Shown: one piece after another, positions 1 to 64,000 of the stretch
Numbering within the stretch: the stretch's first letter is position 1
Layout of the letters: each line of letters starts with the position of its first letter
Source of the DNA: Caproicibacterium amylolyticum
GTDB taxonomy: Bacteria > Bacillota > Clostridia > Oscillospirales > Acutalibacteraceae
Direction: 5' to 3'
Length of the DNA stretch: 64,000 nucleotides
NCBI RefSeq assembly: GCF_014467055.1
Contig: NZ_CP060696.1
Coordinates: forward strand, 1,860,001 to 1,924,000
The notes under the pieces: generated by a model
Told to the model about the DNA's origin: nothing
The model's database searches: none
Seen by the model: the letters and a program-made list of their open reading frames with translations, nothing else
Made by a program: the position numbers and the translations under genes

Positions 1-143
1 TACAAATGACCGGAACGGTACTGGTCAGTAAAATTGCTGATTTCGCCGGTTACATAAACACAGTTCAGTTTCGCATCACCCTCCAGCAGGAACTTCACAT
101 ACTGGTTTAATTGGGTAACAGTCAGAACGCCATTTTGTTTCAC
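1..143 (-). CDS. xseA: Exodeoxyribonuclease VII large subunit, N-terminal part
   Basis: Only the first 47 codons are inside the window; the gene runs off the left edge. The visible peptide has the typical start of XseA: VTQLNQYVKFLLEGD, then GEISNF and SGHLY, which belong to the N-terminal OB-fold that binds single-stranded DNA. The protein is the catalytic subunit of exonuclease VII, which degrades single-stranded DNA. The start is a GTG whose last two bases form part of the TGA stop of the upstream Kae1-like gene, so the two are translationally coupled. nusB and xseA are frequent neighbours in Clostridia, which supports the call. Confidence 0.88.
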   Translation of the reverse strand, partial: MKQNGVLTVTQLNQYVKFLLEGDAKLNCVYVTGEISNFTDQYRSGHL

Positions 144-1075
144 AGCAATCCCTCCGCACGTGCGGTCAGCACAGCAATGCCCGCGGCGTTATCCGCAGAA
201 AACACGGGTTCTGCAAAGCATGCACCGTACTTTTCCGTAAGCGCTTTCCTGATAAACTGATTGGACATCACCCCTCCGGCAAAAACCAGCGGCAGGCCCG
301 GATGTGCTTTCAGCAGCGCAGCCGCCATGGCATCCAGCGCCGCAAGCAGACTGTACAGACAAAATTTTGCGATATCCTGCGGCGGTACACCCTCCGCATT
401 CATTTTGCCACATTGATTTTCAATGCCGGAAAGGGAGCAGTCCGCACCTTTCATAGATGGGTGAATCTTAAATTTTGCATCCGACTGTGCGGCGAGCTTT
501 TCCAATTCCGGACCGGCTGGAAACGGCAGTCCGAGCAGCCTGCCTACGCGGTCCACAGCCTGTCCGCCCTTTAAGTCCAGTGACTGTGCCAGCAACTGAA
601 CTGTAAATGGTTCCTGTGTGTCCGGCGTTACCAGCACGGCTTCCGTAGTACCGCCGGATACATGAAATGCTATAAATTCCTTATCGAACAAATCCAGCCG
701 CTTAGCCGACCAAAGTGCCGCCGCAATGTGCCCCTGCTGGTGGGAAAAGGTGTGCAGCGGAACTCCGTAAGTGGCTGCAAGAACCCGTGCAGCACCATGC
801 CCTACTGTAAAACACGGCATATAGCTGCCGGGCAGAGTGCGTGGCCGGGTGGAGCAGCCTACCGCCCGCAAATTCTGCAAAGCAGTTTCCGCCAGCAGTG
901 CTTCCATCAGGTCCGGCAACTGCTGCACATGGTGGAACACCGCATCACTCTGCCGCAGACCAAGTTCACCTTTTTTGACCGGCAGCAGCCGCTTCTGCTG
1001 AAAAATCTGCCCGCCGCAAAAGCGCGCAGTGCTGGTTGTATAGTTGCTGGTATCCAGTGCAAGGATTTCAGTCAT
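140..1075 (-). CDS. TsaD/Kae1-like domain protein (paralog)
   Basis: This 311-residue ASKHA-fold protein resembles TsaD/Kae1, formerly annotated as O-sialoglycoprotein endopeptidase. It begins ILALDTSNYTTS (phosphate-1 loop), has a metal-type HQQGH motif at residues 112-116 where TsaD has HMEGH, a VSGGTTE loop near 138-144, DLKGGQAVDRVG near 167-178, and a C-terminal FAGGVMSN loop. It is shorter than true TsaD (about 335-345 residues) and its N-terminal third diverges. Many clostridia carry such a paralog next to nusB and xseA, so I infer it is not the t6A enzyme. It overlaps nusB by 8 bases and xseA by 4. The actual reaction is unknown. Confidence 0.75.
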   Translation of the reverse strand: MTEILALDTSNYTTSTARFCGGQIFQQKRLLPVKKGELGLRQSDAVFHHVQQLPDLMEALLAETALQNLRAVGCSTRPRTLPGSYMPCFTVGHGAARVLAATYGVPLHTFSHQQGHIAAALWSAKRLDLFDKEFIAFHVSGGTTEAVLVTPDTQEPFTVQLLAQSLDLKGGQAVDRVGRLLGLPFPAGPELEKLAAQSDAKFKIHPSMKGADCSLSGIENQCGKMNAEGVPPQDIAKFCLYSLLAALDAMAAALLKAHPGLPLVFAGGVMSNQFIRKALTEKYGACFAEPVFSADNAAGIAVLTARAEGLL

Positions 1076-1508
1076 TCTGCGGCAGCTCCTTTGCGGCTGT
1101 GCCGAGAATACCGTTCAGGAAAGAGGCGTCATCCGCACCGCCGTACTGCTTCGCCAATTCGACCGCTTCATTGATGGAAACACTGACCGGAATCTCTTCT
1201 TCCCATTTCATTTCATAGAGCGCCAGCCGCAGCAGTGCCAGACAAACTTTGGAAATACGGCGCACCGACCAGCCGCGCGCGTGCCTGCCAATAATCTCGT
1301 CCAGCTCCGCTGTGTGGGCTTCTACACCGGAAGCAAGCCGCTGTGCAAAATCATCCACTGGCACAGGCACCTGCTCCATATTGTCATCTTCTGTGAGAAA
1401 AGAACCTGCTTCATCTGCATAGTCGATCAGTTCTGCGATGGTACCACCGTTCAAACTTTGCTCAAAGAGGAGAAAGAAGGCCTGTCTGCGTGCTTCATGT
1501 CGTTTCAT
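1068..1508 (-). CDS. nusB: Transcription antitermination factor NusB
   Basis: The 146-residue all-helical protein matches NusB over its whole length. Visible family features are the N-terminal RHEARRQAFFLLFEQ helix with the RNA-binding basic residues, a central RLASGVEAHTAELDEII segment, and the C-terminal WSVRRISKVCLALLRLALYEM followed by VSINEAVELAKQYGG and FLNGILG. NusB binds boxA RNA with NusE (S10) in antitermination of rRNA operons. A clear ribosome site (TTGGAGG) precedes the ATG. It heads the nusB / Kae1-like / xseA run and is separated from the spoIIIA operon by a terminator. Confidence 0.95.
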   Translation of the reverse strand: MKRHEARRQAFFLLFEQSLNGGTIAELIDYADEAGSFLTEDDNMEQVPVPVDDFAQRLASGVEAHTAELDEIIGRHARGWSVRRISKVCLALLRLALYEMKWEEEIPVSVSINEAVELAKQYGGADDASFLNGILGTAAKELPQND

Positions 1509-1523
1509 AAAAAACCTCCAAAA

Positions 1524-1552
1524 TAAAAAAATCCTCCACAGCGGAGGATTTC
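1524..1552 (-). terminator. Rho-independent terminator of the spoIIIA operon
   Basis: An 8-bp stem (AATCCTCC / GGAGGATT, 1530-1537 and 1543-1550) with a short ACAGC loop is followed on the minus strand by a run of seven T (1524-1530). It lies between the spoIIIAH stop and nusB, and ends the sporulation transcript. Confidence 0.85.
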
Positions 1553-1646
1553 ATCTGCAATAATCTTCTTTTGTCAAACTCCACTTTTACAGTATACCAC
1601 GGGGGACCCACAGCTTGCAAGAAAAATCAGGGAATCTGCCCGGTTT

Positions 1647-2225
1647 TCAGCTGCCTTTCTGCTCCACCACTTTGATTTTGTCGTAGGAAACACCGGTCTG
1701 CCCGGAAACCGCATCTTTTACAATCACAGCCGCATTTTCCATATTGGTGCTGCCCTCTTTAACAACCACACTGCATTCGCCATTTTGTAAGAAAACCACG
1801 CAGTCTGAAAAACCTTTTGCCTTAATAATATTTTCCGCATTGTTTTCCTTCATCTGCTCCTGTGCAAGCACAGCTGTTTGCTGCACTGCTTCCTTTTTTG
1901 CAACATCACTGGAATTTGCATCTGTGATGGTCTTTTCCAGAAGCTGCGCGGCACTGTCACGTGTTTTCTGGCGGTTCAGGCGTGCTTCTGTGAAGTAATC
2001 ACTGCCAGAGGATGTGCCGGAGGAAGCTGACGAAACAGCGGAGGAACCCGAGGACGGCAGAGTCTCCCCTGCATTCACCAGCTGTGTCTGTCCCGGTTCG
2101 CGGGAAGTGGCGGCATCCTGAGCAAGCAGCTGATTGCCGTTCGAAAAGCGATAGTTCAGGTAAACCGCCGCACCCAATGCAACAACCAGTGCTGCCAGTA
2201 CCAGCTGACGTTTTTGTATCTTCAT
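1647..2225 (-). CDS. spoIIIAH: Stage III sporulation protein AH
   Basis: SpoIIIAH is the mother-cell membrane protein whose periplasmic YscJ/FliF-like domain meets forespore SpoIIQ and forms a ring of the feeding-tube channel. The 192-residue protein has one N-terminal transmembrane helix (about residues 7-23), a low-complexity Ser-rich linker, and a C-terminal domain with NAENIIKAKGFSDCVVFLQNGECSVVVK and a VSYDKIKVVE ending. I chose the ATG at 2225 because GGAGG lies 8 bases upstream; the in-frame ATG at 2240 overlaps that ribosome site. It is the last gene of the operon, ahead of a terminator. Confidence 0.9.
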   Translation of the reverse strand: MKIQKRQLVLAALVVALGAAVYLNYRFSNGNQLLAQDAATSREPGQTQLVNAGETLPSSGSSAVSSASSGTSSGSDYFTEARLNRQKTRDSAAQLLEKTITDANSSDVAKKEAVQQTAVLAQEQMKENNAENIIKAKGFSDCVVFLQNGECSVVVKEGSTNMENAAVIVKDAVSGQTGVSYDKIKVVEQKGS

Positions 2226-2332
2226 TCTGTACTCCTCCATTCACTTTCCCGGAATTTATTTTTTCTCCGGAGCGTATCTGTTTTCTATAAATTTATGCAC
2301 GGTATCTTTCAGGAATGACAACTTTGGCAGAT

Positions 2333-2914
2333 TCATTTACTGGAGGAAGCCACCACGCAGATACGGCTGCTGTTTACCCCTGCAGCAACGGAAACAGCAT
2401 TCAGCACCGCCTGCTGCACATTTGGGTCCTCTGCGCCGGGGCAGGTCACCACAACTCCCTGCACCTTTGGCTGCTGACGGGTCACTTGAACCGCGTGTTC
2501 GTTACCGTCGGAGTCCTTTACAATGATACAGCCGGTTTCTGTGCTGTCCGCATTTTGACCGGTACCGGAAGTGCCGCCCTGCTGCTGCGTGGAACGTTTT
2601 TCCGTCTGGGCGTAAACCTGTGCGCTGCCCTGCTCCAGCGTGACCAGTACGTGCGGCGTTCCTGCGCCGCGGATGCCGCTGATAATAGAGGTCAGCTGCT
2701 GCTCCAACTGCTGTGCGTAGGTGTCATCTGAGCTCTGCACTGCTGCGGAACTGGCGGCTGCCTGCGTACTTTTCTCCCCCTTGCCGGAACCAGTAAGTAC
2801 GCTGGAAAGGAAAATTAGTGCAATCCCGATGATGCCAACGATTACAACAGCCTTGCGGCTGGTGTCACTGTTCACCAGCTTCTGCAGAAAGCCATTTTTC
2901 TTTTCTTCATCCAC
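2333..2914 (-). CDS. spoIIIAG: Stage III sporulation protein AG
   Basis: SpoIIIAG is a mother-cell membrane protein whose periplasmic ring-building domain forms a large oligomeric ring in the channel between mother cell and forespore. This 193-residue version has one transmembrane helix (about residues 22-41), a Ser/Gln linker, and a ring-building region with ISGIRGAGTPHVLVTLEQGS, GCIIVKDSDGNEH and VQGVVVTCPGAEDPNVQQAVLNAV. The start is GTG, 9 bases after GGAGG; that site and the start lie inside the end of spoIIIAF, so the two genes overlap by 8 bases and are probably translated together. Confidence 0.92.
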   Translation of the reverse strand: MDEEKKNGFLQKLVNSDTSRKAVVIVGIIGIALIFLSSVLTGSGKGEKSTQAAASSAAVQSSDDTYAQQLEQQLTSIISGIRGAGTPHVLVTLEQGSAQVYAQTEKRSTQQQGGTSGTGQNADSTETGCIIVKDSDGNEHAVQVTRQQPKVQGVVVTCPGAEDPNVQQAVLNAVSVAAGVNSSRICVVASSSK

Positions 2915-3368
2915 TGATTTTCACCTCCACGGTTGTTCCAAGCGCTTCCTCCAGCAGTTCCTTGGCGCGGGCCTGCTGGGTACCGTCCTGCAGATAAACC
3001 GTCACTCTGCCAATACCTATGCTGGAAGATTTTGAAGTATCCATTTCCACTTCTATTTTTTGAACTGAAATTTTCGCGTTCTTTAGCTGCGCCGCCGCAA
3101 CGGCTTCCACCTGCTTTGCCGCGGCGGATTTCATCTGGCTGTCTACAATCATGGAAAAGCCGGAGGTATCCGCCGCTTCCGGCACCTTCTGCAGCGCAGA
3201 AGAAAGATTCGGTGTAATCTGCAAAAGCGGGCCGATCATCACGCACAGCGCCATTGCACCCAAAATCAGCCTGAGCATTTTGCCCATAGAACCGTCCGGT
3301 GCCAGGATTCGTACCATAGCTGCCGCAACTGCCAGTGCACACAATCCTCCTGCCCACGCCTTGATCAT
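2907..3368 (-). CDS. spoIIIAF: Stage III sporulation protein AF
   Basis: The 153-residue protein has two N-terminal membrane helices (about residues 4-22 and 30-50, the second in MLRLILGAMALCVMIGPLLQI) followed by a soluble domain ending in an alpha/beta motif (VTVYLQDGTQQARAKELLEEALGTTVEVKI) as in other SpoIIIAF proteins. I set the start at the ATG of 3368, which overlaps the TGA of spoIIIAE as ATGA; the longer in-frame extension lacks support. SpoIIIAF is part of the SpoIIIA transenvelope complex, but its exact role is the least defined of the set. Confidence 0.88.
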   Translation of the reverse strand: MIKAWAGGLCALAVAAAMVRILAPDGSMGKMLRLILGAMALCVMIGPLLQITPNLSSALQKVPEAADTSGFSMIVDSQMKSAAAKQVEAVAAAQLKNAKISVQKIEVEMDTSKSSSIGIGRVTVYLQDGTQQARAKELLEEALGTTVEVKISG

Positions 3369-4693
3369 GCGGTACCGCCCCCTCCCATTGACACCAGCAC
3401 CACGCTGGACACAATCAGCACTGTCATGGAACACAGCAAAATGGCAAGCAGAACTTCCAGTACCATACTGCAGGAGCGCAGCATGGTACTGACTTCTTTT
3501 AGTGAAAAAACCTCACTGACTGCAGCGCAGGCGTGCAGGGTCAGCATCCATAAAAGGCAGCTGAGCACGACCGGCAGAAACAAAATCAGCAGCGCAAGCA
3601 GCACAAAAGCGCCCACACCGGAACGCAGCATTTCCACACAGCCTGCAACGGTGTGCAGTGCATCGCTTAGGGCGCTGCCCACAACCGGCACCGCGCTGCT
3701 GACCACAAAGCGTGCCGCGCGGGCGGTCAGGTTGTCCGCTCCAGTGGAAACCAGCTGCCGCATACCGAGCAACCCCGTAAACAATGTCATGGAAAGTCCC
3801 AGCAGCCATTTGACCGCTTTGCTGAAAAACCTGCAGATACCGGAAAGATTGATGTCCGGTGAAATGGAGGAAACGATTGCCATAGCTAAATAAATTTTCA
3901 GACCAGGTGCAAAAACACACGCGGAAAGCACCTGCACCACGTTTCCCGCTGTGGTCAGCATAATCTGCATGGAAGCAGCCGAAGCCGGTCGCCCTAATGC
4001 CGCCAGAATCGCCGCCGCCACCGGCACAGCCGCCAGCGTGAAACCGCACGCGGTCTTAATGACCGACGTTGCACGCACCAGTACCTCTACGATTGGCTCT
4101 ACAACGCAGATGCAGATACACAGTGCCGCCACTACACCTGCCACTCCGCCAAGCGGGCGGTCACCAAAGGAAAGCTTCATGGAATTTACAAGAGCACAAA
4201 GCAAAATAACACCCAAACACATTCCGGCAGCTTTCAGCGGCCCTTTGCCCTCAGTTCCCGCAATACCGAAAACGGTGCTAAAGAATGATTTTGGAGTTAA
4301 TCCTCCAACAGTTTGCAAATTATCGGTATCTACACCCAACCCTGCAAGCTGCTTCTGTGTTTCCTCCGGCAGTTTGTCCGGCAGACGGTTGGCACCGCTG
4401 CCATCAAGCTGTTCTGTATAATATTCCTGTGCTTCCTTTGGCAGTACAGAAGATTGTGCTGCTGCACACGGCAAACAAAAAAGTAAAAATACAAGCAGCA
4501 AAACCACCGCCACCGTCAGTATCCGCACAAAAAGCGGCAGCAGGATTTCTTTTTTTCGGATACCTCTGTATTTTCTGCTGACTTTTTGAAAAATCCGTAC
4601 GCTGCTAAAGCGTGCTTTCCATCTTACAAAGTACCTGTGCAGTCGATTCGGTGGTTTAGCAGTCCGGTAAACCGCTTTTTTGTATTTTTTCAT
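3365..4693 (-). CDS. spoIIIAE: Stage III sporulation protein AE
   Basis: SpoIIIAE is the large polytopic membrane subunit of the SpoIIIA channel. This 442-residue protein has a basic N-terminus, a signal-like hydrophobic stretch (about residues 52-78, ending CLPCAAAQSS), a hydrophilic outer segment around residues 80-140, then about seven hydrophobic segments rich in Ala, Leu and Val. The C-terminus is a membrane helix followed directly by MGGGGTA. GGGGGAAG precedes the ATG. It is longer than the Bacillus protein mainly in its charged N-terminal extension of about 50 residues. Confidence 0.93.
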   Translation of the reverse strand: MKKYKKAVYRTAKPPNRLHRYFVRWKARFSSVRIFQKVSRKYRGIRKKEILLPLFVRILTVAVVLLLVFLLFCLPCAAAQSSVLPKEAQEYYTEQLDGSGANRLPDKLPEETQKQLAGLGVDTDNLQTVGGLTPKSFFSTVFGIAGTEGKGPLKAAGMCLGVILLCALVNSMKLSFGDRPLGGVAGVVAALCICICVVEPIVEVLVRATSVIKTACGFTLAAVPVAAAILAALGRPASAASMQIMLTTAGNVVQVLSACVFAPGLKIYLAMAIVSSISPDINLSGICRFFSKAVKWLLGLSMTLFTGLLGMRQLVSTGADNLTARAARFVVSSAVPVVGSALSDALHTVAGCVEMLRSGVGAFVLLALLILFLPVVLSCLLWMLTLHACAAVSEVFSLKEVSTMLRSCSMVLEVLLAILLCSMTVLIVSSVVLVSMGGGGTA

Positions 4694-4701
4694 ACTTCCC
4701 C

Positions 4702-5097
4702 CTACTTTGCAATCAGTGCCGCCGCAATGGACGCAACCTTTGCAAACAGCGGCAATGCCAGAACCAAAATGCTGACTCTGCCAGCCAGTTCCACTTTACT
4801 GGCAAGTGCTCCCTCGCCGGCATCTTTGCAGGCATCCGCCGCAAACTGCGTCAGAAACGTAACGCCGATTGTACGAAGCAGAATGCCGCCGTACTCACCA
4901 TTGACACCGGCCGCCTGCAGCAATGCGGAAATCTGCTGCAGAGCCGGCACCACAGCCTGCAGGATTTCCAGCACGATTAAAACCCCGGCAGCAATGCGCA
5001 GCACCATGGCATATTCACTGTTTGTCCGGCGCAGCAACGTGGCAAACACAGCAGCAATCAGCGCTGCGCCTGCAACACCAGCAATATTCATGCTCAT
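4702..5097 (-). CDS. spoIIIAD: Stage III sporulation protein AD
   Basis: A 131-residue membrane protein with about four helices. Its N-terminus (NIAGVAGAALIAAVFATLLRR), the NSEYAMVLRIAAGVLIV segment and the C-terminal VELAGRVSILVLALPLFAKV match SpoIIIAD. It works with SpoIIIAC and SpoIIIAE in the membrane base of the channel. Its ATG overlaps the spoIIIAC stop as ATGA, and spoIIIAE follows after 8 bases, so the three are tightly coupled. Confidence 0.92.
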   Translation of the reverse strand: MSMNIAGVAGAALIAAVFATLLRRTNSEYAMVLRIAAGVLIVLEILQAVVPALQQISALLQAAGVNGEYGGILLRTIGVTFLTQFAADACKDAGEGALASKVELAGRVSILVLALPLFAKVASIAAALIAK

Positions 5098-5288
5098 AAC
5101 CCAAAAGTGGACTTGATGGTGCTGAACAGCACATCAATCTGCTGAATAATCATCATCAGTACAACGATCAGCCCCGCCAGCGTTGTCATCATCGCCTGCT
5201 CCTCCCTGCCGGAGCGAATTAAAAGCTGGTTGAGCACCGCAACAATGATGCCGATGGCAGCAATTTTAAAAATCAAATCCACATTCAT
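5094..5288 (-). CDS. spoIIIAC: Stage III sporulation protein AC
   Basis: A 64-residue protein with two membrane helices linked by the RSGREEQAM loop, which is the normal size and layout for SpoIIIAC (VDLIFKIAAIGIIVAVLNQLL then TLAGLIVVLMMIIQQIDVLF). The ATG at 5288 was chosen because GGAGGG sits 7 bases upstream; the upstream in-frame ATG would place that site inside the gene. SpoIIIAC is a small integral subunit of the mother-cell side of the SpoIIIA complex. Confidence 0.92.
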   Translation of the reverse strand: MNVDLIFKIAAIGIIVAVLNQLLIRSGREEQAMMTTLAGLIVVLMMIIQQIDVLFSTIKSTFGL

Positions 5289-5336
5289 GTAACGTCCCTC
5301 CGTTTTTGGCGGCACCCAGCGCCGCTTTCCTCCCAG

Positions 5337-5831
5337 TTATATCAGTACCAAAGCAAGAATTGCACCCACACAGACACCCAGCATCCGGTAAAGCCTGCCT
5401 TTTCTTTTGTAAAGCTCCTCTGCAGTGTCCAATTCTTTGTGCGTCAGTTCCTCGTAAAGTGCGCAGTGTGAAAGCTGCCCCTGCATATCCGTTGCACCGA
5501 AGCCTTCGCCAAAATTTCGCAGTAAGGTACGTTCCTGCGGCAGCAGCAGGTCGCTGCCGGCGGCTTTCCCCCACGCCTGCAGAAAGTCCTCGCCGTTCTG
5601 CCGCGCCTGAAAATACGGCAGCAAAAAATCTATATTCTTTCCGTGACGCTCCAGAATCTCCTCCACTGGAACGCCCGCATAAGCAATTTCAGTTTTAACT
5701 TCACTCAAAAATTTCAGGAAAGCCTGCAGGCGGTCGCGGTGCTCCCGCAGTTTACGCGATTGCAGACAGCCCGCTGCCGCGCCCGCAAAAATCAGGCACA
5801 CCGCCCCCAGCACTTTTAACAAGCAAATCAC
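5337..5831 (-). CDS. spoIIIAB: Stage III sporulation protein AB
   Basis: A 164-residue protein with an N-terminal membrane helix (LLKVLGAVCLIFAGAAAGCL), a long helical cytoplasmic or periplasmic body (LREHRDRLQAFLKFLSEVKTEIAYAGVPVEEIL) and a C-terminal membrane helix (MLGVCVGAILALVLI), the arrangement of SpoIIIAB, which resembles type II secretion GspF. The GTG start is placed by match to the family N-terminus and by an AGGCGGG site. This puts the first 80 bases inside the end of spoIIIAA in another frame, an unusually long overlap for this operon. Confidence 0.88.
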   Translation of the reverse strand: MICLLKVLGAVCLIFAGAAAGCLQSRKLREHRDRLQAFLKFLSEVKTEIAYAGVPVEEILERHGKNIDFLLPYFQARQNGEDFLQAWGKAAGSDLLLPQERTLLRNFGEGFGATDMQGQLSHCALYEELTHKELDTAEELYKRKGRLYRMLGVCVGAILALVLI

Positions 5832-6768
5832 CCGCCTTTACCACTTCCTGCACACGCCCCGGCTTTCCGTTTTTTAAAAGAGCCACCTGTGCAAAAGCAC
5901 CACTCTGCAGCAGCGCACGTGCCTGCGGTCGGGAGGCCAGTTCCGCTAAACTGCCCGCATGGATACTGGCGATTACCGTTGCACCCGCATTGACGCTCTG
6001 TACCAGTGCATCCGCTTCCAGTGCGGTTCCCAATTCATCGCACAGCAGGTATTCCGGTGAAAGAGAGCGAATGGCAAGCAGCATACCGGCAGCTTTCGGA
6101 AAACCGTCCAGTACATCACAGCAAGGACCAAGGTCATTTCCGTATTCCGCCTGATGAACACCACACAGTTCTCCACGCTCGTCCACAACCGTCACTTTAT
6201 GTATCTGGCCGCACTGCCCGCTGGAAAGCTGCCGGGCAATATCCCGCAGCAGTGTTGTTTTGCCGGATGCAGGCGGACCAGCCAGCAGCAGCCCTCCATT
6301 CAGGAGGTTGCCAAGCCGCTGCAGCAGTTCTGCCGCACAGCCATTTATCTGCCGTGCCACACGAATGTTAATTGAGGTAATGTCCCGCATGCCGGTCACA
6401 ACGCCGTCATGCAGCAACGCGGTACCACCAAGTCCCGCACGGTGCCCGCCGCGCAGTGTTACATAGCCCTCCCGAATCTGGTCCTGATGGCTGTAAACGG
6501 AATAGCTGCATACCATACGAAAGCTCTCATACAAATCATTTTTTGTGGCACAAATTCCTTTTTCCGGTGTCAGCGTAACACCATTATTAACAACAAACCA
6601 TGTACTTCCGCTGCCCCACAGGCAGATTGGCCTGTCTACCCGCAGGCGTATTTCTGAAACTTCTGTCCGCACCGCTGCCGGCAGCCCCAGCAGCAGGCTT
6701 TTTACACGCGGGCATAAAGCTGCAGCTGCCTGATCGAACCTACGCGTGTTTTCCTGAGTTTTTTCCAT
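5752..6768 (-). CDS. spoIIIAA: Stage III sporulation protein AA (secretion-type ATPase)
   Basis: SpoIIIAA is the cytoplasmic ATPase of the SpoIIIA channel, related to GspE/VirB11 secretion ATPases. The 338-residue protein has the N-terminal domain with EIRLRVDRP and GYVTLRGGHRAGLGG, a Walker A motif GPPASGKT at residues 164-171, VVDERGEL near 200, and a Walker B segment LLCDELG near 241-247, followed by IASIHAGS. It is about 30 residues longer than the Bacillus protein because it reads on past the spoIIIAB start. A GGTGG ribosome site precedes the ATG. Confidence 0.93.
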   Translation of the reverse strand: MEKTQENTRRFDQAAAALCPRVKSLLLGLPAAVRTEVSEIRLRVDRPICLWGSGSTWFVVNNGVTLTPEKGICATKNDLYESFRMVCSYSVYSHQDQIREGYVTLRGGHRAGLGGTALLHDGVVTGMRDITSINIRVARQINGCAAELLQRLGNLLNGGLLLAGPPASGKTTLLRDIARQLSSGQCGQIHKVTVVDERGELCGVHQAEYGNDLGPCCDVLDGFPKAAGMLLAIRSLSPEYLLCDELGTALEADALVQSVNAGATVIASIHAGSLAELASRPQARALLQSGAFAQVALLKNGKPGRVQEVVKAGDLLVKSAGGGVPDFCGRGSGLSAIA

Positions 6769-6799
6769 TTTGGTTGTCCCACCTTTCGCATGTCCCTAT

Positions 6800-6822
6800 A
6801 TCCTATGCTCGTCTTTTCACAC
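6800..6822 (-). promoter_or_regulatory. Possible sigma-E-type promoter of spoIIIA
   Basis: Upstream of spoIIIAA the minus strand reads CATAGGAT (6800-6807), a 6 of 8 match to the sigma-E minus-10 CATACAAT, with a weak TTCTATG-like element about 15 bases further up. The spoIIIA operon of Bacillus is sigma-E driven, so the placement is sensible, but the match is partial. Confidence 0.35.
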
Positions 6823-6865
6823 ATAGAACGTTGGAATTTTCTGCTCAGAGCAAAGCTTTTTACGC

Positions 6866-6907
6866 AAAAAAATACCGCAGGACATGCTTTTTACATATCC
6901 TGCGGTA
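6866..6907 (-). terminator. Terminator of the Dabb-domain gene
   Basis: A stem TACCGCAGGA / TCCTGCGGTA (6873-6882 and 6898-6907) is followed on the minus strand by seven T. It lies just after the Dabb gene stop and insulates it from spoIIIAA. Confidence 0.85.
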
Positions 6908-6941
6908 CTCATAATTATTCTGCTTTTTTCAGCTAAATTTG

Positions 6942-7241
6942 TCAGCTAGTATATTCGTAGTCAAACGCCGTGCGTGCACAAACCACACTGTGTACCAGTT
7001 CCTTAATCTTCAAATGCTCCGGGTGCTGCTGATAGGCCGCCTCAGCTTCTTTGCTGCTAAAATCAGCGGACAGGCACAAATCGTAGTCACCGTCTTTGTA
7101 ATTCACACCGACTTCAATCGCAGTGAGGCCATCTACAACACCCAGCAAAGATTTGAACCGGCTGCGCAGGCTGGCCGCCACACCGGCGGCATTTCTGCTC
7201 TGCGATTCTTTTAATTTCCATAATACAATATGTTTCACCAT
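6942..7241 (-). CDS. Dabb (stress-responsive alpha/beta barrel) domain protein
   Basis: The 99-residue protein is a single Dabb domain, the dimeric ferredoxin-like barrel family. Visible markers are the N-terminal VKHIVLWKLKES, the GLTAIEVGVNYK strand, DYDLCLSADFSSKEAEAAYQQHPEH and the terminal strand VCARTAFDYEY. In other organisms such proteins range from stress-induced proteins to small enzymes; no specific reaction can be assigned. It stands alone with its own ribosome site (AAAGGAGG) and terminator. Confidence 0.85.
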   Translation of the reverse strand: MVKHIVLWKLKESQSRNAAGVAASLRSRFKSLLGVVDGLTAIEVGVNYKDGDYDLCLSADFSSKEAEAAYQQHPEHLKIKELVHSVVCARTAFDYEYTS

Positions 7242-7329
7242 GATGCGTTACCTCCTTTACCATTCAGTTGAACTCAGCATGTGCTTTTGTGGTGCAGCTA
7301 GTTTTGAGCAAAATATTGATTCATTTGCA

Positions 7330-7338
7330 ATTATACCA
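7330..7338 (-). promoter_or_regulatory. Extended minus-10 promoter of the Dabb gene
   Basis: The minus strand reads TGGTATAAT, an extended minus-10 with consensus TATAAT at 7330-7335, about 90 bases upstream of the Dabb start. No good minus-35 box is visible. Confidence 0.5.
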
Positions 7339-7512
7339 TAAAAGGAAGCACACACATGCACAAATTTGGTTCCGGAAATAACTTTGGATGAAAGCACAAA
7401 TCCGTTCCTCTACGCGGCGGCAGTTTCTGTGTATTTTTCATTGTAATTTATGGAATGTTTTCACAAAATTATAGCAATCTGCGTTCAATTTTGTGATTTA
7501 ACTAAACAAAAA

Positions 7513-8457
7513 TCAGAGCTGAATCTCCTGTAACACCTGCTTCAATGCAGTGGCAGAGCGCTCGAGTTCCGCCTGTTCCTCTTGGTTAAGGCCAATGTCC
7601 AGCACACGTTCCACACCTTTGCTGCCAAGGATAGTCGGCACACCCATGCACAGATCTGTCAGGCCAAAGTGTCCCTGAATCAGGCTGCTGACAGAAAGGA
7701 TGCTGTGTTCGTCACGTACAATGCATTCACAAATACGCCGTACAGAAAGTGCAATTCCGTAATAAGTAGCTCCCTTTTTCTCAATGATGCGGTAAGCGCT
7801 GTTCTTTACTTCTTCATAGAGCAACTGACGGTTTCTGCCGTGTTCCTCGTAGCCGCGCAGCTCGCAGAACTCTGTCAGCGGAACACCACTGACATTTGCG
7901 CTGCTCCATACTGCCAACTCGCTGTCACCATGTTCACCAACAATGAAAGCATGTACACTGCGCGGGTCAACATCCAGATGGCGCCCCAGCAGATACTTCA
8001 GCCGGGCAGTGTCCAGTACGGTACCGCTGCCGATGACCCGCTCAGCCGGAAAGCCGGAAAGCTTCCACGTCACCCACGTCAGAATGTCCACCGGGTTGGC
8101 AACGACCAGCAGAATGGCCTCCTGATTGTATTTTACGATTTGCGGAATGATCTGCTTGAAAATTGCAACATTTTTGTGCACCAAATCCATACGTGTTTCG
8201 CCGGGTTTCTGACCGGCACCCGCAGAGATAATGATAATGCCGCAGTCCTTTAAATCTGCGTAATCACCGGCAATAATCTCCATCGGTTGTGTAAACGCCA
8301 AGCCGTGGCTCAAATCCATGGCCTCGCCCTCTGCTTTGTCGTGGTTGGCATCAATCAGCACCAGGTCAGTGAAAAGGCCGCTTTCCACCAAAGAGAACGC
8401 TGAACTCGCCCCCACAAAGCCACAGCCAATCATTGCGCATTTCTGCATATTCACCAT
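7513..8457 (-). CDS. ldh: L-lactate dehydrogenase
   Basis: This 314-residue enzyme interconverts pyruvate and L-lactate with NADH. The Rossmann motif GCGFVG is at residues 11-16, the substrate-loop arginine is in GQKPGETRMDLVHKN, and the catalytic histidine is in VGEHGDSE. The Q-to-R position that separates lactate from malate dehydrogenase fits lactate dehydrogenase (AGAGQKPGETR). AAGGAGG lies 9 bases before the ATG. It is a single-gene unit. In a fermentative clostridium it would regenerate NAD from pyruvate, or run in the reverse direction on lactate. Confidence 0.95.
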   Translation of the reverse strand: MVNMQKCAMIGCGFVGASSAFSLVESGLFTDLVLIDANHDKAEGEAMDLSHGLAFTQPMEIIAGDYADLKDCGIIIISAGAGQKPGETRMDLVHKNVAIFKQIIPQIVKYNQEAILLVVANPVDILTWVTWKLSGFPAERVIGSGTVLDTARLKYLLGRHLDVDPRSVHAFIVGEHGDSELAVWSSANVSGVPLTEFCELRGYEEHGRNRQLLYEEVKNSAYRIIEKKGATYYGIALSVRRICECIVRDEHSILSVSSLIQGHFGLTDLCMGVPTILGSKGVERVLDIGLNQEEQAELERSATALKQVLQEIQL

Positions 8458-8651
8458 CTGTAAGTACCTCCTTCATTGTCCGCGGCGGTGCCCGTACCTG
8501 CCGCCGTTCTGTTTGCATTTTCTCATAGAACCAGTCAATTTACAGTATGAACAGAAAAAACTGCTTCATACAAATTCATCATATCGTTTCAGCGGCACAA
8601 ATGCAATACGTTTCGATAAAATTTGTTAAAAATTTAACATTTAATTTTTTC

Positions 8652-8685
8652 AATAATCCGCAGTTGTACGGAACTGCGGATTATT
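8652..8685 (-). terminator. Hairpin ending the feo transcript
   Basis: A perfect 14-bp stem (AATAATCCGCAGTT / AACTGCGGATTATT) with a 6-base loop sits 2 bases past the stop of the Cys-rich gene. The T-run is interrupted (ATTATTG), so termination may be partial; the hairpin may also stabilise the 3' end. Confidence 0.6.
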
Positions 8686-8686
8686 C

Positions 8687-8842
8687 TTACTTATTATCTT
8701 TTTCACTCCTGTGGCAGCTTTCGCAGTGACTGCAGCTGGCACAGTTTCCACAGCAGCTGTGGCGATGCTTCCACCAGAAACGCCCGGCCAACACTGCCAA
8801 CGCCGCAAGCACGCCAAGTACAATCCAATCCTGAACCTGCAC
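8687..8842 (-). CDS. FeoB-associated Cys-rich membrane protein
   Basis: A 51-residue gene that is easily missed. It starts with GTG, 7 bases after GGAGGG, 16 bases below feoB. The product has one membrane helix (about residues 6-21), a basic stretch FWWKHRH, and a cluster of six cysteines in CCGNCASCSHCESC, then a charged tail. This layout and the position directly after feoB match the FeoB-associated Cys-rich family. It is presumed to help iron handling at the membrane, but the mechanism is not established. Confidence 0.85.
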   Translation of the reverse strand: MQVQDWIVLGVLAALAVLAGRFWWKHRHSCCGNCASCSHCESCHRSEKDNK

Positions 8843-8858
8843 TGTGCAGCCCTCCTTT

Positions 8859-10865
8859 TTACCGAATAATTAAGGAACCAATCTGATAAACCACAAACGA
8901 GGTCAGCCACGCCAGACCTGTCTGATACAGCACAACAGAGATTGCGGACATATGTGAGTTCATTTCGCGGCGAACCGCGCTGATTGCTGCCACACAAGGT
9001 GAATACAGCAGCACAAATACCAAAAAAGCAATCGCACCCATCGGCGAAAACAATCCGGAAAGCACCTGCGGCAGCGCCGCACCGCTCGCACCCGTAAGTA
9101 CCGCGAAGGTACTGACCACTGCTTCCTTGGCCGTAAAGCCGGTCAGCAGCGCCGTGCTTGCGCGCCAGTCGCCAAAACCAAGCGGAGCGAAAATTGGTGA
9201 AACAAACTGCCCAATCGCAGCCAGCATACTGTCGCGGCTGTTCGCTACCGGGTTCAGCTTTGCATCAAAGGTCTGTAGGAACCAGATGACAATAGAAGCA
9301 ATAAAAATCACCGTAAAGGCGCGCTGCATAAAGTCCTTGGCCTTTTCCCACACCAACATCCCGGTGCTGCGCGGACTGGGCAGGCGGTAATTCGGCAATT
9401 CCATGACAAAGGGGACCGGCTTGCCGTGGAAAATCGTGTGTTTCATCAGCAATGCACTCAAAACGCCCATAACCATGCCGCCAATATACAGGCAAATCAT
9501 AACCAATGCCCGGTATTTTGGAAAAAACGCCATGGTGATCATGGAGTAAATCGGCAGCTTTGCACTGCAGCTCATGAACGGTGTCAGCAGAATAGTCATT
9601 TTGCGGTCACGCTCACTGGAAAGTGTGCGTGCGGACATAATGGCAGGCACCGAGCAGCCAAAACCAATCAGCATGGGTACAAAACTTCTGCCGGAAAGAC
9701 CAATACGCCGCAAAAGTTTATCCATCACAAACGCAACACGTGCCATGTAACCGCTGTCCTCCAAAATAGACAGGAAGAAAAACAGCACCACAATCGTAGG
9801 CAGGAAGGAAAGCACACTGCCCACGCCGGAAAAAACGCCACTGATTATCAGTGATTGCACAACGGGATTAATGCCGTAAGCCTGCAGTCCATTTGTAGCT
9901 GCATTCGTAACTGCGTCAATGCCCAGTGTGAGCAAATCGCTCAGCGCCGCGCCAATCACGCCAAAGGTCAGCCAAAAAATCAGGAACATAATGCACAGGA
10001 AAATCGGTATGGCCGCATATTTGTTGGTAAGCACTGCATCTATGCGAACGCTGCGCCGATGTTCCCGGCTTTCCTTCGGTTTTACAACCGTGTTCCTGCA
10101 CAGCTTTTCAATAAAGGTGTACCGCATATCCGCCATGGCGGCTTCGCGGTCGGTATTCATGTCACGTTCCATTTCCTTGACGGAGTGACCCAGCATATCA
10201 ATTTCATTTTCATTCAGCGCCAGCGCGGTCATCATGGGGGTATCGCCTTCCACCAGCTTGGTTGCGGCAAAGTACGCGGGAACGCCGATTCGCTGCGCGT
10301 GGTCCTCAATCAAATGTGCCACCGCGTGAATGCACCGATGCACCGGGCCGCTGCAAAAATCCTGCCGCATCGGCTTTTTCTTGTTTTGCGCAGTTTCCAT
10401 GAGAATATCAATCAGTTCGTCAATACCCTCGTTTTTGCTCGCAGAAATCGGAATGACCGGCACACCAAGTTCTTTGCTCAGTTCCTCAATATGTATCGTT
10501 CCGCCGTTGTTCCGCACTTCATCCATCATATTCAGACAGACCACCATGGGCAGGTCAAGTTCAATGAGCTGCATAGTCAGATAAAGATTGCGCTCAATAT
10601 TGGTTGCATCCACAATATTGATGATGCCGTCCGGATGCTTGTTGAGAATAAAGTCGCGAGTCACAATTTCTTCGCTGGTGTAAGGGGAAAGCGAATAAAT
10701 ACCCGGCAAGTCAACTACCGTTGCGTCTTTATGCCCGCGGATAATGCCATCTTTTCGTTCCACTGTTACGCCGGGAAAATTGCCAACATGCTGGTTGCTT
10801 CCGGTCAGCTGATTGAACAGGGTGGTTTTCCCGCAGTTCTGGTTTCCTGCCAATGCAAAAATCAT
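8859..10865 (-). CDS. feoB: Ferrous iron transporter FeoB
   Basis: FeoB imports Fe(II) across the inner membrane. The 668-residue protein has the N-terminal G domain with G1 GNQNCGKTT (residues 7-15), G2-type GNFPGVTVE, G3 DLPGIYSL, and G4-like LNMMDE, then a helical GDI-type region, and a membrane domain with paired Gate motifs (FLPTIVVLFFFLSILEDSGYMARVAFVMDK, and SCSAKLPIY). The Cys in GFGCSVPA is typical. Its ATG overlaps the feoA stop as ATGA. Confidence 0.96.
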   Translation of the reverse strand: MIFALAGNQNCGKTTLFNQLTGSNQHVGNFPGVTVERKDGIIRGHKDATVVDLPGIYSLSPYTSEEIVTRDFILNKHPDGIINIVDATNIERNLYLTMQLIELDLPMVVCLNMMDEVRNNGGTIHIEELSKELGVPVIPISASKNEGIDELIDILMETAQNKKKPMRQDFCSGPVHRCIHAVAHLIEDHAQRIGVPAYFAATKLVEGDTPMMTALALNENEIDMLGHSVKEMERDMNTDREAAMADMRYTFIEKLCRNTVVKPKESREHRRSVRIDAVLTNKYAAIPIFLCIMFLIFWLTFGVIGAALSDLLTLGIDAVTNAATNGLQAYGINPVVQSLIISGVFSGVGSVLSFLPTIVVLFFFLSILEDSGYMARVAFVMDKLLRRIGLSGRSFVPMLIGFGCSVPAIMSARTLSSERDRKMTILLTPFMSCSAKLPIYSMITMAFFPKYRALVMICLYIGGMVMGVLSALLMKHTIFHGKPVPFVMELPNYRLPSPRSTGMLVWEKAKDFMQRAFTVIFIASIVIWFLQTFDAKLNPVANSRDSMLAAIGQFVSPIFAPLGFGDWRASTALLTGFTAKEAVVSTFAVLTGASGAALPQVLSGLFSPMGAIAFLVFVLLYSPCVAAISAVRREMNSHMSAISVVLYQTGLAWLTSFVVYQIGSLIIR

Positions 10866-11089
10866 TTTTCACCCTCCAGCGTAATATTTTGTGCGTCTTC
10901 CAGGCGCAGAGTCAGCTCATAGCCGCGCAGTTCCAGCTGAATCGGGTCGCCCATAGGGGCCACCTTGCGCACCTGCACACGTGTGTGCGGAGTCAGCCCC
11001 ATTTCCAGCATATGGCGGCGCAGAGCGCCCTCACCGCCAACCTGTTTAATGACCGCTGAGCGGCCGATTGGGAGTTTATCCAGTGTCAT
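10862..11089 (-). CDS. feoA: Ferrous iron transport protein FeoA
   Basis: A 75-residue SH3-like protein with the FeoA signature MLEMGLTPHTRVQVRKVAPMGDPIQLELRGYELTLR split over its strands. FeoA is a small cytoplasmic partner needed for FeoB activity. It is the first gene of feoA-feoB-Cys-rich protein, with a strong promoter and repeated operator just upstream. Confidence 0.94.
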   Translation of the reverse strand: MTLDKLPIGRSAVIKQVGGEGALRRHMLEMGLTPHTRVQVRKVAPMGDPIQLELRGYELTLRLEDAQNITLEGEK

Positions 11090-11111
11090 AACCGTCTCCT
11101 TCTGTTAGTTG

Positions 11112-11140
11112 ATGCTATCTTTAGTTAGCATATGCTATCT
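11112..11140. promoter_or_regulatory. Operator with three alternating half-sites before feoA
   Basis: Three 9-base half-sites lie end to end: ATGCTATCT (11112-11120), AGTTAGCAT (11123-11131) and ATGCTATCT (11132-11140), so each neighbouring pair forms an inverted repeat. It covers roughly +5 to +33 of the predicted feo transcript. The AGTTAGCAT-type half-site resembles DtxR/MntR/IdeR-family boxes, so iron- or manganese-dependent repression is inferred; the regulator is not in the window. Confidence 0.65.
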
Positions 11141-11151
11141 ATTACGGTTTT

Positions 11152-11180
11152 ATTATATCTTAGGCAGGTAAAATTGTCAA
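11152..11180 (-). promoter_or_regulatory. Consensus sigma-A promoter of feoAB
   Basis: On the minus strand TTGACA (11175-11180) and TATAAT (11152-11157) are separated by exactly 17 bases, a full match to the vegetative consensus. The feo operator lies directly downstream. Confidence 0.88.
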
Positions 11181-11221
11181 GCGCCAGAATGGGCACATCC
11201 AAATTTTTCTTGACACAAAAA

Positions 11222-11258
11222 CGCAAAAAGCGGGTACCGCATATCTGCGGCACCCGCT
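11222..11258 (-). terminator. Terminator after the Wzz-like gene
   Basis: On the minus strand AGCGGGTGCCGCA pairs with TGCGGTACCCGCT around a GATA loop (11229-11258) and is followed by TTTTGCG. It closes the wzy-wzz transcript. Confidence 0.85.
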
Positions 11259-11276
11259 TGCATTTTCGATTAGATT

Positions 11277-12536
11277 TTAGTCCGCATCGGTTGTAACAAA
11301 ACCAATTACCTTGCCGCCGGATGTTTGAATGCGGCGCAGGCTGCTGCGGAACTGTGCCATCGGTGTCACGCCATAGCGTGCAACCAGTACAACCGCGTCG
11401 CACGCGGCAGCCACACTGTCAGCGTCAGAGGAGGCTTCCTCCGCCGGAGCACTCAGCAGAACATAGTCATAAGTCTCCTTAGCGTCTGCCAGCAGTTTTT
11501 CAAAAGCCGCTGAACCCAGCAAATCGGCCGCTGTTTCGGATTCCGGCGCAGCAGTGCAGCCAAGGAAATCCAGTCCCTCAGTATCAGCAGCGGTAGCTGC
11601 ATCCTGCAGGGAAGCACTGCCACTAAGTACTGCATACAGAGAGGCCTTTGGCTGCACACTTATTTTAGCTGCCAGCGCTGGTGCTTCCATGTTCGTGTCA
11701 AGCAACAGCACTTTCTTTTTGCTGCCGGCAAGGCTGCGCGCAAGGCCGCTTACCAGTTCCAATTCTCGGCTGTTTTTACTGACCGGCACAACCAGCAGAC
11801 TGCGTCCATCCCCCGCCTGCAGCAGTGCCGCCGAGCGAATGCGGCGGTACTCTTCGGCAGTGTGCTTCCCACTTCCGGCAGTACCGAGCAGCGGAAGTTT
11901 GAAAGCTTCCGCAACAAAGGCGCTGTTGCGCACGTGCTTGTCGAGCAGGACTTTCAGCACGGCGAAAATAAAACAGACAATCACAGCAAATGCACCGCCA
12001 AGCACAGCACCCTTTACTGCTGCCATCTCGGGCAAAACCGCCGCAGCATCCTTGCCGGGGTCTACCAGTGTTACGGTCAGCTCCGGTGTCGGGAACATCT
12101 GCTTCATCTGATTTGCAAGCAGACTGCACGCCGTATCGGAAACTTTGGCGCAAACATCAGCGTCATTTGTGGAAGTTGTGATTTTGATGCTGGGCGCGTT
12201 CTGGTTCTGTGTTGCCTTAATATCAATAATCTCAGAAACCGGAATTCCCAGTTGGTCGGCAACTGACTGCTTCATCTGCGTTGCGTTTGCCAGCGCCAAA
12301 CCGCTGTTGATGCGGCTCGCCAAAATGGATGTGTACTGCAGGCGATACTCCTTGTCCGCATTTTCCGCAACTTTACAGGAAATCACAACTGTAGAATCCG
12401 AAGAATACGTCGGTGAAAGGACTCGCAGGGACATGCCTGCGCCAACACCGGCAACCACAACAATCACGATCAGCAGCTTCCACCAGTTTCGTTTGATAAA
12501 GCTCCAGATATCCGAAAAGCTTACGCTTACTTCCAT
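11277..12536 (-). CDS. Wzz/CpsC-CpsD-type fusion with degenerate kinase domain
   Basis: The 419-residue protein joins a polysaccharide chain-length (Wzz) module and a CpsD-like nucleotide-binding domain. Helices at about residues 18-38 and 178-200 bracket the outer Wzz domain. The C-terminal domain (about 210-419) keeps EEYRRIRSAALL, the Walker A-prime-like VLLLDTNMEAPALA and YDYVLLSAP, but where a bacterial tyrosine kinase has GEGKST it reads VPVSKNSRELELVSGLA, so the P-loop is lost. No C-terminal tyrosine cluster is present. It probably regulates polymer length without kinase activity. Its GGAGG site overlaps the end of the upstream wzy gene. Confidence 0.82.
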   Translation of the reverse strand: MEVSVSFSDIWSFIKRNWWKLLIVIVVVAGVGAGMSLRVLSPTYSSDSTVVISCKVAENADKEYRLQYTSILASRINSGLALANATQMKQSVADQLGIPVSEIIDIKATQNQNAPSIKITTSTNDADVCAKVSDTACSLLANQMKQMFPTPELTVTLVDPGKDAAAVLPEMAAVKGAVLGGAFAVIVCFIFAVLKVLLDKHVRNSAFVAEAFKLPLLGTAGSGKHTAEEYRRIRSAALLQAGDGRSLLVVPVSKNSRELELVSGLARSLAGSKKKVLLLDTNMEAPALAAKISVQPKASLYAVLSGSASLQDAATAADTEGLDFLGCTAAPESETAADLLGSAAFEKLLADAKETYDYVLLSAPAEEASSDADSVAAACDAVVLVARYGVTPMAQFRSSLRRIQTSGGKVIGFVTTDAD

Positions 12537-12541
12537 AGTAT

Positions 12542-14107
12542 TTAACCTCCGATAATTTCAGTCGTTGGGGATTTGCTGTCAGGAAGACTTTCCACAGAAG
12601 GTGCGCGTGTGCGCGGGCGCACCTTTGCACTAATCTGTATGATCAGCAGTGCTATTGCGTACAATGCCGCAAAGTAAACAATATTGGTAATACTGAAAGT
12701 TTCCGTTGCCCAAGTAAAGGCAAAGCTGCGCGGCAGGTAAATCAGCTGGCGGAAAGCCAGCATGCCAAATGCGATAACCACCCAGTTGTGCGCCAGAATG
12801 GACGACAGAAAACGGAACAGCACCGCCGCCATAATTGCCAGCAGAACGACCGCAGCAATGCCGCCCGCAACATAGCTCTCTGCAATAAAGGATGTGCCAA
12901 AGCCGCCGCCGCCCTCATAGCGCTGTGGGTCAACTTTATAAGTCAGCACATGCGCAAAATTATGTGTGGATTTTGCAAAGCCCTCATTCTGTACCTCAAC
13001 GATCGGCTGCAGGCCAAACAGATTGCGGATGACCAGATTGTTGTGCGCAAACAGTTCAAACGGATACAACAGATACAACCAAGTGATATTCTGGTCAAAC
13101 GACGGCATGTTGTTGACCGTCTGAATCACCACACGGAAACTTGCTCCCTGTGAATCCACAAAGCTCATAAGCACATCCCCGAATGAACGGGTCAAAATGA
13201 AGTTTCCCGCGCGCTTGTATGCCATCATCTGCAGCAGATAGGCACCAAGCACCCCGCCGATGCCACAGAACGCAACGACCTTTTTCGTAATGCGGCGCTT
13301 GCCTTTTGCCCTGCGGAAATCACGCATGACAAAGTACACCAAAAGCATCAGCGCTTCTGTTACCAGCATATTCCGCCGCCCGGTAAACAGCGAAGCCACC
13401 ATGTACACGCCGTATACCAAAAGCGGCAGTTTCATTTCTTTGACCGACGGCAGCGTTCCGAGAAACACCGCAAAGGACGGCACAAAAACTGCTGAAAGGC
13501 GGCTGATAATTCCCGGAATCTCCATGGTGTCCGTAAAAGAAGCGGAATAGCCGTTTTTGAGCACCGTCAGCACTTTCAGCGCCATCGTATAGAAATAGGG
13601 AATTGACGAAGCATAAAGCATAATCTTCGACAGCTGGCGGATAACCGGAAGTGTTCCATTTTCTTTTTTTCTCTCTGCCTGCCCACGCACAATCTGCCGT
13701 TCATATTTTGCAAAAAGCGGCCCTGCCGCATAGTAAAATACAATGAAAGCCAACAATCCAGTCGCAACAACCGTAAGTGCCGTGTAAAGGTTGTCCCAGC
13801 TGTCCGCTTCCAGTGCGACCAGCATTTTGTGCGGGAAATACATACTATTAAAATATACCCGCCCAAGCAGCAGCAAATTGTAAGCAAAAACAAACAGTAA
13901 AAAATGAACATCCCGGTATATATGAAATGCGGAATGCAGGAATGCACCTACATCCAAAGCGATGATTCCAAACATCATCAAATAGAACGCGGTAGTAATA
14001 TAGCCCTCTCCCATCCACCGAAAAACAGCCGAAGACAGAAACAGTGCTGCCGCCATGCCAAAGACCAGCATATCCAGCACCACACTGGTTCGTTTCACAC
14101 GCAGCAT
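12542..14107 (-). CDS. O-antigen/exopolysaccharide polymerase (Wzy-type)
   Basis: A membrane protein of 521 residues with about 12 hydrophobic helices and a large outer loop late in the sequence, the layout of Wzy polymerases, which join lipid-linked repeat units outside the membrane. The segment FTGRRNMLVTEALMLLVYFVMRDFRR and a Gly-rich GGGGFGTSFIAE region near the C-terminus fit the O-ag_pol_Wzy family. The ATG at 14107 is chosen because GGGGGA lies 7 bases upstream; longer in-frame starts lack a site. It is followed at 5 bases by the Wzz-like gene, its expected partner. Confidence 0.75.
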   Translation of the reverse strand: MLRVKRTSVVLDMLVFGMAAALFLSSAVFRWMGEGYITTAFYLMMFGIIALDVGAFLHSAFHIYRDVHFLLFVFAYNLLLLGRVYFNSMYFPHKMLVALEADSWDNLYTALTVVATGLLAFIVFYYAAGPLFAKYERQIVRGQAERKKENGTLPVIRQLSKIMLYASSIPYFYTMALKVLTVLKNGYSASFTDTMEIPGIISRLSAVFVPSFAVFLGTLPSVKEMKLPLLVYGVYMVASLFTGRRNMLVTEALMLLVYFVMRDFRRAKGKRRITKKVVAFCGIGGVLGAYLLQMMAYKRAGNFILTRSFGDVLMSFVDSQGASFRVVIQTVNNMPSFDQNITWLYLLYPFELFAHNNLVIRNLFGLQPIVEVQNEGFAKSTHNFAHVLTYKVDPQRYEGGGGFGTSFIAESYVAGGIAAVVLLAIMAAVLFRFLSSILAHNWVVIAFGMLAFRQLIYLPRSFAFTWATETFSITNIVYFAALYAIALLIIQISAKVRPRTRAPSVESLPDSKSPTTEIIGG

Positions 14108-14133
14108 GGGCATTCCCCCAATTAAAAGATTAT

Positions 14134-14173
14134 GCTGTACAAAACTAATATTTATTCTTAATTTTTGTACAGC
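14134..14173. repeat. 11-bp inverted repeat in the wzy leader
   Basis: GCTGTACAAAA (14134-14144) is repeated inverted as TTTTGTACAGC (14163-14173) around 18 AT-rich bases. On the plus strand the second arm runs into TTTTTT, which resembles a terminator, but no plus-strand gene lies upstream. It could be an operator or leader hairpin for wzy. Confidence 0.5.
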
Positions 14174-14235
14174 TTTTTTATTATAGCATCCTTTCCTTAG
14201 ATTTACAAGCACACGCATTTTCGTCACTTTGAAAG

Positions 14236-14264
14236 TTGACGCTGAGAAAATCGAATGTTATACT
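14236..14264 (+). promoter_or_regulatory. Promoter of the MBOAT-SGNH pair
   Basis: TTGACG (14236-14241), 17 bases, then TATACT (14259-14264) form a good sigma-A promoter facing the MBOAT gene, about 120 bases upstream of it. Confidence 0.75.
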
Positions 14265-14294
14265 TGAGTAGTTACAGCTTAGATTCACCAATTA

Positions 14295-14314
14295 ATATAC
14301 AATATATTGTATAT
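14295..14314. repeat. 20-bp perfect palindrome in the MBOAT leader
   Basis: ATATACAATATATTGTATAT is self-complementary over its full length and starts about 24 bases below the predicted transcription start. A perfect, unspaced, AT-only-but-two-bases palindrome here suggests a dimeric repressor site. Confidence 0.55.
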
Positions 14315-14384
14315 GAATGCTTCTTGAGCCCTGATATGTATAGGATTTACAAATGTTCTGATGTATTCCAAGGAGGCGGCCAAT

Positions 14385-15857
14385 ATTCTCATTTTCTCTG
14401 CTGAATATATTTTATTTGTCCCACTCTGCGCACTCCTTTATCATCTGCTGCCAAAGCGTTTCAGCGAATGGTGGCTGTTGGCGGCCTGCCTGTTTTATTA
14501 CTGCACATGGACACCTGCGGCGCTGCCGGTTTTGCTGGAAGTTGTGCTTGTTTCCTACCTTGGCGGGCTTTGCCTGCAAAGACTGCATCGCAGGCAAAAA
14601 CGGACAGGCCCGGCACTTGCCGTATTTCTGCTGCTTACTTTGTCTGCTTTGCTGGTCTGCAAGTATTCGCAGTTTTTTACCTCATCCATACAAAGGCTGC
14701 TGCGGCATTTCGGTGCGCAGGTTACGCTGCAGGCACCCGCGTTTCTGCTGCCAATGGGCATCTCTTTTTTTACCCTGCAAGCAATTTCATACCTTGTGGA
14801 CGTCAGCAAAGGCAAACTGCCGGCCGAACGCAATTTGCTGTATTACCTTCTTTACATGAATTTTTTCCCTTCTGTCACATCCGGCCCAATCTGCCGTGCA
14901 CCGGAACTTTTGCCGCAGTTTCGGGAAAAGAGATGCGTGACTTACAGTCAGGTAAAGCACGCCTGCCTGCGCATGCTGCGGGGGTACTTTTTAAAGCTTG
15001 TAATTGCTGACCGCATTTCGCCGTGGATCAGCTTTATTTACAGCGACACCCAGCAGTACGCCGGCCTTCCCATGTGGAGTGCTGTGCTGCTGTATGGATT
15101 TGAAATTTATGCGGACTTTGCCGGATATACTGACATCGCACTGGGTGCCGCGGAGCTTTTTGGTTTCCGTCTGCCGGAAAACTTCGATATGCCGTACCTT
15201 TCCCGCAGCATCCGCGAGTTTTGGCGCCGCTGGCACATTTCCTTTTCCAGCTGGCTGCGCGACTACATTTACATTCCCCTTGGCGGCAGCCGCTGTTCCA
15301 AGCTGCGCAAATACTGCAATGTCATGGTCACATTTGCAGTCAGCGGCTTCTGGCATGGCTCCGGCTGGAACTACATCGCATGGGGACTGCTGCACGGCGT
15401 TTTTCAAGTAATCGGCGGTGTGCTGGCTCCTGTACGGGAAAAGTTGTGCGGTGTTCTGCATTTTCGGCCGCAGAACAAGCTGCGGATTGTGCTGAGCACG
15501 CTGTTTACCTTTGGACTTGTTGATTTTGCGTGGATTTTCTTCCGATGTAACAGCATCCACAGTGCTTTCGCTGTCATGAAGGGGCTGTTCTTCAGTGGCG
15601 GCACACCATTTTGGGACCTTATTTCCGCACAGTTCACCAACGGTCTGCTGGGTTTTGAACTGGTGCTTGCCGGCATTCTTATTGTCATGATATTGGAATG
15701 CATTCAGTACCATTTTGGTTCGCTTTACCCAAGGTGGCTGCACTGGAACGGCGCTTTGCAGTGGGTCAGTGTTTTCTGCCTGCTGGCACTGGTGCTGGTC
15801 TGCGGAGTTTATGGTCCCAGTTACAGTGCGCAGTCCTTCATCTACGCAATGTTTTAG
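14385..15857 (+). CDS. MBOAT family O-acyltransferase (probable ATT start)
   Basis: A polytopic membrane acyltransferase of the MBOAT/AlgI/DltB family, about 490 residues. Markers are the LLPKRFSEWWLLAACLFYY opening, SYLVDVSKGK, FFPSVTSGPICR, YADFAGYTDIALG, the NFDMPYLSRSIREFWRRWHISFSSWLRDYIYIPLGGSR region, and the catalytic His in GFWHGSGWNYIAWG. It would bring acyl groups across the membrane for surface-polymer acylation. The start is odd: a strong AAGGAGG (14370-14376) is 8 bases before ATT at 14385, where family homology begins, whereas the in-frame ATG at 14361 has no ribosome site and would enclose AAGGAGG. The SGNH partner follows. Confidence 0.85.
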   Translation: MLIFSAEYILFVPLCALLYHLLPKRFSEWWLLAACLFYYCTWTPAALPVLLEVVLVSYLGGLCLQRLHRRQKRTGPALAVFLLLTLSALLVCKYSQFFTSSIQRLLRHFGAQVTLQAPAFLLPMGISFFTLQAISYLVDVSKGKLPAERNLLYYLLYMNFFPSVTSGPICRAPELLPQFREKRCVTYSQVKHACLRMLRGYFLKLVIADRISPWISFIYSDTQQYAGLPMWSAVLLYGFEIYADFAGYTDIALGAAELFGFRLPENFDMPYLSRSIREFWRRWHISFSSWLRDYIYIPLGGSRCSKLRKYCNVMVTFAVSGFWHGSGWNYIAWGLLHGVFQVIGGVLAPVREKLCGVLHFRPQNKLRIVLSTLFTFGLVDFAWIFFRCNSIHSAFAVMKGLFFSGGTPFWDLISAQFTNGLLGFELVLAGILIVMILECIQYHFGSLYPRWLHWNGALQWVSVFCLLALVLVCGVYGPSYSAQSFIYAMF

Positions 15858-15868
15858 GAGGCGGACGG

Positions 15869-16855
15869 ATGAAAAGAAAGAAAATTCTGCGGCAGGTGTT
15901 CGGCCTCGTTTCTCTTGCCCTCTGCCTTGGCTTAGGACTCAGCTTCCTAAATGAATATTACGTTGACAAAGGTCACTACCGTGACCTGAAACGAATTCTT
16001 TACACGGACGCAGAAAACAGCTATCCGCTCATCTTTGCGGGCGGCAGCCACATGGGCGGCGCCATTAATCCGGAACATTTTGAAAAGACTTTTGGTATCA
16101 AAAGCTTTAATTCTTCAACCGGTGGTCAGGAATTTTATGAAACATATTATCTTTTAAAAGAAACACTGAAGCGGCAGAACCCAAAGGTTGTCGTTTTGGA
16201 TATTTATTATGCGCTGAACGAATCTCCTTACGGTGATGAAAGCTTTGCCCACCGTGTACTGGACCCCATGAAGCTGAGTCTTAATAAAATTGAGGCAATT
16301 CAGGCATCCGTTGTACAGGAGGACTGGAAGCAGTACTTCTTCCCCTATCTTCTGTACCACAGCCGCTGGAGTGACACAGACACTGTCGCGGAGGAATGGA
16401 GTGAATACACCGGCGATTATACCGGTGCACTTGGCTTTGCGGGCGGTGAACAGGAATACGGAAAAACAATGACCTATGATAACTGGGGTTACACTACCTG
16501 CACACCGCTCGCTGAAAAGCAGGAAACTTACCTGCAAAAGTTCTTTCAGCTGGCAAAAGATGAGAACTTTCAGCTGGTGCTCATTAATTTCCCCTGTGAA
16601 ATGGAAAGTGATGACCTTACAAAATGGGCAGGCAACGCCCCCGGCAAACTGAATCAGATACAAAAAGAAGCGGATGCTGCCGGTGTGCTTTTCCTTGACC
16701 TGAACCGCCCGGATAAATTAACGGCAATGAACTTTGACTTTCCAACCATGATGAATAACGCTTCTCATGTAAACTACAACGGCGCTTACAAAGTGACAGA
16801 GTACGTTGGAAATTACCTGAAAGAAAATGCTGCACAGCTTTTTAAAGAATCTTGA
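15869..16855 (+). CDS. SGNH-like acyltransferase partner (DltD/AlgX-like)
   Basis: A 328-residue protein with an N-terminal membrane anchor (about residues 8-27) and an extracytoplasmic domain. It has a GGSHMGGAINP motif near residue 55, which fits the SGNH Ser block, VVVLDIYYALN, and a late ASHVNYNGAYK block carrying the His of the catalytic pair. Genes of this kind commonly follow an MBOAT gene and finish transfer of the acyl group to the polysaccharide. The ATG at 15869 is 7 bases after AGGAGG, which itself overlaps the end of the MBOAT gene. The exact acceptor is unknown. Confidence 0.72.
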   Translation: MKRKKILRQVFGLVSLALCLGLGLSFLNEYYVDKGHYRDLKRILYTDAENSYPLIFAGGSHMGGAINPEHFEKTFGIKSFNSSTGGQEFYETYYLLKETLKRQNPKVVVLDIYYALNESPYGDESFAHRVLDPMKLSLNKIEAIQASVVQEDWKQYFFPYLLYHSRWSDTDTVAEEWSEYTGDYTGALGFAGGEQEYGKTMTYDNWGYTTCTPLAEKQETYLQKFFQLAKDENFQLVLINFPCEMESDDLTKWAGNAPGKLNQIQKEADAAGVLFLDLNRPDKLTAMNFDFPTMMNNASHVNYNGAYKVTEYVGNYLKENAAQLFKES

Positions 16856-16862
16856 TTATATG

Positions 16863-16912
16863 AAACAGCGGCCGCTCCGAAAATTCACTTCGAAGCGGCC
16901 GCTGTTTTTATA
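16863..16912. terminator. Bidirectional terminator between convergent genes
   Basis: A 14-bp stem AAACAGCGGCCGCT / AGCGGCCGCTGTTT (16863-16876 and 16894-16907) followed by TTTATATTA on the plus strand. It serves the SGNH gene and possibly the converging flavoprotein gene. Confidence 0.88.
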
Positions 16913-16940
16913 TTATGTTATTTCATTTTTCAGCACAGAA

Positions 16941-18371
16941 TTACAGGCTGGATTCTGCCTTCCCGGAAATTGCGCGCGCAACAACCACACCGGTTGCGGA
17001 GGCCTGCATCAGGCCGCGGGTAATACCCGCACCGTCGCCGATTGCGTACAGCCCCGGAATCTTCGTAGAGAAGTCATCGTTGACTTCGACTTTGGAGGAA
17101 TAGAACTTCACTTCCACACCGTACAGCAGTGTATTTTTGCTGTAAAGTCCCGGTGCCAGCGCATCAAACGCTTTCAGCGATTCCACAATCGAGGTCAAGT
17201 GGCGATGCGGCAGCACAAAGGAAAGGTCACCCGGCACCGCAGTTTTTAGAGTCGGCACAGTCGTACTCTTGGACAAACGGGAAGCATCACTGCGGCGTCC
17301 CAACAGCAGGTCGCCCAGACGCTGCACCATAATGCCGCCGCCTGTCAGCATATTTCCAAGCTTTGCAATGTAGCGGCCGTACTCGATTGGCTGGTCAAAC
17401 GGCTGTGTGAATTTAGTAGAAACCAGCAGTGCGAAATTCGTATTGTCGCTGTGGCGTTCTTCTTCTGCGTAAGAATGTCCGTTTACAACAGCAAGACCGC
17501 CGTTCGGGCCGTCATAATGTTCTTCGCTGACAATGCCGCCGGGGTTCATGCAGAAAGTACGCACCTTATTTTCAAAAGTGTCAGAGTAATAGACCAGCTT
17601 TGCTTCGTACAGACTCTTGGTTAAGTGGTCCATGACACCATTCGGCACTTCCACACGGACACCAATGTCCACTTCGTTGTTGGTAAGCTCCAAACCGGTT
17701 TGCTTCGCAATGTGGGAAAGCCATGCGGCACCGCCGCGGCCCGGCGCGGCAACAATGTTTTCCGCTTCCACACGGCTGGTGGAACCATCCGCAAGTGTCA
17801 GTACGGCTCCGGCAGCACGGCCGTTTTTCACAAGGATACTTTCCGCAGTTGTGTGCGGCAAAAATGTGAACTGCGGCTTCTGTGCCAAATAATCGTACAT
17901 GGCCTTGAGAACCTGATAGCTGTACTCGGTACCCATATGGCGCACAGGACAGCGAATCAGCTGAATGTTCTGCCGGCGGGCATCATAGGCGATTTTATCC
18001 GCTGTGCGGTCACCTGTGCCAAACACTTTCTCCGGTGCGCCAAAGTGCAGATATTCCTTATCACAGTAATGAATCAGTTCCTGTGCTTTTTCCCTAGACA
18101 TATAATCCACCAGATTACCGCCGACATCCTCGCACAAAGACAGTTTGCCATCGGAAAATGCACCGGCACCCGCCCAGCCGTTCATAATGCTGCAGGTCTT
18201 GCAGTGCATGCAACGGCCCTGTGTACGTGCAGGGCAACGCCGGTCCGCAATGGCACTGCCGGTGTCCACAACCAGAACCGACTTTTCCGGCGAGACCCGG
18301 TCCAGTTCCAGTGCGGTAAAAATACCGGCAGGACCGGCACCGATCACCAGTACATCGTAATTATTTTTCAT
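16941..18371 (-). CDS. FAD-dependent oxidoreductase (COG2509-like)
   Basis: The 476-residue flavoprotein starts with the FAD-binding Rossmann motif DVLVIGAGPAGIFTALEL and ends with a second FAD signature GLYAIGDGAGITRGLMQA. A cysteine-rich block CPARTQGRCMHCKTCSIMNGWAGAGAFSDGKL (given here in its key parts: CPAR, CMHCKTC, GAGAFSDGKL) is characteristic of the uncharacterised FAD-dependent dehydrogenase family COG2509. The Cys cluster could hold a metal or iron-sulfur centre, but this is inference. Substrate unknown. It has its own ribosome site and stands alone. Confidence 0.82.
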   Translation of the reverse strand: MKNNYDVLVIGAGPAGIFTALELDRVSPEKSVLVVDTGSAIADRRCPARTQGRCMHCKTCSIMNGWAGAGAFSDGKLSLCEDVGGNLVDYMSREKAQELIHYCDKEYLHFGAPEKVFGTGDRTADKIAYDARRQNIQLIRCPVRHMGTEYSYQVLKAMYDYLAQKPQFTFLPHTTAESILVKNGRAAGAVLTLADGSTSRVEAENIVAAPGRGGAAWLSHIAKQTGLELTNNEVDIGVRVEVPNGVMDHLTKSLYEAKLVYYSDTFENKVRTFCMNPGGIVSEEHYDGPNGGLAVVNGHSYAEEERHSDNTNFALLVSTKFTQPFDQPIEYGRYIAKLGNMLTGGGIMVQRLGDLLLGRRSDASRLSKSTTVPTLKTAVPGDLSFVLPHRHLTSIVESLKAFDALAPGLYSKNTLLYGVEVKFYSSKVEVNDDFSTKIPGLYAIGDGAGITRGLMQASATGVVVARAISGKAESSL

Positions 18372-18535
18372 ATTTGCTTTAATTCCTTTCTAATCAGCCA
18401 ACAACACAGGCACAAACGTTTCAATTATAAGCAGGTCATTCTATTTTGTCAACACCAATTTCCGGAAGTAAAACTTTTATAAAGAAAAATGGCTGCCGAA
18501 CCTGCATTTTCTGCAAAGCACAGCAGCTTTTTGAT

Positions 18536-19189
18536 TTATTCCAATCGATAAGCGCAGTCCGTTTTGGGGCAGGAAGCACACTTCCCGCCGCAGGCATGCC
18601 CAGCGGTTTTTGTTGGTTCAGGGGTCAAACCAATAAATGCTGTCACGCTCTTTGTCGGCGTCATCAGCATACTCTGCGTACATGTCAGCCCAATCCGCTT
18701 CTCCGCATTCAGCACACGCAGAAGCTGCTGCTGGCAGGAAAGAGAAAGGTCACCGTAGCCCGGGCTGAAACGTGGGCGAAGATACAGCCCCTGTTTTGCG
18801 AAATGAACCGCCAGCTGCTCACAGCATTCATCGCAGAAAGCTTCCGTGGCAGCGGCGGCCGCAGCCTGCAGTACAACGGCGGGTGTCACCGCAGTCGCCG
18901 CCGCGCGGCGCATAAGGCTGTCCGGCGCAGTACCCAAAGTTGCGGCAAACAGACAAACCTGTGTACAGCCGTTCAGGTGTTTTGCAAGATCCTTGCTCTG
19001 CAGCATGATTTCCGCTGTGCAGATTCTGTTTCCTTCTATTTCAACCGGATAAGACGCCCAAATCCAACGCGGGTCACATTCTTTTTTCAGAAGGGACACC
19101 GCCGCCTGTACCTCCTGCCGGATTCGCCCGCCGGGTTCTTCCCGTCCGCATCCAAGGTAGCGGAATACCTCCCGCTCATCAATCTGCAT
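18536..19189 (-). CDS. Methionine synthase reactivation-domain protein
   Basis: The 217-residue protein corresponds to the C-terminal S-adenosylmethionine-binding activation domain of cobalamin-dependent methionine synthase, here a separate gene. Markers are REVFRYLGCG at the start, VCLFAATLG, LQAAAAAATEAFCDECCEQL, and the signature RPRFSPGYGDLSLSCQQQLLRVLNAEKRIGLT, followed by SMLMTPTKSVTAFIGL. The C-terminus has CGGKCASCPKTDC, seen in clostridial versions. It would re-methylate oxidised cob(II)alamin in MetH. The start at 19189 overlaps metF by 11 bases and lacks a good ribosome site, which suggests coupling. Confidence 0.88.
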   Translation of the reverse strand: MQIDEREVFRYLGCGREEPGGRIRQEVQAAVSLLKKECDPRWIWASYPVEIEGNRICTAEIMLQSKDLAKHLNGCTQVCLFAATLGTAPDSLMRRAAATAVTPAVVLQAAAAAATEAFCDECCEQLAVHFAKQGLYLRPRFSPGYGDLSLSCQQQLLRVLNAEKRIGLTCTQSMLMTPTKSVTAFIGLTPEPTKTAGHACGGKCASCPKTDCAYRLE

Positions 19190-20054
19190 AGTCAGCAATA
19201 ATATCAGAAAGATTGCTGAAAATCTGCGCAGCAATCTCCGGCTTGTTCATGGTGTAAATATGAATATGCTCCACACCATTGGAAATCAAGTCAATAATCT
19301 GCTCAGTAGCGTAAGCAATGCCTGCCTGCTTCATTGCCGCCGGATTGTCGCCGAAGCGATCTACCAAACTTACAAACCGCTGCGGCAGATAAGTACCGGA
19401 AAGCTCCACACTGCGTTTAATCTGCTTTGCGTTTGTTACCGGCATGATGCCCGCTAAAATCGGCACCCGGATACCAACGGATAGTGCACGGTACAGGAAA
19501 TTATAAAATAAATCATTATCAAAGAACATCTGGCTGGTAAAAAAGTCACAGCCGGCATCCGCCTTTTCTTTCAGATGCTGTAAATCTTCCGCCTTGCTGG
19601 CACTTTCCACATGTCCCTCCGGATAGCACGCGCCGCCAATGCAGAAATCGCCCATTGCTTTCAGGTCGGCAATCAGTTCACAGGCATGGCGGTACTGTCC
19701 CTCGCCGGGAAATGTGCCGTCCTGCGGAATGTCTCCCCGCAGTGCAAGAATGTTTTCCACTCCGTTTTCCGCAAAGCGGCGCGCAACCGCGCGCACTTCT
19801 TCCTTGTTCGCAGAAACACAGGTCAGATGGGAAAGCGCCGGCACACCGGTTTTCTCCACTTCCGCTGCAAGCTCAACGGAGTTGTCGCAGTTGGTACCGC
19901 CCACACCGTACGTAACACTGACAAATGCAGGGTTCAGTGCCGCAATTTCCTGCACAACTTCACGGGCATGCGTAAGGCCGATGCCCTTTTTCGGCGGGAA
20001 TATTTCGCAGCTGACGGTTATATGTCCACTTTTCAGCAATTCATTGATTTTCAT
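19179..20054 (-). CDS. metF: 5,10-Methylenetetrahydrofolate reductase
   Basis: The 291-residue TIM-barrel flavoenzyme makes 5-methyl-THF for methionine synthase. Visible MTHFR features are VSCEIFPPKKG near the start (with the catalytic-region Glu), FVSVTYGVGGT, HLTCVSANKEE, NILALRGDIPQDG, IGGACYPEGHVES, and CDFFTSQMFFDNDLFYNF, and IPILAGIMPVTN-type VPILAGIMPVTN. The ATG at 20054 follows AGGAGAG by 11 bases; the longer in-frame ORF has no support. It is the first gene of a two-gene unit with the MetH reactivation protein. Confidence 0.94.
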   Translation of the reverse strand: MKINELLKSGHITVSCEIFPPKKGIGLTHAREVVQEIAALNPAFVSVTYGVGGTNCDNSVELAAEVEKTGVPALSHLTCVSANKEEVRAVARRFAENGVENILALRGDIPQDGTFPGEGQYRHACELIADLKAMGDFCIGGACYPEGHVESASKAEDLQHLKEKADAGCDFFTSQMFFDNDLFYNFLYRALSVGIRVPILAGIMPVTNAKQIKRSVELSGTYLPQRFVSLVDRFGDNPAAMKQAGIAYATEQIIDLISNGVEHIHIYTMNKPEIAAQIFSNLSDIIADYAD

Positions 20055-20119
20055 CGTTTTATTCTCTCCTGTTCCGCAGTTTTGGCGCAGAGTTAGAACC
20101 TGCTTCTGCTGATGAAAAC

Positions 20120-20149
20120 AGTATACCACAAACCCGCCGCCTGTGCCAA
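20120..20149 (-). promoter_or_regulatory. Promoter of metF
   Basis: On the minus strand TTGGCA (20144-20149), 18 bases, TATACT (20120-20125). The leader to metF is about 60 bases, too short for a SAM or cobalamin riboswitch. Confidence 0.65.
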
Positions 20150-20193
20150 TTCTTTTTGAATGCACCATAATAAAGTATGAGCAAAAGGGATGC

Positions 20194-20222
20194 GTGACAA
20201 ACCGTGCGTTTTCGACTATAAT
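20194..20222 (+). promoter_or_regulatory. Promoter of the PglX-like gene
   Basis: GTGACA (20194-20199), 17 bases, TATAAT (20217-20222), facing away from the metF promoter. Transcription would start about 25 bases before the gene. Confidence 0.7.
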
Positions 20223-20255
20223 AAATAAACATGTTTAGAAAAGGGAGGAAGCGGC

Positions 20256-23200
20256 ATGGAAAAAGCAGCCGTCTGTGCGCTGGCACAGAAAGCACGTGCC
20301 AGTCTGGAAAAATCAGCACATCTCTGCCTGCAAGCCCTGCGCGGTCCGCGCCTGCCGGAGGGAGCCGGGCTGCAGCAGGATTTGCTGCTGCGCAAAGCAT
20401 CCAAATTGGGGGAGGATGCCCTTTGCAGAAATGCGGCCTACCGCTTTTTCATGCAGCTTGCCGGAATCCGCTATATGGAAGCAAACGGATATCTGCCGTA
20501 TCGCGTGCTAACTCCCGCGGCTGACGGCAGCATCCCGGAAATTATGGAGCACTGGCTGAAAAGCCATGAAGACACACTGGACCGTGATGCGCTGTTTACG
20601 GAGCTGTTTCGCAGCGAATGTGCCCGCCTGCATGATTGCATGCCGGATTTTTTTCCCAGCCCGGACTGTGATGACCTTCTGCTCTCCCTCAGTTGCACGC
20701 ATGGTACAACAAAACTTCTTGCAGAAAGCCTGCCAGAAAACGACTGGCAAAATAATGTTGAAATCATTGGTTGGCTGTATCAATATTATCACTTGGAAGA
20801 AAAAGACAATGCCATTGATGTTTACCGTGGTGCAGTCAAAATGCGGGATGTGCCGGCTGCCACCCAGTTCTTTACTACTGACTGGGTAGTGCAGTACATG
20901 GTACAGAACACCCTTGGGCGTGTCTGGCTGGAAAGCCACCCCGACAGCCGTCTGCGCACGCAGATGCCTTACTATCTGGACACCCCGCAGAAAACCACCC
21001 GCCGCCCCATGCAACCGCAGGAGCTTCGCCTGCTGGACCCTTGCATGGGCAGTGGACACATTCTGGTGTATGCATTTGAACTGCTGCTGAAAATCTATGC
21101 GGAATGCGGTATTTCTGCGGCGGAAGCGGCACCGCAGATTTTAAAAAACAATCTTTGGGGTTTGGACATCGATGAGCACAGCCGCCAGCTTGCCGCCTTT
21201 GCCCTACTGATGAAAGCACGAGCCTGCGACCCGGCTGTTTTTGACAAACGCCCCGTACTGCACCTGTGTGCTGTTCACGGAAGTAAGGGCATTTCCAGAG
21301 ATGTTCTGCACTTTGCGGCAAACGAAGATGAAGCGCTGGATGATGACCTGCACCGCATGGTAACCGCTTACCGCGGCGCCCAACAGTTCGGCTCTCTGCT
21401 GCACGCACCGCACGTGGACCTAGCACTGCTGAAAGCACGCTTTGAAACCATTCACCGGGAACTTTGGCCAGGTGATTTATTTAAGATGGAAGCCCGCAGA
21501 CTGGCGCTGGAAACGCTGCTGCCGCTGCTGCTGCAGACGGAGGTCCTTGCTAACCAGTACGATGCTGTGGTAACAAATCCGCCCTATTTGAATCACATGG
21601 CAAAACCGCTGCGCAAATTTGTGGACACCAACTGGCCGAAATACAACAATGACCTTTTCGCGGTATTCATGGTGCGTAATTTTGACTTCTGCAAACCAAA
21701 CGGCTACTGCGGCTTTATGACGCCGTTTGTTTGGATGTTCATTAAAAGCTATGTTCATCTGCGCCGGTTTCTTGCGGACGAAAAATCTGTTTCATCCCTT
21801 GTACAGATGGAATACTCCGCATTTGAGGAAGCAACCGTACCAGTATGTACGTTCGTACTGCAAAATAAAAAAGAAGAAGATCCCGGCCGTTACCTGAAGC
21901 TGACTGCCTTTACCGGCGGTATGGAGGAGATGGGGCGCCGTGTGGCACAGGCTGCCGCGCACCCCGGCAGTACATGGGATTACGAAGCACGCCTTTCTGA
22001 TTTTCTGCAGATTCCCGGCAATCCCTTTGCCTACTGGGCAGGCGGCAGCATTGCACGTGTGTTCCGTCAGGGAACGCCGCTTGGCGACTCCGCTGAAATC
22101 TGCAACGGCCTGTTCACCTGCAGCAATCAGCGTTTTCTGCGCCTGTGGTGGGAAGTTGATCAGGACAACATTGATTTTTCCTGCAAAGACGCACAGGACT
22201 GCCGCGAAAGCCTTTGCCGATGGTTTCCCTACAACAAAGGCGGTGCCTACCGAAAATGGTACGGCAATCAGGACTGGGTGGTGGATTTTGCGGACTTCGG
22301 TACTGAAATCCGCAGCTACCGCGTGAAAAGCGGGCAAAGTGCCGCCATGCCCGGACGGCAGCATTACTTTGAGGAAAGTTTAAGCTGGGGTTTTGTCAGT
22401 TCCAGTAAATTCGGCGTACGTGCCTACCCCGCGGGATTTATTTTCGACATTGCGGGTTCCTCTCTGTTTCCAAAACCGCAGGATAAACTTTACCGGCTCG
22501 GTTTTCTGGGCAGTTCCACCGCGTATCAGTTTTTGCAGGTGCTGAATCCAACGCTGAACTGCCAGGTTGGGGACATTGCCCGCCTGCCGGTACTGGAAGC
22601 CGGTGACCGCTCCGGCATAGAAACGCTTGTTGCCGAAAATATTACCCTTTGCCGTGCGGATTGGGATGAACAGGAAACCAGTTGGAATTTCACCGGCCAC
22701 CCGCTTGTTCTCGCCAAAGGTACAACGCTCAAAGAAGCGCAGGCAGACCGGCAGAGGACTTCTGCCGCCCACGCAAAACGTTTAAAAGAAAATGAGGAAG
22801 CCATTAACCGGCATTTTGCCACGCTGTACGGCACCGGCGCGCCGGTCACTGTGGAAAGCCATGACCTTTCCATCCATCCGGCTGACCCTGCTCAGGATGC
22901 GCAGACGCTTCTTTCTTACTTTGTCGGTGTGTTTTTCGGGCGGTTCGCCTGCGATTTCTGGCAGCCGCCAACTGGTACGCCTGTGCTACTTCTGGAGGAA
23001 GCGCCGCAGCTGTTCACAGAATTTTTGGAAGCTCGCTTCGGTACCGGTGCTGCGGACGAACTTGCTCTGCTGCTCGGCAAAGGCACCACCGCTTATGTTT
23101 TAAAGCGCTGGTTTACCCGCACGTTTTTCCGAAGCCACTGCCAAATGTACCGCAAGCGTCCCCTTTACTGGCAGACCTGCTGCGGTAAACCGGCGCTGCT

Positions 23201-23363
23201 GTACTACCATGGCGACCTCACGGCATCGCTGTGTTTTCTTGCCGCACTTGCGCCGGAGGAAAAGAAGCTGAAAGCATTGGCAGCACATCCACCGGTGTTT
23301 GACCGAAACGACGGCATCCCTGTGAACTTTGCTAAGCTGCAGCCGATTCTGCGGAAAATTTAA
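20256..23363 (+). CDS. pglX: Orphan PglX-type adenine-specific DNA methyltransferase
   Basis: A 1035-residue protein of the PglX/Eco57I-like gamma-class N6-adenine methyltransferases. Motif I (SAM binding) is DPCMGSGHILVYAF from about residue 259, with GLDIDEHSRQLAAFALLMKAR after it; catalytic motif IV NPPYLN is near 440, followed by FMVRNFDFCKPNGYCGFMTPFVWMF. The N-terminal FFTTDWVVQYMVQNTLGRVW and C-terminal target-recognition region match BREX PglX, though it is shorter than the usual roughly 1200 residues. GGGAGG sits 7 bases before the ATG. No brxA, brxB, brxC, pglZ, brxL or restriction gene flanks it: the neighbours are metF and metH. The recognition sequence is unknown. Confidence 0.85.
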   Translation: MEKAAVCALAQKARASLEKSAHLCLQALRGPRLPEGAGLQQDLLLRKASKLGEDALCRNAAYRFFMQLAGIRYMEANGYLPYRVLTPAADGSIPEIMEHWLKSHEDTLDRDALFTELFRSECARLHDCMPDFFPSPDCDDLLLSLSCTHGTTKLLAESLPENDWQNNVEIIGWLYQYYHLEEKDNAIDVYRGAVKMRDVPAATQFFTTDWVVQYMVQNTLGRVWLESHPDSRLRTQMPYYLDTPQKTTRRPMQPQELRLLDPCMGSGHILVYAFELLLKIYAECGISAAEAAPQILKNNLWGLDIDEHSRQLAAFALLMKARACDPAVFDKRPVLHLCAVHGSKGISRDVLHFAANEDEALDDDLHRMVTAYRGAQQFGSLLHAPHVDLALLKARFETIHRELWPGDLFKMEARRLALETLLPLLLQTEVLANQYDAVVTNPPYLNHMAKPLRKFVDTNWPKYNNDLFAVFMVRNFDFCKPNGYCGFMTPFVWMFIKSYVHLRRFLADEKSVSSLVQMEYSAFEEATVPVCTFVLQNKKEEDPGRYLKLTAFTGGMEEMGRRVAQAAAHPGSTWDYEARLSDFLQIPGNPFAYWAGGSIARVFRQGTPLGDSAEICNGLFTCSNQRFLRLWWEVDQDNIDFSCKDAQDCRESLCRWFPYNKGGAYRKWYGNQDWVVDFADFGTEIRSYRVKSGQSAAMPGRQHYFEESLSWGFVSSSKFGVRAYPAGFIFDIAGSSLFPKPQDKLYRLGFLGSSTAYQFLQVLNPTLNCQVGDIARLPVLEAGDRSGIETLVAENITLCRADWDEQETSWNFTGHPLVLAKGTTLKEAQADRQRTSAAHAKRLKENEEAINRHFATLYGTGAPVTVESHDLSIHPADPAQDAQTLLSYFVGVFFGRFACDFWQPPTGTPVLLLEEAPQLFTEFLEARFGTGAADELALLLGKGTTAYVLKRWFTRTFFRSHCQMYRKRPLYWQTCCGKPALLYYHGDLTASLCFLAALAPEEKKLKALAAHPPVFDRNDGIPVNFAKLQPILRKI

Positions 23364-23658
23364 TCAGATAATAGAATAAAACGGAAAAGCCCGCTTAATC
23401 GACCGTGGCAGCGTGAAGCAAATTTCTATTATATAGATATATAGAACAAAAACGAACTGCAATACTCACCTGTCAATTTGATATCTCTGCGCTGCTGCGA
23501 ATACCCCGCAGTGCAGCGGCACAGAAAATGAAATTGGGAACTGAGAAACTTGCTGTCATTTTGCGCAACGGAAAAATATCCGTTATTTTGTGAAAGACTA
23601 TGAACGTTTTCTTTTTCCACTCAATCTTTAACCAATACAGGCCAGAGGAGGCTTTGCA
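23364..23658. other. 295-bp gap before metH, no known element
   Basis: No gene, convincing terminator or riboswitch was recognised. An imperfect GC hairpin spans roughly 23489-23519 and a small AACGGA/TCCGTT hairpin lies at 23567-23584. I saw no SAM-I, SAM-II or cobalamin riboswitch core. The region must hold the metH promoter and a ribosome site (CCAGAGGAGG just before the gene). Confidence 0.5.
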
Positions 23659-26202
23659 ATGACATCCATACGGGAACAGCTTGGAAAACGAATGATTTTC
23701 TGTGACGGCGGCATGGGTACCATGCTGCAGAAAGCGGGTCTTGCCGCAGGCGAAACGCCGGAACTGTGGAACTTTACGCATCCGGAGGTACTCACTCGGA
23801 TTCACACAGAATACGCGAAAGCCGGCGCCGATATTGTGACCGCAAATACATTCGGTGCCAATTCCATTAAACTGGAGTGTAAAGAATATTCCGTAAAAGA
23901 AACCATTACGCGGGCTGTTCACTTGGTGAAAGATGCCGCTGCACCGCTTGGCAAATGGACAGCGCTGGACATCGGCCCAACCGGCCGCCTGCTGGAACCG
24001 ATGGGTGACCTTTCTTTTGAAGACGCCTACCACGCCTTTCAGGAAGCCGCCGAAGCCGGTGAAGCGGCAGGCGCGGATGTGATTCTGATTGAAACCATGA
24101 GTGACACACTGGAAATGAAAGCGGCGCTGCTCGCCTGCAAAGAAAACACCTCCCTGCCGGTCTTTGCTACCATGACCTTTGACGCAAAAGGCAAGCTGCT
24201 GACCGGCGGCGACATTCCCGCCGCGGCGGTTCTGCTGCAAAGCCTGCACGCAGACGCAGTCGGCTTTAACTGCGGGCTCGGCCCGCAGCAGATGATTGAC
24301 TTCCTGCCAAAGCTGCGGGAGTACACGGACTTGCCGATTCTGATTCAGCCGAATGCGGGACTGCCGCAGGTGGAAAACGGCGAAACCGTTTATCTTGTCG
24401 GGCCGGAGGAATTTGCGGCGGATTCTGAAAAGCTCTGGGAGGGCGGCGCCTGTGTTCTGGGCGGCTGCTGCGGCACTACCCCAGCACATATCAAAGCACT
24501 GGTTGAAAAACTTTCCGGCAAGACGCCAAAGTCACTTCCCCACAGCACCAAAACGGTTGTGTCCTCTTACAGCCATGCCGTCACACTGGGCGGACGCACG
24601 CAGCTGATTGGCGAACGCATCAACCCAACCGGCAAAAAACGACTTCAGCAGGCACTGCGTGAAGATGACATCGGCTACCTACTGCGGGAGGGCATTGCAC
24701 AGCAGGATGCTGGTGCGGACATTCTGGATGTGAATGTCGGCCTGCCGGAAATTGACGAGCCAAAGCTGTTAACCGAAGCGGTTCAGGCGCTGCAGGGTGT
24801 TACCGACCTGCCGCTGCAGATTGACACCAGTGATCCCGTGGCAATGGAGCAGGCACTGCGCATTTACAACGGCAAACCGCTTTTAAATTCCGTAAACGGC
24901 AAGCAGGAAATTATGGATTCCGTATTCCCGCTGGTAAAAAAATACGGCTGCGCAGTAATTGCCCTCACACTGGATGAAACCGGGATACCGGAAACTGCAG
25001 AGGGACGCTTTGCCATTGCGAAAAAAATTGTACGGGAAGCAGCAAAATACGGAATTCCGAAACGCGACATCATCATTGACGCACTGGCCATGACCATTTC
25101 TGCCAGTCAGGAAGCCGCACAGGTTACTTTGCAGACACTCCGCATGGTGCGTGAAAAGCTGGGCCTGCACACCAGCCTTGGCGTTTCCAATATTTCATTT
25201 GGGCTGCCGCACCGCGAGCGTGTTACCTCTGCGTTCTTTACCATGGCAATGCAGGCAGGACTTTCCGCCGCCATCATCAACCCCAAAAGTGAAGCAATTA
25301 TGGACGCATGGCGCAGTTTTAACGCGTTGATGTGCTATGACAAAAACTGCATTCAGTACATTGAATATTACAAGGATTTGCCGAAAACAGGCGCACAGAA
25401 GCCCGCCGCACTCCCCACCGGAAACGCGCTGGCGGTGGCTGCAAACGCGTTGGTCGCCGCAGGCAACGCCCTTGCCGCCGCTGCCGGACAAAAAGTGGAA
25501 CTTACAGGTAAAGTATCTGTTCCTTTTGACATTGCGGTCCCTGCCGCTGCAACGGAAAAGGGACCTGCAGGCAAAAGCAAAAAATCCGCGCTTTATCACG
25601 CGGTCGCTAAAGGTTTACAGGACGATGCCCGCACTGCCGCCGCAGATGCTTTAAAAACGGCTGAACCACTGGACGTCATTCAAAACGAACTGGTGCCCGC
25701 ACTGGATGAAGTCGGCACCGGCTACGAAAGCGGCAAACTTTTTCTGCCACAGCTTTTGATGAGTGCGGACGCCGCTACTGCCGCATTTGAAGTAATTCGC
25801 AGCACGCTGCAGGCAGGCGGTCAGAAGGCTGAAAAGAAGGGAACCATTGTGCTTGCCACCGTGAAAGGTGACATCCATGATATTGGTAAAAATATTGTAA
25901 AAGTTTTATTGGAAAATTACGACTACAACGTCATTGACTTAGGCCGTGACGTTGACCCGCAGACAGTCGTGGATGCTGTAAAGGAAAACGACGCACCTCT
26001 GTGCGGCCTTTCCGCACTGATGACAACTACGGTAGTCAGTATGGAAAAGACGATTGCACTGCTGCATGAACAGTGCCCAACCTGCAAAGTAATGGTCGGT
26101 GGTGCAGTATTGACGCAGGAGTACGCTGACCAAATTCACGCCGACTGCTACAGCAAAGACGCCATGGGTTCGGTACGCTACGCCGCCACGGTTTTCGGAT
26201 AA
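23659..26202 (+). CDS. metH: Cobalamin-dependent methionine synthase (no activation domain)
   Basis: The 847-residue enzyme transfers a methyl group from 5-methyl-THF to homocysteine. Domain 1 (about 1-290) is the homocysteine methyltransferase barrel with Zn ligands C205, C270 and C271 (FNCGLG, GGCCGTT). Domain 2 (about 310-575) binds folate, with GERINPTGKK and ILDVNVGLPEID. Domain 3 binds B12, with the cap region and GDIHDIGKN near 737 whose His is the cobalt ligand. The reactivation domain is absent and is encoded separately 4.5 kb away beside metF. An Ala-rich linker (about 585-640) precedes the cap. Confidence 0.94.
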   Translation: MTSIREQLGKRMIFCDGGMGTMLQKAGLAAGETPELWNFTHPEVLTRIHTEYAKAGADIVTANTFGANSIKLECKEYSVKETITRAVHLVKDAAAPLGKWTALDIGPTGRLLEPMGDLSFEDAYHAFQEAAEAGEAAGADVILIETMSDTLEMKAALLACKENTSLPVFATMTFDAKGKLLTGGDIPAAAVLLQSLHADAVGFNCGLGPQQMIDFLPKLREYTDLPILIQPNAGLPQVENGETVYLVGPEEFAADSEKLWEGGACVLGGCCGTTPAHIKALVEKLSGKTPKSLPHSTKTVVSSYSHAVTLGGRTQLIGERINPTGKKRLQQALREDDIGYLLREGIAQQDAGADILDVNVGLPEIDEPKLLTEAVQALQGVTDLPLQIDTSDPVAMEQALRIYNGKPLLNSVNGKQEIMDSVFPLVKKYGCAVIALTLDETGIPETAEGRFAIAKKIVREAAKYGIPKRDIIIDALAMTISASQEAAQVTLQTLRMVREKLGLHTSLGVSNISFGLPHRERVTSAFFTMAMQAGLSAAIINPKSEAIMDAWRSFNALMCYDKNCIQYIEYYKDLPKTGAQKPAALPTGNALAVAANALVAAGNALAAAAGQKVELTGKVSVPFDIAVPAAATEKGPAGKSKKSALYHAVAKGLQDDARTAAADALKTAEPLDVIQNELVPALDEVGTGYESGKLFLPQLLMSADAATAAFEVIRSTLQAGGQKAEKKGTIVLATVKGDIHDIGKNIVKVLLENYDYNVIDLGRDVDPQTVVDAVKENDAPLCGLSALMTTTVVSMEKTIALLHEQCPTCKVMVGGAVLTQEYADQIHADCYSKDAMGSVRYAATVFG

Positions 26203-26232
26203 ACAAATTTTTACAATAAATAAAAGGAAAAG

Positions 26233-26276
26233 ACGCATCCGGCAGCTTTTAAAAAGGCTGTTGAATGCGTTTTTTG
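26233..26276 (+). terminator. Terminator of metH
   Basis: ACGCATCCGGCAGC pairs imperfectly with GGCTGTTGAATGCGT and is followed by TTTTTT (26270-26275). Confidence 0.82.
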
Positions 26277-26281
26277 CATCT

Positions 26282-27244
26282 CTATTTGCTTCCTAGTTTT
26301 TGAACAGTTTCCAAAAGCATCTTACTGGCCCAGTGAAAAATCTCACGTGTTTCGTAGTGCCGGTAATCGCACTCCAAGCTGTTGATCAGCAGCAGATAAA
26401 CATCGTACCACAGCACCCGTATCTGCTGTGCCAGTGTCAGCTCCTGCAGACCGTAGCCACGCAGGAATGCCGGTTCCTGCTGCCAACTGCGAAAACCTGC
26501 TTCCATTAAAAAGTCGCCCCAAAGGCTTCGCTCAAAATCAATCAGGCCGGATATTTCTCCGTTGTCCACAAAAATGTTTCCTGCCCACAAGTCCCAGTGC
26601 ACCAACTGCGGGCAAGTTACCTGCTCAAAGCAGGACTTGTCCCTTTCCAGCAGTTCAAGCAGCAGCTGCGGCTTTACACTGAACGAAGCCGAAACCTGTT
26701 CGGCATCTGCAAAAACATCCTGCAGCAAGCTTTTAAATGCTGGGAACCACGCGGTGTATTGTTTTTCCGGCTGCGCAAAGCAACCGAATCTTTCACCGGA
26801 AATTGCATTGAGCTTTCGGTTGAACACACCCGCTGAAAACTGAATGTGGCACTTTTCCGCTTCTGTCAGCTGCTCCTGCAGCACAGAAAAACTCTTGCCC
26901 GGCAACTTTTCCATAACAAAATAGTCAGAATCACAGAGTGTACGGCTCTGGTCGAAAAAGAGAATCTTTGCCACCGGGCAGTCCGTCTGCTCTGCCACCA
27001 GCCGCATAGCTCCAACTTCGGCTGCCATGAGGTCCTTTTCATACCGCATGACCGATACATCCGGCGGCGGTGCAATTTTTAAAATAACCTGTTTTCCATT
27101 TTGCAGCGTGACTTCATACGCTGCATTGAAGTATCCTTCTGTCAATTCATTCAATATTTTGACGGGACTGTTTGGGCACGCCTGCTGCATCATGTGTTCC
27201 AACTGAACACGTGATTTTTGATTTTTTGTCATGCTAACCGGCAT
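26282..27244 (-). CDS. Aminoglycoside phosphotransferase-family kinase
   Basis: A 320-residue protein with the APH/choline-kinase fold. Visible are the N-lobe strand GYFNAAYEVTLQNGKQVILKIAPP, a hinge region with YFVMEKLPGKSF, the catalytic loop LVHWDLWAGNIFVD (Brenner motif with Asp and Asn) and the metal-binding IDFERSLWGD. Substrate is unknown; many such clostridial genes are not resistance genes. The ATG at 27244 is chosen because GGAGG lies 9 bases upstream. A terminator separates it from upp. Confidence 0.82.
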   Translation of the reverse strand: MPVSMTKNQKSRVQLEHMMQQACPNSPVKILNELTEGYFNAAYEVTLQNGKQVILKIAPPPDVSVMRYEKDLMAAEVGAMRLVAEQTDCPVAKILFFDQSRTLCDSDYFVMEKLPGKSFSVLQEQLTEAEKCHIQFSAGVFNRKLNAISGERFGCFAQPEKQYTAWFPAFKSLLQDVFADAEQVSASFSVKPQLLLELLERDKSCFEQVTCPQLVHWDLWAGNIFVDNGEISGLIDFERSLWGDFLMEAGFRSWQQEPAFLRGYGLQELTLAQQIRVLWYDVYLLLINSLECDYRHYETREIFHWASKMLLETVQKLGSK

Positions 27245-27271
27245 GATTATTTCCTCCACTTGTAAGTCACG

Positions 27272-27316
27272 AATAAAAACAGCAGGCCCACTGCCAAATA
27301 CAGTGTAAACCTGCTT
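27272..27316 (-). terminator. Terminator of upp
   Basis: On the minus strand AGCAGG pairs with CCTGCT, with a nested CACTG/CAGTG stem, followed by GTTTTTATTC. It lies between upp and the APH-like gene. Confidence 0.75.
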
Positions 27317-27331
27317 GCACTTTTTTTACAC

Positions 27332-27970
27332 TCAAAGTGTACCGAAAATACGGTCCCCTGCATCGCCAAGGCCCGGCACAATGTAACCGTGTTCGTTCAA
27401 ATGGTCATCCACAGAAGCACAGTACAGCTTTACATCCGGGTGAGCAGCTGTAAACGCCTTAATTCCTTCCGGCGCGGCAATAATGCACATAAACTTAATG
27501 CATTTCGGGTGGCTGCGCTTAATAATTGTTACCGCATCAATGCCGGAGCCGCCTGTTGCCAGCATCGGGTCCAGCACAATAACTTCGCGCTCCTCAATGT
27601 CACTGGGCAGCTTGCTGTAGTACTCGACCGGCGCCAGTGTTTTGGGATCGCGGTAAAGTCCGATGTGGCCCACCTTTGCGGCAGGCACCATGGAAAGCAC
27701 GCCATCCACCATGCCAAGGCCTGCACGCAGAATCGGCACGAAAGCCAGCTTGCGTCCGGCAATCACCTTTGTTTTAGCAACCGCCACCGGTGTCTGCGTT
27801 TCAACCTCTTTCAGCGGCAGGTCACGTGTGGCTTCGTAGCACTCCAGCATAGCAATCTCACTGACAAGCTGGCGAAAATCCTTACTTCCTGTTTCTTTGT
27901 CCCGCAGGTAGGTCAGTTTGTGCTGAATCAGCGGATGGTCCATAACGAATACATTTTCACAGTTTTCCAT
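27332..27970 (-). CDS. upp: Uracil phosphoribosyltransferase
   Basis: The 212-residue enzyme converts uracil and PRPP to UMP for pyrimidine salvage. Family markers are [13 protein letters not shown] at the start, [12 protein letters not shown], the PRPP-binding loop [14 protein letters not shown], and the uracil-binding C-terminal [22 protein letters not shown] precedes the ATG. It follows rpiB by 24 bases in the same direction, a common clostridial pairing. Confidence 0.96.
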
Positions 27971-27994
27971 TTTCTTATCCTCCCGAACAAAACT

Positions 27995-28438
27995 TCAAAG
28001 ATCTCCGTTTTCAATTGCAGTAATTTCATCCAGACGGCGCTGGTGACGGCCACCCTCGTATGGGGTATCCAAATAGATTCCAACAAGTTCCACTGCCTGC
28101 TCCGCGTTCAGCACACGGCCGCCAAGGCAAAGGCAGTTGCAGTTGTTGTGGCGGCGGGTCATTTCCGTACTGTAGGTTTCCGTGCAGACTGCTGCGCGGA
28201 CACCGTTCACCTTATTAGCCGCAATGGACATACCAATGCCGGTGCCACAGCAGAGGATTGCGCGTTCGCACTGTCCCTCTGCCACACTATGGGCAACTTT
28301 TGCCGCAATCGGCGGATAATCCACGCTTTCTTCACTGTCTGTTCCAAAATCCTGATATTCAATCCCGCGGCTTTCGAGATAACTTTCAATTACTTTTTTT
28401 AACTGAAATCCACCGTGGTCGCAACCAATAGCTAACAT
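27995..28438 (-). CDS. rpiB: Ribose-5-phosphate isomerase B
   Basis: A 147-residue RpiB/LacAB-family enzyme that interconverts ribose 5-phosphate and ribulose 5-phosphate. It has AIGCDHGGFQLK at the N-terminus, the active-site segment ILCCGTGIGMSIAANK, RAAVCTETYSTEMTRRHNN and NCLCLGGRVL. The ATG at 28438 is used because GGAGG lies 8 bases before it; the ATG two codons earlier is too close to that site. Confidence 0.93.
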   Translation of the reverse strand: MLAIGCDHGGFQLKKVIESYLESRGIEYQDFGTDSEESVDYPPIAAKVAHSVAEGQCERAILCCGTGIGMSIAANKVNGVRAAVCTETYSTEMTRRHNNCNCLCLGGRVLNAEQAVELVGIYLDTPYEGGRHQRRLDEITAIENGDL

Positions 28439-28468
28439 ATTCATTTCCTCCGTTATGAATTTATTAAG

Positions 28469-29029
28469 TTATATCTTTTTATGGTCTGCAGCCAGCATCG
28501 CATAATACGAAATATCTGCCAGACCCTGGTTGTTGCATTTAAATTGCCGCAGGGTGCCTTCATACTGCATCCCGCATTTTTTCATAACCATGCCGGAATG
28601 CGGATTTTTTACGTCATGGCACGCCTGCACGCGGTTGGCACCTACTTCATCAAAAAAGAAATCCATGACCGCCCGCAGTGCTTCTGAAACGACTCCCTGA
28701 TGCCACCAGGTTTTACCGATGCAGTAGCCGATTTCAACAGTTTGCGTATCCTCATCTACATGAACTGCGGCGATGCTGCCAATCGGTTCATCCCCGTTGC
28801 TTTTCAGTGTAACCGCCCACTGGTAGTCTGCCGGACTTTCGTAATCCTTCACCCATTGCTCCAACACTTTTTGACTCACACTTGTGTCTGCGTGTGTCGG
28901 CCAAGTCAGAAATTTTGTGACTTCCGGGTCACTTGCCCAGTTGCGAAACATGGGTTCGGTATCTTCAAGCGTAAAGCGGCGTAAAATCAGGCGCTCCGTT
29001 TCAAGCTGTTTGGTTCCCAAGTGTGTCAT
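28469..29029 (-). CDS. GNAT acetyltransferase (RimJ/RimL type)
   Basis: A 186-residue GNAT protein. It opens LETERLILRRFTLEDTEPMFRNWASDPEVTKFLTW, has the GYCIGKTWWHQGVVSEALRAVMDF acetyl-CoA-binding region and ends with NPHSGMVMKKCGMQYEGTLRQ, the pattern of ribosomal-protein-alanine-type N-acetyltransferases. Actual substrate unknown. The ATG at 29029 follows AAAGGAG by 7 bases. Confidence 0.85.
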   Translation of the reverse strand: MTHLGTKQLETERLILRRFTLEDTEPMFRNWASDPEVTKFLTWPTHADTSVSQKVLEQWVKDYESPADYQWAVTLKSNGDEPIGSIAAVHVDEDTQTVEIGYCIGKTWWHQGVVSEALRAVMDFFFDEVGANRVQACHDVKNPHSGMVMKKCGMQYEGTLRQFKCNNQGLADISYYAMLAADHKKI

Positions 29030-29058
29030 GGCCTTCTCCTTTCCGCTCAAAGTATATT

Positions 29059-29829
29059 TTACTTGACCGCGGTGAAGAAAAGACGCGGAAACCGGAAGAT
29101 GATTTCACCATTTTTCTGCATGGGATATGCTTTCTTCACCCCCGCAAGCACTTCACTTTCCAGTTCTGCTTTCTCCGCGGCATTTAGAACACTGAGATAA
29201 GGGCGCAGGCCGGTGCCGCGATACCACTCAATAATTTCATTGTAAGAATGCATTCGGTGAAAATACGTTGTCTGCCACATTGTAAAATCCGATGCATTTT
29301 CGGCAAGCACGTCAAAATATTTTTCAGCAGAAAGGGTATGAAAAATGCGCGGCTGTGCAAACTTTTGCTTCCATTTTTCACTTTCCGCAATCGCAAAAAT
29401 AATCTTATAAATCGGTTCCGTCTGATTGACCGGCACCTGCACCGCCAGCATGCCGCCGGGACGAAGCATTCGCAGCATTGCTTTCAATAAACCGGCGTTG
29501 TCCGGTATCCACTGGATGCACGCGTTGGAAAACACGATATCAAAATTTTGACCAAGCGATGGCAGTTCTTGCGGAACATTGCAAAGCCGGAAATCAATGC
29601 CGCTGTGTTCCTTTGCGGCTGTTTTCAACATATCCGGTGAACTGTCCGCACCGATAATCTGCGCGTACGGATACTTCTGCCGCAAAACTGCTGTGCTGTT
29701 TCCCGGGCCGCAGCCGATGTCAACAATCCGCGCGGGTTCCGCCGCAGTCAGCCGTGCCGCCAAATCGGCCGCAGGCTGTGTGCGTTCTGCCTGAAACTTT
29801 AAATACTGTTTTGAATCCCACTTCTGCAA
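29059..29829 (-). CDS. tam: Trans-aconitate 2-methyltransferase-like protein
   Basis: A 256-residue class I SAM methyltransferase. It has motif I VDIGCGPGNSTAVL, IIGADSSPDML, FDIVFSNACIQWIPD and MLRPGGMLAVQVP, with the Tam-type WDSKQYLKF N-terminus and WQTTYFHRM segment. By family it would methylate trans-aconitate, but paralogs act on other small molecules, so specificity is inferred. The start is TTG with an AGGTG site 7 bases upstream. Confidence 0.75.
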   Translation of the reverse strand: MQKWDSKQYLKFQAERTQPAADLAARLTAAEPARIVDIGCGPGNSTAVLRQKYPYAQIIGADSSPDMLKTAAKEHSGIDFRLCNVPQELPSLGQNFDIVFSNACIQWIPDNAGLLKAMLRMLRPGGMLAVQVPVNQTEPIYKIIFAIAESEKWKQKFAQPRIFHTLSAEKYFDVLAENASDFTMWQTTYFHRMHSYNEIIEWYRGTGLRPYLSVLNAAEKAELESEVLAGVKKAYPMQKNGEIIFRFPRLFFTAVK

Positions 29830-29872
29830 AATGCTTCACCTGCTTTCTTTTGCTGTTCAATTGATAAAAATT

Positions 29873-30568
29873 TCAATGCTTCACTTTTAAAGAGCGCTGT
29901 GCCTGCGGCGGGCGCAGATAGACCGGCATCAGCTCTTCCGCAGAAACCAGATTGCCTGATTCCGCTGCACGCGCGGCACAGGCGGCTGTACCACACGCAC
30001 GCTGAAAGCGAATCGGTTCCGGCGCAAGGCGGACCCCGATCGTCTCAAAAGCCTCTGATTTTGCGCAAAGTTCCGCGCCGTCGCCAACTAACACTACTGG
30101 CATCGTATATTTGGCGCACTCTGCCGCCAGTTCGTCAATGGACAAGGCCCTGTCCGGTGTCAGACGGCGCATTTCACCGTTTTTAATTTCAAATAAGGCA
30201 TTGTAAACCTGCCCGCAGCGGGCATCCATCACACAGCAGGCAGTGCAGTCCAGCACCCGCAGATTTTCCGCCATTGCTTCCAGCGTGGAAATGCTGGCGC
30301 ATGGCTTATTCTGCGCAAACGCCATTCCCTTGATGCTTGCAACACCAATGCGCACACCAGTAAAGGAACCCGGCCCGGCAGTAACGGCAAATACGTCAAT
30401 CTGCTGCAAGTACACCTTGGCGTACTCTAGCACACCGCAGATCATTGGCATCAACGTCTGGCTGTGAGTCAGCTTGACATTGGTAAAACATTCGCCCAAT
30501 ACTTTTCCATCCTGCCAAATGCAGGCGGAGGCTGCCCCAGCAGAGCAGTCAATCGCTAATATTTTCAT
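29873..30568 (-). CDS. tsaB: tRNA t6A factor TsaB
   Basis: A 231-residue inactive ASKHA paralog that dimerises with TsaD in making threonylcarbamoyladenosine at tRNA position 37. Family features are ILAIDCSAGAASACIW, the HSQTLMPMI motif, FAVTAGPGSFTGVRIGVA, and STLEAMAENL. It lies 15 bases below tsaE, the usual pairing. No tsaD gene is beside it here. Confidence 0.93.
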   Translation of the reverse strand: MKILAIDCSAGAASACIWQDGKVLGECFTNVKLTHSQTLMPMICGVLEYAKVYLQQIDVFAVTAGPGSFTGVRIGVASIKGMAFAQNKPCASISTLEAMAENLRVLDCTACCVMDARCGQVYNALFEIKNGEMRRLTPDRALSIDELAAECAKYTMPVVLVGDGAELCAKSEAFETIGVRLAPEPIRFQRACGTAACAARAAESGNLVSAEELMPVYLRPPQAQRSLKVKH

Positions 30569-30583
30569 GGTAACTTCCTTGTT

Positions 30584-31045
30584 TTACAGAGAATCAAAAA
30601 TTTCCGGAGAGGGCGCTTCTATTGTAATAATGCGGTCATCGTCTCCCGTGCCGCGTGCAAATGTAAGATACACCGCTTCCGGCGGCAGCGCAGCTTCAAT
30701 GTTTTCGCTCCACTCAATCACCAGAACGCCGCCGTCCTCCAGATAGTCAAAGTAACCGGTAGAGGAAAGGTCATCCCAGCCTTCTACCCGGTACATATCA
30801 AAATGATACAGCGGCAGGCGTCCACCGTCATAAACGTGCACAAGCGCAAAAGTCGGGCTGGAAATCCCTGCTTCAATGCCCAGTCCGGCAGCAAGCCCAC
30901 GGGTAAAGGCGGTTTTTCCCATGCCCATCGGGCCAAACAATGCCAGCACTTCTCCGCCCTGCAGCTTCTGTGCTATGTGCTTTCCGAGTGCTTCCGTTTC
31001 TGCGGCAGAAGCGGTTTTTATTTGGTGAACTGTTTTTTCTGTCAT
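30584..31045 (-). CDS. tsaE: tRNA t6A factor TsaE (ATPase)
   Basis: A 153-residue P-loop protein that binds ATP and the TsaB-TsaD complex. Walker A is FGPMGMGKTAFTRGLA near residues 38-53; SSPTFALVHVY, LYHFDMYRVEG and VLVIEWSEN are family markers. Its ATG overlaps the stop of fhs by one base, so it may be translationally coupled to it. Confidence 0.94.
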   Translation of the reverse strand: MTEKTVHQIKTASAAETEALGKHIAQKLQGGEVLALFGPMGMGKTAFTRGLAAGLGIEAGISSPTFALVHVYDGGRLPLYHFDMYRVEGWDDLSSTGYFDYLEDGGVLVIEWSENIEAALPPEAVYLTFARGTGDDDRIITIEAPSPEIFDSL

Positions 31046-32709
31046 TAAAACAGCCCCATAATACGGCCGTCATCCGTTACGTCAATTTTTTCGGCAGACG
31101 GTACCTTCGGCAGCCCCGGCATAATCATAATATCACCGGCATAGGCAACCACAAAGCCGGCACCGTTAGAAAGTTTTAAGTTGCGGATATTCAGCGTAAA
31201 GCCCTGTGGGCGGCCAAGCAGAGAAGCGTCATCTGAAAGGCTGTACTGCGTTTTCGCAATGCAGACCGGCAGTTTATTGCCGCCAAGCACTGCAATATCT
31301 TTCAGCGCTTTCTTTGCTTTTTTAGAGTAAGCAACATCCGCCGCACCGTAGATTTCTGTGGCAATCCGTTCAATTTTTTCTTCAATGGTGCTGCTGTCCG
31401 GATACAGACAATGGAAATTGCTGTCCTTTTCGCAGGCAGCCACAACTTTTTGTGCAAGCGCAGTTCCGCCCTCTCCGCCTTTGGCAAATACTTCGGAAAG
31501 TGCAAAGTCCGCACCCTGCTCTTTGCAGTACTGTTCAATAAACTGCAGTTCCTCGGCAGGATCCGTGTCAAAGCGGTTGATTGCCACAACCACCGGTACC
31601 CCATACTTGCGCATATTTTCGATATGCGCGCCAAGGTTTACAATACCTTTTTTCAAAGCTTCCATGTTCGGTTTTGCGGTGTCCGCTTTCGGTACGCCGC
31701 CGTTGTACTTCAGCGCACGGTCAGTTGCTACCAGCACGATTGCGGAGGGAGCAAGTCCTGCCAAACGGCACTTGATATCCATAAATTTTTCAGCACCGAG
31801 GTCACTGCCGAATCCTGCTTCTGTAATGCAGTAATCCGCCAATTTCAGTGCAATGCGGGTGGCACGCACGCTGTTGCAGCCGTGCGCAATATTTGCAAAG
31901 GGTCCGCCGTGCATAATTGCTGGTGTATTTTCCAGTGTCTGTACCAGATTCGGATTAATGGCATCTTTCAGCAGTGCTGCCATAGCACCTTCCGCGTGCA
32001 GGTCTTTTGCGTAAACCGGTTCTCCTGCTATAGAGTAGGCAACCAAAATTCTGCCAAGGCGCTCTTTCAGGTCATGAATATCCTTTGCCAGACAGAAAAT
32101 CGCCATGACTTCACTTGCAACGGTAATGCAGAAACCGTCCTCCCGCACGAAGCCGTTGATTTTGCCGCCTAAACCAACCACCACACTGCGCAGTGCGCGG
32201 TCATTCATATCCATGCAGCGGGAAATCAGGATGCGGCGGGTGTCAATCTGCAGCGCGTTGCCCTGATGAATATGGTTGTCCAGCATGGCGCAGAGCAGAT
32301 TGTTTGCCGCGGTAATGGCGTGCATATCTCCTGTAAAGTGCAGGTTGATGTCCTCCATCGGCACCACTTGTGCCCAGCCGCCGCCGGCCGCACCGCCCTT
32401 AATGCCGAACACCGGGCCAAGGCTTGGCTCCCGCAGTGTTACCACAGCCTTCTTGCCGATTTTTGCCATTGCTTCTCCCAGTCCAACGCTGGTGGTTGTT
32501 TTACCCTCACCCGCCGGCGTTGGATTGATTGCTGTAACGAGCACCAGTTTCCCGTTCGGTGCATCCTGAAGCCGGTCAAACAAGGATTGATTCAGTTTTG
32601 CCTTGTAGCGTCCATAAGGCTCCAGTTCTTCTTCCTTTACGCCGAGTTCTCCGGCAATCGCCGTGATAGGTTGCATGTTCGCCTGCTGTGCGATTTCGAT
32701 ATCTGTCAC
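31045..32709 (-). CDS. fhs: Formate-tetrahydrofolate ligase
   Basis: The 554-residue enzyme makes 10-formyl-THF from formate, THF and ATP, the entry step of the methyl branch used for one-carbon supply. It has the P-loop-like [45 protein letters not shown], and the C-terminal [16 protein letters not shown] and MIMPGLPK blocks. The GTG start at 32709 was chosen because GGAGGG lies 8 bases upstream. Together with metF and metH it links formate to methionine. It heads the run down to tsaB. Confidence 0.96.
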
Positions 32710-32873
32710 GATACGGTCCCTCCTTGCACATTCTTGTTTATCAGTATAGCACAACACGGGAGATTTCGGAAGCATGGATTCCTTTACATTTGCAATTTTG
32801 CCGCATCTGTTTTCATGTATACTGTGTTTTCTCCCTTTCTGTGGTAGAATGAAAAGGAAAAGAAATTTTCATT

Positions 32874-32916
32874 TTGTAAGAAACTTGTAAGAATTCCGGC
32901 AGTTTCTTTGTAAGAA
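32874..32916 (+). promoter_or_regulatory. Three TTGTAAGAA direct repeats before the sensor operon
   Basis: TTGTAAGAA occurs at 32874, 32885 and 32908, spaced 11 and 23 bases, about one and two helical turns. OmpR/PhoB-type regulators bind direct repeats with such phasing, so autoregulation by the following response regulator is inferred. Confidence 0.6.
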
Positions 32917-32951
32917 TTCTGCGGTACCATAAAAGCACAGGAGGAGAAAAA

Positions 32952-33656
32952 ATGAACAAAGACAAAATACTGGTTGTAGACGATGACCGGGAAATCACAA
33001 AGGCAATCGCGCTGCTGCTGCAAAAAGAGGGCCTTGCCGCCGAGTGCGCCTACGACGGAATGGAGGCGCTCGAAAAAGTGACGGACCCGCAGGTCTGCCT
33101 CTTGATTATCGATGTGATGATGCCAAAGCTGGACGGCCTTTCCGCTGTGCTGCGTATCCGCGAAAAACGCAACCTGCCAATTCTGGTGCTTTCCGCAAAA
33201 AGTGAGGATTCCGATAAAATTCTCGGTCTTTCCATGGGCGCGGACGACTACATTACAAAGCCGTTTAACCCAATGGAATTAATGGCACGGGTAAAGTCCC
33301 AGCTGCGGCGGTACAAAACGCTTGGCAGCCGAAACGAAGAGCAGCGGCAGGGTATTCTGCGCACCGGGCGGCTTGCCTTTAACCCGACAGCAAAGCAGCT
33401 GACCGCCGACGGCGAGGCGATTCACCTGACCGCAACGGAAACAAAGATTGTCGCGCTGTTGATGGAAAACCTTGGGCGTGTCTTTTCCGCCGAGGAAATC
33501 TACCGCCGCGTATGGGACGAGGACGCCTACAGCGTAGAAAACACAGTGATGGTACATATTCGGCGCATCCGCGAAAAAATCGAACTAAATCCAAAAGAAC
33601 CTGAATACTTAAAGGTGGTGTGGGGACTTGGCTACAAAATTGAAAAAATACTATGA
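32952..33656 (+). CDS. OmpR/VanR-type response regulator
   Basis: A 234-residue regulator with a receiver domain (phosphoacceptor D54 in LLIIDVMMP, acidic pair D10-D11, Lys in DYITKPFNP) and a winged-helix DNA-binding domain (ETKIVALLMENLGRVFSAEEIYRRVW, VMVHIRRIREKI, VVWGLGYKIEK). A strong AGGAGG precedes the ATG. It overlaps the next gene, its sensor kinase, by 29 bases. The target genes are unknown. Confidence 0.92.
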   Translation: MNKDKILVVDDDREITKAIALLLQKEGLAAECAYDGMEALEKVTDPQVCLLIIDVMMPKLDGLSAVLRIREKRNLPILVLSAKSEDSDKILGLSMGADDYITKPFNPMELMARVKSQLRRYKTLGSRNEEQRQGILRTGRLAFNPTAKQLTADGEAIHLTATETKIVALLMENLGRVFSAEEIYRRVWDEDAYSVENTVMVHIRRIREKIELNPKEPEYLKVVWGLGYKIEKIL

Positions 33657-35859
33657 CGAACTGCGGCAGACACCCGCTGATTCTAAGAACTGGCGGAACA
33701 TTGGCTTTGTGGGCTGGCTCAGTTTTTTCCTGAGCATCAGTATTCTGCTGACCATTGCCGGATGTTACTTTGGTCCGCGCGCCGCGGCGGCCATGGGCGG
33801 TTCCTCTTACGAGGATTTGATGCAGGATGACTACAAGAATACCAGCCTTTTCAGAAATTCTGTGGTATCCGGTATTTATTCGATGGCTTATGTAAACGCA
33901 GACGGCAGTTGCTTTGGTGACATTGACGCTCCCTATAGTTATCATTCCTATTTCTCCTCTGACCAAAATCAGGCTATTTTTTCCTGTGCCGCAGTGGAAG
34001 ATGATAAACTGATTTTTCAACATGCCGGAATGAACTATAATGCATTGCTGACCGAAAATTTCCGTACGCAGTCATTTCTGCTGAAAATTACGCTGCAAAA
34101 TTTTAAAGTCACAGATGTAAAAATTCTGCAGGATGGCAACATTCTTAAACCAGAAGCCAGTGAATGGATTTTTAAACTCCGCAATAGTTTGCTTGGCATA
34201 ACAATACCGGATTTTACTGACGAAAACCGTAAAATTACATCTGGGGTAAAATCCGACAAAGGCCGTACTTTCTACTTTACTATCACAGATTCACTTCCCA
34301 GCACCAATGTTTACAGCGCTTATGCTACTGAAAAGCAGCTATACAGAGGCATTACCGAAAATTCTGCTTTGCTAGCATTGGCAGTGCTGTTGCTTGCGGT
34401 CAGCATCCTCTTTTACCCAGGTAAGCAGAAAGGTGACCGTGCCTTTGCTTCCCTTGTAGGACACATTCCGATAGAGATTAAGCTGCTTCTGCTACTAGTG
34501 CTGTATATTTGCCCAATAATGTACTCTACTGGCCATCTGCATATCTTTACCGGTCTCGAAACTCTCCACTTTGCTTTGGTAAATTGCCTGTTTTACCTTT
34601 TGTGGTATGTATGGCTCACCTATTTTGTGGTAAACGATATTCGATACAAAACCTTTGCAAAGCATAGCATTATCCGCCGCCTGTGGCAAACCGCGCACGG
34701 CGCGGTACAGCAGAACAATGTAAAAACACCGCTTGCAAAGCAAATTCAACGCTGGCTGCTGCCGCTTTTCGTTTTGGTAGACATCTGCATGGTGCCATGT
34801 GTACTTTTCTTCGGCCTTTCAGACAACATCTTTGCTACTAGTTCCGGTTATCACCATTTACTGCGCCTTATCTTCTTCGGTGGACTTGCCGCGGCTGTCA
34901 TTTATTTGGAGTACCGCATCTGGAAAAAGTCGAAATTTCTCGGCACACAAATGGCAAAGCTGACGGAACAGATTCGGCTGATTCGCAGCGGTGCACAGCC
35001 GCAGCCAATCCACGTTGGCGGATGCGACCAGCTTTCCGCAGCGGCGTATGACCTGAATGCGGTACAGGACGGCATTGAAGCCGCCGTGAATGAGCGCGTG
35101 CGCAGTGAGCGCATGAAAGTGGAACTGGTGACCAACGTCAGCCATGACCTAAAAACACCGCTGACCTCCATTATTAGCTACGTTGACCTGCTGGGGCAGG
35201 AGGAACTTTCCCCTACTGCCCGCGATTACGTACAGATTCTGGCACAGAAAAGTGACCGGCTCAAGGCTATTGTGCAGGATGTGTTTGACATTTCCAAAGC
35301 GGTCAGCGGCAACCTTGCCGTAAATAATAAAACACTTGACCTTGCAAAGCTTCTGCGCCAAACGCTTGCGGATATGGATGAACAGATTTCGGCGGCACCG
35401 CTCACATTCCGCGTGCAGCTGCCGGAACAGCCGGTATGGATTTACTCAGATGGTGACCGACTGTATCGCGTTTTCCAAAATTTAATTCAAAACGCTGTGC
35501 AGTATTCTTTGGAAAACTCACGGGTGTACATCACGCTGGCGGTTTTGCAGGGATACGCCCACGCAAAAGTGCGCAACACCTCTAAACATGAAATTGGTGA
35601 CGCTCAGGCGCTGCTGGAGCGTTTCACCCGCGGTGACAAAAACCGTACCACAGAGGGCAGCGGCCTTGGCCTATCGATTGCGCAAAGTTTTACACAGGCC
35701 TGCGGCGGCACGTTTTCCGTTTCCGCCCAAGCTGATCTGTTTATAGCCGAAGTTGTTCTGCCACTTGGGCAGGCACCTCAAACAAACAATTCATCCGGTA
35801 CGGTTTTGGAGCCCGTACTGGCCGACAGCCCCAAAAACACAAATACACCTGCTTCTTAA
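33628..35859 (+). CDS. Histidine kinase with multi-helix sensor
   Basis: A 743-residue kinase paired with the regulator before it. One helix (about residues 28-47) is followed by an outer domain of about 200 residues with no family I recognise, then roughly six more hydrophobic segments (about 245-262, 282-300, 308-330, 370-395, 405-430), a linker, and the kinase core: H-box VTNVSHDLKTPLTS with His near 507, N-box NLIQNAVQYS, a weak G1 region, and G2 TTEGSGLGLSIAQ. The TTG start follows a GGTGG-type site. The signal is unknown. Confidence 0.85.
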   Translation: MATKLKKYYDELRQTPADSKNWRNIGFVGWLSFFLSISILLTIAGCYFGPRAAAAMGGSSYEDLMQDDYKNTSLFRNSVVSGIYSMAYVNADGSCFGDIDAPYSYHSYFSSDQNQAIFSCAAVEDDKLIFQHAGMNYNALLTENFRTQSFLLKITLQNFKVTDVKILQDGNILKPEASEWIFKLRNSLLGITIPDFTDENRKITSGVKSDKGRTFYFTITDSLPSTNVYSAYATEKQLYRGITENSALLALAVLLLAVSILFYPGKQKGDRAFASLVGHIPIEIKLLLLLVLYICPIMYSTGHLHIFTGLETLHFALVNCLFYLLWYVWLTYFVVNDIRYKTFAKHSIIRRLWQTAHGAVQQNNVKTPLAKQIQRWLLPLFVLVDICMVPCVLFFGLSDNIFATSSGYHHLLRLIFFGGLAAAVIYLEYRIWKKSKFLGTQMAKLTEQIRLIRSGAQPQPIHVGGCDQLSAAAYDLNAVQDGIEAAVNERVRSERMKVELVTNVSHDLKTPLTSIISYVDLLGQEELSPTARDYVQILAQKSDRLKAIVQDVFDISKAVSGNLAVNNKTLDLAKLLRQTLADMDEQISAAPLTFRVQLPEQPVWIYSDGDRLYRVFQNLIQNAVQYSLENSRVYITLAVLQGYAHAKVRNTSKHEIGDAQALLERFTRGDKNRTTEGSGLGLSIAQSFTQACGGTFSVSAQADLFIAEVVLPLGQAPQTNNSSGTVLEPVLADSPKNTNTPAS

Positions 35860-35890
35860 AAATACACCAATTACAAAGCATATCTTTTTG

Positions 35891-35958
35891 GCACAAAATT
35901 CCGCCCGGCACCGCCCTTTTGAAACATCTTTGGGGTAGTGTGCCGGGCGATTTTGTGC
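35891..35958. terminator. Long hairpin after the sensor kinase gene
   Basis: GCACAAAATTCCGCCCGGCAC (35891-35911, key arms GCACAAAAT and CGCCCGGCAC) pairs with GTGCCGGGCGATTTTGTGC with a two-base bulge. There is no clean T-run; TATAAT directly follows on the plus strand and may serve the next gene. Confidence 0.5.
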
Positions 35959-36016
35959 TATAATAATTTGGAATACGTTCCGTGTGGAAAATTCATGCGG
36001 CGAAAGGACGTGTGCG

Positions 36017-37171
36017 ATGCATAACTTTGGCTCACGTGCAGCTGAATATTTTCGGCGCACTGATAAACTGCTTTGGATTGTCATGCTGGCAATTTCTGCT
36101 TACAGTTTACTGCTGTTAAAAACTGTTCCCAAAACGGGCGGCGGCCGCAGTTTCTTCTCTGTACAGCTGATAGCTATTGTTATTGGTTACATTGGTGCAA
36201 TTATTTTAACTCTGATTGACTACCGCTCAATCAGCAATTACTGGTACTTGGTCGGTGTCTTTTGTATCTTTTTAATTTTGCTGACATTATTTAAAGGCAT
36301 CACCATTGAAGGTTCTGACGGTGTACAGGCAAAGGCATGGCTTGCGATGCCGGGCGGACTGACTTTTCAGTCCAGCGAGCTGGTCAAAATCGGATTTTTA
36401 GTTACCTTTGGCAAGCATTTGGACATGCTTCAGGAGCGGGATGAACTGAACAAGCCGCTGCATGTACTGCTGCTGACCGCGCACGCGCTGATTCCAATGG
36501 GCTTGGTACATTTACAAAAGGATGACGGCACCGCCATTATTTTCGGTTTCATGTTCCTGTTTATGGCTTTTTCCGCAGGCATTAAATTGCGCTATTTTGC
36601 AGCGCTGGGCGGGATAATTGCTGTCATGCTGCCAGTTGCATGGAACTTTGTACTGGCAGACTACCAAAAAACCCGAATGCTGATTTTCCGCCACCCGGAG
36701 ACCGACCCGCAGGGATATGGGCTGCAGCAGCTTGCAGGAAAAATGAGTATTTCCAGCGGTCAGCTGACCGGACGCGGCTTGTTTGTTTCCCCGCGCGTCA
36801 ATTCCAGTGTTGTGCCAGTACAGGAAAGCGACTTCGTTTTCTCAGTGGCAGGTGAGCAGCTTGGTTTTGTTGGCTGTGTAGCGATTATCTTTCTGCTAAT
36901 TACGCTGCTGCTGCTGTGCCTGCGCAACGCACACCGTGCCACTGATTTGCAGGGCAGCAGTATCTGTATGGGCTTCTTCGCTATGGTGTTTGCGCAGACG
37001 CTGTTTAACCTTGGGATGTGCCTCAACCTGCTGCCAGTTATGGGCGTAACGCTGCCGTTTTTCAGTTACGGTGGTTCCTCCGTGATGTGCCTGTACTTCG
37101 GCTTTGGATTGGTACAAAGCGTGATGATTCACCGCGAAGACGGCCGCAACAGTCGACGGCTGTTTGAATAA
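36017..37171 (+). CDS. RodA/FtsW-family SEDS protein
   Basis: A 384-residue membrane protein of the SEDS peptidoglycan glycosyltransferases, with about ten helices. Markers are the GVQAKAWLAMPGGLTFQSSELVKIGFLV region, HLQKDDGTAIIFGFMFLFMAF (with the conserved Asp), the ADYQKTRMLIFRHPETDPQGYGLQQ loop, ESDFVFSVAGEQLGFVG, and the C-terminal LPFFSYGGSS. It is closer to RodA than FtsW in length. No penicillin-binding protein gene is adjacent. The ATG at 36017 follows AAAGGA by 8 bases. Confidence 0.9.
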   Translation: MHNFGSRAAEYFRRTDKLLWIVMLAISAYSLLLLKTVPKTGGGRSFFSVQLIAIVIGYIGAIILTLIDYRSISNYWYLVGVFCIFLILLTLFKGITIEGSDGVQAKAWLAMPGGLTFQSSELVKIGFLVTFGKHLDMLQERDELNKPLHVLLLTAHALIPMGLVHLQKDDGTAIIFGFMFLFMAFSAGIKLRYFAALGGIIAVMLPVAWNFVLADYQKTRMLIFRHPETDPQGYGLQQLAGKMSISSGQLTGRGLFVSPRVNSSVVPVQESDFVFSVAGEQLGFVGCVAIIFLLITLLLLCLRNAHRATDLQGSSICMGFFAMVFAQTLFNLGMCLNLLPVMGVTLPFFSYGGSSVMCLYFGFGLVQSVMIHREDGRNSRRLFE

Positions 37172-37213
37172 GGGACAAACAGCGACCAAAACTTTTTTCT
37201 GAAAAAATTATAT

Positions 37214-37265
37214 AAAAATCCGCTTCATGCAAAACGCAGTAGCTTTGCTTAAAGCGGATTTTTTA
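37214..37265. terminator. Bidirectional terminator of rodA-like and ispE genes
   Basis: AAAATCCGCTT pairs with AAGCGGATTTTTT around a loop with a secondary stem; T-runs exist on both strands. It separates two converging genes. Confidence 0.82.
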
Positions 37266-37280
37266 TAGTCAAAACATTTA

Positions 37281-38162
37281 TCAGAGCAGCGAAAGCTGCT
37301 TCTGTGGTGTACACAAAAAGCTGCAGGGGCAGTTCTGGCGTAAGGTCTGAAACGCTGCTTCTGCCTTTTCTTTCGTATCAAACAGTCCAAAAACTGCCGA
37401 GCCGGAACCGGTCATGCAGGCACCCAGCGCACCGGCCCGCCGGAGCTGCTGCTTTAAATTCTGTATCTGCGACAAATTGACAACCGCTTCAAAAGCATTG
37501 CCGAACGCTTTACCAAGCTCCTGCAGACTGTTCATCTGCAGTGCCGCAAGAACACCGGGCGTATATGGTTCCGGTAAAGCTGCCGTCTCATCGGCGCGGC
37601 GGTACGCCTGTGCGGTATCTACGCCAACCGGTGGCTTGCATACCACAAACCAGCACGGCGGCAGGGATTCGAGCGACGTCAGCACTTCTCCGATTCCCTC
37701 CGCAAGCGCTGTTCCGCCCTGCACACAGAACGGTACATCCGCACCAAGGGTTTCTGCCATCTTATACAATGTTTCTGCGGGAAGCGAATGCTGATAAAGC
37801 CGACACAGGCCACGCAGAGCAGCGGCGGCATCCGCACTTCCGCCGCCCATACCAGCCTGACTCGGAATATGCTTTTCAACTAAAATCGTCACGTTCCTAT
37901 CCGGCTCATCGGTTAGCTCAAAGAAAGCCTGCGCCGCGCGATACACAAGGTTGTCCTTTCCTTCCGGTGCCGCGGGGTTGCCGGACAGGATCCGGCTCTG
38001 GGCACAGTGCACCTGCAAACCGCCGGGCACACGCTCAAAAGCAAGCGTATCACACAAAGAAACACTTACGTTAACCATGCGCAGCAGATGGTACCCGTCC
38101 GCACGCTTTCCTGTAATGTCCAGTGCCAGATTCAGCTTTGCAAATGCGGGTTCTATCAGCAC
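37281..38162 (-). CDS. ispE: 4-Diphosphocytidyl-2-C-methyl-D-erythritol kinase
   Basis: A 293-residue GHMP kinase of the MEP isoprenoid pathway. It has AFAKLNLALDITGKRADGYHLL at the start, the ATP-binding glycine loop PSQAGMGGGSADAAAAL, GADVPFCVQGGTA, and the C-terminal GACMTGSGSAVFGLF. The start is GTG, 6 bases after AAGGAGG. It is the last gene of the Lrp-aminotransferase-ispE unit. Confidence 0.95.
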   Translation of the reverse strand: MLIEPAFAKLNLALDITGKRADGYHLLRMVNVSVSLCDTLAFERVPGGLQVHCAQSRILSGNPAAPEGKDNLVYRAAQAFFELTDEPDRNVTILVEKHIPSQAGMGGGSADAAAALRGLCRLYQHSLPAETLYKMAETLGADVPFCVQGGTALAEGIGEVLTSLESLPPCWFVVCKPPVGVDTAQAYRRADETAALPEPYTPGVLAALQMNSLQELGKAFGNAFEAVVNLSQIQNLKQQLRRAGALGACMTGSGSAVFGLFDTKEKAEAAFQTLRQNCPCSFLCTPQKQLSLL

Positions 38163-38173
38163 GGAAATCCTCC

Positions 38174-39358
38174 TTATAATGTATCAGCGTGATGATTCTG
38201 TACAAAATGGCCGATGCGGGAAAGTGCTTCTGTAATATGTTTGATGCTATAGGAATAGGAAACGCGCACAAAGCCTTCGCCGCAGTCGCCAAATGCAGAG
38301 CCGGGAACTACTGCAACATGTTCTTCCTGAATCAGTTTTTCACAAAAATCGTCGCTGGTCAGACCAGTGGAACGAATGCATGGGAAAATATAGAACGCGC
38401 CTTCCGGCTCAAAGCAAGTAAGTCCCAATTCGTTAAAACCGTCCACAATCAAACGGCGGCGCATATCATACTGTTCACGCATATAAGCGCTGTCGTTGTC
38501 ACCATTTTTCATGGCTTCCACCGCCGCGAGCTGACTCATGGTCGGTGCGCTCATAATTGCATACTGGTGCAGCTTGGTCATCTGTTTAATAATAGGGGCC
38601 GGGCCAAGCGCGTAACCCAAACGCCAGCCGGTCATAGCAAACGCTTTGGAAAAGCCGTTAATGACAATCGTGCGTTCCTTCATATCCGGAATCGCCGCAA
38701 ATGAAACATGGCGTGTGTCACCGTAAGTCAGTTCACTATAAATTTCATCGGAAAGCACCATGATATCTGTACTCCGGAGAACGTCTGCAATCGCATTCAG
38801 ATGTTCGCGGCGCATCACCGCACCGGTCGGGTTGTTCGGATACGGCAAAACCAGCAGCTTGGTTTTGGGCGTAATTGCTGCTTTTAACTCCTCCGGCGTC
38901 AGCCGGAAGCTGTTTTTCGCCTTGGTTTCAATAATGACCGGCACACCGCCAGCCATTTCCGTCAGCGGCTGGTAACAGACAAAACTTGGCTGCGGAATCA
39001 GCACTTCATCGCCGGGCTGAATCAGGCAGCGCATGCAGCCGTCGATTGCTTCACTGCCGCCGACTGTAACCAGACATTCCGTTTTTGGTTCATATTCTAA
39101 GCGGTAATGATGGGCAAACCAGCGGCAGATTTCCTCACGCAGCTCAATAAAGCCGCGGTTTGGGCTGTACCAGGTTTTTCCGTCCTCCAAAGATTGGATG
39201 CCCGCCTGCCGAATGTGCCATGGCGTAACAAAATCGGGCTCGCCGATAGAAAGGGAAATGACATCTTCCATTTCGTTTGCAATATCAAAAAATTTCCGGA
39301 TGCCGGAGGGCTTCAGCGCCTGTATCTCCGGATTAAGCCGGTTGGAATACTCAATCAC
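38174..39358 (-). CDS. PLP-dependent class I/II aminotransferase
   Basis: A 394-residue fold-type I aminotransferase. It has ISLSIGEPDFVTP, the VTVGGSEAIDGCMRC cofactor region, LPYPNNPTGAVM, VLSDEIYSELTYG and the Schiff-base lysine in INGFSKAFAMTGWRLGY. The family includes aspartate and aromatic/branched-chain transaminases; substrate not determined. The GTG start follows GGAGGG by 9 bases, and the first 8 bases overlap the Lrp-type gene, an arrangement widespread in Firmicutes that suggests regulation by the partner. Confidence 0.9.
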   Translation of the reverse strand: MIEYSNRLNPEIQALKPSGIRKFFDIANEMEDVISLSIGEPDFVTPWHIRQAGIQSLEDGKTWYSPNRGFIELREEICRWFAHHYRLEYEPKTECLVTVGGSEAIDGCMRCLIQPGDEVLIPQPSFVCYQPLTEMAGGVPVIIETKAKNSFRLTPEELKAAITPKTKLLVLPYPNNPTGAVMRREHLNAIADVLRSTDIMVLSDEIYSELTYGDTRHVSFAAIPDMKERTIVINGFSKAFAMTGWRLGYALGPAPIIKQMTKLHQYAIMSAPTMSQLAAVEAMKNGDNDSAYMREQYDMRRRLIVDGFNELGLTCFEPEGAFYIFPCIRSTGLTSDDFCEKLIQEEHVAVVPGSAFGDCGEGFVRVSYSYSIKHITEALSRIGHFVQNHHADTL

Positions 39359-39836
39359 AGGAAAGGTCCCTCCTCCCGTCCGTCTCCTCGGCGGCGTTCA
39401 TAATAATGCCGTCTGCCTTGTAGCGGGTCAGGACGAAGTGCGTGGCTGTAGAAAGAACGCTGTCCAGTGTAGAAAGACGGCGCATTACGAACATGGCAAC
39501 TTCCTGCATGGTGCTGCCGTGGATAATGACGGCAAGGTCATAGCCGCCGGAAACTAGGTAAACGCTGTCCACTTCCGGCAAGCTCATGATTTTATTGGCA
39601 ATTTCATCAAAGCCGCGTTCACGTTTCGGGGACACGCGCAGTTCAATAATAGCAATGGCGTTGTTGCCATCCACCTTTTCCCAGTTGATAATTGCCTTGT
39701 AGCCGCGAATTACGCCATTCTTTTCATATTCGGTAATGGCGTTGCTTACATTTTCCTCAGTTTCATTGAGCATAACGGCCAGCTGTTTGGTTGTAAGCCG
39801 GGCGTTTTCATTCAGCAGTGTCAGAAGTCTATCCAT
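39351..39836 (-). CDS. Lrp/AsnC-family transcription regulator
   Basis: A 161-residue regulator with an N-terminal helix-turn-helix (LLTLLNENARLTTKQLAVMLNETEENVSNAITEYEKNGVI, shown in its main parts LTTKQLAVML and VSNAITEYEK) and a C-terminal ligand-binding RAM/ACT-like domain (VYLVSGGYDLAVIIHG). It lies upstream of and overlaps the aminotransferase gene and probably senses an amino acid. The ATG at 39836 is 8 bases after GAGGAG; the ATG three codons earlier is too close. Confidence 0.92.
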   Translation of the reverse strand: MDRLLTLLNENARLTTKQLAVMLNETEENVSNAITEYEKNGVIRGYKAIINWEKVDGNNAIAIIELRVSPKRERGFDEIANKIMSLPEVDSVYLVSGGYDLAVIIHGSTMQEVAMFVMRRLSTLDSVLSTATHFVLTRYKADGIIMNAAEETDGRRDLSCD

Positions 39837-39916
39837 TGCATTCACTCCTCATACATATTTCCCGAGCAAAAAGCTGCACGGACTTTGTTTTTTACAAATT
39901 TACTCTATCATAACAC

Positions 39917-39936
39917 AAAACCCCGCAAAGCGGGGT
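39917..39936 (-). terminator. Terminator of the PHP phosphatase gene
   Basis: A tight hairpin ACCCCGC-AAA-GCGGGGT (39920-39936) is followed on the minus strand by TTTTGTG. Confidence 0.75.
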
Positions 39937-39988
39937 GATTTTTTGCAGAATCTTACGAGAATTTTCGGTTTGCCGAACAAAGTCCATA

Positions 39989-40804
39989 CTATGAAATAGG
40001 ATACATGTCTGGCTCGCGGCCGGTGTAAACCGCAAAGTGTGTAAAGCCCAACTTTTCCAAAAGCCGCAGGCCATCTTCGATTCCGCTGCCAATGTCGCCC
40101 CACCGGTGGGCATCACTGCCCAAGGTGACGCGCTTACCGCCAAGCTCCCGGTAACGTTCCAAAATCGGCCTGTCCGGCAAAGTTGTGCCGATACGCTGGC
40201 GCAGACCGCTGGTGTTTACCTCCAGGCTTTTGCCCTGCCGAATCAGTTCCTGCAGCACAGCATCAATTTCCTGCTTGTATGGTTCGTAGCTGATTTCCAT
40301 GTTGTTATGTTCACCGTGCGTGTAACGCCACGGATAGGTCATGTGTGCAAGCGAATCGAACTTTCCCCACCGCACCATTTCTAACATTTCTGCAAAATAC
40401 TGATGCAGCAGCTCATGAATATTACACTTTGTGTAGTCTAAATCATAAAAATCAGGTGTATCCTTTATATTGTGGATACTGGCAAGCACAAAATCATAGT
40501 CACACAGGGAAAGTGCCTCTTCCGAAGCAGAATGATCCTGCAGCGGCTGGCCCAGCTCAATGCCTGCGCGAACGTGCAGTCTGCCGCGGAAAGCAGCAGC
40601 AGCCTTGCGTGCTTCAAAGTAAGACTGAAGCACCACTTTGTTGTAGCCTTTGTCCCAATATTCATTACATTCACAGTGGTCGGTCACTGTCAGGGAAAAA
40701 AGGCCCTGACGCACCGCACTGTCACACAGCATCATGGCGGAATCCTGCCCGTCAAAGCTGCAGTCCGTGTGGCAGTGTGAATCTGACATATAACGATACC
40801 GCAT
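39989..40804 (-). CDS. PHP-domain histidinol-phosphatase (HisJ/HisK type)
   Basis: A 271-residue PHP-superfamily phosphoesterase. Metal-binding motifs are SDSHCHTDCSFDG near the N-terminus, VTDHCECNEYW, GIELGQ, LASIHNI, SLAHMTYPWRY and GSDAHRW near the C-terminus. This set matches histidinol-phosphatases of the HisJ family, which remove phosphate from histidinol phosphate in histidine biosynthesis. No other his gene is nearby, so the substrate is inferred. GAGGAGG precedes the ATG. Confidence 0.87.
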   Translation of the reverse strand: MRYRYMSDSHCHTDCSFDGQDSAMMLCDSAVRQGLFSLTVTDHCECNEYWDKGYNKVVLQSYFEARKAAAAFRGRLHVRAGIELGQPLQDHSASEEALSLCDYDFVLASIHNIKDTPDFYDLDYTKCNIHELLHQYFAEMLEMVRWGKFDSLAHMTYPWRYTHGEHNNMEISYEPYKQEIDAVLQELIRQGKSLEVNTSGLRQRIGTTLPDRPILERYRELGGKRVTLGSDAHRWGDIGSGIEDGLRLLEKLGFTHFAVYTGREPDMYPIS

Positions 40805-40989
40805 TTTTTGCCTCCTCTCTGTTTCCGCCGGAAAATACCGCAGCGGTGGAAATAGAAACTACCCGCAGTTTGTTGCTGCAGGCAAAATACCGTATTTATA
40901 TTGTAACATATTGGTTCAAGGAATCCTACAGCTAAGGTTCACGTTTCGCCGCACCGCCTGCGAAATATTTTGAACACTTTGACAAGGCA

Positions 40990-41018
40990 TTGACAAGACT
41001 GTGAAACTCGTTCATAAT
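40990..41018 (+). promoter_or_regulatory. Promoter of the ACT-PFL pair
   Basis: TTGACA (40990-40995), 17 bases, CATAAT (41013-41018). The start of transcription would be about 50 bases before the ACT gene. A second TTTGACA-like copy lies just upstream. Confidence 0.8.
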
Positions 41019-41071
41019 ATGTTTATATTATTTTGCGCAGTAAAGCGCAACAAAAACCGGAGGAAAATAAT

Positions 41072-41341
41072 ATGCGTGCTGTCATAACCGTTCTTGGCAA
41101 AGACATGGTCGGTATTTTGGCCAAAGTTTCTGCCATCTGTGCCGAAAACAGTGTAAACGTCGTGGAAGTTACTCAGTCCGTTCTGCAGGACTTGTTTGCC
41201 ATGATTATGCTGGTAGATATTTCCACAAGCAAAGTTCCCTTCAGCCAGCTTTCCGACACCTTTGTCGCACTTGGTGAAAAGGAAGGACTGACCATTCACG
41301 TTATGCACGAGGATATTTTTAATTCCATGCACAAAATTTGA
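41072..41341 (+). CDS. ACT-domain protein (UPF0237)
   Basis: An 89-residue stand-alone ACT domain: [25 protein letters not shown], then [26 protein letters not shown] domains bind amino acids or other small ligands and regulate enzymes. It is paired with the PFL-family gene 29 bases downstream, a pairing conserved across Firmicutes with unknown role. The ATG at 41072 follows GGAGGAAA; the longer ORF has no ribosome site. Confidence 0.9.
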
Positions 41342-41370
41342 TATTTTCAAAAGATTGGGACGGTGAGAAC

Positions 41371-42729
41371 ATGATTGATACCCATGATATACTGGAAACA
41401 GTCCAGATGATTGACAATGAAAATCTGGATATTCGCACAATTACAATGGGCATTTCCCTGTTGGACTGCATTGACAGTGACCCGGACCGCGCCTGCGACA
41501 AGATTTACGACAAAATCTGCCGCTATGCCGGCAAACTGGTGCAAACCGGCGAAGACATCAGCAAGGATTACGGCATTCCAATCATTAACAAGCGCATTTC
41601 GGTAACGCCGATTGCCATGATTGCCGGTGCCTGCCCAGGCCGCGACCCAGTACGTTTTGCAAAGACGCTGGACCGCGCCGCAAAAGAAGTCGGTGTGGAT
41701 TTGATTGGCGGTTACTCCGCGCTGGTTCAGAAAGGCTTTGCACCCGGTGACTACGCACTAATTGAAAGCATCCCGCAGGCACTTGCCGAAACTGAACGTG
41801 TCTGCTCCAGTGTCAACGTCGGTACCACAAAAGCCGGCATCAACATGGACGCTGTAAAAAAGATGGGGCAGATTGTTGTGCGGACATCTAAAGCAACCGC
41901 AGATCAGGGCTGCATTGGCCCTTCCAAGCTGGTCATCTTCTGCAACGCTCCGGAGGACAACCCCTTTATGGCCGGTGCATTCCACGGCACCGGTGAACCG
42001 GACTGTGTCATTAACGTTGGTGTTTCCGGCCCAGGCGTTGTGCGTGCGGCTCTGCACAAATGTCCGGACAGTGACCTGAGCGAAGTCGCCGACATCATTA
42101 AAAAGACGGCTTTTAAAATCACCCGCATGGGGCAGTTGGTTGCACAGGAAGCCAGCCGTCGGCTGTGCGTACCCTTTGGCATAGTTGATTTGTCACTGGC
42201 ACCGACCCCTGCCGTGGGCGATTCGGTTGCTTATATTCTTGAGGAAATGGGTTTGGAAAGCTGTGGTGCCCACGGCACTACCGCCTGCCTTGCCCTGCTG
42301 AATGATGCCGTGAAAAAGGGCGGCATTATGGCAAGTTCTCATGTTGGCGGCCTTTCCGGCGCGTTTATTCCGGTTTCCGAGGATGCGGGTATGATTAATG
42401 CCGCTAAGTGCGGTTCACTGTCTATCACCAAACTGGAAGCCATGACCTGCGTGTGCAGCGTTGGATTGGATATGATTGCCATTCCCGGTGACACTTCTGC
42501 AGATATTATTTCCGGTATTATTGCGGATGAAGCGGCAATCGGCATGGTGAATTTGAAAACCACCGCTGTGCGTGTCATCCCCGCTCTAGGGAAAAAAGCC
42601 GGTGACGACCTGAACTTTGGCGGATTGTTCGGCCACAGCCCAGTTATGGAAGTAAACCCGTGGTCTCCCAAAAAATTCATTGACCGCGGCGGACGTTTGC
42701 CTGCTCCTATGCAAAGTTTGAAAAACTGA
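41371..42729 (+). CDS. PFL-family protein (UPF0210)
   Basis: A 452-residue protein of the UPF0210/DUF711 family, remotely related to pyruvate formate-lyase barrels. Markers are [66 protein letters not shown], and [33 protein letters not shown] at the end (partly quoted). It has no recognised glycyl-radical motif. Function unknown; the ACT protein before it is presumed its regulator. The ATG at 41371 is preceded by GGTGAG. Confidence 0.9.
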
Positions 42730-42733
42730 ATTG

Positions 42734-42779
42734 AAAGCAGCTGCATTGGTATTTGTTACCGATCAGCTGCTTTTTTATA
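42734..42779 (+). terminator. Terminator of the ACT-PFL operon
   Basis: AAAGCAGCTG pairs with CAGCTGCTTT (42734-42743 and 42764-42773) with TTTTTTA at the end. Confidence 0.88.
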
Positions 42780-42810
42780 CTGTATATCATTCTTGTGTAG
42801 AAGTTACGTG

Positions 42811-42843
42811 TATGCATTCATAACTATAATTTATGAATGCATA
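42811..42843. repeat. AT-rich 13-bp perfect inverted repeat
   Basis: TATGCATTCATAA and TTATGAATGCATA are exact inverse copies around a 7-base loop CTATAAT. There is no T-run, so it is not a plain terminator. It lies in the 305-bp gap before the V-ATPase operon, which otherwise holds the PFL terminator and the promoter below. Confidence 0.6.
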
Positions 42844-42965
42844 ATTTAATTTCATCCTTTTATTCTTCTCCTGCCGAAATTTTGTAGTAAAAGTCGATAA
42901 GAATTAGTTAAACAACTGAAACTGGATTTTCGTTCACAGTTTAGAAACAAATCGGTATGAAAGAG

Positions 42966-43009
42966 TGATATAATGCTGGGATGAGCGTAACCTATATAAT
43001 AAGTATAGG
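42966..43009 (+). promoter_or_regulatory. Extended minus-10 promoter and inverted repeat of the V-ATPase operon
   Basis: TGATATAAT (42966-42974) is an extended minus-10 with consensus TATAAT; no minus-35 is evident. Just downstream CCTATA (42991) and TATAGG (43004) form an inverted repeat that could be a leader hairpin or operator. Confidence 0.5.
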
Positions 43010-43034
43010 ACCAACAAGCTAGGAGGCGCTGTTC

Positions 43035-43346
43035 ATGAAGGATATGATCAAAGAGATCGTAGACATTGACCGCGAAGCGCAGCAGATTACCGATGCGGCT
43101 CAGCAGAAAAAGCTGAGCTCTGCTGAAGAAGTCGCCAAACGCCGGGAAGAGATTCGTGCTCAGTATCTTGACCGTGCACGCAAGCGCATCGCAAAAAATG
43201 AGCCGGCGGAGCGTGCTTCTGCCGAAAAAGAATGGGAAAAGACAGAAACACACTACGCTGCAGTCCGTGAAAAGCTGGAAGCGGACTATCAGAAAAACGG
43301 CGACCAGTGGATAAAAGAGCTCGTCAGCCGCGTGTTGGGAGCGTGA
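43035..43346 (+). CDS. V-type ATPase peripheral stalk subunit (H/G-like)
   Basis: A 103-residue, highly charged, almost wholly helical coiled-coil protein (Arg, Lys, Glu and Ala rich; for example EEVAKRREEIRAQYLDRARKRI). It is the first gene of the V-ATPase operon, in the place of the H/G-type stator subunit that pairs with subunit E. It has little sequence signature beyond this, so the call rests mainly on composition, size and position. AGGAGG precedes the ATG. Confidence 0.75.
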   Translation: MKDMIKEIVDIDREAQQITDAAQQKKLSSAEEVAKRREEIRAQYLDRARKRIAKNEPAERASAEKEWEKTETHYAAVREKLEADYQKNGDQWIKELVSRVLGA

Positions 43347-43350
43347 AAAA

Positions 43351-44385
43351 ATGTCGAACACTGCCATTGTCAGTAAAGCGCGCGCCATGTACGGCCGCCG
43401 GCTGACACAAAGCGACTGGGAAGCGCTGCTTGCCTGCTCCTCTGTAGCGGAGGCAGCCGCCTACCTAAAGTCCAGCACAGCGTACGGTTCTGTACTCAAC
43501 GGCATCAATGAAAGCAGCATTCACCGCGGCGAGTTGGAAGATCTGCTGCATCAGCGGCTCATGCAGGAAACTCTGCGCCTAAGCCGCTATGATTTGGGCA
43601 TAGGTGAGCACACTGCAAACTACCTGCTTGGGCAGATAGAGGTTGACCAAATTCTTCATGCGGCCATCCGCATCAACTCCCATCAGGAAACCGATCTGAC
43701 CCCGCCAAACCCTTACCTGAACAGCCACACTCGCTTTGACCAGCGGCTTGTGGATCAGGCAGCCACCTTTGAACAGCTGCTGGAAGCAGTACAGGGAACC
43801 CACTATTATAAGGTTCTGCTGCCTTTCCGCACTGCGGAAGGCGGTATGCAGAACTACACCGGGTTGGAACATGCATTGCTGATGGATTTATATACGCAGC
43901 TGTACAAGGTGATTGGCAAAGAATCACATGGTACAGAACGTAACGCTCTGCACGAAATGTTTGATGACATGGCCGACCTGCAGAATTATGCGAGAATCAT
44001 CCGATTAAAGTCTTACTACCATGTTACAGATTCTCAGCTTCGCGCGTGCCTGCTGCCCTTTGGAAAATTGCCGAAAGCAAAGTTGGAACAAATGATTGCA
44101 GCAGATACACCGGCGCAGGCCACCGCAGTCATGGCAACCACACGACTTGGCAAGCGGGCATTTCAACTGCCGTATGACCTGCCGGGCGACTTGGTACTTC
44201 AGGTCCGCTATCGGGAATGCCACCGGAACATTTTCTTTAGTTCCGAGTCCAGTGTCGTGATGCTCTCCTACATCTTCCTGATGCAGACAGAACTAAACGG
44301 CCTTATCAATCTGATTGAGGGACTGCGCTACGGTGTTTCCAAAGCCGAAATCAAGCGGCTGCTGAATCCCTACGAATTTGGATGA
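43351..44385 (+). CDS. ntpC: V-type ATPase subunit C (d/AC39)
   Basis: A 344-residue helical protein of the V-ATPase C/AC39 family that connects the central rotor axle to the membrane c-ring. It has YGRRLTQSDWEALLACSSVAEAAAYL near the start, NYLRIIRLK-like NYARIIRLKSYYH, and a C-terminal FFSSESSVVMLSYIFLMQTELNGLINLIEGLRYG region (partly quoted). It starts 5 bases after the H-like gene. Confidence 0.9.
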   Translation: MSNTAIVSKARAMYGRRLTQSDWEALLACSSVAEAAAYLKSSTAYGSVLNGINESSIHRGELEDLLHQRLMQETLRLSRYDLGIGEHTANYLLGQIEVDQILHAAIRINSHQETDLTPPNPYLNSHTRFDQRLVDQAATFEQLLEAVQGTHYYKVLLPFRTAEGGMQNYTGLEHALLMDLYTQLYKVIGKESHGTERNALHEMFDDMADLQNYARIIRLKSYYHVTDSQLRACLLPFGKLPKAKLEQMIAADTPAQATAVMATTRLGKRAFQLPYDLPGDLVLQVRYRECHRNIFFSSESSVVMLSYIFLMQTELNGLINLIEGLRYGVSKAEIKRLLNPYEFG

Positions 44386-44400
44386 AAGGAGAATCTGAAT

Positions 44401-46362
44401 GTGGCTGTAATAAAGGTCAAAGTTGTCAGCATCATCGGCAGAATCGGTGAACTTGACAACGTTACGGAAATCTGCGGACGCAGCGGCGTGTTCCATCCCG
44501 ACCACGCGCTCCAGTTTTATGACAGCGCTGAGCAGTTTTCGCAGTTGAATGAAGAAAACCCGTTTTCCTCCTCGCTGCAAAAACTGTTTGATTCTTTAAG
44601 TGTCATTGGTCAAACTCCCACCCTGCTGCCGGAAAAGGAAATTCGGAATCTATCCATTGTGTCCCAAGAAGCGCAGGACTATGTTTCATATTTTGCTCAC
44701 AGCATGAATGACCTGCAAACCGAGCGGGCAGAAACGCAAAAAGGAATTGATGCCTGCGTCCAGGAAGCGCAGGACATGTCCCACTTTGTAGGCATTAACC
44801 TGAATCTGGACGAAATCCGCGAGTGCAAGTTCATCAAGGTGCGCTTCGGTTCCCTGCCAAAAGAAAGTGCGGAGTCCCTGAAAACAACCTATAAAGATAA
44901 TCCCTATGTCACGTTTTTCCCCTGCACAGAGGATCAGCGGCATCTATGGGGCGTGTATATGTGCCCGATTGACCAAATTGCCGAAGTAGACAAGATTTTC
45001 AACAAACTGTATTTTCAGCGGCTGCGGCTGCGGGTGATTGCCGGCACGCCGGAAGAACTTGTAAAATCCCTGAAAGAAAAAACGGGCGAACTAAAAGCAC
45101 GTCTGCAAGAGCTGCAGCAGAAGGCAGATGCTTTCTGGGCAGCAGAGCAAAAGCATTTTACAGAAGTTTATTCCTATCTTGCGGAGCGCAGCACTTACTT
45201 TGGTGTACGGCATTATGCCGCTTCCTACCATGACAGTTTCATTTTAACAGGCTGGGTTCCGGCAGAAAGTGAACGAAGTTTTACCACTGCGCTGGACGCA
45301 CTTCAAACCGTTGAATACAGTTTGGAGGATGCCGACAACGTGCTGACACATTCGCCGCCGGTCAAGCTTAAGAATCACTCCATTGTGCGTCCGTATGAAT
45401 TCTTTATCAATATGTACGGACTGCCAAACTACAAGGAAATTGACCCAACCCCGCTAGTCGCCATTATCTTCACCATTCTGTTTGGCGTCATGTTCGGCGA
45501 TGTTGGACAAGGCTTGTGCCTTGCATTCTTTGGTTATTTCTATATGTGGAAGCACCGCAAAATGCCAATTGGCAAAATCCTGCTTCCCTGCGGTATTATG
45601 GCGACGCTGTTTGGCTTTGTGTTTGGCTCATGGTTTGGCAACGAACATTTTCTGGATCCGCTCTATCACGCCATGGGCTTTGCCCAAAAACCCATCAGCG
45701 TTATGGAAGGCAGCACAACCATAACCATTATTTTGATTTCCGTTGGTGTTGGCTTTGTCTGCATCTGCATTTCCATGCTGCTCAATATCTACTCCAGCTG
45801 CAAGCGCAAAAACTATGCACGTGCGCTGGTCGGGCAAAATGGTGTTGCCGCACTGGTGTTTTACCTTGCATTGGTACTCGGCCTGGTTGGCCAGGTGGTA
45901 ACGGGAAAACAAATTGTAACTGTTCCCTACCTGATTTTCCTGATTCTGTTGCCGCTTGCCATTGTGTTCCTGCAGGAAATGTTCACAAGCATGATTCACC
46001 ACGAAAAATTCCAGCCGGAAAGCTGGGGGCTGTTCTTTATGCAGAGCTTTTTCGAGTGGTTTGAATTCCTGCTTTCGCTGATGAGCAACACCATTTCATT
46101 CCTGCGTATCGGTGCATTCGTACTGGTGCATGCGGGTATGATGACCATGGTCGTTACCTTGGCACAGATGGTTGACCCCGCACTTGGTTTTGGCTGGTAC
46201 GCCGTCATGGCCGTGGGCAATATCTTTGTCGGTGTTCTGGAAGCACTGCTGGTCAGCATCCATGTGCTGCGCCTCAACTTCTACGAAATGTTCAGCCGCT
46301 TCTATGACGGTGACGGCCGTGCATTTACACCAATTCATGTTAAAGGTCTGCTGAAAGCATAA
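44401..46362 (+). CDS. ntpI: V-type ATPase subunit I (a)
   Basis: The 653-residue stator membrane subunit that forms the ion half-channels against the c-ring. The N-terminal half (about 1-330) is soluble with coiled coils; the C-terminal half has about seven membrane helices, starting at DPTPLVAIIFTILFGVMFGDVGQGL and including the conserved Arg helix SNTISFLRIGAFVLVHAGM and EALLVSIHVLRLNFYEMFSRFYDGDG. The start is GTG, 9 bases after AAAGGAG. Confidence 0.95.
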   Translation: MAVIKVKVVSIIGRIGELDNVTEICGRSGVFHPDHALQFYDSAEQFSQLNEENPFSSSLQKLFDSLSVIGQTPTLLPEKEIRNLSIVSQEAQDYVSYFAHSMNDLQTERAETQKGIDACVQEAQDMSHFVGINLNLDEIRECKFIKVRFGSLPKESAESLKTTYKDNPYVTFFPCTEDQRHLWGVYMCPIDQIAEVDKIFNKLYFQRLRLRVIAGTPEELVKSLKEKTGELKARLQELQQKADAFWAAEQKHFTEVYSYLAERSTYFGVRHYAASYHDSFILTGWVPAESERSFTTALDALQTVEYSLEDADNVLTHSPPVKLKNHSIVRPYEFFINMYGLPNYKEIDPTPLVAIIFTILFGVMFGDVGQGLCLAFFGYFYMWKHRKMPIGKILLPCGIMATLFGFVFGSWFGNEHFLDPLYHAMGFAQKPISVMEGSTTITIILISVGVGFVCICISMLLNIYSSCKRKNYARALVGQNGVAALVFYLALVLGLVGQVVTGKQIVTVPYLIFLILLPLAIVFLQEMFTSMIHHEKFQPESWGLFFMQSFFEWFEFLLSLMSNTISFLRIGAFVLVHAGMMTMVVTLAQMVDPALGFGWYAVMAVGNIFVGVLEALLVSIHVLRLNFYEMFSRFYDGDGRAFTPIHVKGLLKA

Positions 46363-46425
46363 CCCGTAAATATTAACGGGTCTTGCATAAACTATTTATA
46401 TTTTATTTATTTGGAGGAATCAATT

Positions 46426-46830
46426 ATGCTGTTCAATGCAATTCTTCTCGCAGTTCCTGTCGTATTTCTGGTCGCTTCCGTTGCGCTTTCCGTGCGCGCT
46501 GTAAACCACGGCAGAAAGCCGAAAACCGCTTTGATGGCTCAGGTTTTTGCCTGCCTGCTGGTTGCAGCAGTCTGCATCGCAGCTCCTATGGGTGTACATG
46601 CGGCCACCGGTGCTGAAATGAATACCACCGGCCTGATTGCAATGGCTCTGGCCATTGGTATTGCCGGCATCGGCAGCGGCATTGCTGTTGGCCCCTCTGC
46701 AGCAGCAGCTATCGGCGCTACCAGCGAAGACCCGAAGAACTTCGGCAAGGCCATTATCTTTGTTGCTCTTGGTGAAGGTATTGCTCTGTACGGCTTGCTG
46801 GTTGCTATCCTGATCTTCACAAAGGTCTGA
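46426..46830 (+). CDS. ntpK: V-type ATPase subunit K (c-ring proteolipid)
   Basis: A 134-residue membrane protein. The C-terminal hairpin (about 68-133) is a standard c-subunit: glycine-rich helix IGIAGIGSGIAVG, loop GATSEDPKNFGK, and helix FVALGEGIALYGLLVAIL with the ion-binding Glu. The N-terminal hairpin (about 2-57) lacks that motif and carboxylate and ends in a signal-like PMGVHAATG. So each subunit would supply one ion site. Ion type (H or Na) cannot be told with confidence. The ATG at 46426 follows GGAGG. Confidence 0.92.
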   Translation: MLFNAILLAVPVVFLVASVALSVRAVNHGRKPKTALMAQVFACLLVAAVCIAAPMGVHAATGAEMNTTGLIAMALAIGIAGIGSGIAVGPSAAAAIGATSEDPKNFGKAIIFVALGEGIALYGLLVAILIFTKV

Positions 46831-46836
46831 TGAATC

Positions 46837-47145
46837 ATGCGCTTTTATTTAATCAGTGACAACGTGGACACACAGGTTGGCATGCGCTTAGCAGGCATAG
46901 ACGGTGTGGTTGTTCACACAGCAGATGAGGTTAAAAACGCACTGAAGGAAGCTGTAGCCATGGATGATGTTGCGGTCATTTTAATTACCGCAACCCTGCT
47001 GGCCCTGTGCCCCGAAATGGTGTATGACCTGAAGCTGAAAATGAAGCGCCCGCTGATCGTCGAAATCCCCGACCGGCACGGCAACGGGCGCACCAAAGAC
47101 TCCATCACCGAGTATGTCCGCGAGGCAATCGGTGTAAAAATCTAA
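46837..47145 (+). CDS. ntpG: V-type ATPase subunit F
   Basis: A 102-residue Rossmann-like subunit of the central axle. It has RFYLISDNVDTQVGMRLAGIDGVV, VAVILITATLLAL and PLIVEIPDRHG, the subunit F signature. It starts 7 bases after ntpK. Confidence 0.93.
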   Translation: MRFYLISDNVDTQVGMRLAGIDGVVVHTADEVKNALKEAVAMDDVAVILITATLLALCPEMVYDLKLKMKRPLIVEIPDRHGNGRTKDSITEYVREAIGVKI

Positions 47146-47160
47146 CCGGGGAGGCTGCAG

Positions 47161-47778
47161 ATGGATATGACTGAGGAAAAAGTTTTCAACAGTGACGAAA
47201 AAGTCAGCAAATTCCATGATGCCATCAACCATTACGCCACCGAACAGCGCAACAAAATTGAGCAGGAAGTGGCCGAGTACAAGGCACGTGAACTGGAAAA
47301 TGCCGAAAAAGAAGTTTTAAACGAAGCCTACCGCCTGATTCAGGCGGAAATGGCCGATATGCGTAATAAAATTGCCCGCGAAATGGCACTGCGTGAGCAG
47401 GATGCCCGCCGCGAACTGCTTACACGCCGCCAGCAGATTACCAACGAGATTTTTGCCAAGGCAACCGATGCTATGAAAGCATTTGCCGCCTCTGACAAAT
47501 ACGATGCGTTTCTGACCAAAGCTGTTAAGGAAGCGGCACCGCTGTTTCACACAGAAGACACTGTTTTCTGCATGATGCCCGGCGATGAAGCACATCAGCA
47601 GGCCGTAAAAGCGGCATTTGGCGGCAGTTGTACATTCGCAGAAGATAAAACCATCCACCTGGGCGGTCTGCGCATTATGAGCAAGAGCCTGGGATTGACC
47701 GCCGACCAGACGCTGGACGCTATGCTTGAAGATCAGCGTGACTGGTTTGAAACACATTCCGGCCTGGCCGTAGTTTGA
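47161..47778 (+). CDS. ntpE: V-type ATPase subunit E
   Basis: A 205-residue peripheral stalk subunit. The N-terminal half is a long coiled coil (about 10-110) and the C-terminal half is the globular part that caps subunit B, with LGGLRIMSKSLGLTADQTLDAML. GGGGAGG precedes the ATG, and its stop lies 14 bases before ntpA. Confidence 0.9.
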   Translation: MDMTEEKVFNSDEKVSKFHDAINHYATEQRNKIEQEVAEYKARELENAEKEVLNEAYRLIQAEMADMRNKIAREMALREQDARRELLTRRQQITNEIFAKATDAMKAFAASDKYDAFLTKAVKEAAPLFHTEDTVFCMMPGDEAHQQAVKAAFGGSCTFAEDKTIHLGGLRIMSKSLGLTADQTLDAMLEDQRDWFETHSGLAVV

Positions 47779-47792
47779 TGAGGGGTGAGCAG

Positions 47793-49550
47793 ATGAATAA
47801 TGACGTAATCTTTGGCATCAACGGCCCGGTCATCACCGTAAAAGACACCCACACATTTGCCATGGGCGAAATGGTTTACGTCGGCAAGGAACGCCTTGTC
47901 GGTGAAATCATTGGTGTGAACAGCAAAATGACCACAATCCAGTGCTACGAGGAAACCACCGGCCTGCAGCCGGGCGAACCGGTAACAGGCACCGGTGCTT
48001 CCATGAATGTTACACTGGGGCCCGGCATTCTGGACAATATTTTCGACGGCATTGAACGTCCGCTGAAAAAAGTTGCTGAGCAGTCCGGTGCATTCATTGC
48101 ACGCGGCTGTGCCGTATCTTCCCTGAATGAAGACCGCCTGTGGAATGTTTTTGTAACCGTAAAGGAAGGTGACAAACTTTCCGGCGGCGATATTTACGCA
48201 ACCTGTCCGGAAACACAGATTATTGAGCACCGTTGCTTAGTGCCGCCGACGCTTTCCGGCACTGTCACCAAAGTAATGCCGAACGGCAGCTACAAGGTAA
48301 GCGACACGGTTGTAGAATTGACAGACGAAAACGGAGACGTACACAGTCTGACACTCTGTCAGCGTTGGCCTATCCGTACTCCACGCCCAGTTAAGGCACA
48401 CTTGCCTATCAACATTCCGCTGATTACCGGCCAGCGTGTCATTGATACCATGTTCCCAATCGCCAAAGGCGGTGCTGCTGCAATTCCTGGCGGCTTCGGC
48501 ACTGGCAAGACCATGACCCAGCATCAGCTGGCAAAATGGTGCGACGCTGATATCATTATTTACGTTGGCTGCGGCGAACGCGGCAACGAAATGAGTCAGG
48601 TCCTGGAGGAATTCAGCGAACTGATTGACCCGAAGAGCGGCCGCCCCATGACCGACCGTACCGTACTGATTGCAAACACCAGTAACATGCCTGTGGCCGC
48701 CCGTGAAGCTTCCATTTACACCGGCGTTACACTGGCAGAGTATTACCGCGACATGGGCTACCACGTAGCAATGATGGCTGACTCCACTTCCCGCTGGGCT
48801 GAGGCTCTGCGTGAAATCAGCGGCCGTCTGGAAGAAATGCCTGCTGAAGAAGGCTTCCCGGCGTACTTGCCCAGCCGTCTGGCAGAGTTTTACGAACGTG
48901 CCGGCATGGTGGAAACACTGAACGACAAGCAGGGCTCCATCACATTGATTGGTGCTGTTTCCCCTGCGGGCAGTGATTTCTCTGAACCTGTTACGCAAAA
49001 TACCAAGCGTTTTACTCGCTGCTTCTGGGCACTGGACAAAGCACTTGCCTATGCGCGTCACTATCCGGCTATCAACTGGATGGAAAGCTACAGCGAATAT
49101 CAGCCTGACCTTGAAAACTGGTACAATGAAAACCTTGGTCCTGATTTTGTAAAGTACCGCCAGGGTATCAATGCGATTCTGCAGGAAGAGAACTCCCTGA
49201 TGGAAATCGTAAAGCTGATTGGTGCCGACGTTTTGCCGGATGATCAGAAGTTGATTATCGAAATTGCACGCGTGGTGCGTGTTGGTTTCCTGCAGCAGAA
49301 TGCGTTCCATCAGGAAGATACGTTTGTGCCGCTGAAAAAGCAGGAATTAATGATGAAAGTCATCCTGCACCTGTATGAAAAAGCAAAGCAGCTGGTCAGC
49401 GCAAGTGTGCCGATTTCCAGCATTCTTGCAACCGGTCTGTTTGACAAGCTTGTAAAAATTAAGTATGATGTCCCGAATGACCGCCTGGATATGTTCGACG
49501 ATTACATGAAAGAAATCGACGAAGCCATGGCCGGCATCGTGACCGCATAA
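47793..49550 (+). CDS. ntpA: V-type ATPase catalytic subunit A
   Basis: The 585-residue nucleotide-hydrolysing subunit. The P-loop is PGGFGTGKT, followed by HQLAKW and VGCGERGNEM; SNMPVAAREASIYTG, DSTSRWAEALREISGRLEEMP and the long A-subunit-specific insertion (around residues 110-200) are present. The ATG at 47793 is chosen because AGGGG lies 7 bases upstream; the ORF start 18 bases earlier overlaps ntpE without a site. Confidence 0.97.
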   Translation: MNNDVIFGINGPVITVKDTHTFAMGEMVYVGKERLVGEIIGVNSKMTTIQCYEETTGLQPGEPVTGTGASMNVTLGPGILDNIFDGIERPLKKVAEQSGAFIARGCAVSSLNEDRLWNVFVTVKEGDKLSGGDIYATCPETQIIEHRCLVPPTLSGTVTKVMPNGSYKVSDTVVELTDENGDVHSLTLCQRWPIRTPRPVKAHLPINIPLITGQRVIDTMFPIAKGGAAAIPGGFGTGKTMTQHQLAKWCDADIIIYVGCGERGNEMSQVLEEFSELIDPKSGRPMTDRTVLIANTSNMPVAAREASIYTGVTLAEYYRDMGYHVAMMADSTSRWAEALREISGRLEEMPAEEGFPAYLPSRLAEFYERAGMVETLNDKQGSITLIGAVSPAGSDFSEPVTQNTKRFTRCFWALDKALAYARHYPAINWMESYSEYQPDLENWYNENLGPDFVKYRQGINAILQEENSLMEIVKLIGADVLPDDQKLIIEIARVVRVGFLQQNAFHQEDTFVPLKKQELMMKVILHLYEKAKQLVSASVPISSILATGLFDKLVKIKYDVPNDRLDMFDDYMKEIDEAMAGIVTA

Positions 49551-49562
49551 GGAGGTGTGCAT

Positions 49563-50996
49563 ATGATTCTGGATTATGTAGGTGTAAAGGAAATTAATGG
49601 TTCCCTTATTGTCCTGGATAATGTGCCGAATGCCACTTCCGAGGAAATGGTCACGATTCGGCTTGACAATGGCACGACCCGTCAGGGACGTATTGTACAG
49701 ATGGAAGGCAGCAAGGTCGTTATTCAGGTTTTCGAGGGCACTCGCGGCATTTCGCTGGACAACACAGAAACACGTTTGATGTGCCACCCGATGGAACTTT
49801 CCCTTTCCCCGGAAATACTCGGCCGTGTTTTCAACGGCGCAGGCAAGCCGATCGATGGACTGGGCGATGTTTTCCCGGTCAAACGTGCAGACATCAATGG
49901 CACGCCAATCAACCCGGTTTCCCGTGTTTATCCAAAAAACTTTATTAACACCGGTGTTTCCACCATCGACGTGCTGATGACGCTGATTCGCGGGCAGAAG
50001 CTGCCGATCTTCTCCGGCTCTGGTATGAAGCACAACGAACTCGCTGTGCAGATTGCACGTCAGGCAAAGATTTCCGACGAAAATGGCAGCAATGATTTCT
50101 GCATTGTGTTTGCCGCCATGGGCGTTAAGCAGGATGTTGCGGATTACTTTCGCCGCAGCTTTGACGAAAGCGGCGTTTTGGGGCGTGTTGTCATGTTCCT
50201 GAACCTCGCAAACGACCCGATTATTGAACGTACCCTGACCCCGCGCTGCGCACTGACCGCTGCAGAATACCTTGCTTTTGAGCAGGGCAAGCACGTTCTG
50301 GTTATTATGACCGATATGACCAGCTACTGCGAAGCACTGCGTGAGTTCTCTTCCAGTAAAGGTGAAATCCCCGGCCGTAAAGGCTTCCCGGGCTACCTCT
50401 ACAGTGACCTTGCTTCCCTGTATGAACGTGCAGGTATTGTCCGCGGTAAAAAGGGCAGCGTTACGCAGCTGCCGATTCTGACCATGCCGAATGATGACGT
50501 TACCCATCCGGTGCCTGACCTGACCGGCTACATCACCGAAGGTCAGATTCAGCTGGACCGCAGCTTGGACGCTTCCGGTATTTACCCGCCGGTCAGCGTG
50601 CTGCCGTCCCTTTCCCGTCTGATGAAGGACGGTATCGGCGCAGGCTTTACGCGTGAGGATCACTCCGCGGTTTCCAACCAGCTATTTGCTTCCTACTCCA
50701 AGGTAATGGATGCCCGTTCTCTGGCTTCTGTTATCGGTGAAGAGGAACTCTCCCCTGTTGACAAGCAGTACCTTGCCTTTGGTAAGCTGTTTGAGGCAAA
50801 ATTCGTCAACCAGGGCTTTAATGACAACCGTACGATTGAACAAAGCCTTGACCTTGGCTGGGAGCTGCTGACTTCTCTGCCGCGTGGCGAACTGGACCGT
50901 GTAGATGACGAGGTACTGGATAAGTACTATGAACCTGCTAAAAAGCGTGTGGAAGCACGCACACAGCAGAGCACAGAGGAAAAGGCCACTGCATAA
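49563..50996 (+). CDS. ntpB: V-type ATPase subunit B
   Basis: The 477-residue non-catalytic regulatory subunit. In place of a P-loop it has [21 protein letters not shown], the normal B-subunit form, plus [32 protein letters not shown], and [18 protein letters not shown]. The ATG at 49563 follows GGAGG by 7 bases; the annotated GTG two codons earlier is too near the site. It follows ntpA by 12 bases. Confidence 0.97.
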
Positions 50997-51027
50997 TTTC
51001 CGCATTTGACAGATAAGAGGTGTTCTT

Positions 51028-51687
51028 ATGGCAAACACAACCGTGCCAACCAAAGGCAATTTGCTTGCAACCAAAAAGTCGCTGCAGCTCAGCCGCACCG
51101 GCTTTGAACTGCTTGACCGCAAGCGTAACATCCTCATTCGGGAAATGATGCAGCTGATTGACCATGCAAACAGTATTCAGTCAAAAATTGACGATGCCTA
51201 CACTGCTGCCTATGCGGCTCTGCAAACCGCCAATATCACACTGGGTATCTGCAAGGAACTGGCCGCAACTGTGCCGCTGGACAACGGTCTGAACGTTGCT
51301 TACCGCAGTGTTATGGGTGTTGAAATTCCAATGGTCGAGCTGGAAAAGTCCGATGACGTGGAGCCGGTTCCGTTTGGCCTGCATAAATCCAACACCGCGC
51401 TGGACATTGCCTATCAACAGTTCCAGAAGGTAAAGGAACTGACCGCCGAGCTTACAGAGGTGGAAAACAGCGTTTACCGCCTTGCGGACGCAATCAAGAA
51501 AACCCAGAAGCGTGCAAACGCTTTAAAGAACATCATGATTCCCCGCTTTACAGCAACGGTTAAGTTCATTACCGAAGCGCTTGAGGAAAAGGACCGCGAG
51601 GAATTCTCCCGCATGAAGGTCATTAAAGCACAGAAGCAGAAAGCACAGCAACTTGAAGAAGAAATGAAAGCTGCCGCTGCTTCCTGA
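51028..51687 (+). CDS. ntpD: V-type ATPase subunit D
   Basis: The 219-residue central-axle subunit, mostly two long antiparallel helices. Markers are PTKGNLLATKKSLQLSRTGFELLDRKRNILIREMM at the start (partly quoted) and RANALKNIMIPRFTATVKFITEALEEKDREEFSRMK near the end. It closes the operon H-C-I-K-F-E-A-B-D, which contains all core subunits of a V/A-type rotary ATPase. Confidence 0.96.
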   Translation: MANTTVPTKGNLLATKKSLQLSRTGFELLDRKRNILIREMMQLIDHANSIQSKIDDAYTAAYAALQTANITLGICKELAATVPLDNGLNVAYRSVMGVEIPMVELEKSDDVEPVPFGLHKSNTALDIAYQQFQKVKELTAELTEVENSVYRLADAIKKTQKRANALKNIMIPRFTATVKFITEALEEKDREEFSRMKVIKAQKQKAQQLEEEMKAAAAS

Positions 51688-51706
51688 ATCTGAACACAAT
51701 ATAAAA

Positions 51707-51745
51707 AACCGGCCGCAGTTTTTAAAGCTGCGGTCGGCTTTTTCG
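51707..51745 (+). terminator. Terminator of the V-ATPase operon
   Basis: AACCGGCCGCAG pairs with CTGCGGTCGG (one G-T pair) and is followed by CTTTTTCG. Confidence 0.88.
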
Positions 51746-51750
51746 TTTCT

Positions 51751-51946
51751 TACAGTAAAACCTCACCGCCCTTTCAAGGGCGGTGAGGTTTTCAAGGCTC
51801 TGCGCTTGCGGCGTGGCTTCGCCGCCGCAGAGAACGTGCTGCTAGGTACTCATTTTTCGTATCAAGGGCTTTACGGTCAGAGGATAAGGCCGTGGGCTTC
51901 GCCCACACCTACCGCCTTTGAAAAGGCGGGTGAAACTTTTACTGTA
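51751..51946. repeat. MITE-like structured element with terminal inverted repeats
   Basis: The ends are TACAGTAAAA (51751-51760) and TTTTACTGTA (51937-51946), a perfect 10-bp terminal repeat that continues imperfectly inward through CACCGCC / GGCGGGTG. Inside are four hairpins: 51761-51788 (11-bp stem), 51798-51832 (CTCTGCG/CGCAGAG with a nested CGGCG/CGCCG), 51892-51906 (GTGGGC-TTC-GCCCAC) and 51912-51929 (CCGCCTTT/AAAGGCGG). No ORF fits it. It lies between the ntpD terminator and the stop of the converging acetyltransferase gene. A non-autonomous mobile element is the best guess; a structured RNA is the alternative. No clear target duplication was seen. Confidence 0.6.
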
Positions 51947-51949
51947 CAG

Positions 51950-52717
51950 TTATTCCTGTGCATATACCTCATACGCTATGTATTCATGGTTAAAGTGGTA
52001 CCCCAGCTTTTCGGCAAGCCCAACTGACATGGTATTCTGCGCGTCCCAGCTGGGATACAGACCGCGGTCAAGGCACTCCAGAATCAGCCGTGCCGAACAG
52101 GCTGTGGCAAGTCCTTTCTGCCGATACTCCTTCTTCGTATCTACTTCAATTTCAATGCCGCTTTTATACACAATATAAGAAGAAGCGCCCGCCACAATCG
52201 TTTTACCGCATCTCGCAACAGCACCTACACCGCGCTGTTGAAAGTTCCCCCAATCACGGAACTGAGAGCAAAAGTCACGTGACCAGCTTTCCTTGCGAAC
52301 CTCCTGATAGGCTTTCTCGTCAATCAACTGTAAGCTGTACTCTCTCCCCGGCAGTGCTGTAAGGGACTGCAATTTTTTGCGGTCAAACACATTTTTCTCT
52401 TTTTTGATGGCGTACCGCGTCACTTTTCTGCATTTTTCGCTGTAAACTGCTTCGATTAACGCTGCCCAATGATCATCCGGCGGAGTCATGATGATAAAAT
52501 CATGTCCCTGTCGATTTTTAACTAATTCTTCATTCGGTTCACCGCCAAAAAAACAAAAATCGGCGTTCAAAATTTGGGCTGACTGCGGGCTTTTCGCACT
52601 GTCTGCCCAAGCCTGCCCCATACAGTTCTGAAGCGTTGACCAAATCATGGTTTCTTCCCAGTCTGCAAAAAGCGGTTCCAGCTTTTTTAGGTTGTTCCCC
52701 GTAATTCTTTGTATCAT
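51950..52717 (-). CDS. GNAT-family acetyltransferase (PF12746-like)
   Basis: A 255-residue protein with a C-terminal GNAT fold: VDTKKEYRQKGLATACSARLILECLDRGLYPSWDAQNTMSVGLAEKLGY (key part KEYRQKGLATA, the acetyl-CoA loop, and NTMSVGLAEKLGY). The N-terminal half (LEPLFADWEETMIWSTLQNCMGQAWAD) resembles the larger GNAT subtype PF12746. Substrate unknown. It is the last gene of the tmcAL unit, and its stop lies 4 bases from the structured element. Confidence 0.78.
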   Translation of the reverse strand: MIQRITGNNLKKLEPLFADWEETMIWSTLQNCMGQAWADSAKSPQSAQILNADFCFFGGEPNEELVKNRQGHDFIIMTPPDDHWAALIEAVYSEKCRKVTRYAIKKEKNVFDRKKLQSLTALPGREYSLQLIDEKAYQEVRKESWSRDFCSQFRDWGNFQQRGVGAVARCGKTIVAGASSYIVYKSGIEIEVDTKKEYRQKGLATACSARLILECLDRGLYPSWDAQNTMSVGLAEKLGYHFNHEYIAYEVYAQE

Positions 52718-52733
52718 TTTATTCTTTCCGGTA

Positions 52734-53669
52734 TTAGATACCTAAGTGATTCACATAATCGTCTACAGTGGCTTCCGGAAGCCCCATTTGTAAATCCGGA
52801 GAGTGAAACAATGCAATATTCTCCACATGGCGGATGCCCTCCCCCGCTTCCACGGTAAAGAGCGGAGAAAGCGTACGCAGTTCTGCGTAATCATCACAAA
52901 TATAAGTTTCCAGTGAGGAACCAAAATCAGGGTACGGCTGACCGGTTGCATGTACAAAGCGCTTTACCAGTGTGCAGTTGTGGTTGGAATAGCCCGCCCA
53001 GCCCTGCAGGTCATTTACACCGAATTTTAAATTCCGGCCATACGGTGCCTGTTGTGCCATGATATACTTGTCCCCTAGAAACAGCCGTTCATCACGAAAG
53101 CTGGAAAAAGGCCACATACTGACATTTCGGTTCGGCTGATGCTTTTCCTCGTTCCCCATATTCTGCGGAATAATTACAACACCGCCCGGTGCCAACATGG
53201 TACTGCCGCACAGGGAAACTCGCTTACTTTCATGTGAGCAGTTCTTCATTTTGTTGATAATCATCACATCGGAAGCATCTGTACCCATCATGACCTCAAA
53301 CGAAAGCTGCACATCGTTGCCTTTTTGTCGCGGAGGCGTAAAACGCACCCCTCCGCCCAGCAGACCGTAAATGACCGGATCATTATCCGGATAATAGCTC
53401 TGCGGCATGCGGTCCGGCGCCAGACTGACGCGGTGGCCACCATAGGCATAGTATGCCGTCTGCGGCCCATAGTAAGACTTCAGCTCCTCATTGGCAAAAA
53501 CATTTCTGTGTTCCTCATCCCAATAAAGAAGATTTGGCCCATCCAAAAAGCCAATCCGCACGATACGCGGGCCGTAATCAATAGAAACCACAACATCAAT
53601 AAAGTGGTTGCTCATTCGTATGCACCGTCCCTGTGCACCATATTCCACTTCTTTGATTTCGATACTCAT
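52734..53669 (-). CDS. DUF4380-like protein
   Basis: A 311-residue soluble protein, mostly beta strands by appearance. It has VVVSIDYGPRIVRIGFLDGPNLLYWD at the start, AYYAYGGHRVSLAPDRMPQSYYPDN (the GGHR block) and LAPGGVVIIPQNMG. This order resembles DUF4380 proteins, which have a galactose-mutarotase-like fold, and a carbohydrate-binding role is an inference from that fold. It lies 3 bases after tmcAL and 16 bases before the GNAT gene. Confidence 0.55.
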   Translation of the reverse strand: MSIEIKEVEYGAQGRCIRMSNHFIDVVVSIDYGPRIVRIGFLDGPNLLYWDEEHRNVFANEELKSYYGPQTAYYAYGGHRVSLAPDRMPQSYYPDNDPVIYGLLGGGVRFTPPRQKGNDVQLSFEVMMGTDASDVMIINKMKNCSHESKRVSLCGSTMLAPGGVVIIPQNMGNEEKHQPNRNVSMWPFSSFRDERLFLGDKYIMAQQAPYGRNLKFGVNDLQGWAGYSNHNCTLVKRFVHATGQPYPDFGSSLETYICDDYAELRTLSPLFTVEAGEGIRHVENIALFHSPDLQMGLPEATVDDYVNHLGI

Positions 53670-53672
53670 GTG

Positions 53673-54872
53673 TCATACACACCCTTTTTCAAGTACAAGT
53701 ATCCCGGCTGTCCGGTCAAGCCCCGCCGGTGCGGGTTTCGGACAGCAGAGCGCCCATATATCCGTCGCTCTGTTTTCTAATTCAACCACATTCTGCCCTC
53801 TGCTGTCAAGTTTTCTGCTGTCTGATGCGTGTGTCAGCAGCGGAAGTACTCCTTTTTGAGCAGCGCGGGCAAGCACTTCGCGGCCTTTCGGACCAAAACC
53901 CAGAATTTTCAGATAGGGTGGCGTACCCGCACTGTCCCCCGCCCGCAGCCCCAGAAATGCCGCCAGTACCAACCGCCGAAGCCGCGCATGACTGTAACGC
54001 TTGGTTTTAACCATATCGTACAGTTCTTCCAATGAACCGGCAGTATGAGCAACTGCATACAAACGGTTTTCAAGCCCCTCGCTGAGGTCTGGCAGCGTTT
54101 TATATTCCATCGGTGACATGACCCGCAGGCGGTACAAAACCGCACGTTCCACGCGTTGGAGTGAAGCAGGCGTATGTCCGGCCGCAAGTTCCTGCCGCAC
54201 CACAGCCGCACTGCCTGACGGCAGGGATGCCTCCCACCCGCTGCCGGACTGTATCTGCGCACGTATGCGCGTTGCAGAAGGAAAATCACTCTCCTCCATG
54301 CTGCCGTGCCCTGCCCCTTGCCTTTTGACAGTAAAACATTCCATGCTGCATTTCTGCTGCTGCAGCGCTTTACAGTACTCAATTCCCAATATGTTGTTTG
54401 GCTGTTTCAAGAGCGCAGCGGTTTCTTCACCTGTCAGAAACGCCGCAGCGCGCTCTCTGGCGGTGGCAAACTGGATGCCTGCTTTCATATTTTCCCGCAG
54501 CTTTTGTCCCATCTGCGGGCTTTGCAGCAGTTTTGCCGCCCGCCACAGCTGTTTGGCATCCCCGCACTCGCTGCCAAACGCAAGAACATCCGCATTAAGC
54601 GCGTTAGCAAGGGCCACGCCGCCGCGGGCAAAGGTTTCCGCACCGGACACCGCCCAAGGCAGCGGCAACTCTGCTACTAAATCCACACCGCAGGAGAGTG
54701 CCTGCCGGGTGCGCGCCCATTTGGAAAGGCAGGCCGCGCTTCCGCGCTGCACGAAACTGCCGCTCATTACTGCGGCAACGTGCGTGGCACCTGCCGCCCG
54801 TACAGCTTTTACCAGGGCTTCGTGTCCTTTGTGAAATGGATCATACTCCGCAATAATCACCACAAGACGCAT
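53673..54872 (-). CDS. tmcAL: tRNA(Met) cytidine acetate ligase
   Basis: The 399-residue enzyme activates acetate with ATP to make N4-acetylcytidine at the wobble base of elongator tRNA-Met. It has the nucleotidyltransferase motif AEYDPFHKGHEALV (HxGH at residues 14-17), VMSGSFVQRGSAACLSKWAR, DLVAELPLPWAVSGAETFA, GIEYCKAL, and SDFPSATRIR. It uses acetate directly; acetate kinase lies divergently next to it, probably by coincidence. Former family name YlbM/DUF795. Confidence 0.92.
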   Translation of the reverse strand: MRLVVIIAEYDPFHKGHEALVKAVRAAGATHVAAVMSGSFVQRGSAACLSKWARTRQALSCGVDLVAELPLPWAVSGAETFARGGVALANALNADVLAFGSECGDAKQLWRAAKLLQSPQMGQKLRENMKAGIQFATARERAAAFLTGEETAALLKQPNNILGIEYCKALQQQKCSMECFTVKRQGAGHGSMEESDFPSATRIRAQIQSGSGWEASLPSGSAAVVRQELAAGHTPASLQRVERAVLYRLRVMSPMEYKTLPDLSEGLENRLYAVAHTAGSLEELYDMVKTKRYSHARLRRLVLAAFLGLRAGDSAGTPPYLKILGFGPKGREVLARAAQKGVLPLLTHASDSRKLDSRGQNVVELENRATDIWALCCPKPAPAGLDRTAGILVLEKGCV

Positions 54873-54909
54873 TTTTTAAGGCTCACCCCGCTTTCATGAA
54901 ACCAGTTAC

Positions 54910-54938
54910 TTGAATTTTCATCTATTTTGTATTATTAT
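54910..54938 (+). promoter_or_regulatory. Promoter of ackA
   Basis: TTGAAT (54910-54915), 17 bases, TATTAT (54933-54938). The symmetric AAGCGCTT at 54962-54969 has the core of a CcpA cre box but its flanks match poorly. Confidence 0.6.
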
Positions 54939-55007
54939 AAATCTATATGACGCTTCTTTTCAAGCGCTTCATGAGGAAATCCTATATATTTTGGAGGCAT
55001 ATAATTT

Positions 55008-56264
55008 ATGAAAGTTCTTGTCATCAACGCCGGCAGCTCCTCCCTGAAATATCAGCTGATCGACATGGATACTGAAAAAATGCTGTGCAAAGGCAACTGC
55101 GAACGTATCGGCATGGATACCGGCCGCTTCGGCGTTAAAACCTTTGACGGACGTCATTTTCAGGATTTGAAAACACCGATTGCCAACCACAAAGCCGCTT
55201 TCCAGAAAGTCACGGAAATCCTGGTGCATCCAAAGTACGGTGTGATTAAAGATTTGAGCGAAATTTCTGCGGTTGGCCACCGTGTGGCACAGGGCGGCGA
55301 TTTGTTCAAAACCTCCGTTCTCATTACCGATGAAGTGAAAAAGGGCATTGAAAGCCTGATTCCGCTGGCACCTCTGCACAACCGCCCGGAGCTGGACGCA
55401 ATCAACGCCTGCCAGGAAGTCTTCGGCACCGAACTGCCGATGATTGCCGTATTTGACACTAGCTTTCATTCTACCATGCCCCAGAAAGCCTACATCTATC
55501 CGATTCCGTGGGAATACTACGAGAAATATAAAATCCGCCGCTATGGCTTCCACGGCACCAGCCACCGCTATGTTGCGCACCATGTTGCACACCTGATGCA
55601 CCAGCCGATAGATGACCTGAAAATCATCTCCTGCCACATTGGAAACGGCTCCTCCATTACTGCCATTGCAAACGGCAAGGTTGTAGACACCAGCATGGGT
55701 CTTACCCCGCTGGACGGCTTCATGATGGGCACCCGCTCCGGTGCGCTGGATCCTTCCGTTGTCACCTATATCATGAAACAGGAAAACCTGACCCCTGACG
55801 AGATGGACAACATTCTGAACCGTCAGTCCGGTGTTCTGGGTGTTTCCGGCTATGCGGATGACCGCGATGTTACCGATGCAGAGATCAAGGGTGAGCCGCG
55901 TGCTGTGCTGGCACATCAGCTGATGTTCTATCAGATTGCAAAATATATCGGCTCCTATGCCGCCGCAATGAACGGTGTGGATGTCATTACCTTTACAGCC
56001 GGCCTCGGTGAAAACCAGCCGGAGTTGCGTTATGACGCCTGCCGTTATCTGCGCTTCCTTGGTGTTAAGATTGACGCTGTTGTCAATGACGAAACCATTC
56101 ATGGCAAAGAGGGCAAGGTCAGCACATTTGATTCCCAGATTCCGGTGTATGTTATCAACACCAATGAGGAACTCATGATTGCCCGTGACACCCGCGCGAT
56201 TGTGGACAAACTGAAGTATGCAAAAACAGAAGACAAAACAGTTATCGACCCGGAAGATATCTGA
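55008..56264 (+). CDS. ackA: Acetate kinase
   Basis: The 418-residue enzyme interconverts acetyl phosphate plus ADP and acetate plus ATP, the ATP-yielding step of acetate fermentation. Markers are VLVINAGSSSLKYQL at the start, AVGHRVAQGG, MIAVFDTSFHSTMP, YGFHGTSHRYV, ISCHIGNGSS, and TFTAGLGENQPELR. Length is slightly above the usual 400 with a charged tail. TTGGAGG precedes the ATG. The usual partner pta is not adjacent. Confidence 0.97.
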   Translation: MKVLVINAGSSSLKYQLIDMDTEKMLCKGNCERIGMDTGRFGVKTFDGRHFQDLKTPIANHKAAFQKVTEILVHPKYGVIKDLSEISAVGHRVAQGGDLFKTSVLITDEVKKGIESLIPLAPLHNRPELDAINACQEVFGTELPMIAVFDTSFHSTMPQKAYIYPIPWEYYEKYKIRRYGFHGTSHRYVAHHVAHLMHQPIDDLKIISCHIGNGSSITAIANGKVVDTSMGLTPLDGFMMGTRSGALDPSVVTYIMKQENLTPDEMDNILNRQSGVLGVSGYADDRDVTDAEIKGEPRAVLAHQLMFYQIAKYIGSYAAAMNGVDVITFTAGLGENQPELRYDACRYLRFLGVKIDAVVNDETIHGKEGKVSTFDSQIPVYVINTNEELMIARDTRAIVDKLKYAKTEDKTVIDPEDI

Positions 56265-56296
56265 TTTTAACATGCGACTGCTTTTGAGGTATCAAG

Positions 56297-56668
56297 ATGA
56301 GCTTGGAATTAAAATTAGGCAACGTAATGGTTGACTGCGAGGACGGAATAAAGCTGCAGAACTTTTACGGCAAACTGCTTGGCTGGGAATGCTGTACCAT
56401 GTATGACCTGCCGGCAGTGAAAAGTTCTAACGGCATTGTTTTCCTCTTTATCTCGGAGCCGGACTATGTTCGCCCTGTGTGGCCGGAGCAGGAAGCAAAG
56501 CAGCAAAAGCAAATGCACTTTGACTTTCAGGTGCCAAATGTTGCGGATTACGTTGCAAAAGCCAAAGCTTTAGGTGCGGTAAAAGCACCTGACCAATTCG
56601 GTGGTGAACACTGGGTCACTATGTTTGACCCCTCCGGTCATCCTTTCTGTCTGTGCAAAGCAGGCTGA
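56297..56668 (+). CDS. VOC-family (glyoxalase-like) protein
   Basis: A 123-residue single VOC domain: LGNVMVDCEDGIKLQNFYGKLLGW, then KQMHFDFQVPNVADYVAKAKALGA and WVTMFDPSGHPFCLC. Metal-ligand positions are only partly kept, so enzymatic activity is uncertain. It follows ackA by 32 bases and probably shares its transcript. Confidence 0.85.
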   Translation: MSLELKLGNVMVDCEDGIKLQNFYGKLLGWECCTMYDLPAVKSSNGIVFLFISEPDYVRPVWPEQEAKQQKQMHFDFQVPNVADYVAKAKALGAVKAPDQFGGEHWVTMFDPSGHPFCLCKAG

Positions 56669-56680
56669 ATTTTCAGCAAT

Positions 56681-56729
56681 AAAAAAGCAGGACCCAGCCG
56701 CTCTAAGCGACAGGTGTCCTGCTTTTTTA
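56681..56729. terminator. Bidirectional terminator after the VOC gene
   Basis: AAAAAAGCAGGAC (56681-56693) pairs with GTCCTGCTTTTTT (56716-56728), giving T-runs on both strands for the VOC gene and the converging LUD-domain gene. Confidence 0.9.
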
Positions 56730-56759
56730 TTACTTGAAAGCGTCAAGCTTTTGCCCAGC

Positions 56760-57401
56760 TTAATACCCCAGTTCTTCCCCGACCAGAATCACATGAATCC
56801 GCTCTGTGCGCTGATAGGCGGTGACAACGTAATTCACGCACATCCGGTCCGGCGAAGAGCAGCCGGCAGTCATGGGGCCGCCGCAGGCAATACAGCGGCC
56901 GGTTTTAACACAGGGAGTGTTTGTACCCAGCCGCACACCGTTTGCCGGTGCTGCAATTTCTTTAACACGCGCAATCGCAGCAGTCAAGTCAGGAACAATT
57001 TTGTTGTAACCCGCAACAATGACCACTTTTTTCGGGCCATGTGCTAATGCAGAAACACGGTTGGAATTACCATCCACATTGTAAAGCTCACCGTTTTCCG
57101 TAATGGCATTGCTGCTCATAAAGAAAACGTCAGCGTTGTGGGCCTGCTGCAGTTCTGCTGTTCCCTTGCTGCGGTCAATGTAATGATACCGGCCGTTCTT
57201 CATCAAATTCATTACACCGCTTTCCGTCAGTGTGACCGAGCCGCCGTTTCCGATGGTGCAGCCCTCTGTCAGCATGGACTCTGCCAGTTTCACCGCATCA
57301 GCTTTTGTGGGTGCGTAATATGCCCGGATATGATTTTTTTCCAAGGCAGCCATGGTTCCGCGAATTTTGCTTTCAATAATTTTCTGCTTATTTTCGTCCA
57401 T
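56760..57401 (-). CDS. LUD-domain protein (LutC/YkgG-like)
   Basis: A 213-residue protein of the LUD (lactate utilisation, DUF162) family. It has GCTIGNGGSVTLTESGV, ADVFFMSSNAITENGELYNVDGNSNRV and VVIVAGYNKIVPDL, then a cysteine region CVKTGRCIACGG and CSSPDRMC that resembles the clostridial stand-alone form. It is not part of a lutABC operon here, so a lactate role is not shown. It lies in a unit with HD-domain and AlaX genes. Confidence 0.87.
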   Translation of the reverse strand: MDENKQKIIESKIRGTMAALEKNHIRAYYAPTKADAVKLAESMLTEGCTIGNGGSVTLTESGVMNLMKNGRYHYIDRSKGTAELQQAHNADVFFMSSNAITENGELYNVDGNSNRVSALAHGPKKVVIVAGYNKIVPDLTAAIARVKEIAAPANGVRLGTNTPCVKTGRCIACGGPMTAGCSSPDRMCVNYVVTAYQRTERIHVILVGEELGY

Positions 57402-57424
57402 TTTGTTTCATCCTTTCAGATTTA

Positions 57425-57913
57425 TTATAAAAACAGCGCATCCAACAGCGTTTTGCCGGAAGTTGAGCGAAAGATATTTTTTCGCACATTCTGCACCGTT
57501 TCTTTGGAAGCGCCATCCTCATCCAGATTCACCAGGAAGTCCGCCTCAATCAGCAGCTGGCAGTCCTGCCCGTCAATGTTTGTATATGTGTGGTGCCTGC
57601 CAATCAGCTGACACACGCGCGCCGTCATTTCCGGTGAGACGCCGCGTTTTTCCAGCATTTCGCGGGCAATGGCAGGGCCTTCTTTTTCCTGGTACGGCCC
57701 TGCACTGGAGCCGTATTTCTGCTCCGCCGCGTGGATGCCAATATCATGCAGCGCCGCTGCAAATTCCAGCGTCAGCTGCTCTTTTTCGGGTAAATTCTCA
57801 CTTTTTCCGAGCATACAGGCAAAGCCGTAAACTTTCAGCGCGTGGTTAACTCTGCGGACATCCGGTGCATTGTACACCGCCATATCCTGCAGTAAAAGCG
57901 CAGAAGAAACCAT
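57425..57913 (-). CDS. HD-domain protein
   Basis: A 162-residue HD-superfamily metal-dependent phosphohydrolase. It has VRRVNHALKVYGFACML with the first His, AAALHDIGIHAAEQK (the HD pair), the later IGRHHTYTNIDG and LIEADFLVNLDEDG. Substrate is unknown. It starts 2 bases after the AlaX gene ends, with its ribosome site inside that gene. Confidence 0.85.
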   Translation of the reverse strand: MVSSALLLQDMAVYNAPDVRRVNHALKVYGFACMLGKSENLPEKEQLTLEFAAALHDIGIHAAEQKYGSSAGPYQEKEGPAIAREMLEKRGVSPEMTARVCQLIGRHHTYTNIDGQDCQLLIEADFLVNLDEDGASKETVQNVRKNIFRSTSGKTLLDALFL

Positions 57914-57915
57914 TT

Positions 57916-59082
57916 TCAGTCCTCCTTATGCTGTGCGAACCAGTCTTCAATTTCTTTTCGGGAAGCCTGCACGTTGCCCTGCACCAAGCCGGGCTTGCCG
58001 CCGCCGCGGCCGTTCAGTGCAGCATTCATTTCCTTGCCGAATGCACGTACATCAATGCCCTCTGCTCCGGCAACTGCGTATTGAAAATGTCCGTCTTCTC
58101 CGCTGAAAACAGCCGCCGCGCGTGCGCATTTCGGCACAAGCAGCGTACTGTAATGGCGCAGTGCATCTGGATTCAATCCTTCTTCAAACGTACAGAGCAA
58201 TCCATTTGCTGCAGGCTGCATAGATGCCGCTTTCCCCGCAAGCAGGTCATTCTGCAGGGTACTCACCTGTTGTTTCAATGCGTCCTTTTCCTGCAGCAGA
58301 CGCTCTACTGCATCCGCAACTGCTTCCGGTTTCGCGGAAAGCAAGCCGGAAACCGCTGTGACCGCAGCCAAACGTTCGCCGTAGTCCCGCAGCGCACGGC
58401 TGCCGCACAGCATGGAAATCCGAACGCCACCCTTGTAGTGCATAAAGCCAAGTACTTTAACCATGCCGATTTCACCGGTGCGTGCAACATGTGTACCACA
58501 GCAGGCACACACGTCATACCCGGGGATCGTAACAATACGAACCTGTCCCGTCAATTCCTTTTTGCTGCGGTAATCCAGCGTTTCCAACTCCTGTACACTG
58601 GGATAGCCGATTTCAATCGGCAGGTTTTGGTACACCGCTTCATTTGCCAGCCGCTCTCCCAGTGCGATTTGGTGCGCATCCAGCGGTTTGTCAAGGTCAA
58701 GCGTCACACAGGCGCTGCCCATGTGAAAACCGACATTATTGACACCGAAAAAGCGGTGCAGCACGCCGGAAAGGATGTGCTCGCCGCTGTGCTCCTGCAT
58801 ATGCATGCGGCGAAATGGCCAGTCAATTCCACCTGTCACCAACTTGCCGACCGACAGTGGTGCATTTGTGATATGCAGCACGACACCTTCCTTTTCTTTG
58901 GTATCCAGTACATTTACGCTGTCCAGCACGCCGCGGTCACCGGGCTGACCGCCGCCCTCCGGGAAAAAGGCCGTGCGGTTCAACACTACAAGCCAATGTT
59001 CCTTTTCTGCTTCGCAGGAAAGCACCTGTGCGCGAAAAGTGCGCTGATAAACATTTTCATAATATAATTTTTGGGTTTCCAC
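57916..59082 (-). CDS. Alanyl-tRNA editing protein AlaX-L (DHHA1)
   Basis: A 388-residue stand-alone homolog of the AlaRS editing domain, which deacylates Ser- or Gly-tRNA-Ala. It has FFPEGGGQPGDRG, the zinc-binding HSGEH (residues 98-102) and CACCGTHVARTGEIG, a coiled coil near 265-290, and a C-terminal DHHA1-type domain ending NGRGGGKPGLVQG. The GTG at 59082 is 6 bases after GAGGTG; the GTG three codons earlier lies in that site and was not chosen. Confidence 0.9.
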   Translation of the reverse strand: METQKLYYENVYQRTFRAQVLSCEAEKEHWLVVLNRTAFFPEGGGQPGDRGVLDSVNVLDTKEKEGVVLHITNAPLSVGKLVTGGIDWPFRRMHMQEHSGEHILSGVLHRFFGVNNVGFHMGSACVTLDLDKPLDAHQIALGERLANEAVYQNLPIEIGYPSVQELETLDYRSKKELTGQVRIVTIPGYDVCACCGTHVARTGEIGMVKVLGFMHYKGGVRISMLCGSRALRDYGERLAAVTAVSGLLSAKPEAVADAVERLLQEKDALKQQVSTLQNDLLAGKAASMQPAANGLLCTFEEGLNPDALRHYSTLLVPKCARAAAVFSGEDGHFQYAVAGAEGIDVRAFGKEMNAALNGRGGGKPGLVQGNVQASRKEIEDWFAQHKED

Positions 59083-59131
59083 AACTAACACCTCAGAATT
59101 TTCAATCTTGTTTCATTATAACGCAGGCAGC

Positions 59132-59168
59132 TTCCTATAATAATTCTGTATACGAATTATTATAGGAA
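59132..59168. repeat. AT-rich 15-bp perfect inverted repeat
   Basis: TTCCTATAATAATTC (59132-59146) and GAATTATTATAGGAA (59154-59168) are exact inverse copies around TGTATAC. It lies in the divergent gap between the AlaX and zinc-ribbon genes. It has TATAAT in the arm and no T-run. Operator or promoter-overlapping palindrome is possible. Confidence 0.6.
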
Positions 59169-59354
59169 AGCATCTTCGCTCATTTGCTGCTCTGCGTCTT
59201 TTTTACCTTTTCTCTGCCATCTTCTTGAACAAGATGTAAAGAATGTTTAAAATATATTCTCACTGCATTGCAAAGTGCAACAGTCTGCTGTACAATCGTA
59301 TCAGAAATTCAAATTCATGAATTTACTAACATGGCACAGAAGGGATACTTACAA

Positions 59355-59756
59355 ATGGAATGGCTGCAAAAATTCATGTACGGACGCCACGGACCAGATC
59401 AGCTTTCCATTGGCCTGTTCGTCCTGTTTCTGATACTTTCCTTCGTCGATTTATTCATACGGGGCCCTGCGTACCTGATCATTGAACTGCTCACTGTATT
59501 CATCGCTGTACTTTCCCTTTGGCGTATGTTTTCCCGCAACAACCAGAAACGTTGGGATGAAAATCAGAAATTTGTGACTGCGATGCAGCCGCTTTCCCGC
59601 GCTTTTCAGCAGCTGCGAAGCCGCTGGAAAGACCGCAAAACCTACCGTTACTACCACTGCCCCAAGTGCAAAGCAACACTTCGTGTGCCGCGCGGGCGGG
59701 GGAAAATATGCATTAAATGTCCTGTATGTAAAAATGAGTTCATTAAAAAAGCATAA
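59355..59756 (+). CDS. Membrane protein with C-terminal zinc ribbon
   Basis: A 133-residue protein not assigned to a named family. Two membrane helices (about 18-35 and 38-58) are followed by a basic cytoplasmic stretch (KRWDENQKF, RSRWKDRKTYRYY) and a zinc ribbon CPKC...CIKCPVC. The ATG at 59355 follows AAGGGA by 9 bases. Similar small proteins are common in Clostridia; role unknown. Confidence 0.75.
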   Translation: MEWLQKFMYGRHGPDQLSIGLFVLFLILSFVDLFIRGPAYLIIELLTVFIAVLSLWRMFSRNNQKRWDENQKFVTAMQPLSRAFQQLRSRWKDRKTYRYYHCPKCKATLRVPRGRGKICIKCPVCKNEFIKKA

Positions 59757-59758
59757 CG

Positions 59759-59799
59759 AAACCGCTGCCCCTTGCTTCTGGGAGCAGCGGTTTTATTTT
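59759..59799. terminator. Terminator of the zinc-ribbon gene
   Basis: AACCGCTGC (59760-59768) pairs with GCAGCGGTT (59784-59792) and is followed by TTATTTTC on the plus strand. It separates it from the converging phoR-like gene. Confidence 0.82.
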
Positions 59800-59810
59800 C
59801 GTCCTATTGG

Positions 59811-61547
59811 TCAAACAGGAGTATTGCCGCTTGCAAGCGGCAGCCGAACCGTAAAGACTGTTCCCTCGCCGACTTTGCTTTCTACACTGATGTCACCGCC
59901 GTAAAGCACTGCAATGTGCTTTACAATGGACAGCCCCAGCCCTGTACCGCCAATTTCACGGGAACGGCTGGTATCTACACGGTAAAAGCGCTCAAACAGG
60001 CGGGGAATATGCTCTTCCGCGATGCCGATACCAGTATCCCGAACCTTAATCACAGCAATTTCCTGCTGTGAAGCACCTGTAATCTCAACCCGCCCGCCGG
60101 GTTTGTTGTATTTGATTGCGTTTTCCACCAGATTCGTAAAAAGCTGTTCCAAACGGGTTGGTGCGCAGCGAACGTACATTTTGGGATCTACGTGAAAATC
60201 AATGGAAATTTGATTTTTGACTGCGGTAAGACTAAGGCGCTCCACACTGTCCCGAACGGTTTCTTCCACATTAATTGGCTGTGCCGCCGAATCCTCCCGC
60301 ATGTTTTCCAAACGGGAAAGCACCAGCATATCATCAATCAAATGCTGCAGCCGTTCTGCTTCCATATCCAGTACATCGTAAAAATAACTGCGGGTCTGCT
60401 CATCGCGGTCACTGCTTTTCAGCAGTTCAATGCTTGCGCGGATGGAGGTCAGCGGTGTTTTCAGCTCGTGGGTAACATTGCCCACGAATTCACTGCGCAT
60501 TTGCTCCAACCGCTTCATGCGGCTGATGTCACTGACTACCGCAAGAACACTGCTCCCATCCTCCACCACGGCGGCATAAACCGTAAATTGCTGCTCGGCA
60601 GTTACACCGGCAATCTGTTCTTTGCAGGACTTCCCGCTGTCCTTTGCCGCCTGCATAACATTTGCCACATGGCTTAGCAGCAGACTGCTGTCCAGCGACG
60701 CACCCACACACAGGTTAGGGCAGGAGAGTAAAGTACGCACCCGCTCGTTAAAGAACAATATGCGGTCATCCCTGTCAACGGCAAGCACTCCGTCATCCAT
60801 ACCTTCCAGCAGACCTTTCAAGCGGCTCTGATTTCGGTCCAGTTCTGTGATGGCATTTTCCGTACTGCGGGTCATGCGGTTAAAGGAACGTGCCAAACGA
60901 CCAACTTCGTCTTTGGCATCCTTTACCGCAACACGGCTGGTAAAGTGCCCTCGGCTGATCTCCTCTGCCGCATCTGTCAGCTCCTGCAGTGGATGCAGCA
61001 TCCGGGAAACAAGCGGCAGCGTGGCAAGGCACGCCACCAGAATACCAATCAGCATGCAAATGCTAGCACCGCCTACCAGCCCGCGCATCACGTTATCCAT
61101 TTCCGTAGTACGCAGTGCCGCGCGCACCAGATACTTTCCATCCACCCGCTGCGCCGCATAAAGATAACGCTGATGTGTTGTTTCACTCAAGCGCATATCA
61201 TAACCGCGGCCGTTTTTCAGCGCTTCCTGTATTTCAGGCCGCTGCAGATGATTTTCATTGATATCCTGCTGCGCGCTGTCACCCAGTACCCTGCCGTTTT
61301 CTGCAATAATACTGATGCGCACTGCCTGGCCGGATTTCTGCAGGGAATCACCCAGCAGCTTGGCTTCTTTCTGCGGATTTTCGGAAATTTCCGCTGTATC
61401 CAGCGAGGAAAGGGAAAGTACCGCATCCAGCCTGCGGGTAAATTCCTGTTCATACTGGTTATGTACCTGTACTGCGCACAGCAAGAACGCCACCGCGAAA
61501 CTTACTACGACAATCGCTGAATTGAGCAGAGCCATCTTCTTCTTCAA
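59811..61547 (-). CDS. phoR: PhoR-like sensor histidine kinase
   Basis: A 578-residue kinase: two membrane helices (about 8-28 and 158-180) around an outer sensor domain, HAMP (about 180-235), PAS (about 245-345), HisKA with phosphoacceptor H360 in NVTHELKTPLTS, and HATPase with NLVENAIKYN, DTGIGIAEEHIPRLFERFYRVD and GGTGLGLSI. This is the PhoR/PnpS layout that controls the phosphate-starvation response. The TTG start overlaps the TGA stop of the phoB-like gene, with AAGGAG 7 bases upstream. Context with pstB and phoU supports the call. Confidence 0.9.
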   Translation of the reverse strand: MKKKMALLNSAIVVVSFAVAFLLCAVQVHNQYEQEFTRRLDAVLSLSSLDTAEISENPQKEAKLLGDSLQKSGQAVRISIIAENGRVLGDSAQQDINENHLQRPEIQEALKNGRGYDMRLSETTHQRYLYAAQRVDGKYLVRAALRTTEMDNVMRGLVGGASICMLIGILVACLATLPLVSRMLHPLQELTDAAEEISRGHFTSRVAVKDAKDEVGRLARSFNRMTRSTENAITELDRNQSRLKGLLEGMDDGVLAVDRDDRILFFNERVRTLLSCPNLCVGASLDSSLLLSHVANVMQAAKDSGKSCKEQIAGVTAEQQFTVYAAVVEDGSSVLAVVSDISRMKRLEQMRSEFVGNVTHELKTPLTSIRASIELLKSSDRDEQTRSYFYDVLDMEAERLQHLIDDMLVLSRLENMREDSAAQPINVEETVRDSVERLSLTAVKNQISIDFHVDPKMYVRCAPTRLEQLFTNLVENAIKYNKPGGRVEITGASQQEIAVIKVRDTGIGIAEEHIPRLFERFYRVDTSRSREIGGTGLGLSIVKHIAVLYGGDISVESKVGEGTVFTVRLPLASGNTPV

Positions 61548-62251
61548 GCAGGTTCTCCTTCCTGTGCACAGAATTTGTAGCCCACCCCGCGCACGGTCAA
61601 GATTCTGAGCGGTTCATCCGGGTCATCCTCAATCTTCTGGCGCAGGTAGCGCACATGAACATCAACTGTTCGCGTATCACCAAAGTACTCGATTCCCCAG
61701 ACTTTGTCCAGCAAAGTATCCCGCGTGAGCACCTTTCCAGCATGCCGCATCAACATACACAGCAGGTCAAATTCCTTGGCCGTCAGCTCAATCAGCTTTC
61801 CGTCTTTATGCACAGTATGCCGGGTGATATCCACCTGAATACCACTGGCGGAAAGCACTTGCTCCTTTGGGTCATCCTGCCGCGCCGCCCGGCGCAGGAC
61901 CGCCCGCACGCGCGCACACAGCTCCTTAATGCCAAAAGGTTTTGTAATGTAGTCATCCGCGCCCATTTCCAAACCAAGGACTTTATCGATTTCTTCTCCT
62001 TTTGCTGTCAGCATCAGCACCGGAATTGCACGGGTCTGTTCATCCTCACGCAGTGTGCGGCAGATCTGCAGGCCATCCATGCCCGGCATCATCCAATCAA
62101 GCAAAATCGCATCCGGCTTTCGCAGACGAATCCCCTGCAGCAGTGCTTCCCCATCTGGAAACTCCCCAGTTTCAAAACCGGCATCCTTCAGACCAAATGC
62201 TACCAGTCTGCGGATATTCAGTTCATCGTCGGCGATATAAACCAGCGCCAC
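61544..62251 (-). CDS. phoB: PhoB/PhoP-like response regulator
   Basis: A 235-residue OmpR-family regulator with receiver phosphoacceptor D52 (ILLDWMMPG), the Lys in DYITKPFGIKEL, and a winged-helix domain (LTAKEFDLLCMLMRHAGKVLTRDTLLDKVW, partly quoted; VDVHVRYLRQKI, RGVGYKF). It directly precedes its kinase and follows phoU by about 50 bases. By context it activates the pst genes under phosphate limitation. Confidence 0.92.
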   Translation of the reverse strand: MALVYIADDELNIRRLVAFGLKDAGFETGEFPDGEALLQGIRLRKPDAILLDWMMPGMDGLQICRTLREDEQTRAIPVLMLTAKGEEIDKVLGLEMGADDYITKPFGIKELCARVRAVLRRAARQDDPKEQVLSASGIQVDITRHTVHKDGKLIELTAKEFDLLCMLMRHAGKVLTRDTLLDKVWGIEYFGDTRTVDVHVRYLRQKIEDDPDEPLRILTVRGVGYKFCAQEGEPA

Positions 62252-62304
62252 GGCTGCTACCCCCTTTACAATTTTGTACGCAAACTGTATTTTTAAAAAA
62301 TGTA

Positions 62305-62991
62305 TCAGTCGGCTGACTTGAACGCATCGTCACCGTCATTTAATTCCGGGTGTTCGCCGGTTACCATATAAATGACCCATTCCGCAATATTGGTTGCGTG
62401 GTCGCCCATGCGCTCCACATACTTGATGATAAACAGCAAGTCAACGTCCTGCATAACTTCCTTTGGATTCTGCGTAAGTGCTGAGGAAACTTCCAGCACA
62501 ATTTTACCGAAAGCGGAATCGATTTCATCATCCGCCACACAGATGCTTTTCGCCTTCTCAATGTCGCGGCTCAGAAAAACATCCATGGAACCGGTAAACA
62601 TATCGTGCACCTTTTCCAGTGCGTTCACAATGTGACTGACCGGCAGACGCTGGCTGTCCGCCATACCACTGGTGGTAATGATTTCGCAGATATCCGCACA
62701 CTGGTCGGCTTCACGCTCCATATCCGTCAGAATTTTCAAACTGGCCGCAATAATGCGCAGGTCACTTGCGATTGGCTGCTGGCTTGCAATCAGATTCATG
62801 CAGAGTTTTTCATTTTCATGTTCCAGCCGGTCAATTTCATTGTCTCCGGCTGCAACCTGCTGCGCCAGCTCCGTATTTCCGGTACGCAGTGCCTGAATGG
62901 TCGTTTCAATACGGCCGTTAATGACATCCCCCATGGCTGTAATGCGCTTTGTAAGCAGCTCCAGTTCCTGGTCAAAGTATTTTCTGGGCAT
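62305..62991 (-). CDS. phoU: Phosphate transport regulator PhoU
   Basis: A 228-residue protein with two PhoU repeats of three helices. It has YFDQELELLTKRITAMGDVI, NEIDRLEHENEKLCMNLIASQQP, and ADDEIDSAFGKIV with the ExxxD metal-site pattern, then YVERMGDHATNIAEWVIYMVTG. PhoU links PstB and PhoR and damps the Pho response. The ATG at 62991 follows AGGAGG; the longer ORF is unsupported. Confidence 0.94.
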   Translation of the reverse strand: MPRKYFDQELELLTKRITAMGDVINGRIETTIQALRTGNTELAQQVAAGDNEIDRLEHENEKLCMNLIASQQPIASDLRIIAASLKILTDMEREADQCADICEIITTSGMADSQRLPVSHIVNALEKVHDMFTGSMDVFLSRDIEKAKSICVADDEIDSAFGKIVLEVSSALTQNPKEVMQDVDLLFIIKYVERMGDHATNIAEWVIYMVTGEHPELNDGDDAFKSAD

Positions 62992-63095
62992 CTTTGGCGC
63001 CTCCTCAATTATATCATAAATAAATATTTTCAGATACACAGCAACAGTATACTATGTATCCACCGAATTTACCAGCAGAAAACCAGACGGAATTC

Positions 63096-63956
63096 TCAGC
63101 CGAAACGGCCCGTAATATAACGCTCTGTGCGCTCATCGGCGGGATTGTTAAACATATCAGTGGTATTGGTGTATTCCACCAGCTGGCCCAGCAGGAAAAA
63201 CGCTGTGTTGTCAGCAATACGCGCTGCCTGCTGCATGTTGTGCGTGACAATAATGACCGTGTACTTTTCACGCAGATCCCCCATCAGGTCTTCGATTTTT
63301 AACGTGGAAATCGGATCAAGCGCACTCGTCGGTTCATCCATCAGCAGCACATCCGGCTGCACAGCCAGCGCACGCGCAATACACAGGCGCTGCTGCTGAC
63401 CGCCGGACATACCCAGAGCGCTTTGCTTCAAACGGTCTTTTACCTCGTCCCACAAAGCGGCAGCTTTCAGGCTCGTTTCAACGATTTTATCTAGTTCAGT
63501 TTTGCTCTTAATGCCGTGCACCTTCGGGCCATAGGTAATATTATCATAAATGCTCATTGGAAACGGATTTGGCTTCTGAAACACCATGCCCGCACGTTTG
63601 CGCAAAAGTGTTACATCCGTGCGCGGGTCATAGATGTCTTCGCCGTCAATCGTAATTTTACCGGTAATGCGGCAGCCTTCCACCAAATCATTCATGCGGT
63701 TCAGGGTTTTTAAGCAGGTGGATTTGCCGCAGCCGGAGGGACCGATAAACGCGGTCACACGATTCGCCGGAATCTCCATATTCAATCCCTTGAGTGCATG
63801 GAAGTCTTTATAATATAGATTCAAATCTTTAATGGATACCTTAATATCTTCACTGCCGGAAATATTGCCGTAAGAGGTTTTCACCGGCGTTTCGCTTTTC
63901 TGGGCAGTTTCCAATGCGGTTGTTTCCTGTTTCATTTTCTCATCATTCATTTTCAT
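63096..63956 (-). CDS. pstB: Phosphate ABC transporter ATP-binding protein
   Basis: The 286-residue ATPase of the high-affinity phosphate importer. Walker A is [10 protein letters not shown] (about 71-80), the signature is [17 protein letters not shown], Walker [13 protein letters not shown], and the H-loop [11 protein letters not shown]. It has the PstB-specific [15 protein letters not shown] poorly conserved N-terminal extension of about 35 residues precedes the core. It follows the end of pstA. Confidence 0.96.
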
Positions 63957-63962
63957 ACACCA

Positions 63963-64000
63963 TTATCCCTTTCTGAGAGCTTTGGAAGCAAGGCTTGCCA
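63963..64000 (-). CDS. pstA: End of an upstream gene, probably pstA
   Basis: Only the last 11 codons and TAA are inside the window; they read ASLASKALRKG. A short basic tail after a small-residue helix fits the C-terminus of PstA permeases, and pstA normally lies directly before pstB. The identity rests mainly on position. Confidence 0.5.
   Translation of the reverse strand, partial: ASLASKALRKG

Follow-up and report, generated by a model that had tools for sequence, protein, structure and literature searches.

The pglX gene of the window, that is, of the whole 64,000-nt stretch of Caproicibacterium amylolyticum DNA analysed here, belongs, as judged from its sequence and that of its relatives, to a lineage of solitary methyltransferases that is conserved and bears a clear evolutionary signature, and is not a BREX oddity of one genome. 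We think it likely that the gene is a domesticated BREX-1 PglX, which would act as an autonomous, vertically inherited orphan methyltransferase placing m6A marks of fixed specificity in a housekeeping or regulatory role. Solitary methyltransferases such as Dam and CcrM are inherited vertically, have a single fixed motif and no nuclease partner, and are small enzymes acting on palindromic sites; we know of no such methyltransferase that is derived from BREX. A description of a solitary PglX was not found among the papers listed from the open-licence literature. If the proposed origin is true, a defence-derived route would be added to the origins of bacterial epigenetic regulators.

The pglX gene and the absence of BREX partners

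Features of the pglX locus, with positions counted from the first base of the window
Feature	Position	Strand	Remark
FAD-dependent oxidoreductase gene, syntenic anchor	16941..18371	-	Pfam FAD-depend_C
metF (MTHFR), divergent neighbour	19179..20168	-	true start may lie further inside the ORF
Sigma-70-like promoter GTGACA-17-TATAAT	20194..20222	+	match 11/12
Ribosome-binding site GGGAGG	20243..20248	+	read from upstream sequence
Solitary pglX, BREX-1-type adenine-N6 DNA methyltransferase	20256..23363	+	1035 aa; profile and alignment matches
N-terminal helical domain (NTD), aa 1-167	20256..20756	+	alignment to E. coli HS BrxX
Methyltransferase domain, aa 168-584	20757..22007	+	includes BrxX-type insert, aa 340-433
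SAM motif I DPCMGSGH, aa 261-268	21036..21059	+	DPCMGxGH in 19/19 solitary orthologs
Catalytic motif IV NPPY, aa 441-444	21576..21587	+	19/19 solitary orthologs
Target-recognition domain (TRD), aa 585-782	22008..22601	+	alignment
C-terminal domain (CTD), aa 783-1035	22602..23360	+	shortened; BREX metal-site DxD gone
metH (B12-dependent methionine synthase)	23659..26202	+	domain match

An earlier note on this DNA had described a PglX-like protein with intact SAM and NPPY motifs, transcribed from its own promoter, and the profile scores, the motif positions and the sigma-70-like site upstream agree with this description. The gene starts with ATG, 7 nt downstream of GGGAGG. Sigma-70-like sites of the quality of GTGACA-17-TATAAT were found seven times in the 3.9 kb scanned, against 2.7 expected, and the same hexamers with the same spacing, beginning 59-82 nt before the start, are present in 7 of the 11 orthologs of the genus. 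No promoter with these hexamers and spacing was found upstream of the other four, which have a same-strand gene directly upstream (in G173 a transporter gene according to Pfam), while the four inspected genes of the sister genus have a different promoter-like site in common.

With the BREX-1 PglX model of NCBIfam, NF033452 (cut-off 500), the protein reached 841 bits, with the PADLOC PglX model it reached 881 bits, and phmmer comparison with the solved PglX/BrxX proteins of E. coli and Salmonella gave E values of 1e-125 to 1e-136. The alignment with Salmonella PglX starts at residue 1 and spans 976 of the 1035 residues; on such comparisons the entire chain is accounted for by the PglX fold. DrmMI of DISARM belongs to the same methyltransferase superfamily, although the match to it is weaker than that to PglX (459 bits). 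Besides the score above the cut-off, the SAM motif and NPPY are present, whereas the BrxX-specific metal site of the CTD is not. Thus, the gene is by its sequence a member of the PglX family, yet what characterizes a BREX system, namely PglZ and BrxC in the same genome and a TRD that varies among relatives, was not found.

The genome is a single contig of 2,996,201 bp (99.99% complete), and PglZ (PF08665), BrxC (NF033441) and a second PglX are absent from the whole of it. BrxA, BrxB, BrxC, PglZ and BrxL were also not detected in the 64-kb window by tblastn with E. coli HS and G250 queries. The earlier note had stated that BREX partners are missing and had named BREX core genes elsewhere in the genome, with a degraded or absent pglX of their own, as evidence against a solitary gene; the statement held genome-wide for PglZ and BrxC and within the window for BrxA, BrxB and BrxL. 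As positive controls, the same searches detected PglZ in three members of the genus (G250, G252, and G173) and BrxC in these and in G253 and G254, so that PglZ or BrxC occurs in 5 of the 11 genomes and both are absent from 6, the window genome included. G250, G252, and G173 carry separate BREX-1 islands with BrxC, PglZ, BrxL and a PglX of their own, which is 32-36% identical to the window protein; in G173 the BrxC match is confined to the final two thirds of the model. In the fragmented MAGs G253 and G254, BrxC was detected and PglZ was not. Two features of orphan methyltransferases were found, the lack of a recognised cognate partner (no nuclease domain, PglZ or BrxC, and within the window no BrxA, BrxB or BrxL) and a vertical, lineage-wide conservation that includes the TRD.

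Distribution, neighbourhood and inheritance

Full-length orthologs without internal stops were present in all 11 genomes of the genus examined, and the ten others share 57-81% identity with the window protein. Of the 11 genomes of the sister genus g26, seven contained a full-length ortholog and G261 an incomplete one, at 45-48% identity, and G262 had a fragment at a contig edge. The remaining two genomes, one of them 97% complete, lacked the gene, which is thus dispensable there. The FAD-dependent oxidoreductase gene lies at most 2.5 kb from pglX at each of the nine g26 loci and at all but one of the 11 loci of this genus. The exception is G250, where this gene is missing from the locus and pglX still lies between more distant syntenic genes. 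Across 136 pairs from 17 genomes the identity of PglX correlated with that of the FAD-oxidoreductase (Pearson 0.92, Spearman 0.81; 0.97 for the 45 pairs within the genus), and none of 2000 label permutations reached the observed value. The divergence of pglX follows that of its neighbour, and the gene is thus inherited vertically. The neighbourhood comparison proposed in the earlier note revealed a pglX locus that is common to two genera and anchored by the FAD-oxidoreductase gene. Apart from this gene, itself absent at the G250 locus, no conserved partner gene common to both genera was found; the neighbours differ between the genera, with a HAD gene downstream in the three inspected g26 loci and met genes or a transporter gene in this genus.

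It had also been noticed that metF and metH flank the gene, and both were confirmed at the locus. The exact order metF-pglX-metH was observed in only 4 of 11 members of the genus, while in the rest both met genes were near but not flanking (3), neither was present (3), or the contig ended (1). Neither gene occurred in the nine g26 stretches fetched, two of which are short contigs. The connection with SAM supply that the earlier note had found intriguing hence looks incidental. No Rfam riboswitch was found in the 18 kb scanned around the locus, apart from one sub-threshold chance match, and with the met genes missing from three loci of the genus and from the g26 stretches, a methionine or SAM link was rejected.

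In a sample of the family, 25 of 250 genomes contained any PglX match, and in a sample of the order 7 of 394 matched at E<=1e-60, two of them members of the genus and five with the match in a locus containing BREX genes. BREX genes were found around the other PglX matches at 13 fetched loci. PglX loci without BREX genes were those of the solitary lineage, of the genus g45, and of one contig (G227:C30, locus L065). The 20 kb fetched from this contig contain no BREX genes, but its genome carries a BREX locus on a different contig, and its PglX was kept in the BREX set. As far as sampled, the solitary lineage appears to be local to two genera. In a tree drawn with midpoint rooting, the BREX and solitary proteins separated, and the PglX alleles from the three BREX islands of the genus fell into the BREX group; the single origin of the two solitary genera rests on synteny and not on this tree. 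In 13 hand-picked pairs, several of them with dS >1, dN/dS was 0.02-0.10 for the TRD, about as low for the methyltransferase domain, and 0.08-0.31 for the CTD, and by this measure the gene is under purifying selection.

Conservation of the TRD and divergence of the flanking domains

Domains were delimited by alignment with E. coli BrxX, for which the available part of the published description gives NTD 1-210, MTD 211-650, TRD 651-837 and CTD 838-1205 (PMC11842806). The comparison set 18-19 solitary proteins against 55 others, of which 54 adjoin BREX genes: E. coli HS, 17 plasmid, 24 viral-contig, 3 in-genus and 10 family or order proteins. BrxC, PglZ or BrxL adjoins all of them except one of the ten family or order proteins (for L100 by annotation only). 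The plasmid proteins came from 17 of 309 records, out of 40 listed, and 24 of 33 viral loci were used, as L136, L140 and L150-L156 were near duplicates, truncated, partial, or outside the range of the script. G261, which contains runs of N, was included in residue counts but not in identity and tree counts, and G262 was left out of all alignments.

Among the BREX proteins, TRD identity averaged about 36-39% regardless of how close the catalytic domains were, whereas in the solitary set it followed the catalytic identity. For pairs with 75-85% catalytic identity, the TRD identity was 82% among solitary proteins (21 pairs) and 39% among BREX proteins (36 pairs). A TRD/catalytic ratio of at least 0.95, a threshold chosen after the solitary minimum of 0.958 was known, was found in 153 of 153 solitary pairs and in 11 of 836 BREX pairs, the latter being those of 1485 with a catalytic identity of at least 45%. 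In control pairs of low catalytic identity both identities are at their floor, so that the ratio can come to 1, and the limit removes most such pairs; without it, ratios at or above the solitary minimum occurred in 26 of 276 pairs of viral proteins, 3 of 153 pairs of plasmid or E. coli HS proteins, and 3 of 78 pairs of in-order BREX proteins. A first control set (21 proteins, 210 pairs) gave a mean ratio of 0.64, compared with 1.04, 0.99, and 1.07 in the solitary groups. Invariant columns told the same story by domain when 18 solitary and 20 BREX proteins were compared: 86 versus 12 of 198 in the TRD, 29 versus 58 of 253 in the CTD, 21 versus 31 of 167 in the NTD, and about equal numbers (58 and 61) in the 172 columns of the first part of the catalytic domain. 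Apart from the flanking domains, the BrxX-type insert also evolves fast. Accordingly, the conservation of the solitary proteins is, at the level of sequence, the mirror image of that of BREX PglX, with the TRD held and the flanks drifting in the former and the TRD switching and the flanks held in the latter, although some of this contrast comes from setting independent BREX systems against a single vertical lineage. The conservation of the TRD and the catalytic domain together with the drift of the CTD suggests that selection holds DNA reading and marking, and acts more weakly on the parts supposed to touch partners.

The drift of the CTD includes its metal site, examined at the equivalents of E. 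coli D997, D999, D1012 and Y1113. Among the 48 BREX proteins having this region, D999 was present in 47, D997 in 46 and D1012 in 45, compared with 0, 3 and 2 of 19 solitary proteins, respectively; the position of Y1113 falls in a gap in all 11 proteins of this genus, whereas seven of the eight from the sister genus have Y or F there. The CTD has about 250 aa versus 368 in E. coli, with intermediate values (299-303 aa) in the sister genus, and the NTD has 167 aa versus 210 in E. coli and 197-224 in the six BREX PglX proteins compared, all longer than that of the window protein. Shortening of the CTD alone is not diagnostic of the solitary lineage in these alignments: in the BREX PglX of G252 this domain is shorter still (202 aa), and for 6 of 13 in-order BREX entries the ORF does not include the metal region, while some of these have a CTD-like ORF close by. 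Compared with BREX-1 PglX/BrxX of E. coli HS and Salmonella D23580, the solitary proteins therefore differ in the missing PglZ and BrxC, in a TRD that is conserved and not variable, in shorter and fast-evolving NTD and CTD, and in the loss of the CTD metal site.

At nine positions that coincide with or adjoin residues of the E. coli enzyme which contact bases, intercalate or belong to a loop, the window protein has A526, T527, N617, F620, P699, V714, I732, L767 and N768. This signature was identical in 17 of 19 solitary proteins of the two genera (G257 and G258 have one change each) and complete in none of the 55 others. Details of the TRD alignment are uncertain, but this does not touch the invariance within the solitary set. 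A PglX from another family, that of G615, was the nearest BREX relative found; it matches at eight of the nine positions, and its TRD is 52% identical to that of the window protein and 63% to that of a sister-genus ortholog. The two kinds of enzyme may thus recognise the same motif, and the similarity suggests that the solitary gene descends from a G615-like system, or the reverse. N768 aligns with N823 of E. coli BrxX, which according to the accessible part of the source reads the base before the target adenine, an A (PMC11842806); in Salmonella-type enzymes, Asn at residue 838 likewise accompanies A at this position, as the available sections state (PMC11341690). On this equivalence we predict an A directly 5′ of the methylated A in the recognition site. 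In BREX proteins, too, Asn is the most frequent residue at this position (31/55), thus N768 narrows the motif only a little.

Mode of action and alternative explanations

According to the portions of the structural studies at hand, neither E. coli BrxX (PMC11842806) nor Salmonella PglX (PMC11341690) methylates alone, the activity of BREX PglX requires BrxB, BrxC and PglZ (PMC11842806), and flanking elements were suggested to keep BREX PglX inactive, the coelicolor PglX without these flanks being active (PMC11842806, PMC11341690). In the solitary lineage the catalytic residues were kept mostly without BrxC and PglZ and the flanking elements were partly lost, from which we infer that the enzyme acts alone. 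An ancestral BREX-1 PglX would have left the defence complex long ago, and the loss or shortening of flanking elements would have relieved the inhibition proposed for BrxX. The enzyme would bind SAM, recognise a single asymmetric site through its frozen TRD, flip out the target adenine and methylate it at N6, presumably with a truly fixed specificity, and the marking of the chromosome would probably tune the expression of some genes. The proposal of a solitary epigenetic regulator made in the earlier note is thus supported in its first part by the genus-wide vertical conservation, the purifying selection and the frozen TRD, while the regulatory role is suggested by analogy with CamA, the orphan adenine methyltransferase of Clostridioides difficile. 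CamA promotes sporulation in that organism, as stated in the available text of the source (PMC13395437); it differs from the solitary PglX in chains of <600 residues without the PglX NTD and CTD, and the identity is 16%.

Some observations weigh against domestication: the E. coli and Salmonella enzymes are inactive alone and the window protein retains much of the NTD/CTD architecture, BREX is common in the genus (5/11), two g26 genomes lack the gene, a short CTD also occurs in a BREX PglX (G252), the G615 protein has 8/9 of the signature, and the DNA-lining basic residues K515, K526 and K533 of E. coli BrxX are not basic in the solitary proteins.

That the enzyme methylates only with an unrecognised partner encoded elsewhere, in a split or replaced BREX-like complex, seems rather improbable to us. 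The dependence of BREX PglX on BrxB, BrxC and PglZ is consistent with such a partner, and split forms do exist, as the genus g45 encodes a CTD-less PglX and a CTD-like protein on different contigs. Nevertheless, the complete window genome contains no PglZ or BrxC, no separate CTD protein was found in G000 (by a search of limited sensitivity, which missed the CTD of the window protein itself), the neighbours differ between the genera, and the flanking domains are, besides the insert, the parts that evolve fastest. With both PglZ and BrxC absent from 6 of the 11 genomes, the split system considered in the earlier note is unsupported for this gene. A sequence-specific DNA-binding protein that has lost methylation and regulates by binding alone is very unlikely: the in vitro binding of E. 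coli BrxX to its site without methylation, reported in the accessible part of PMC11842806, provides a precedent, but NPPY and DPCMGxGH were retained in every solitary ortholog and the dN/dS of the methyltransferase domain is about that of the TRD. Similarly poor prospects attach to a BREX remnant, or an antidote guarding the host against BREX systems of mobile elements, also considered in the earlier note and now disfavoured. Although BREX islands occur in the genus (G250, G252, and G173) and the G615 protein shares most contact residues, the gene is full-length in all 11 genomes, its locus is common to two genera, and its contact residues do not match the genus's own three BREX PglX alleles, which the tree places among the BREX proteins. 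A type IIG restriction-modification enzyme can practically be dismissed, as the PADLOC IIG model matches (738 bits) less well than the PglX model, Pfam finds no nuclease domain (nor does Salmonella PglX have one according to the available part of PMC11341690), and the alignments with DrdV, MmeI and BpuSI begin only at residues 151, 161 and 175, whereas that with Salmonella PglX begins at residue 1; the earlier note had regarded homologs with a nuclease domain as evidence against its reading.

If domestication is accepted, a lineage that keeps catalysis and target reading mostly without PglZ and BrxC is a natural test of the flank-inhibition idea, and it supplies a list of lost elements with which the inhibition of BREX PglX can be tested. 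Escape from BREX may have been repeated, as suggested by the genus g45, a possible second solitary type known from two genomes. Both encode a PglX of 806-810 aa that terminates after the TRD and a separate PglX-CTD-like protein on another contig, and PglZ and BrxC are absent from both; in G044 the gene lies among the housekeeping genes aspS, fakA and recG. We hold as evenly balanced the broader idea that BREX methyltransferases can be domesticated into autonomous, fixed-specificity epigenetic regulators of the core genome, that this occurred in the two genera of the window lineage and in g45, where the CTD would have moved to a separate gene, and that the lost metal site and flanks mark the elements silencing a lone BREX PglX. 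In the single g45 pair, the identity of the TRD (82.7%) exceeded that of the catalytic domain (69.2%).

Surroundings of the solitary pglX gene

In three sister-genus loci, the solitary pglX is directly followed on the same strand, within a gap of about 20 bases, by another gene, which Pfam assigned to the HAD-family hydrolases in L056 and L058. An AT-rich stretch containing TTAACT-17-TATGAT is conserved upstream of pglX in four genomes of the sister genus (G025, G152, G259, and G260), and it is possibly a regulatory site. In the window, an ORF matching the activation domain of B12-dependent methionine synthase adjoins metF, separate from metH.

PglX and C-terminal-domain-like parts as separate genes

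A solitary PglX lacking the C-terminal domain (CTD) was present in both genomes of genus g45, and in G044 it is surrounded by housekeeping genes. In both genomes, a PglX-CTD-like protein of approximately 300 aa is encoded by a separate gene on a different contig from PglX, and neither PglZ nor BrxC was found in either of them. G615, a genome of another family, has a BREX PglX whose DNA-contact signature almost matches that of the solitary lineage (eight of nine residues identical); a CTD-like part forms its own ORF, farther along the locus.

Coordinates of the features (genome in brackets)
Feature	Locus	Position	Strand
Methionine synthase activation-domain ORF	window	18536-19234	-
Gene 3′ of pglX, sister genus	L056	11771-12424	
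Gene 3′ of pglX, sister genus	L057	11712-12374	
Gene 3′ of pglX, sister genus	L058	7672-8313	
PglX/PglX-CTD-like locus, g45 (G044)	L062	8478-10910	
PglX/PglX-CTD-like locus, g45 (G163)	L103	1198-3618	
PglX/PglX-CTD-like locus, g45	L117	9540-10451	
BREX PglX (G615)	L104	4953-7523	
CTD-like ORF (G615)	L104	10537-11625	

An additional BREX-like locus and partial PglX ORFs

G173, a member of the window's genus, contains a BREX-1 island and a solitary pglX, and a second PglZ with a PglX-CTD-like open frame of 325 aa, located at about 1.895-1.898 Mb of contig C1, is a second BREX-like locus. Multiple partial PglX ORFs lie close together in or near the BREX loci of G100 and G227 (L063, L064, and L065); these clusters might fit phase-variable or shuffling specificity systems.
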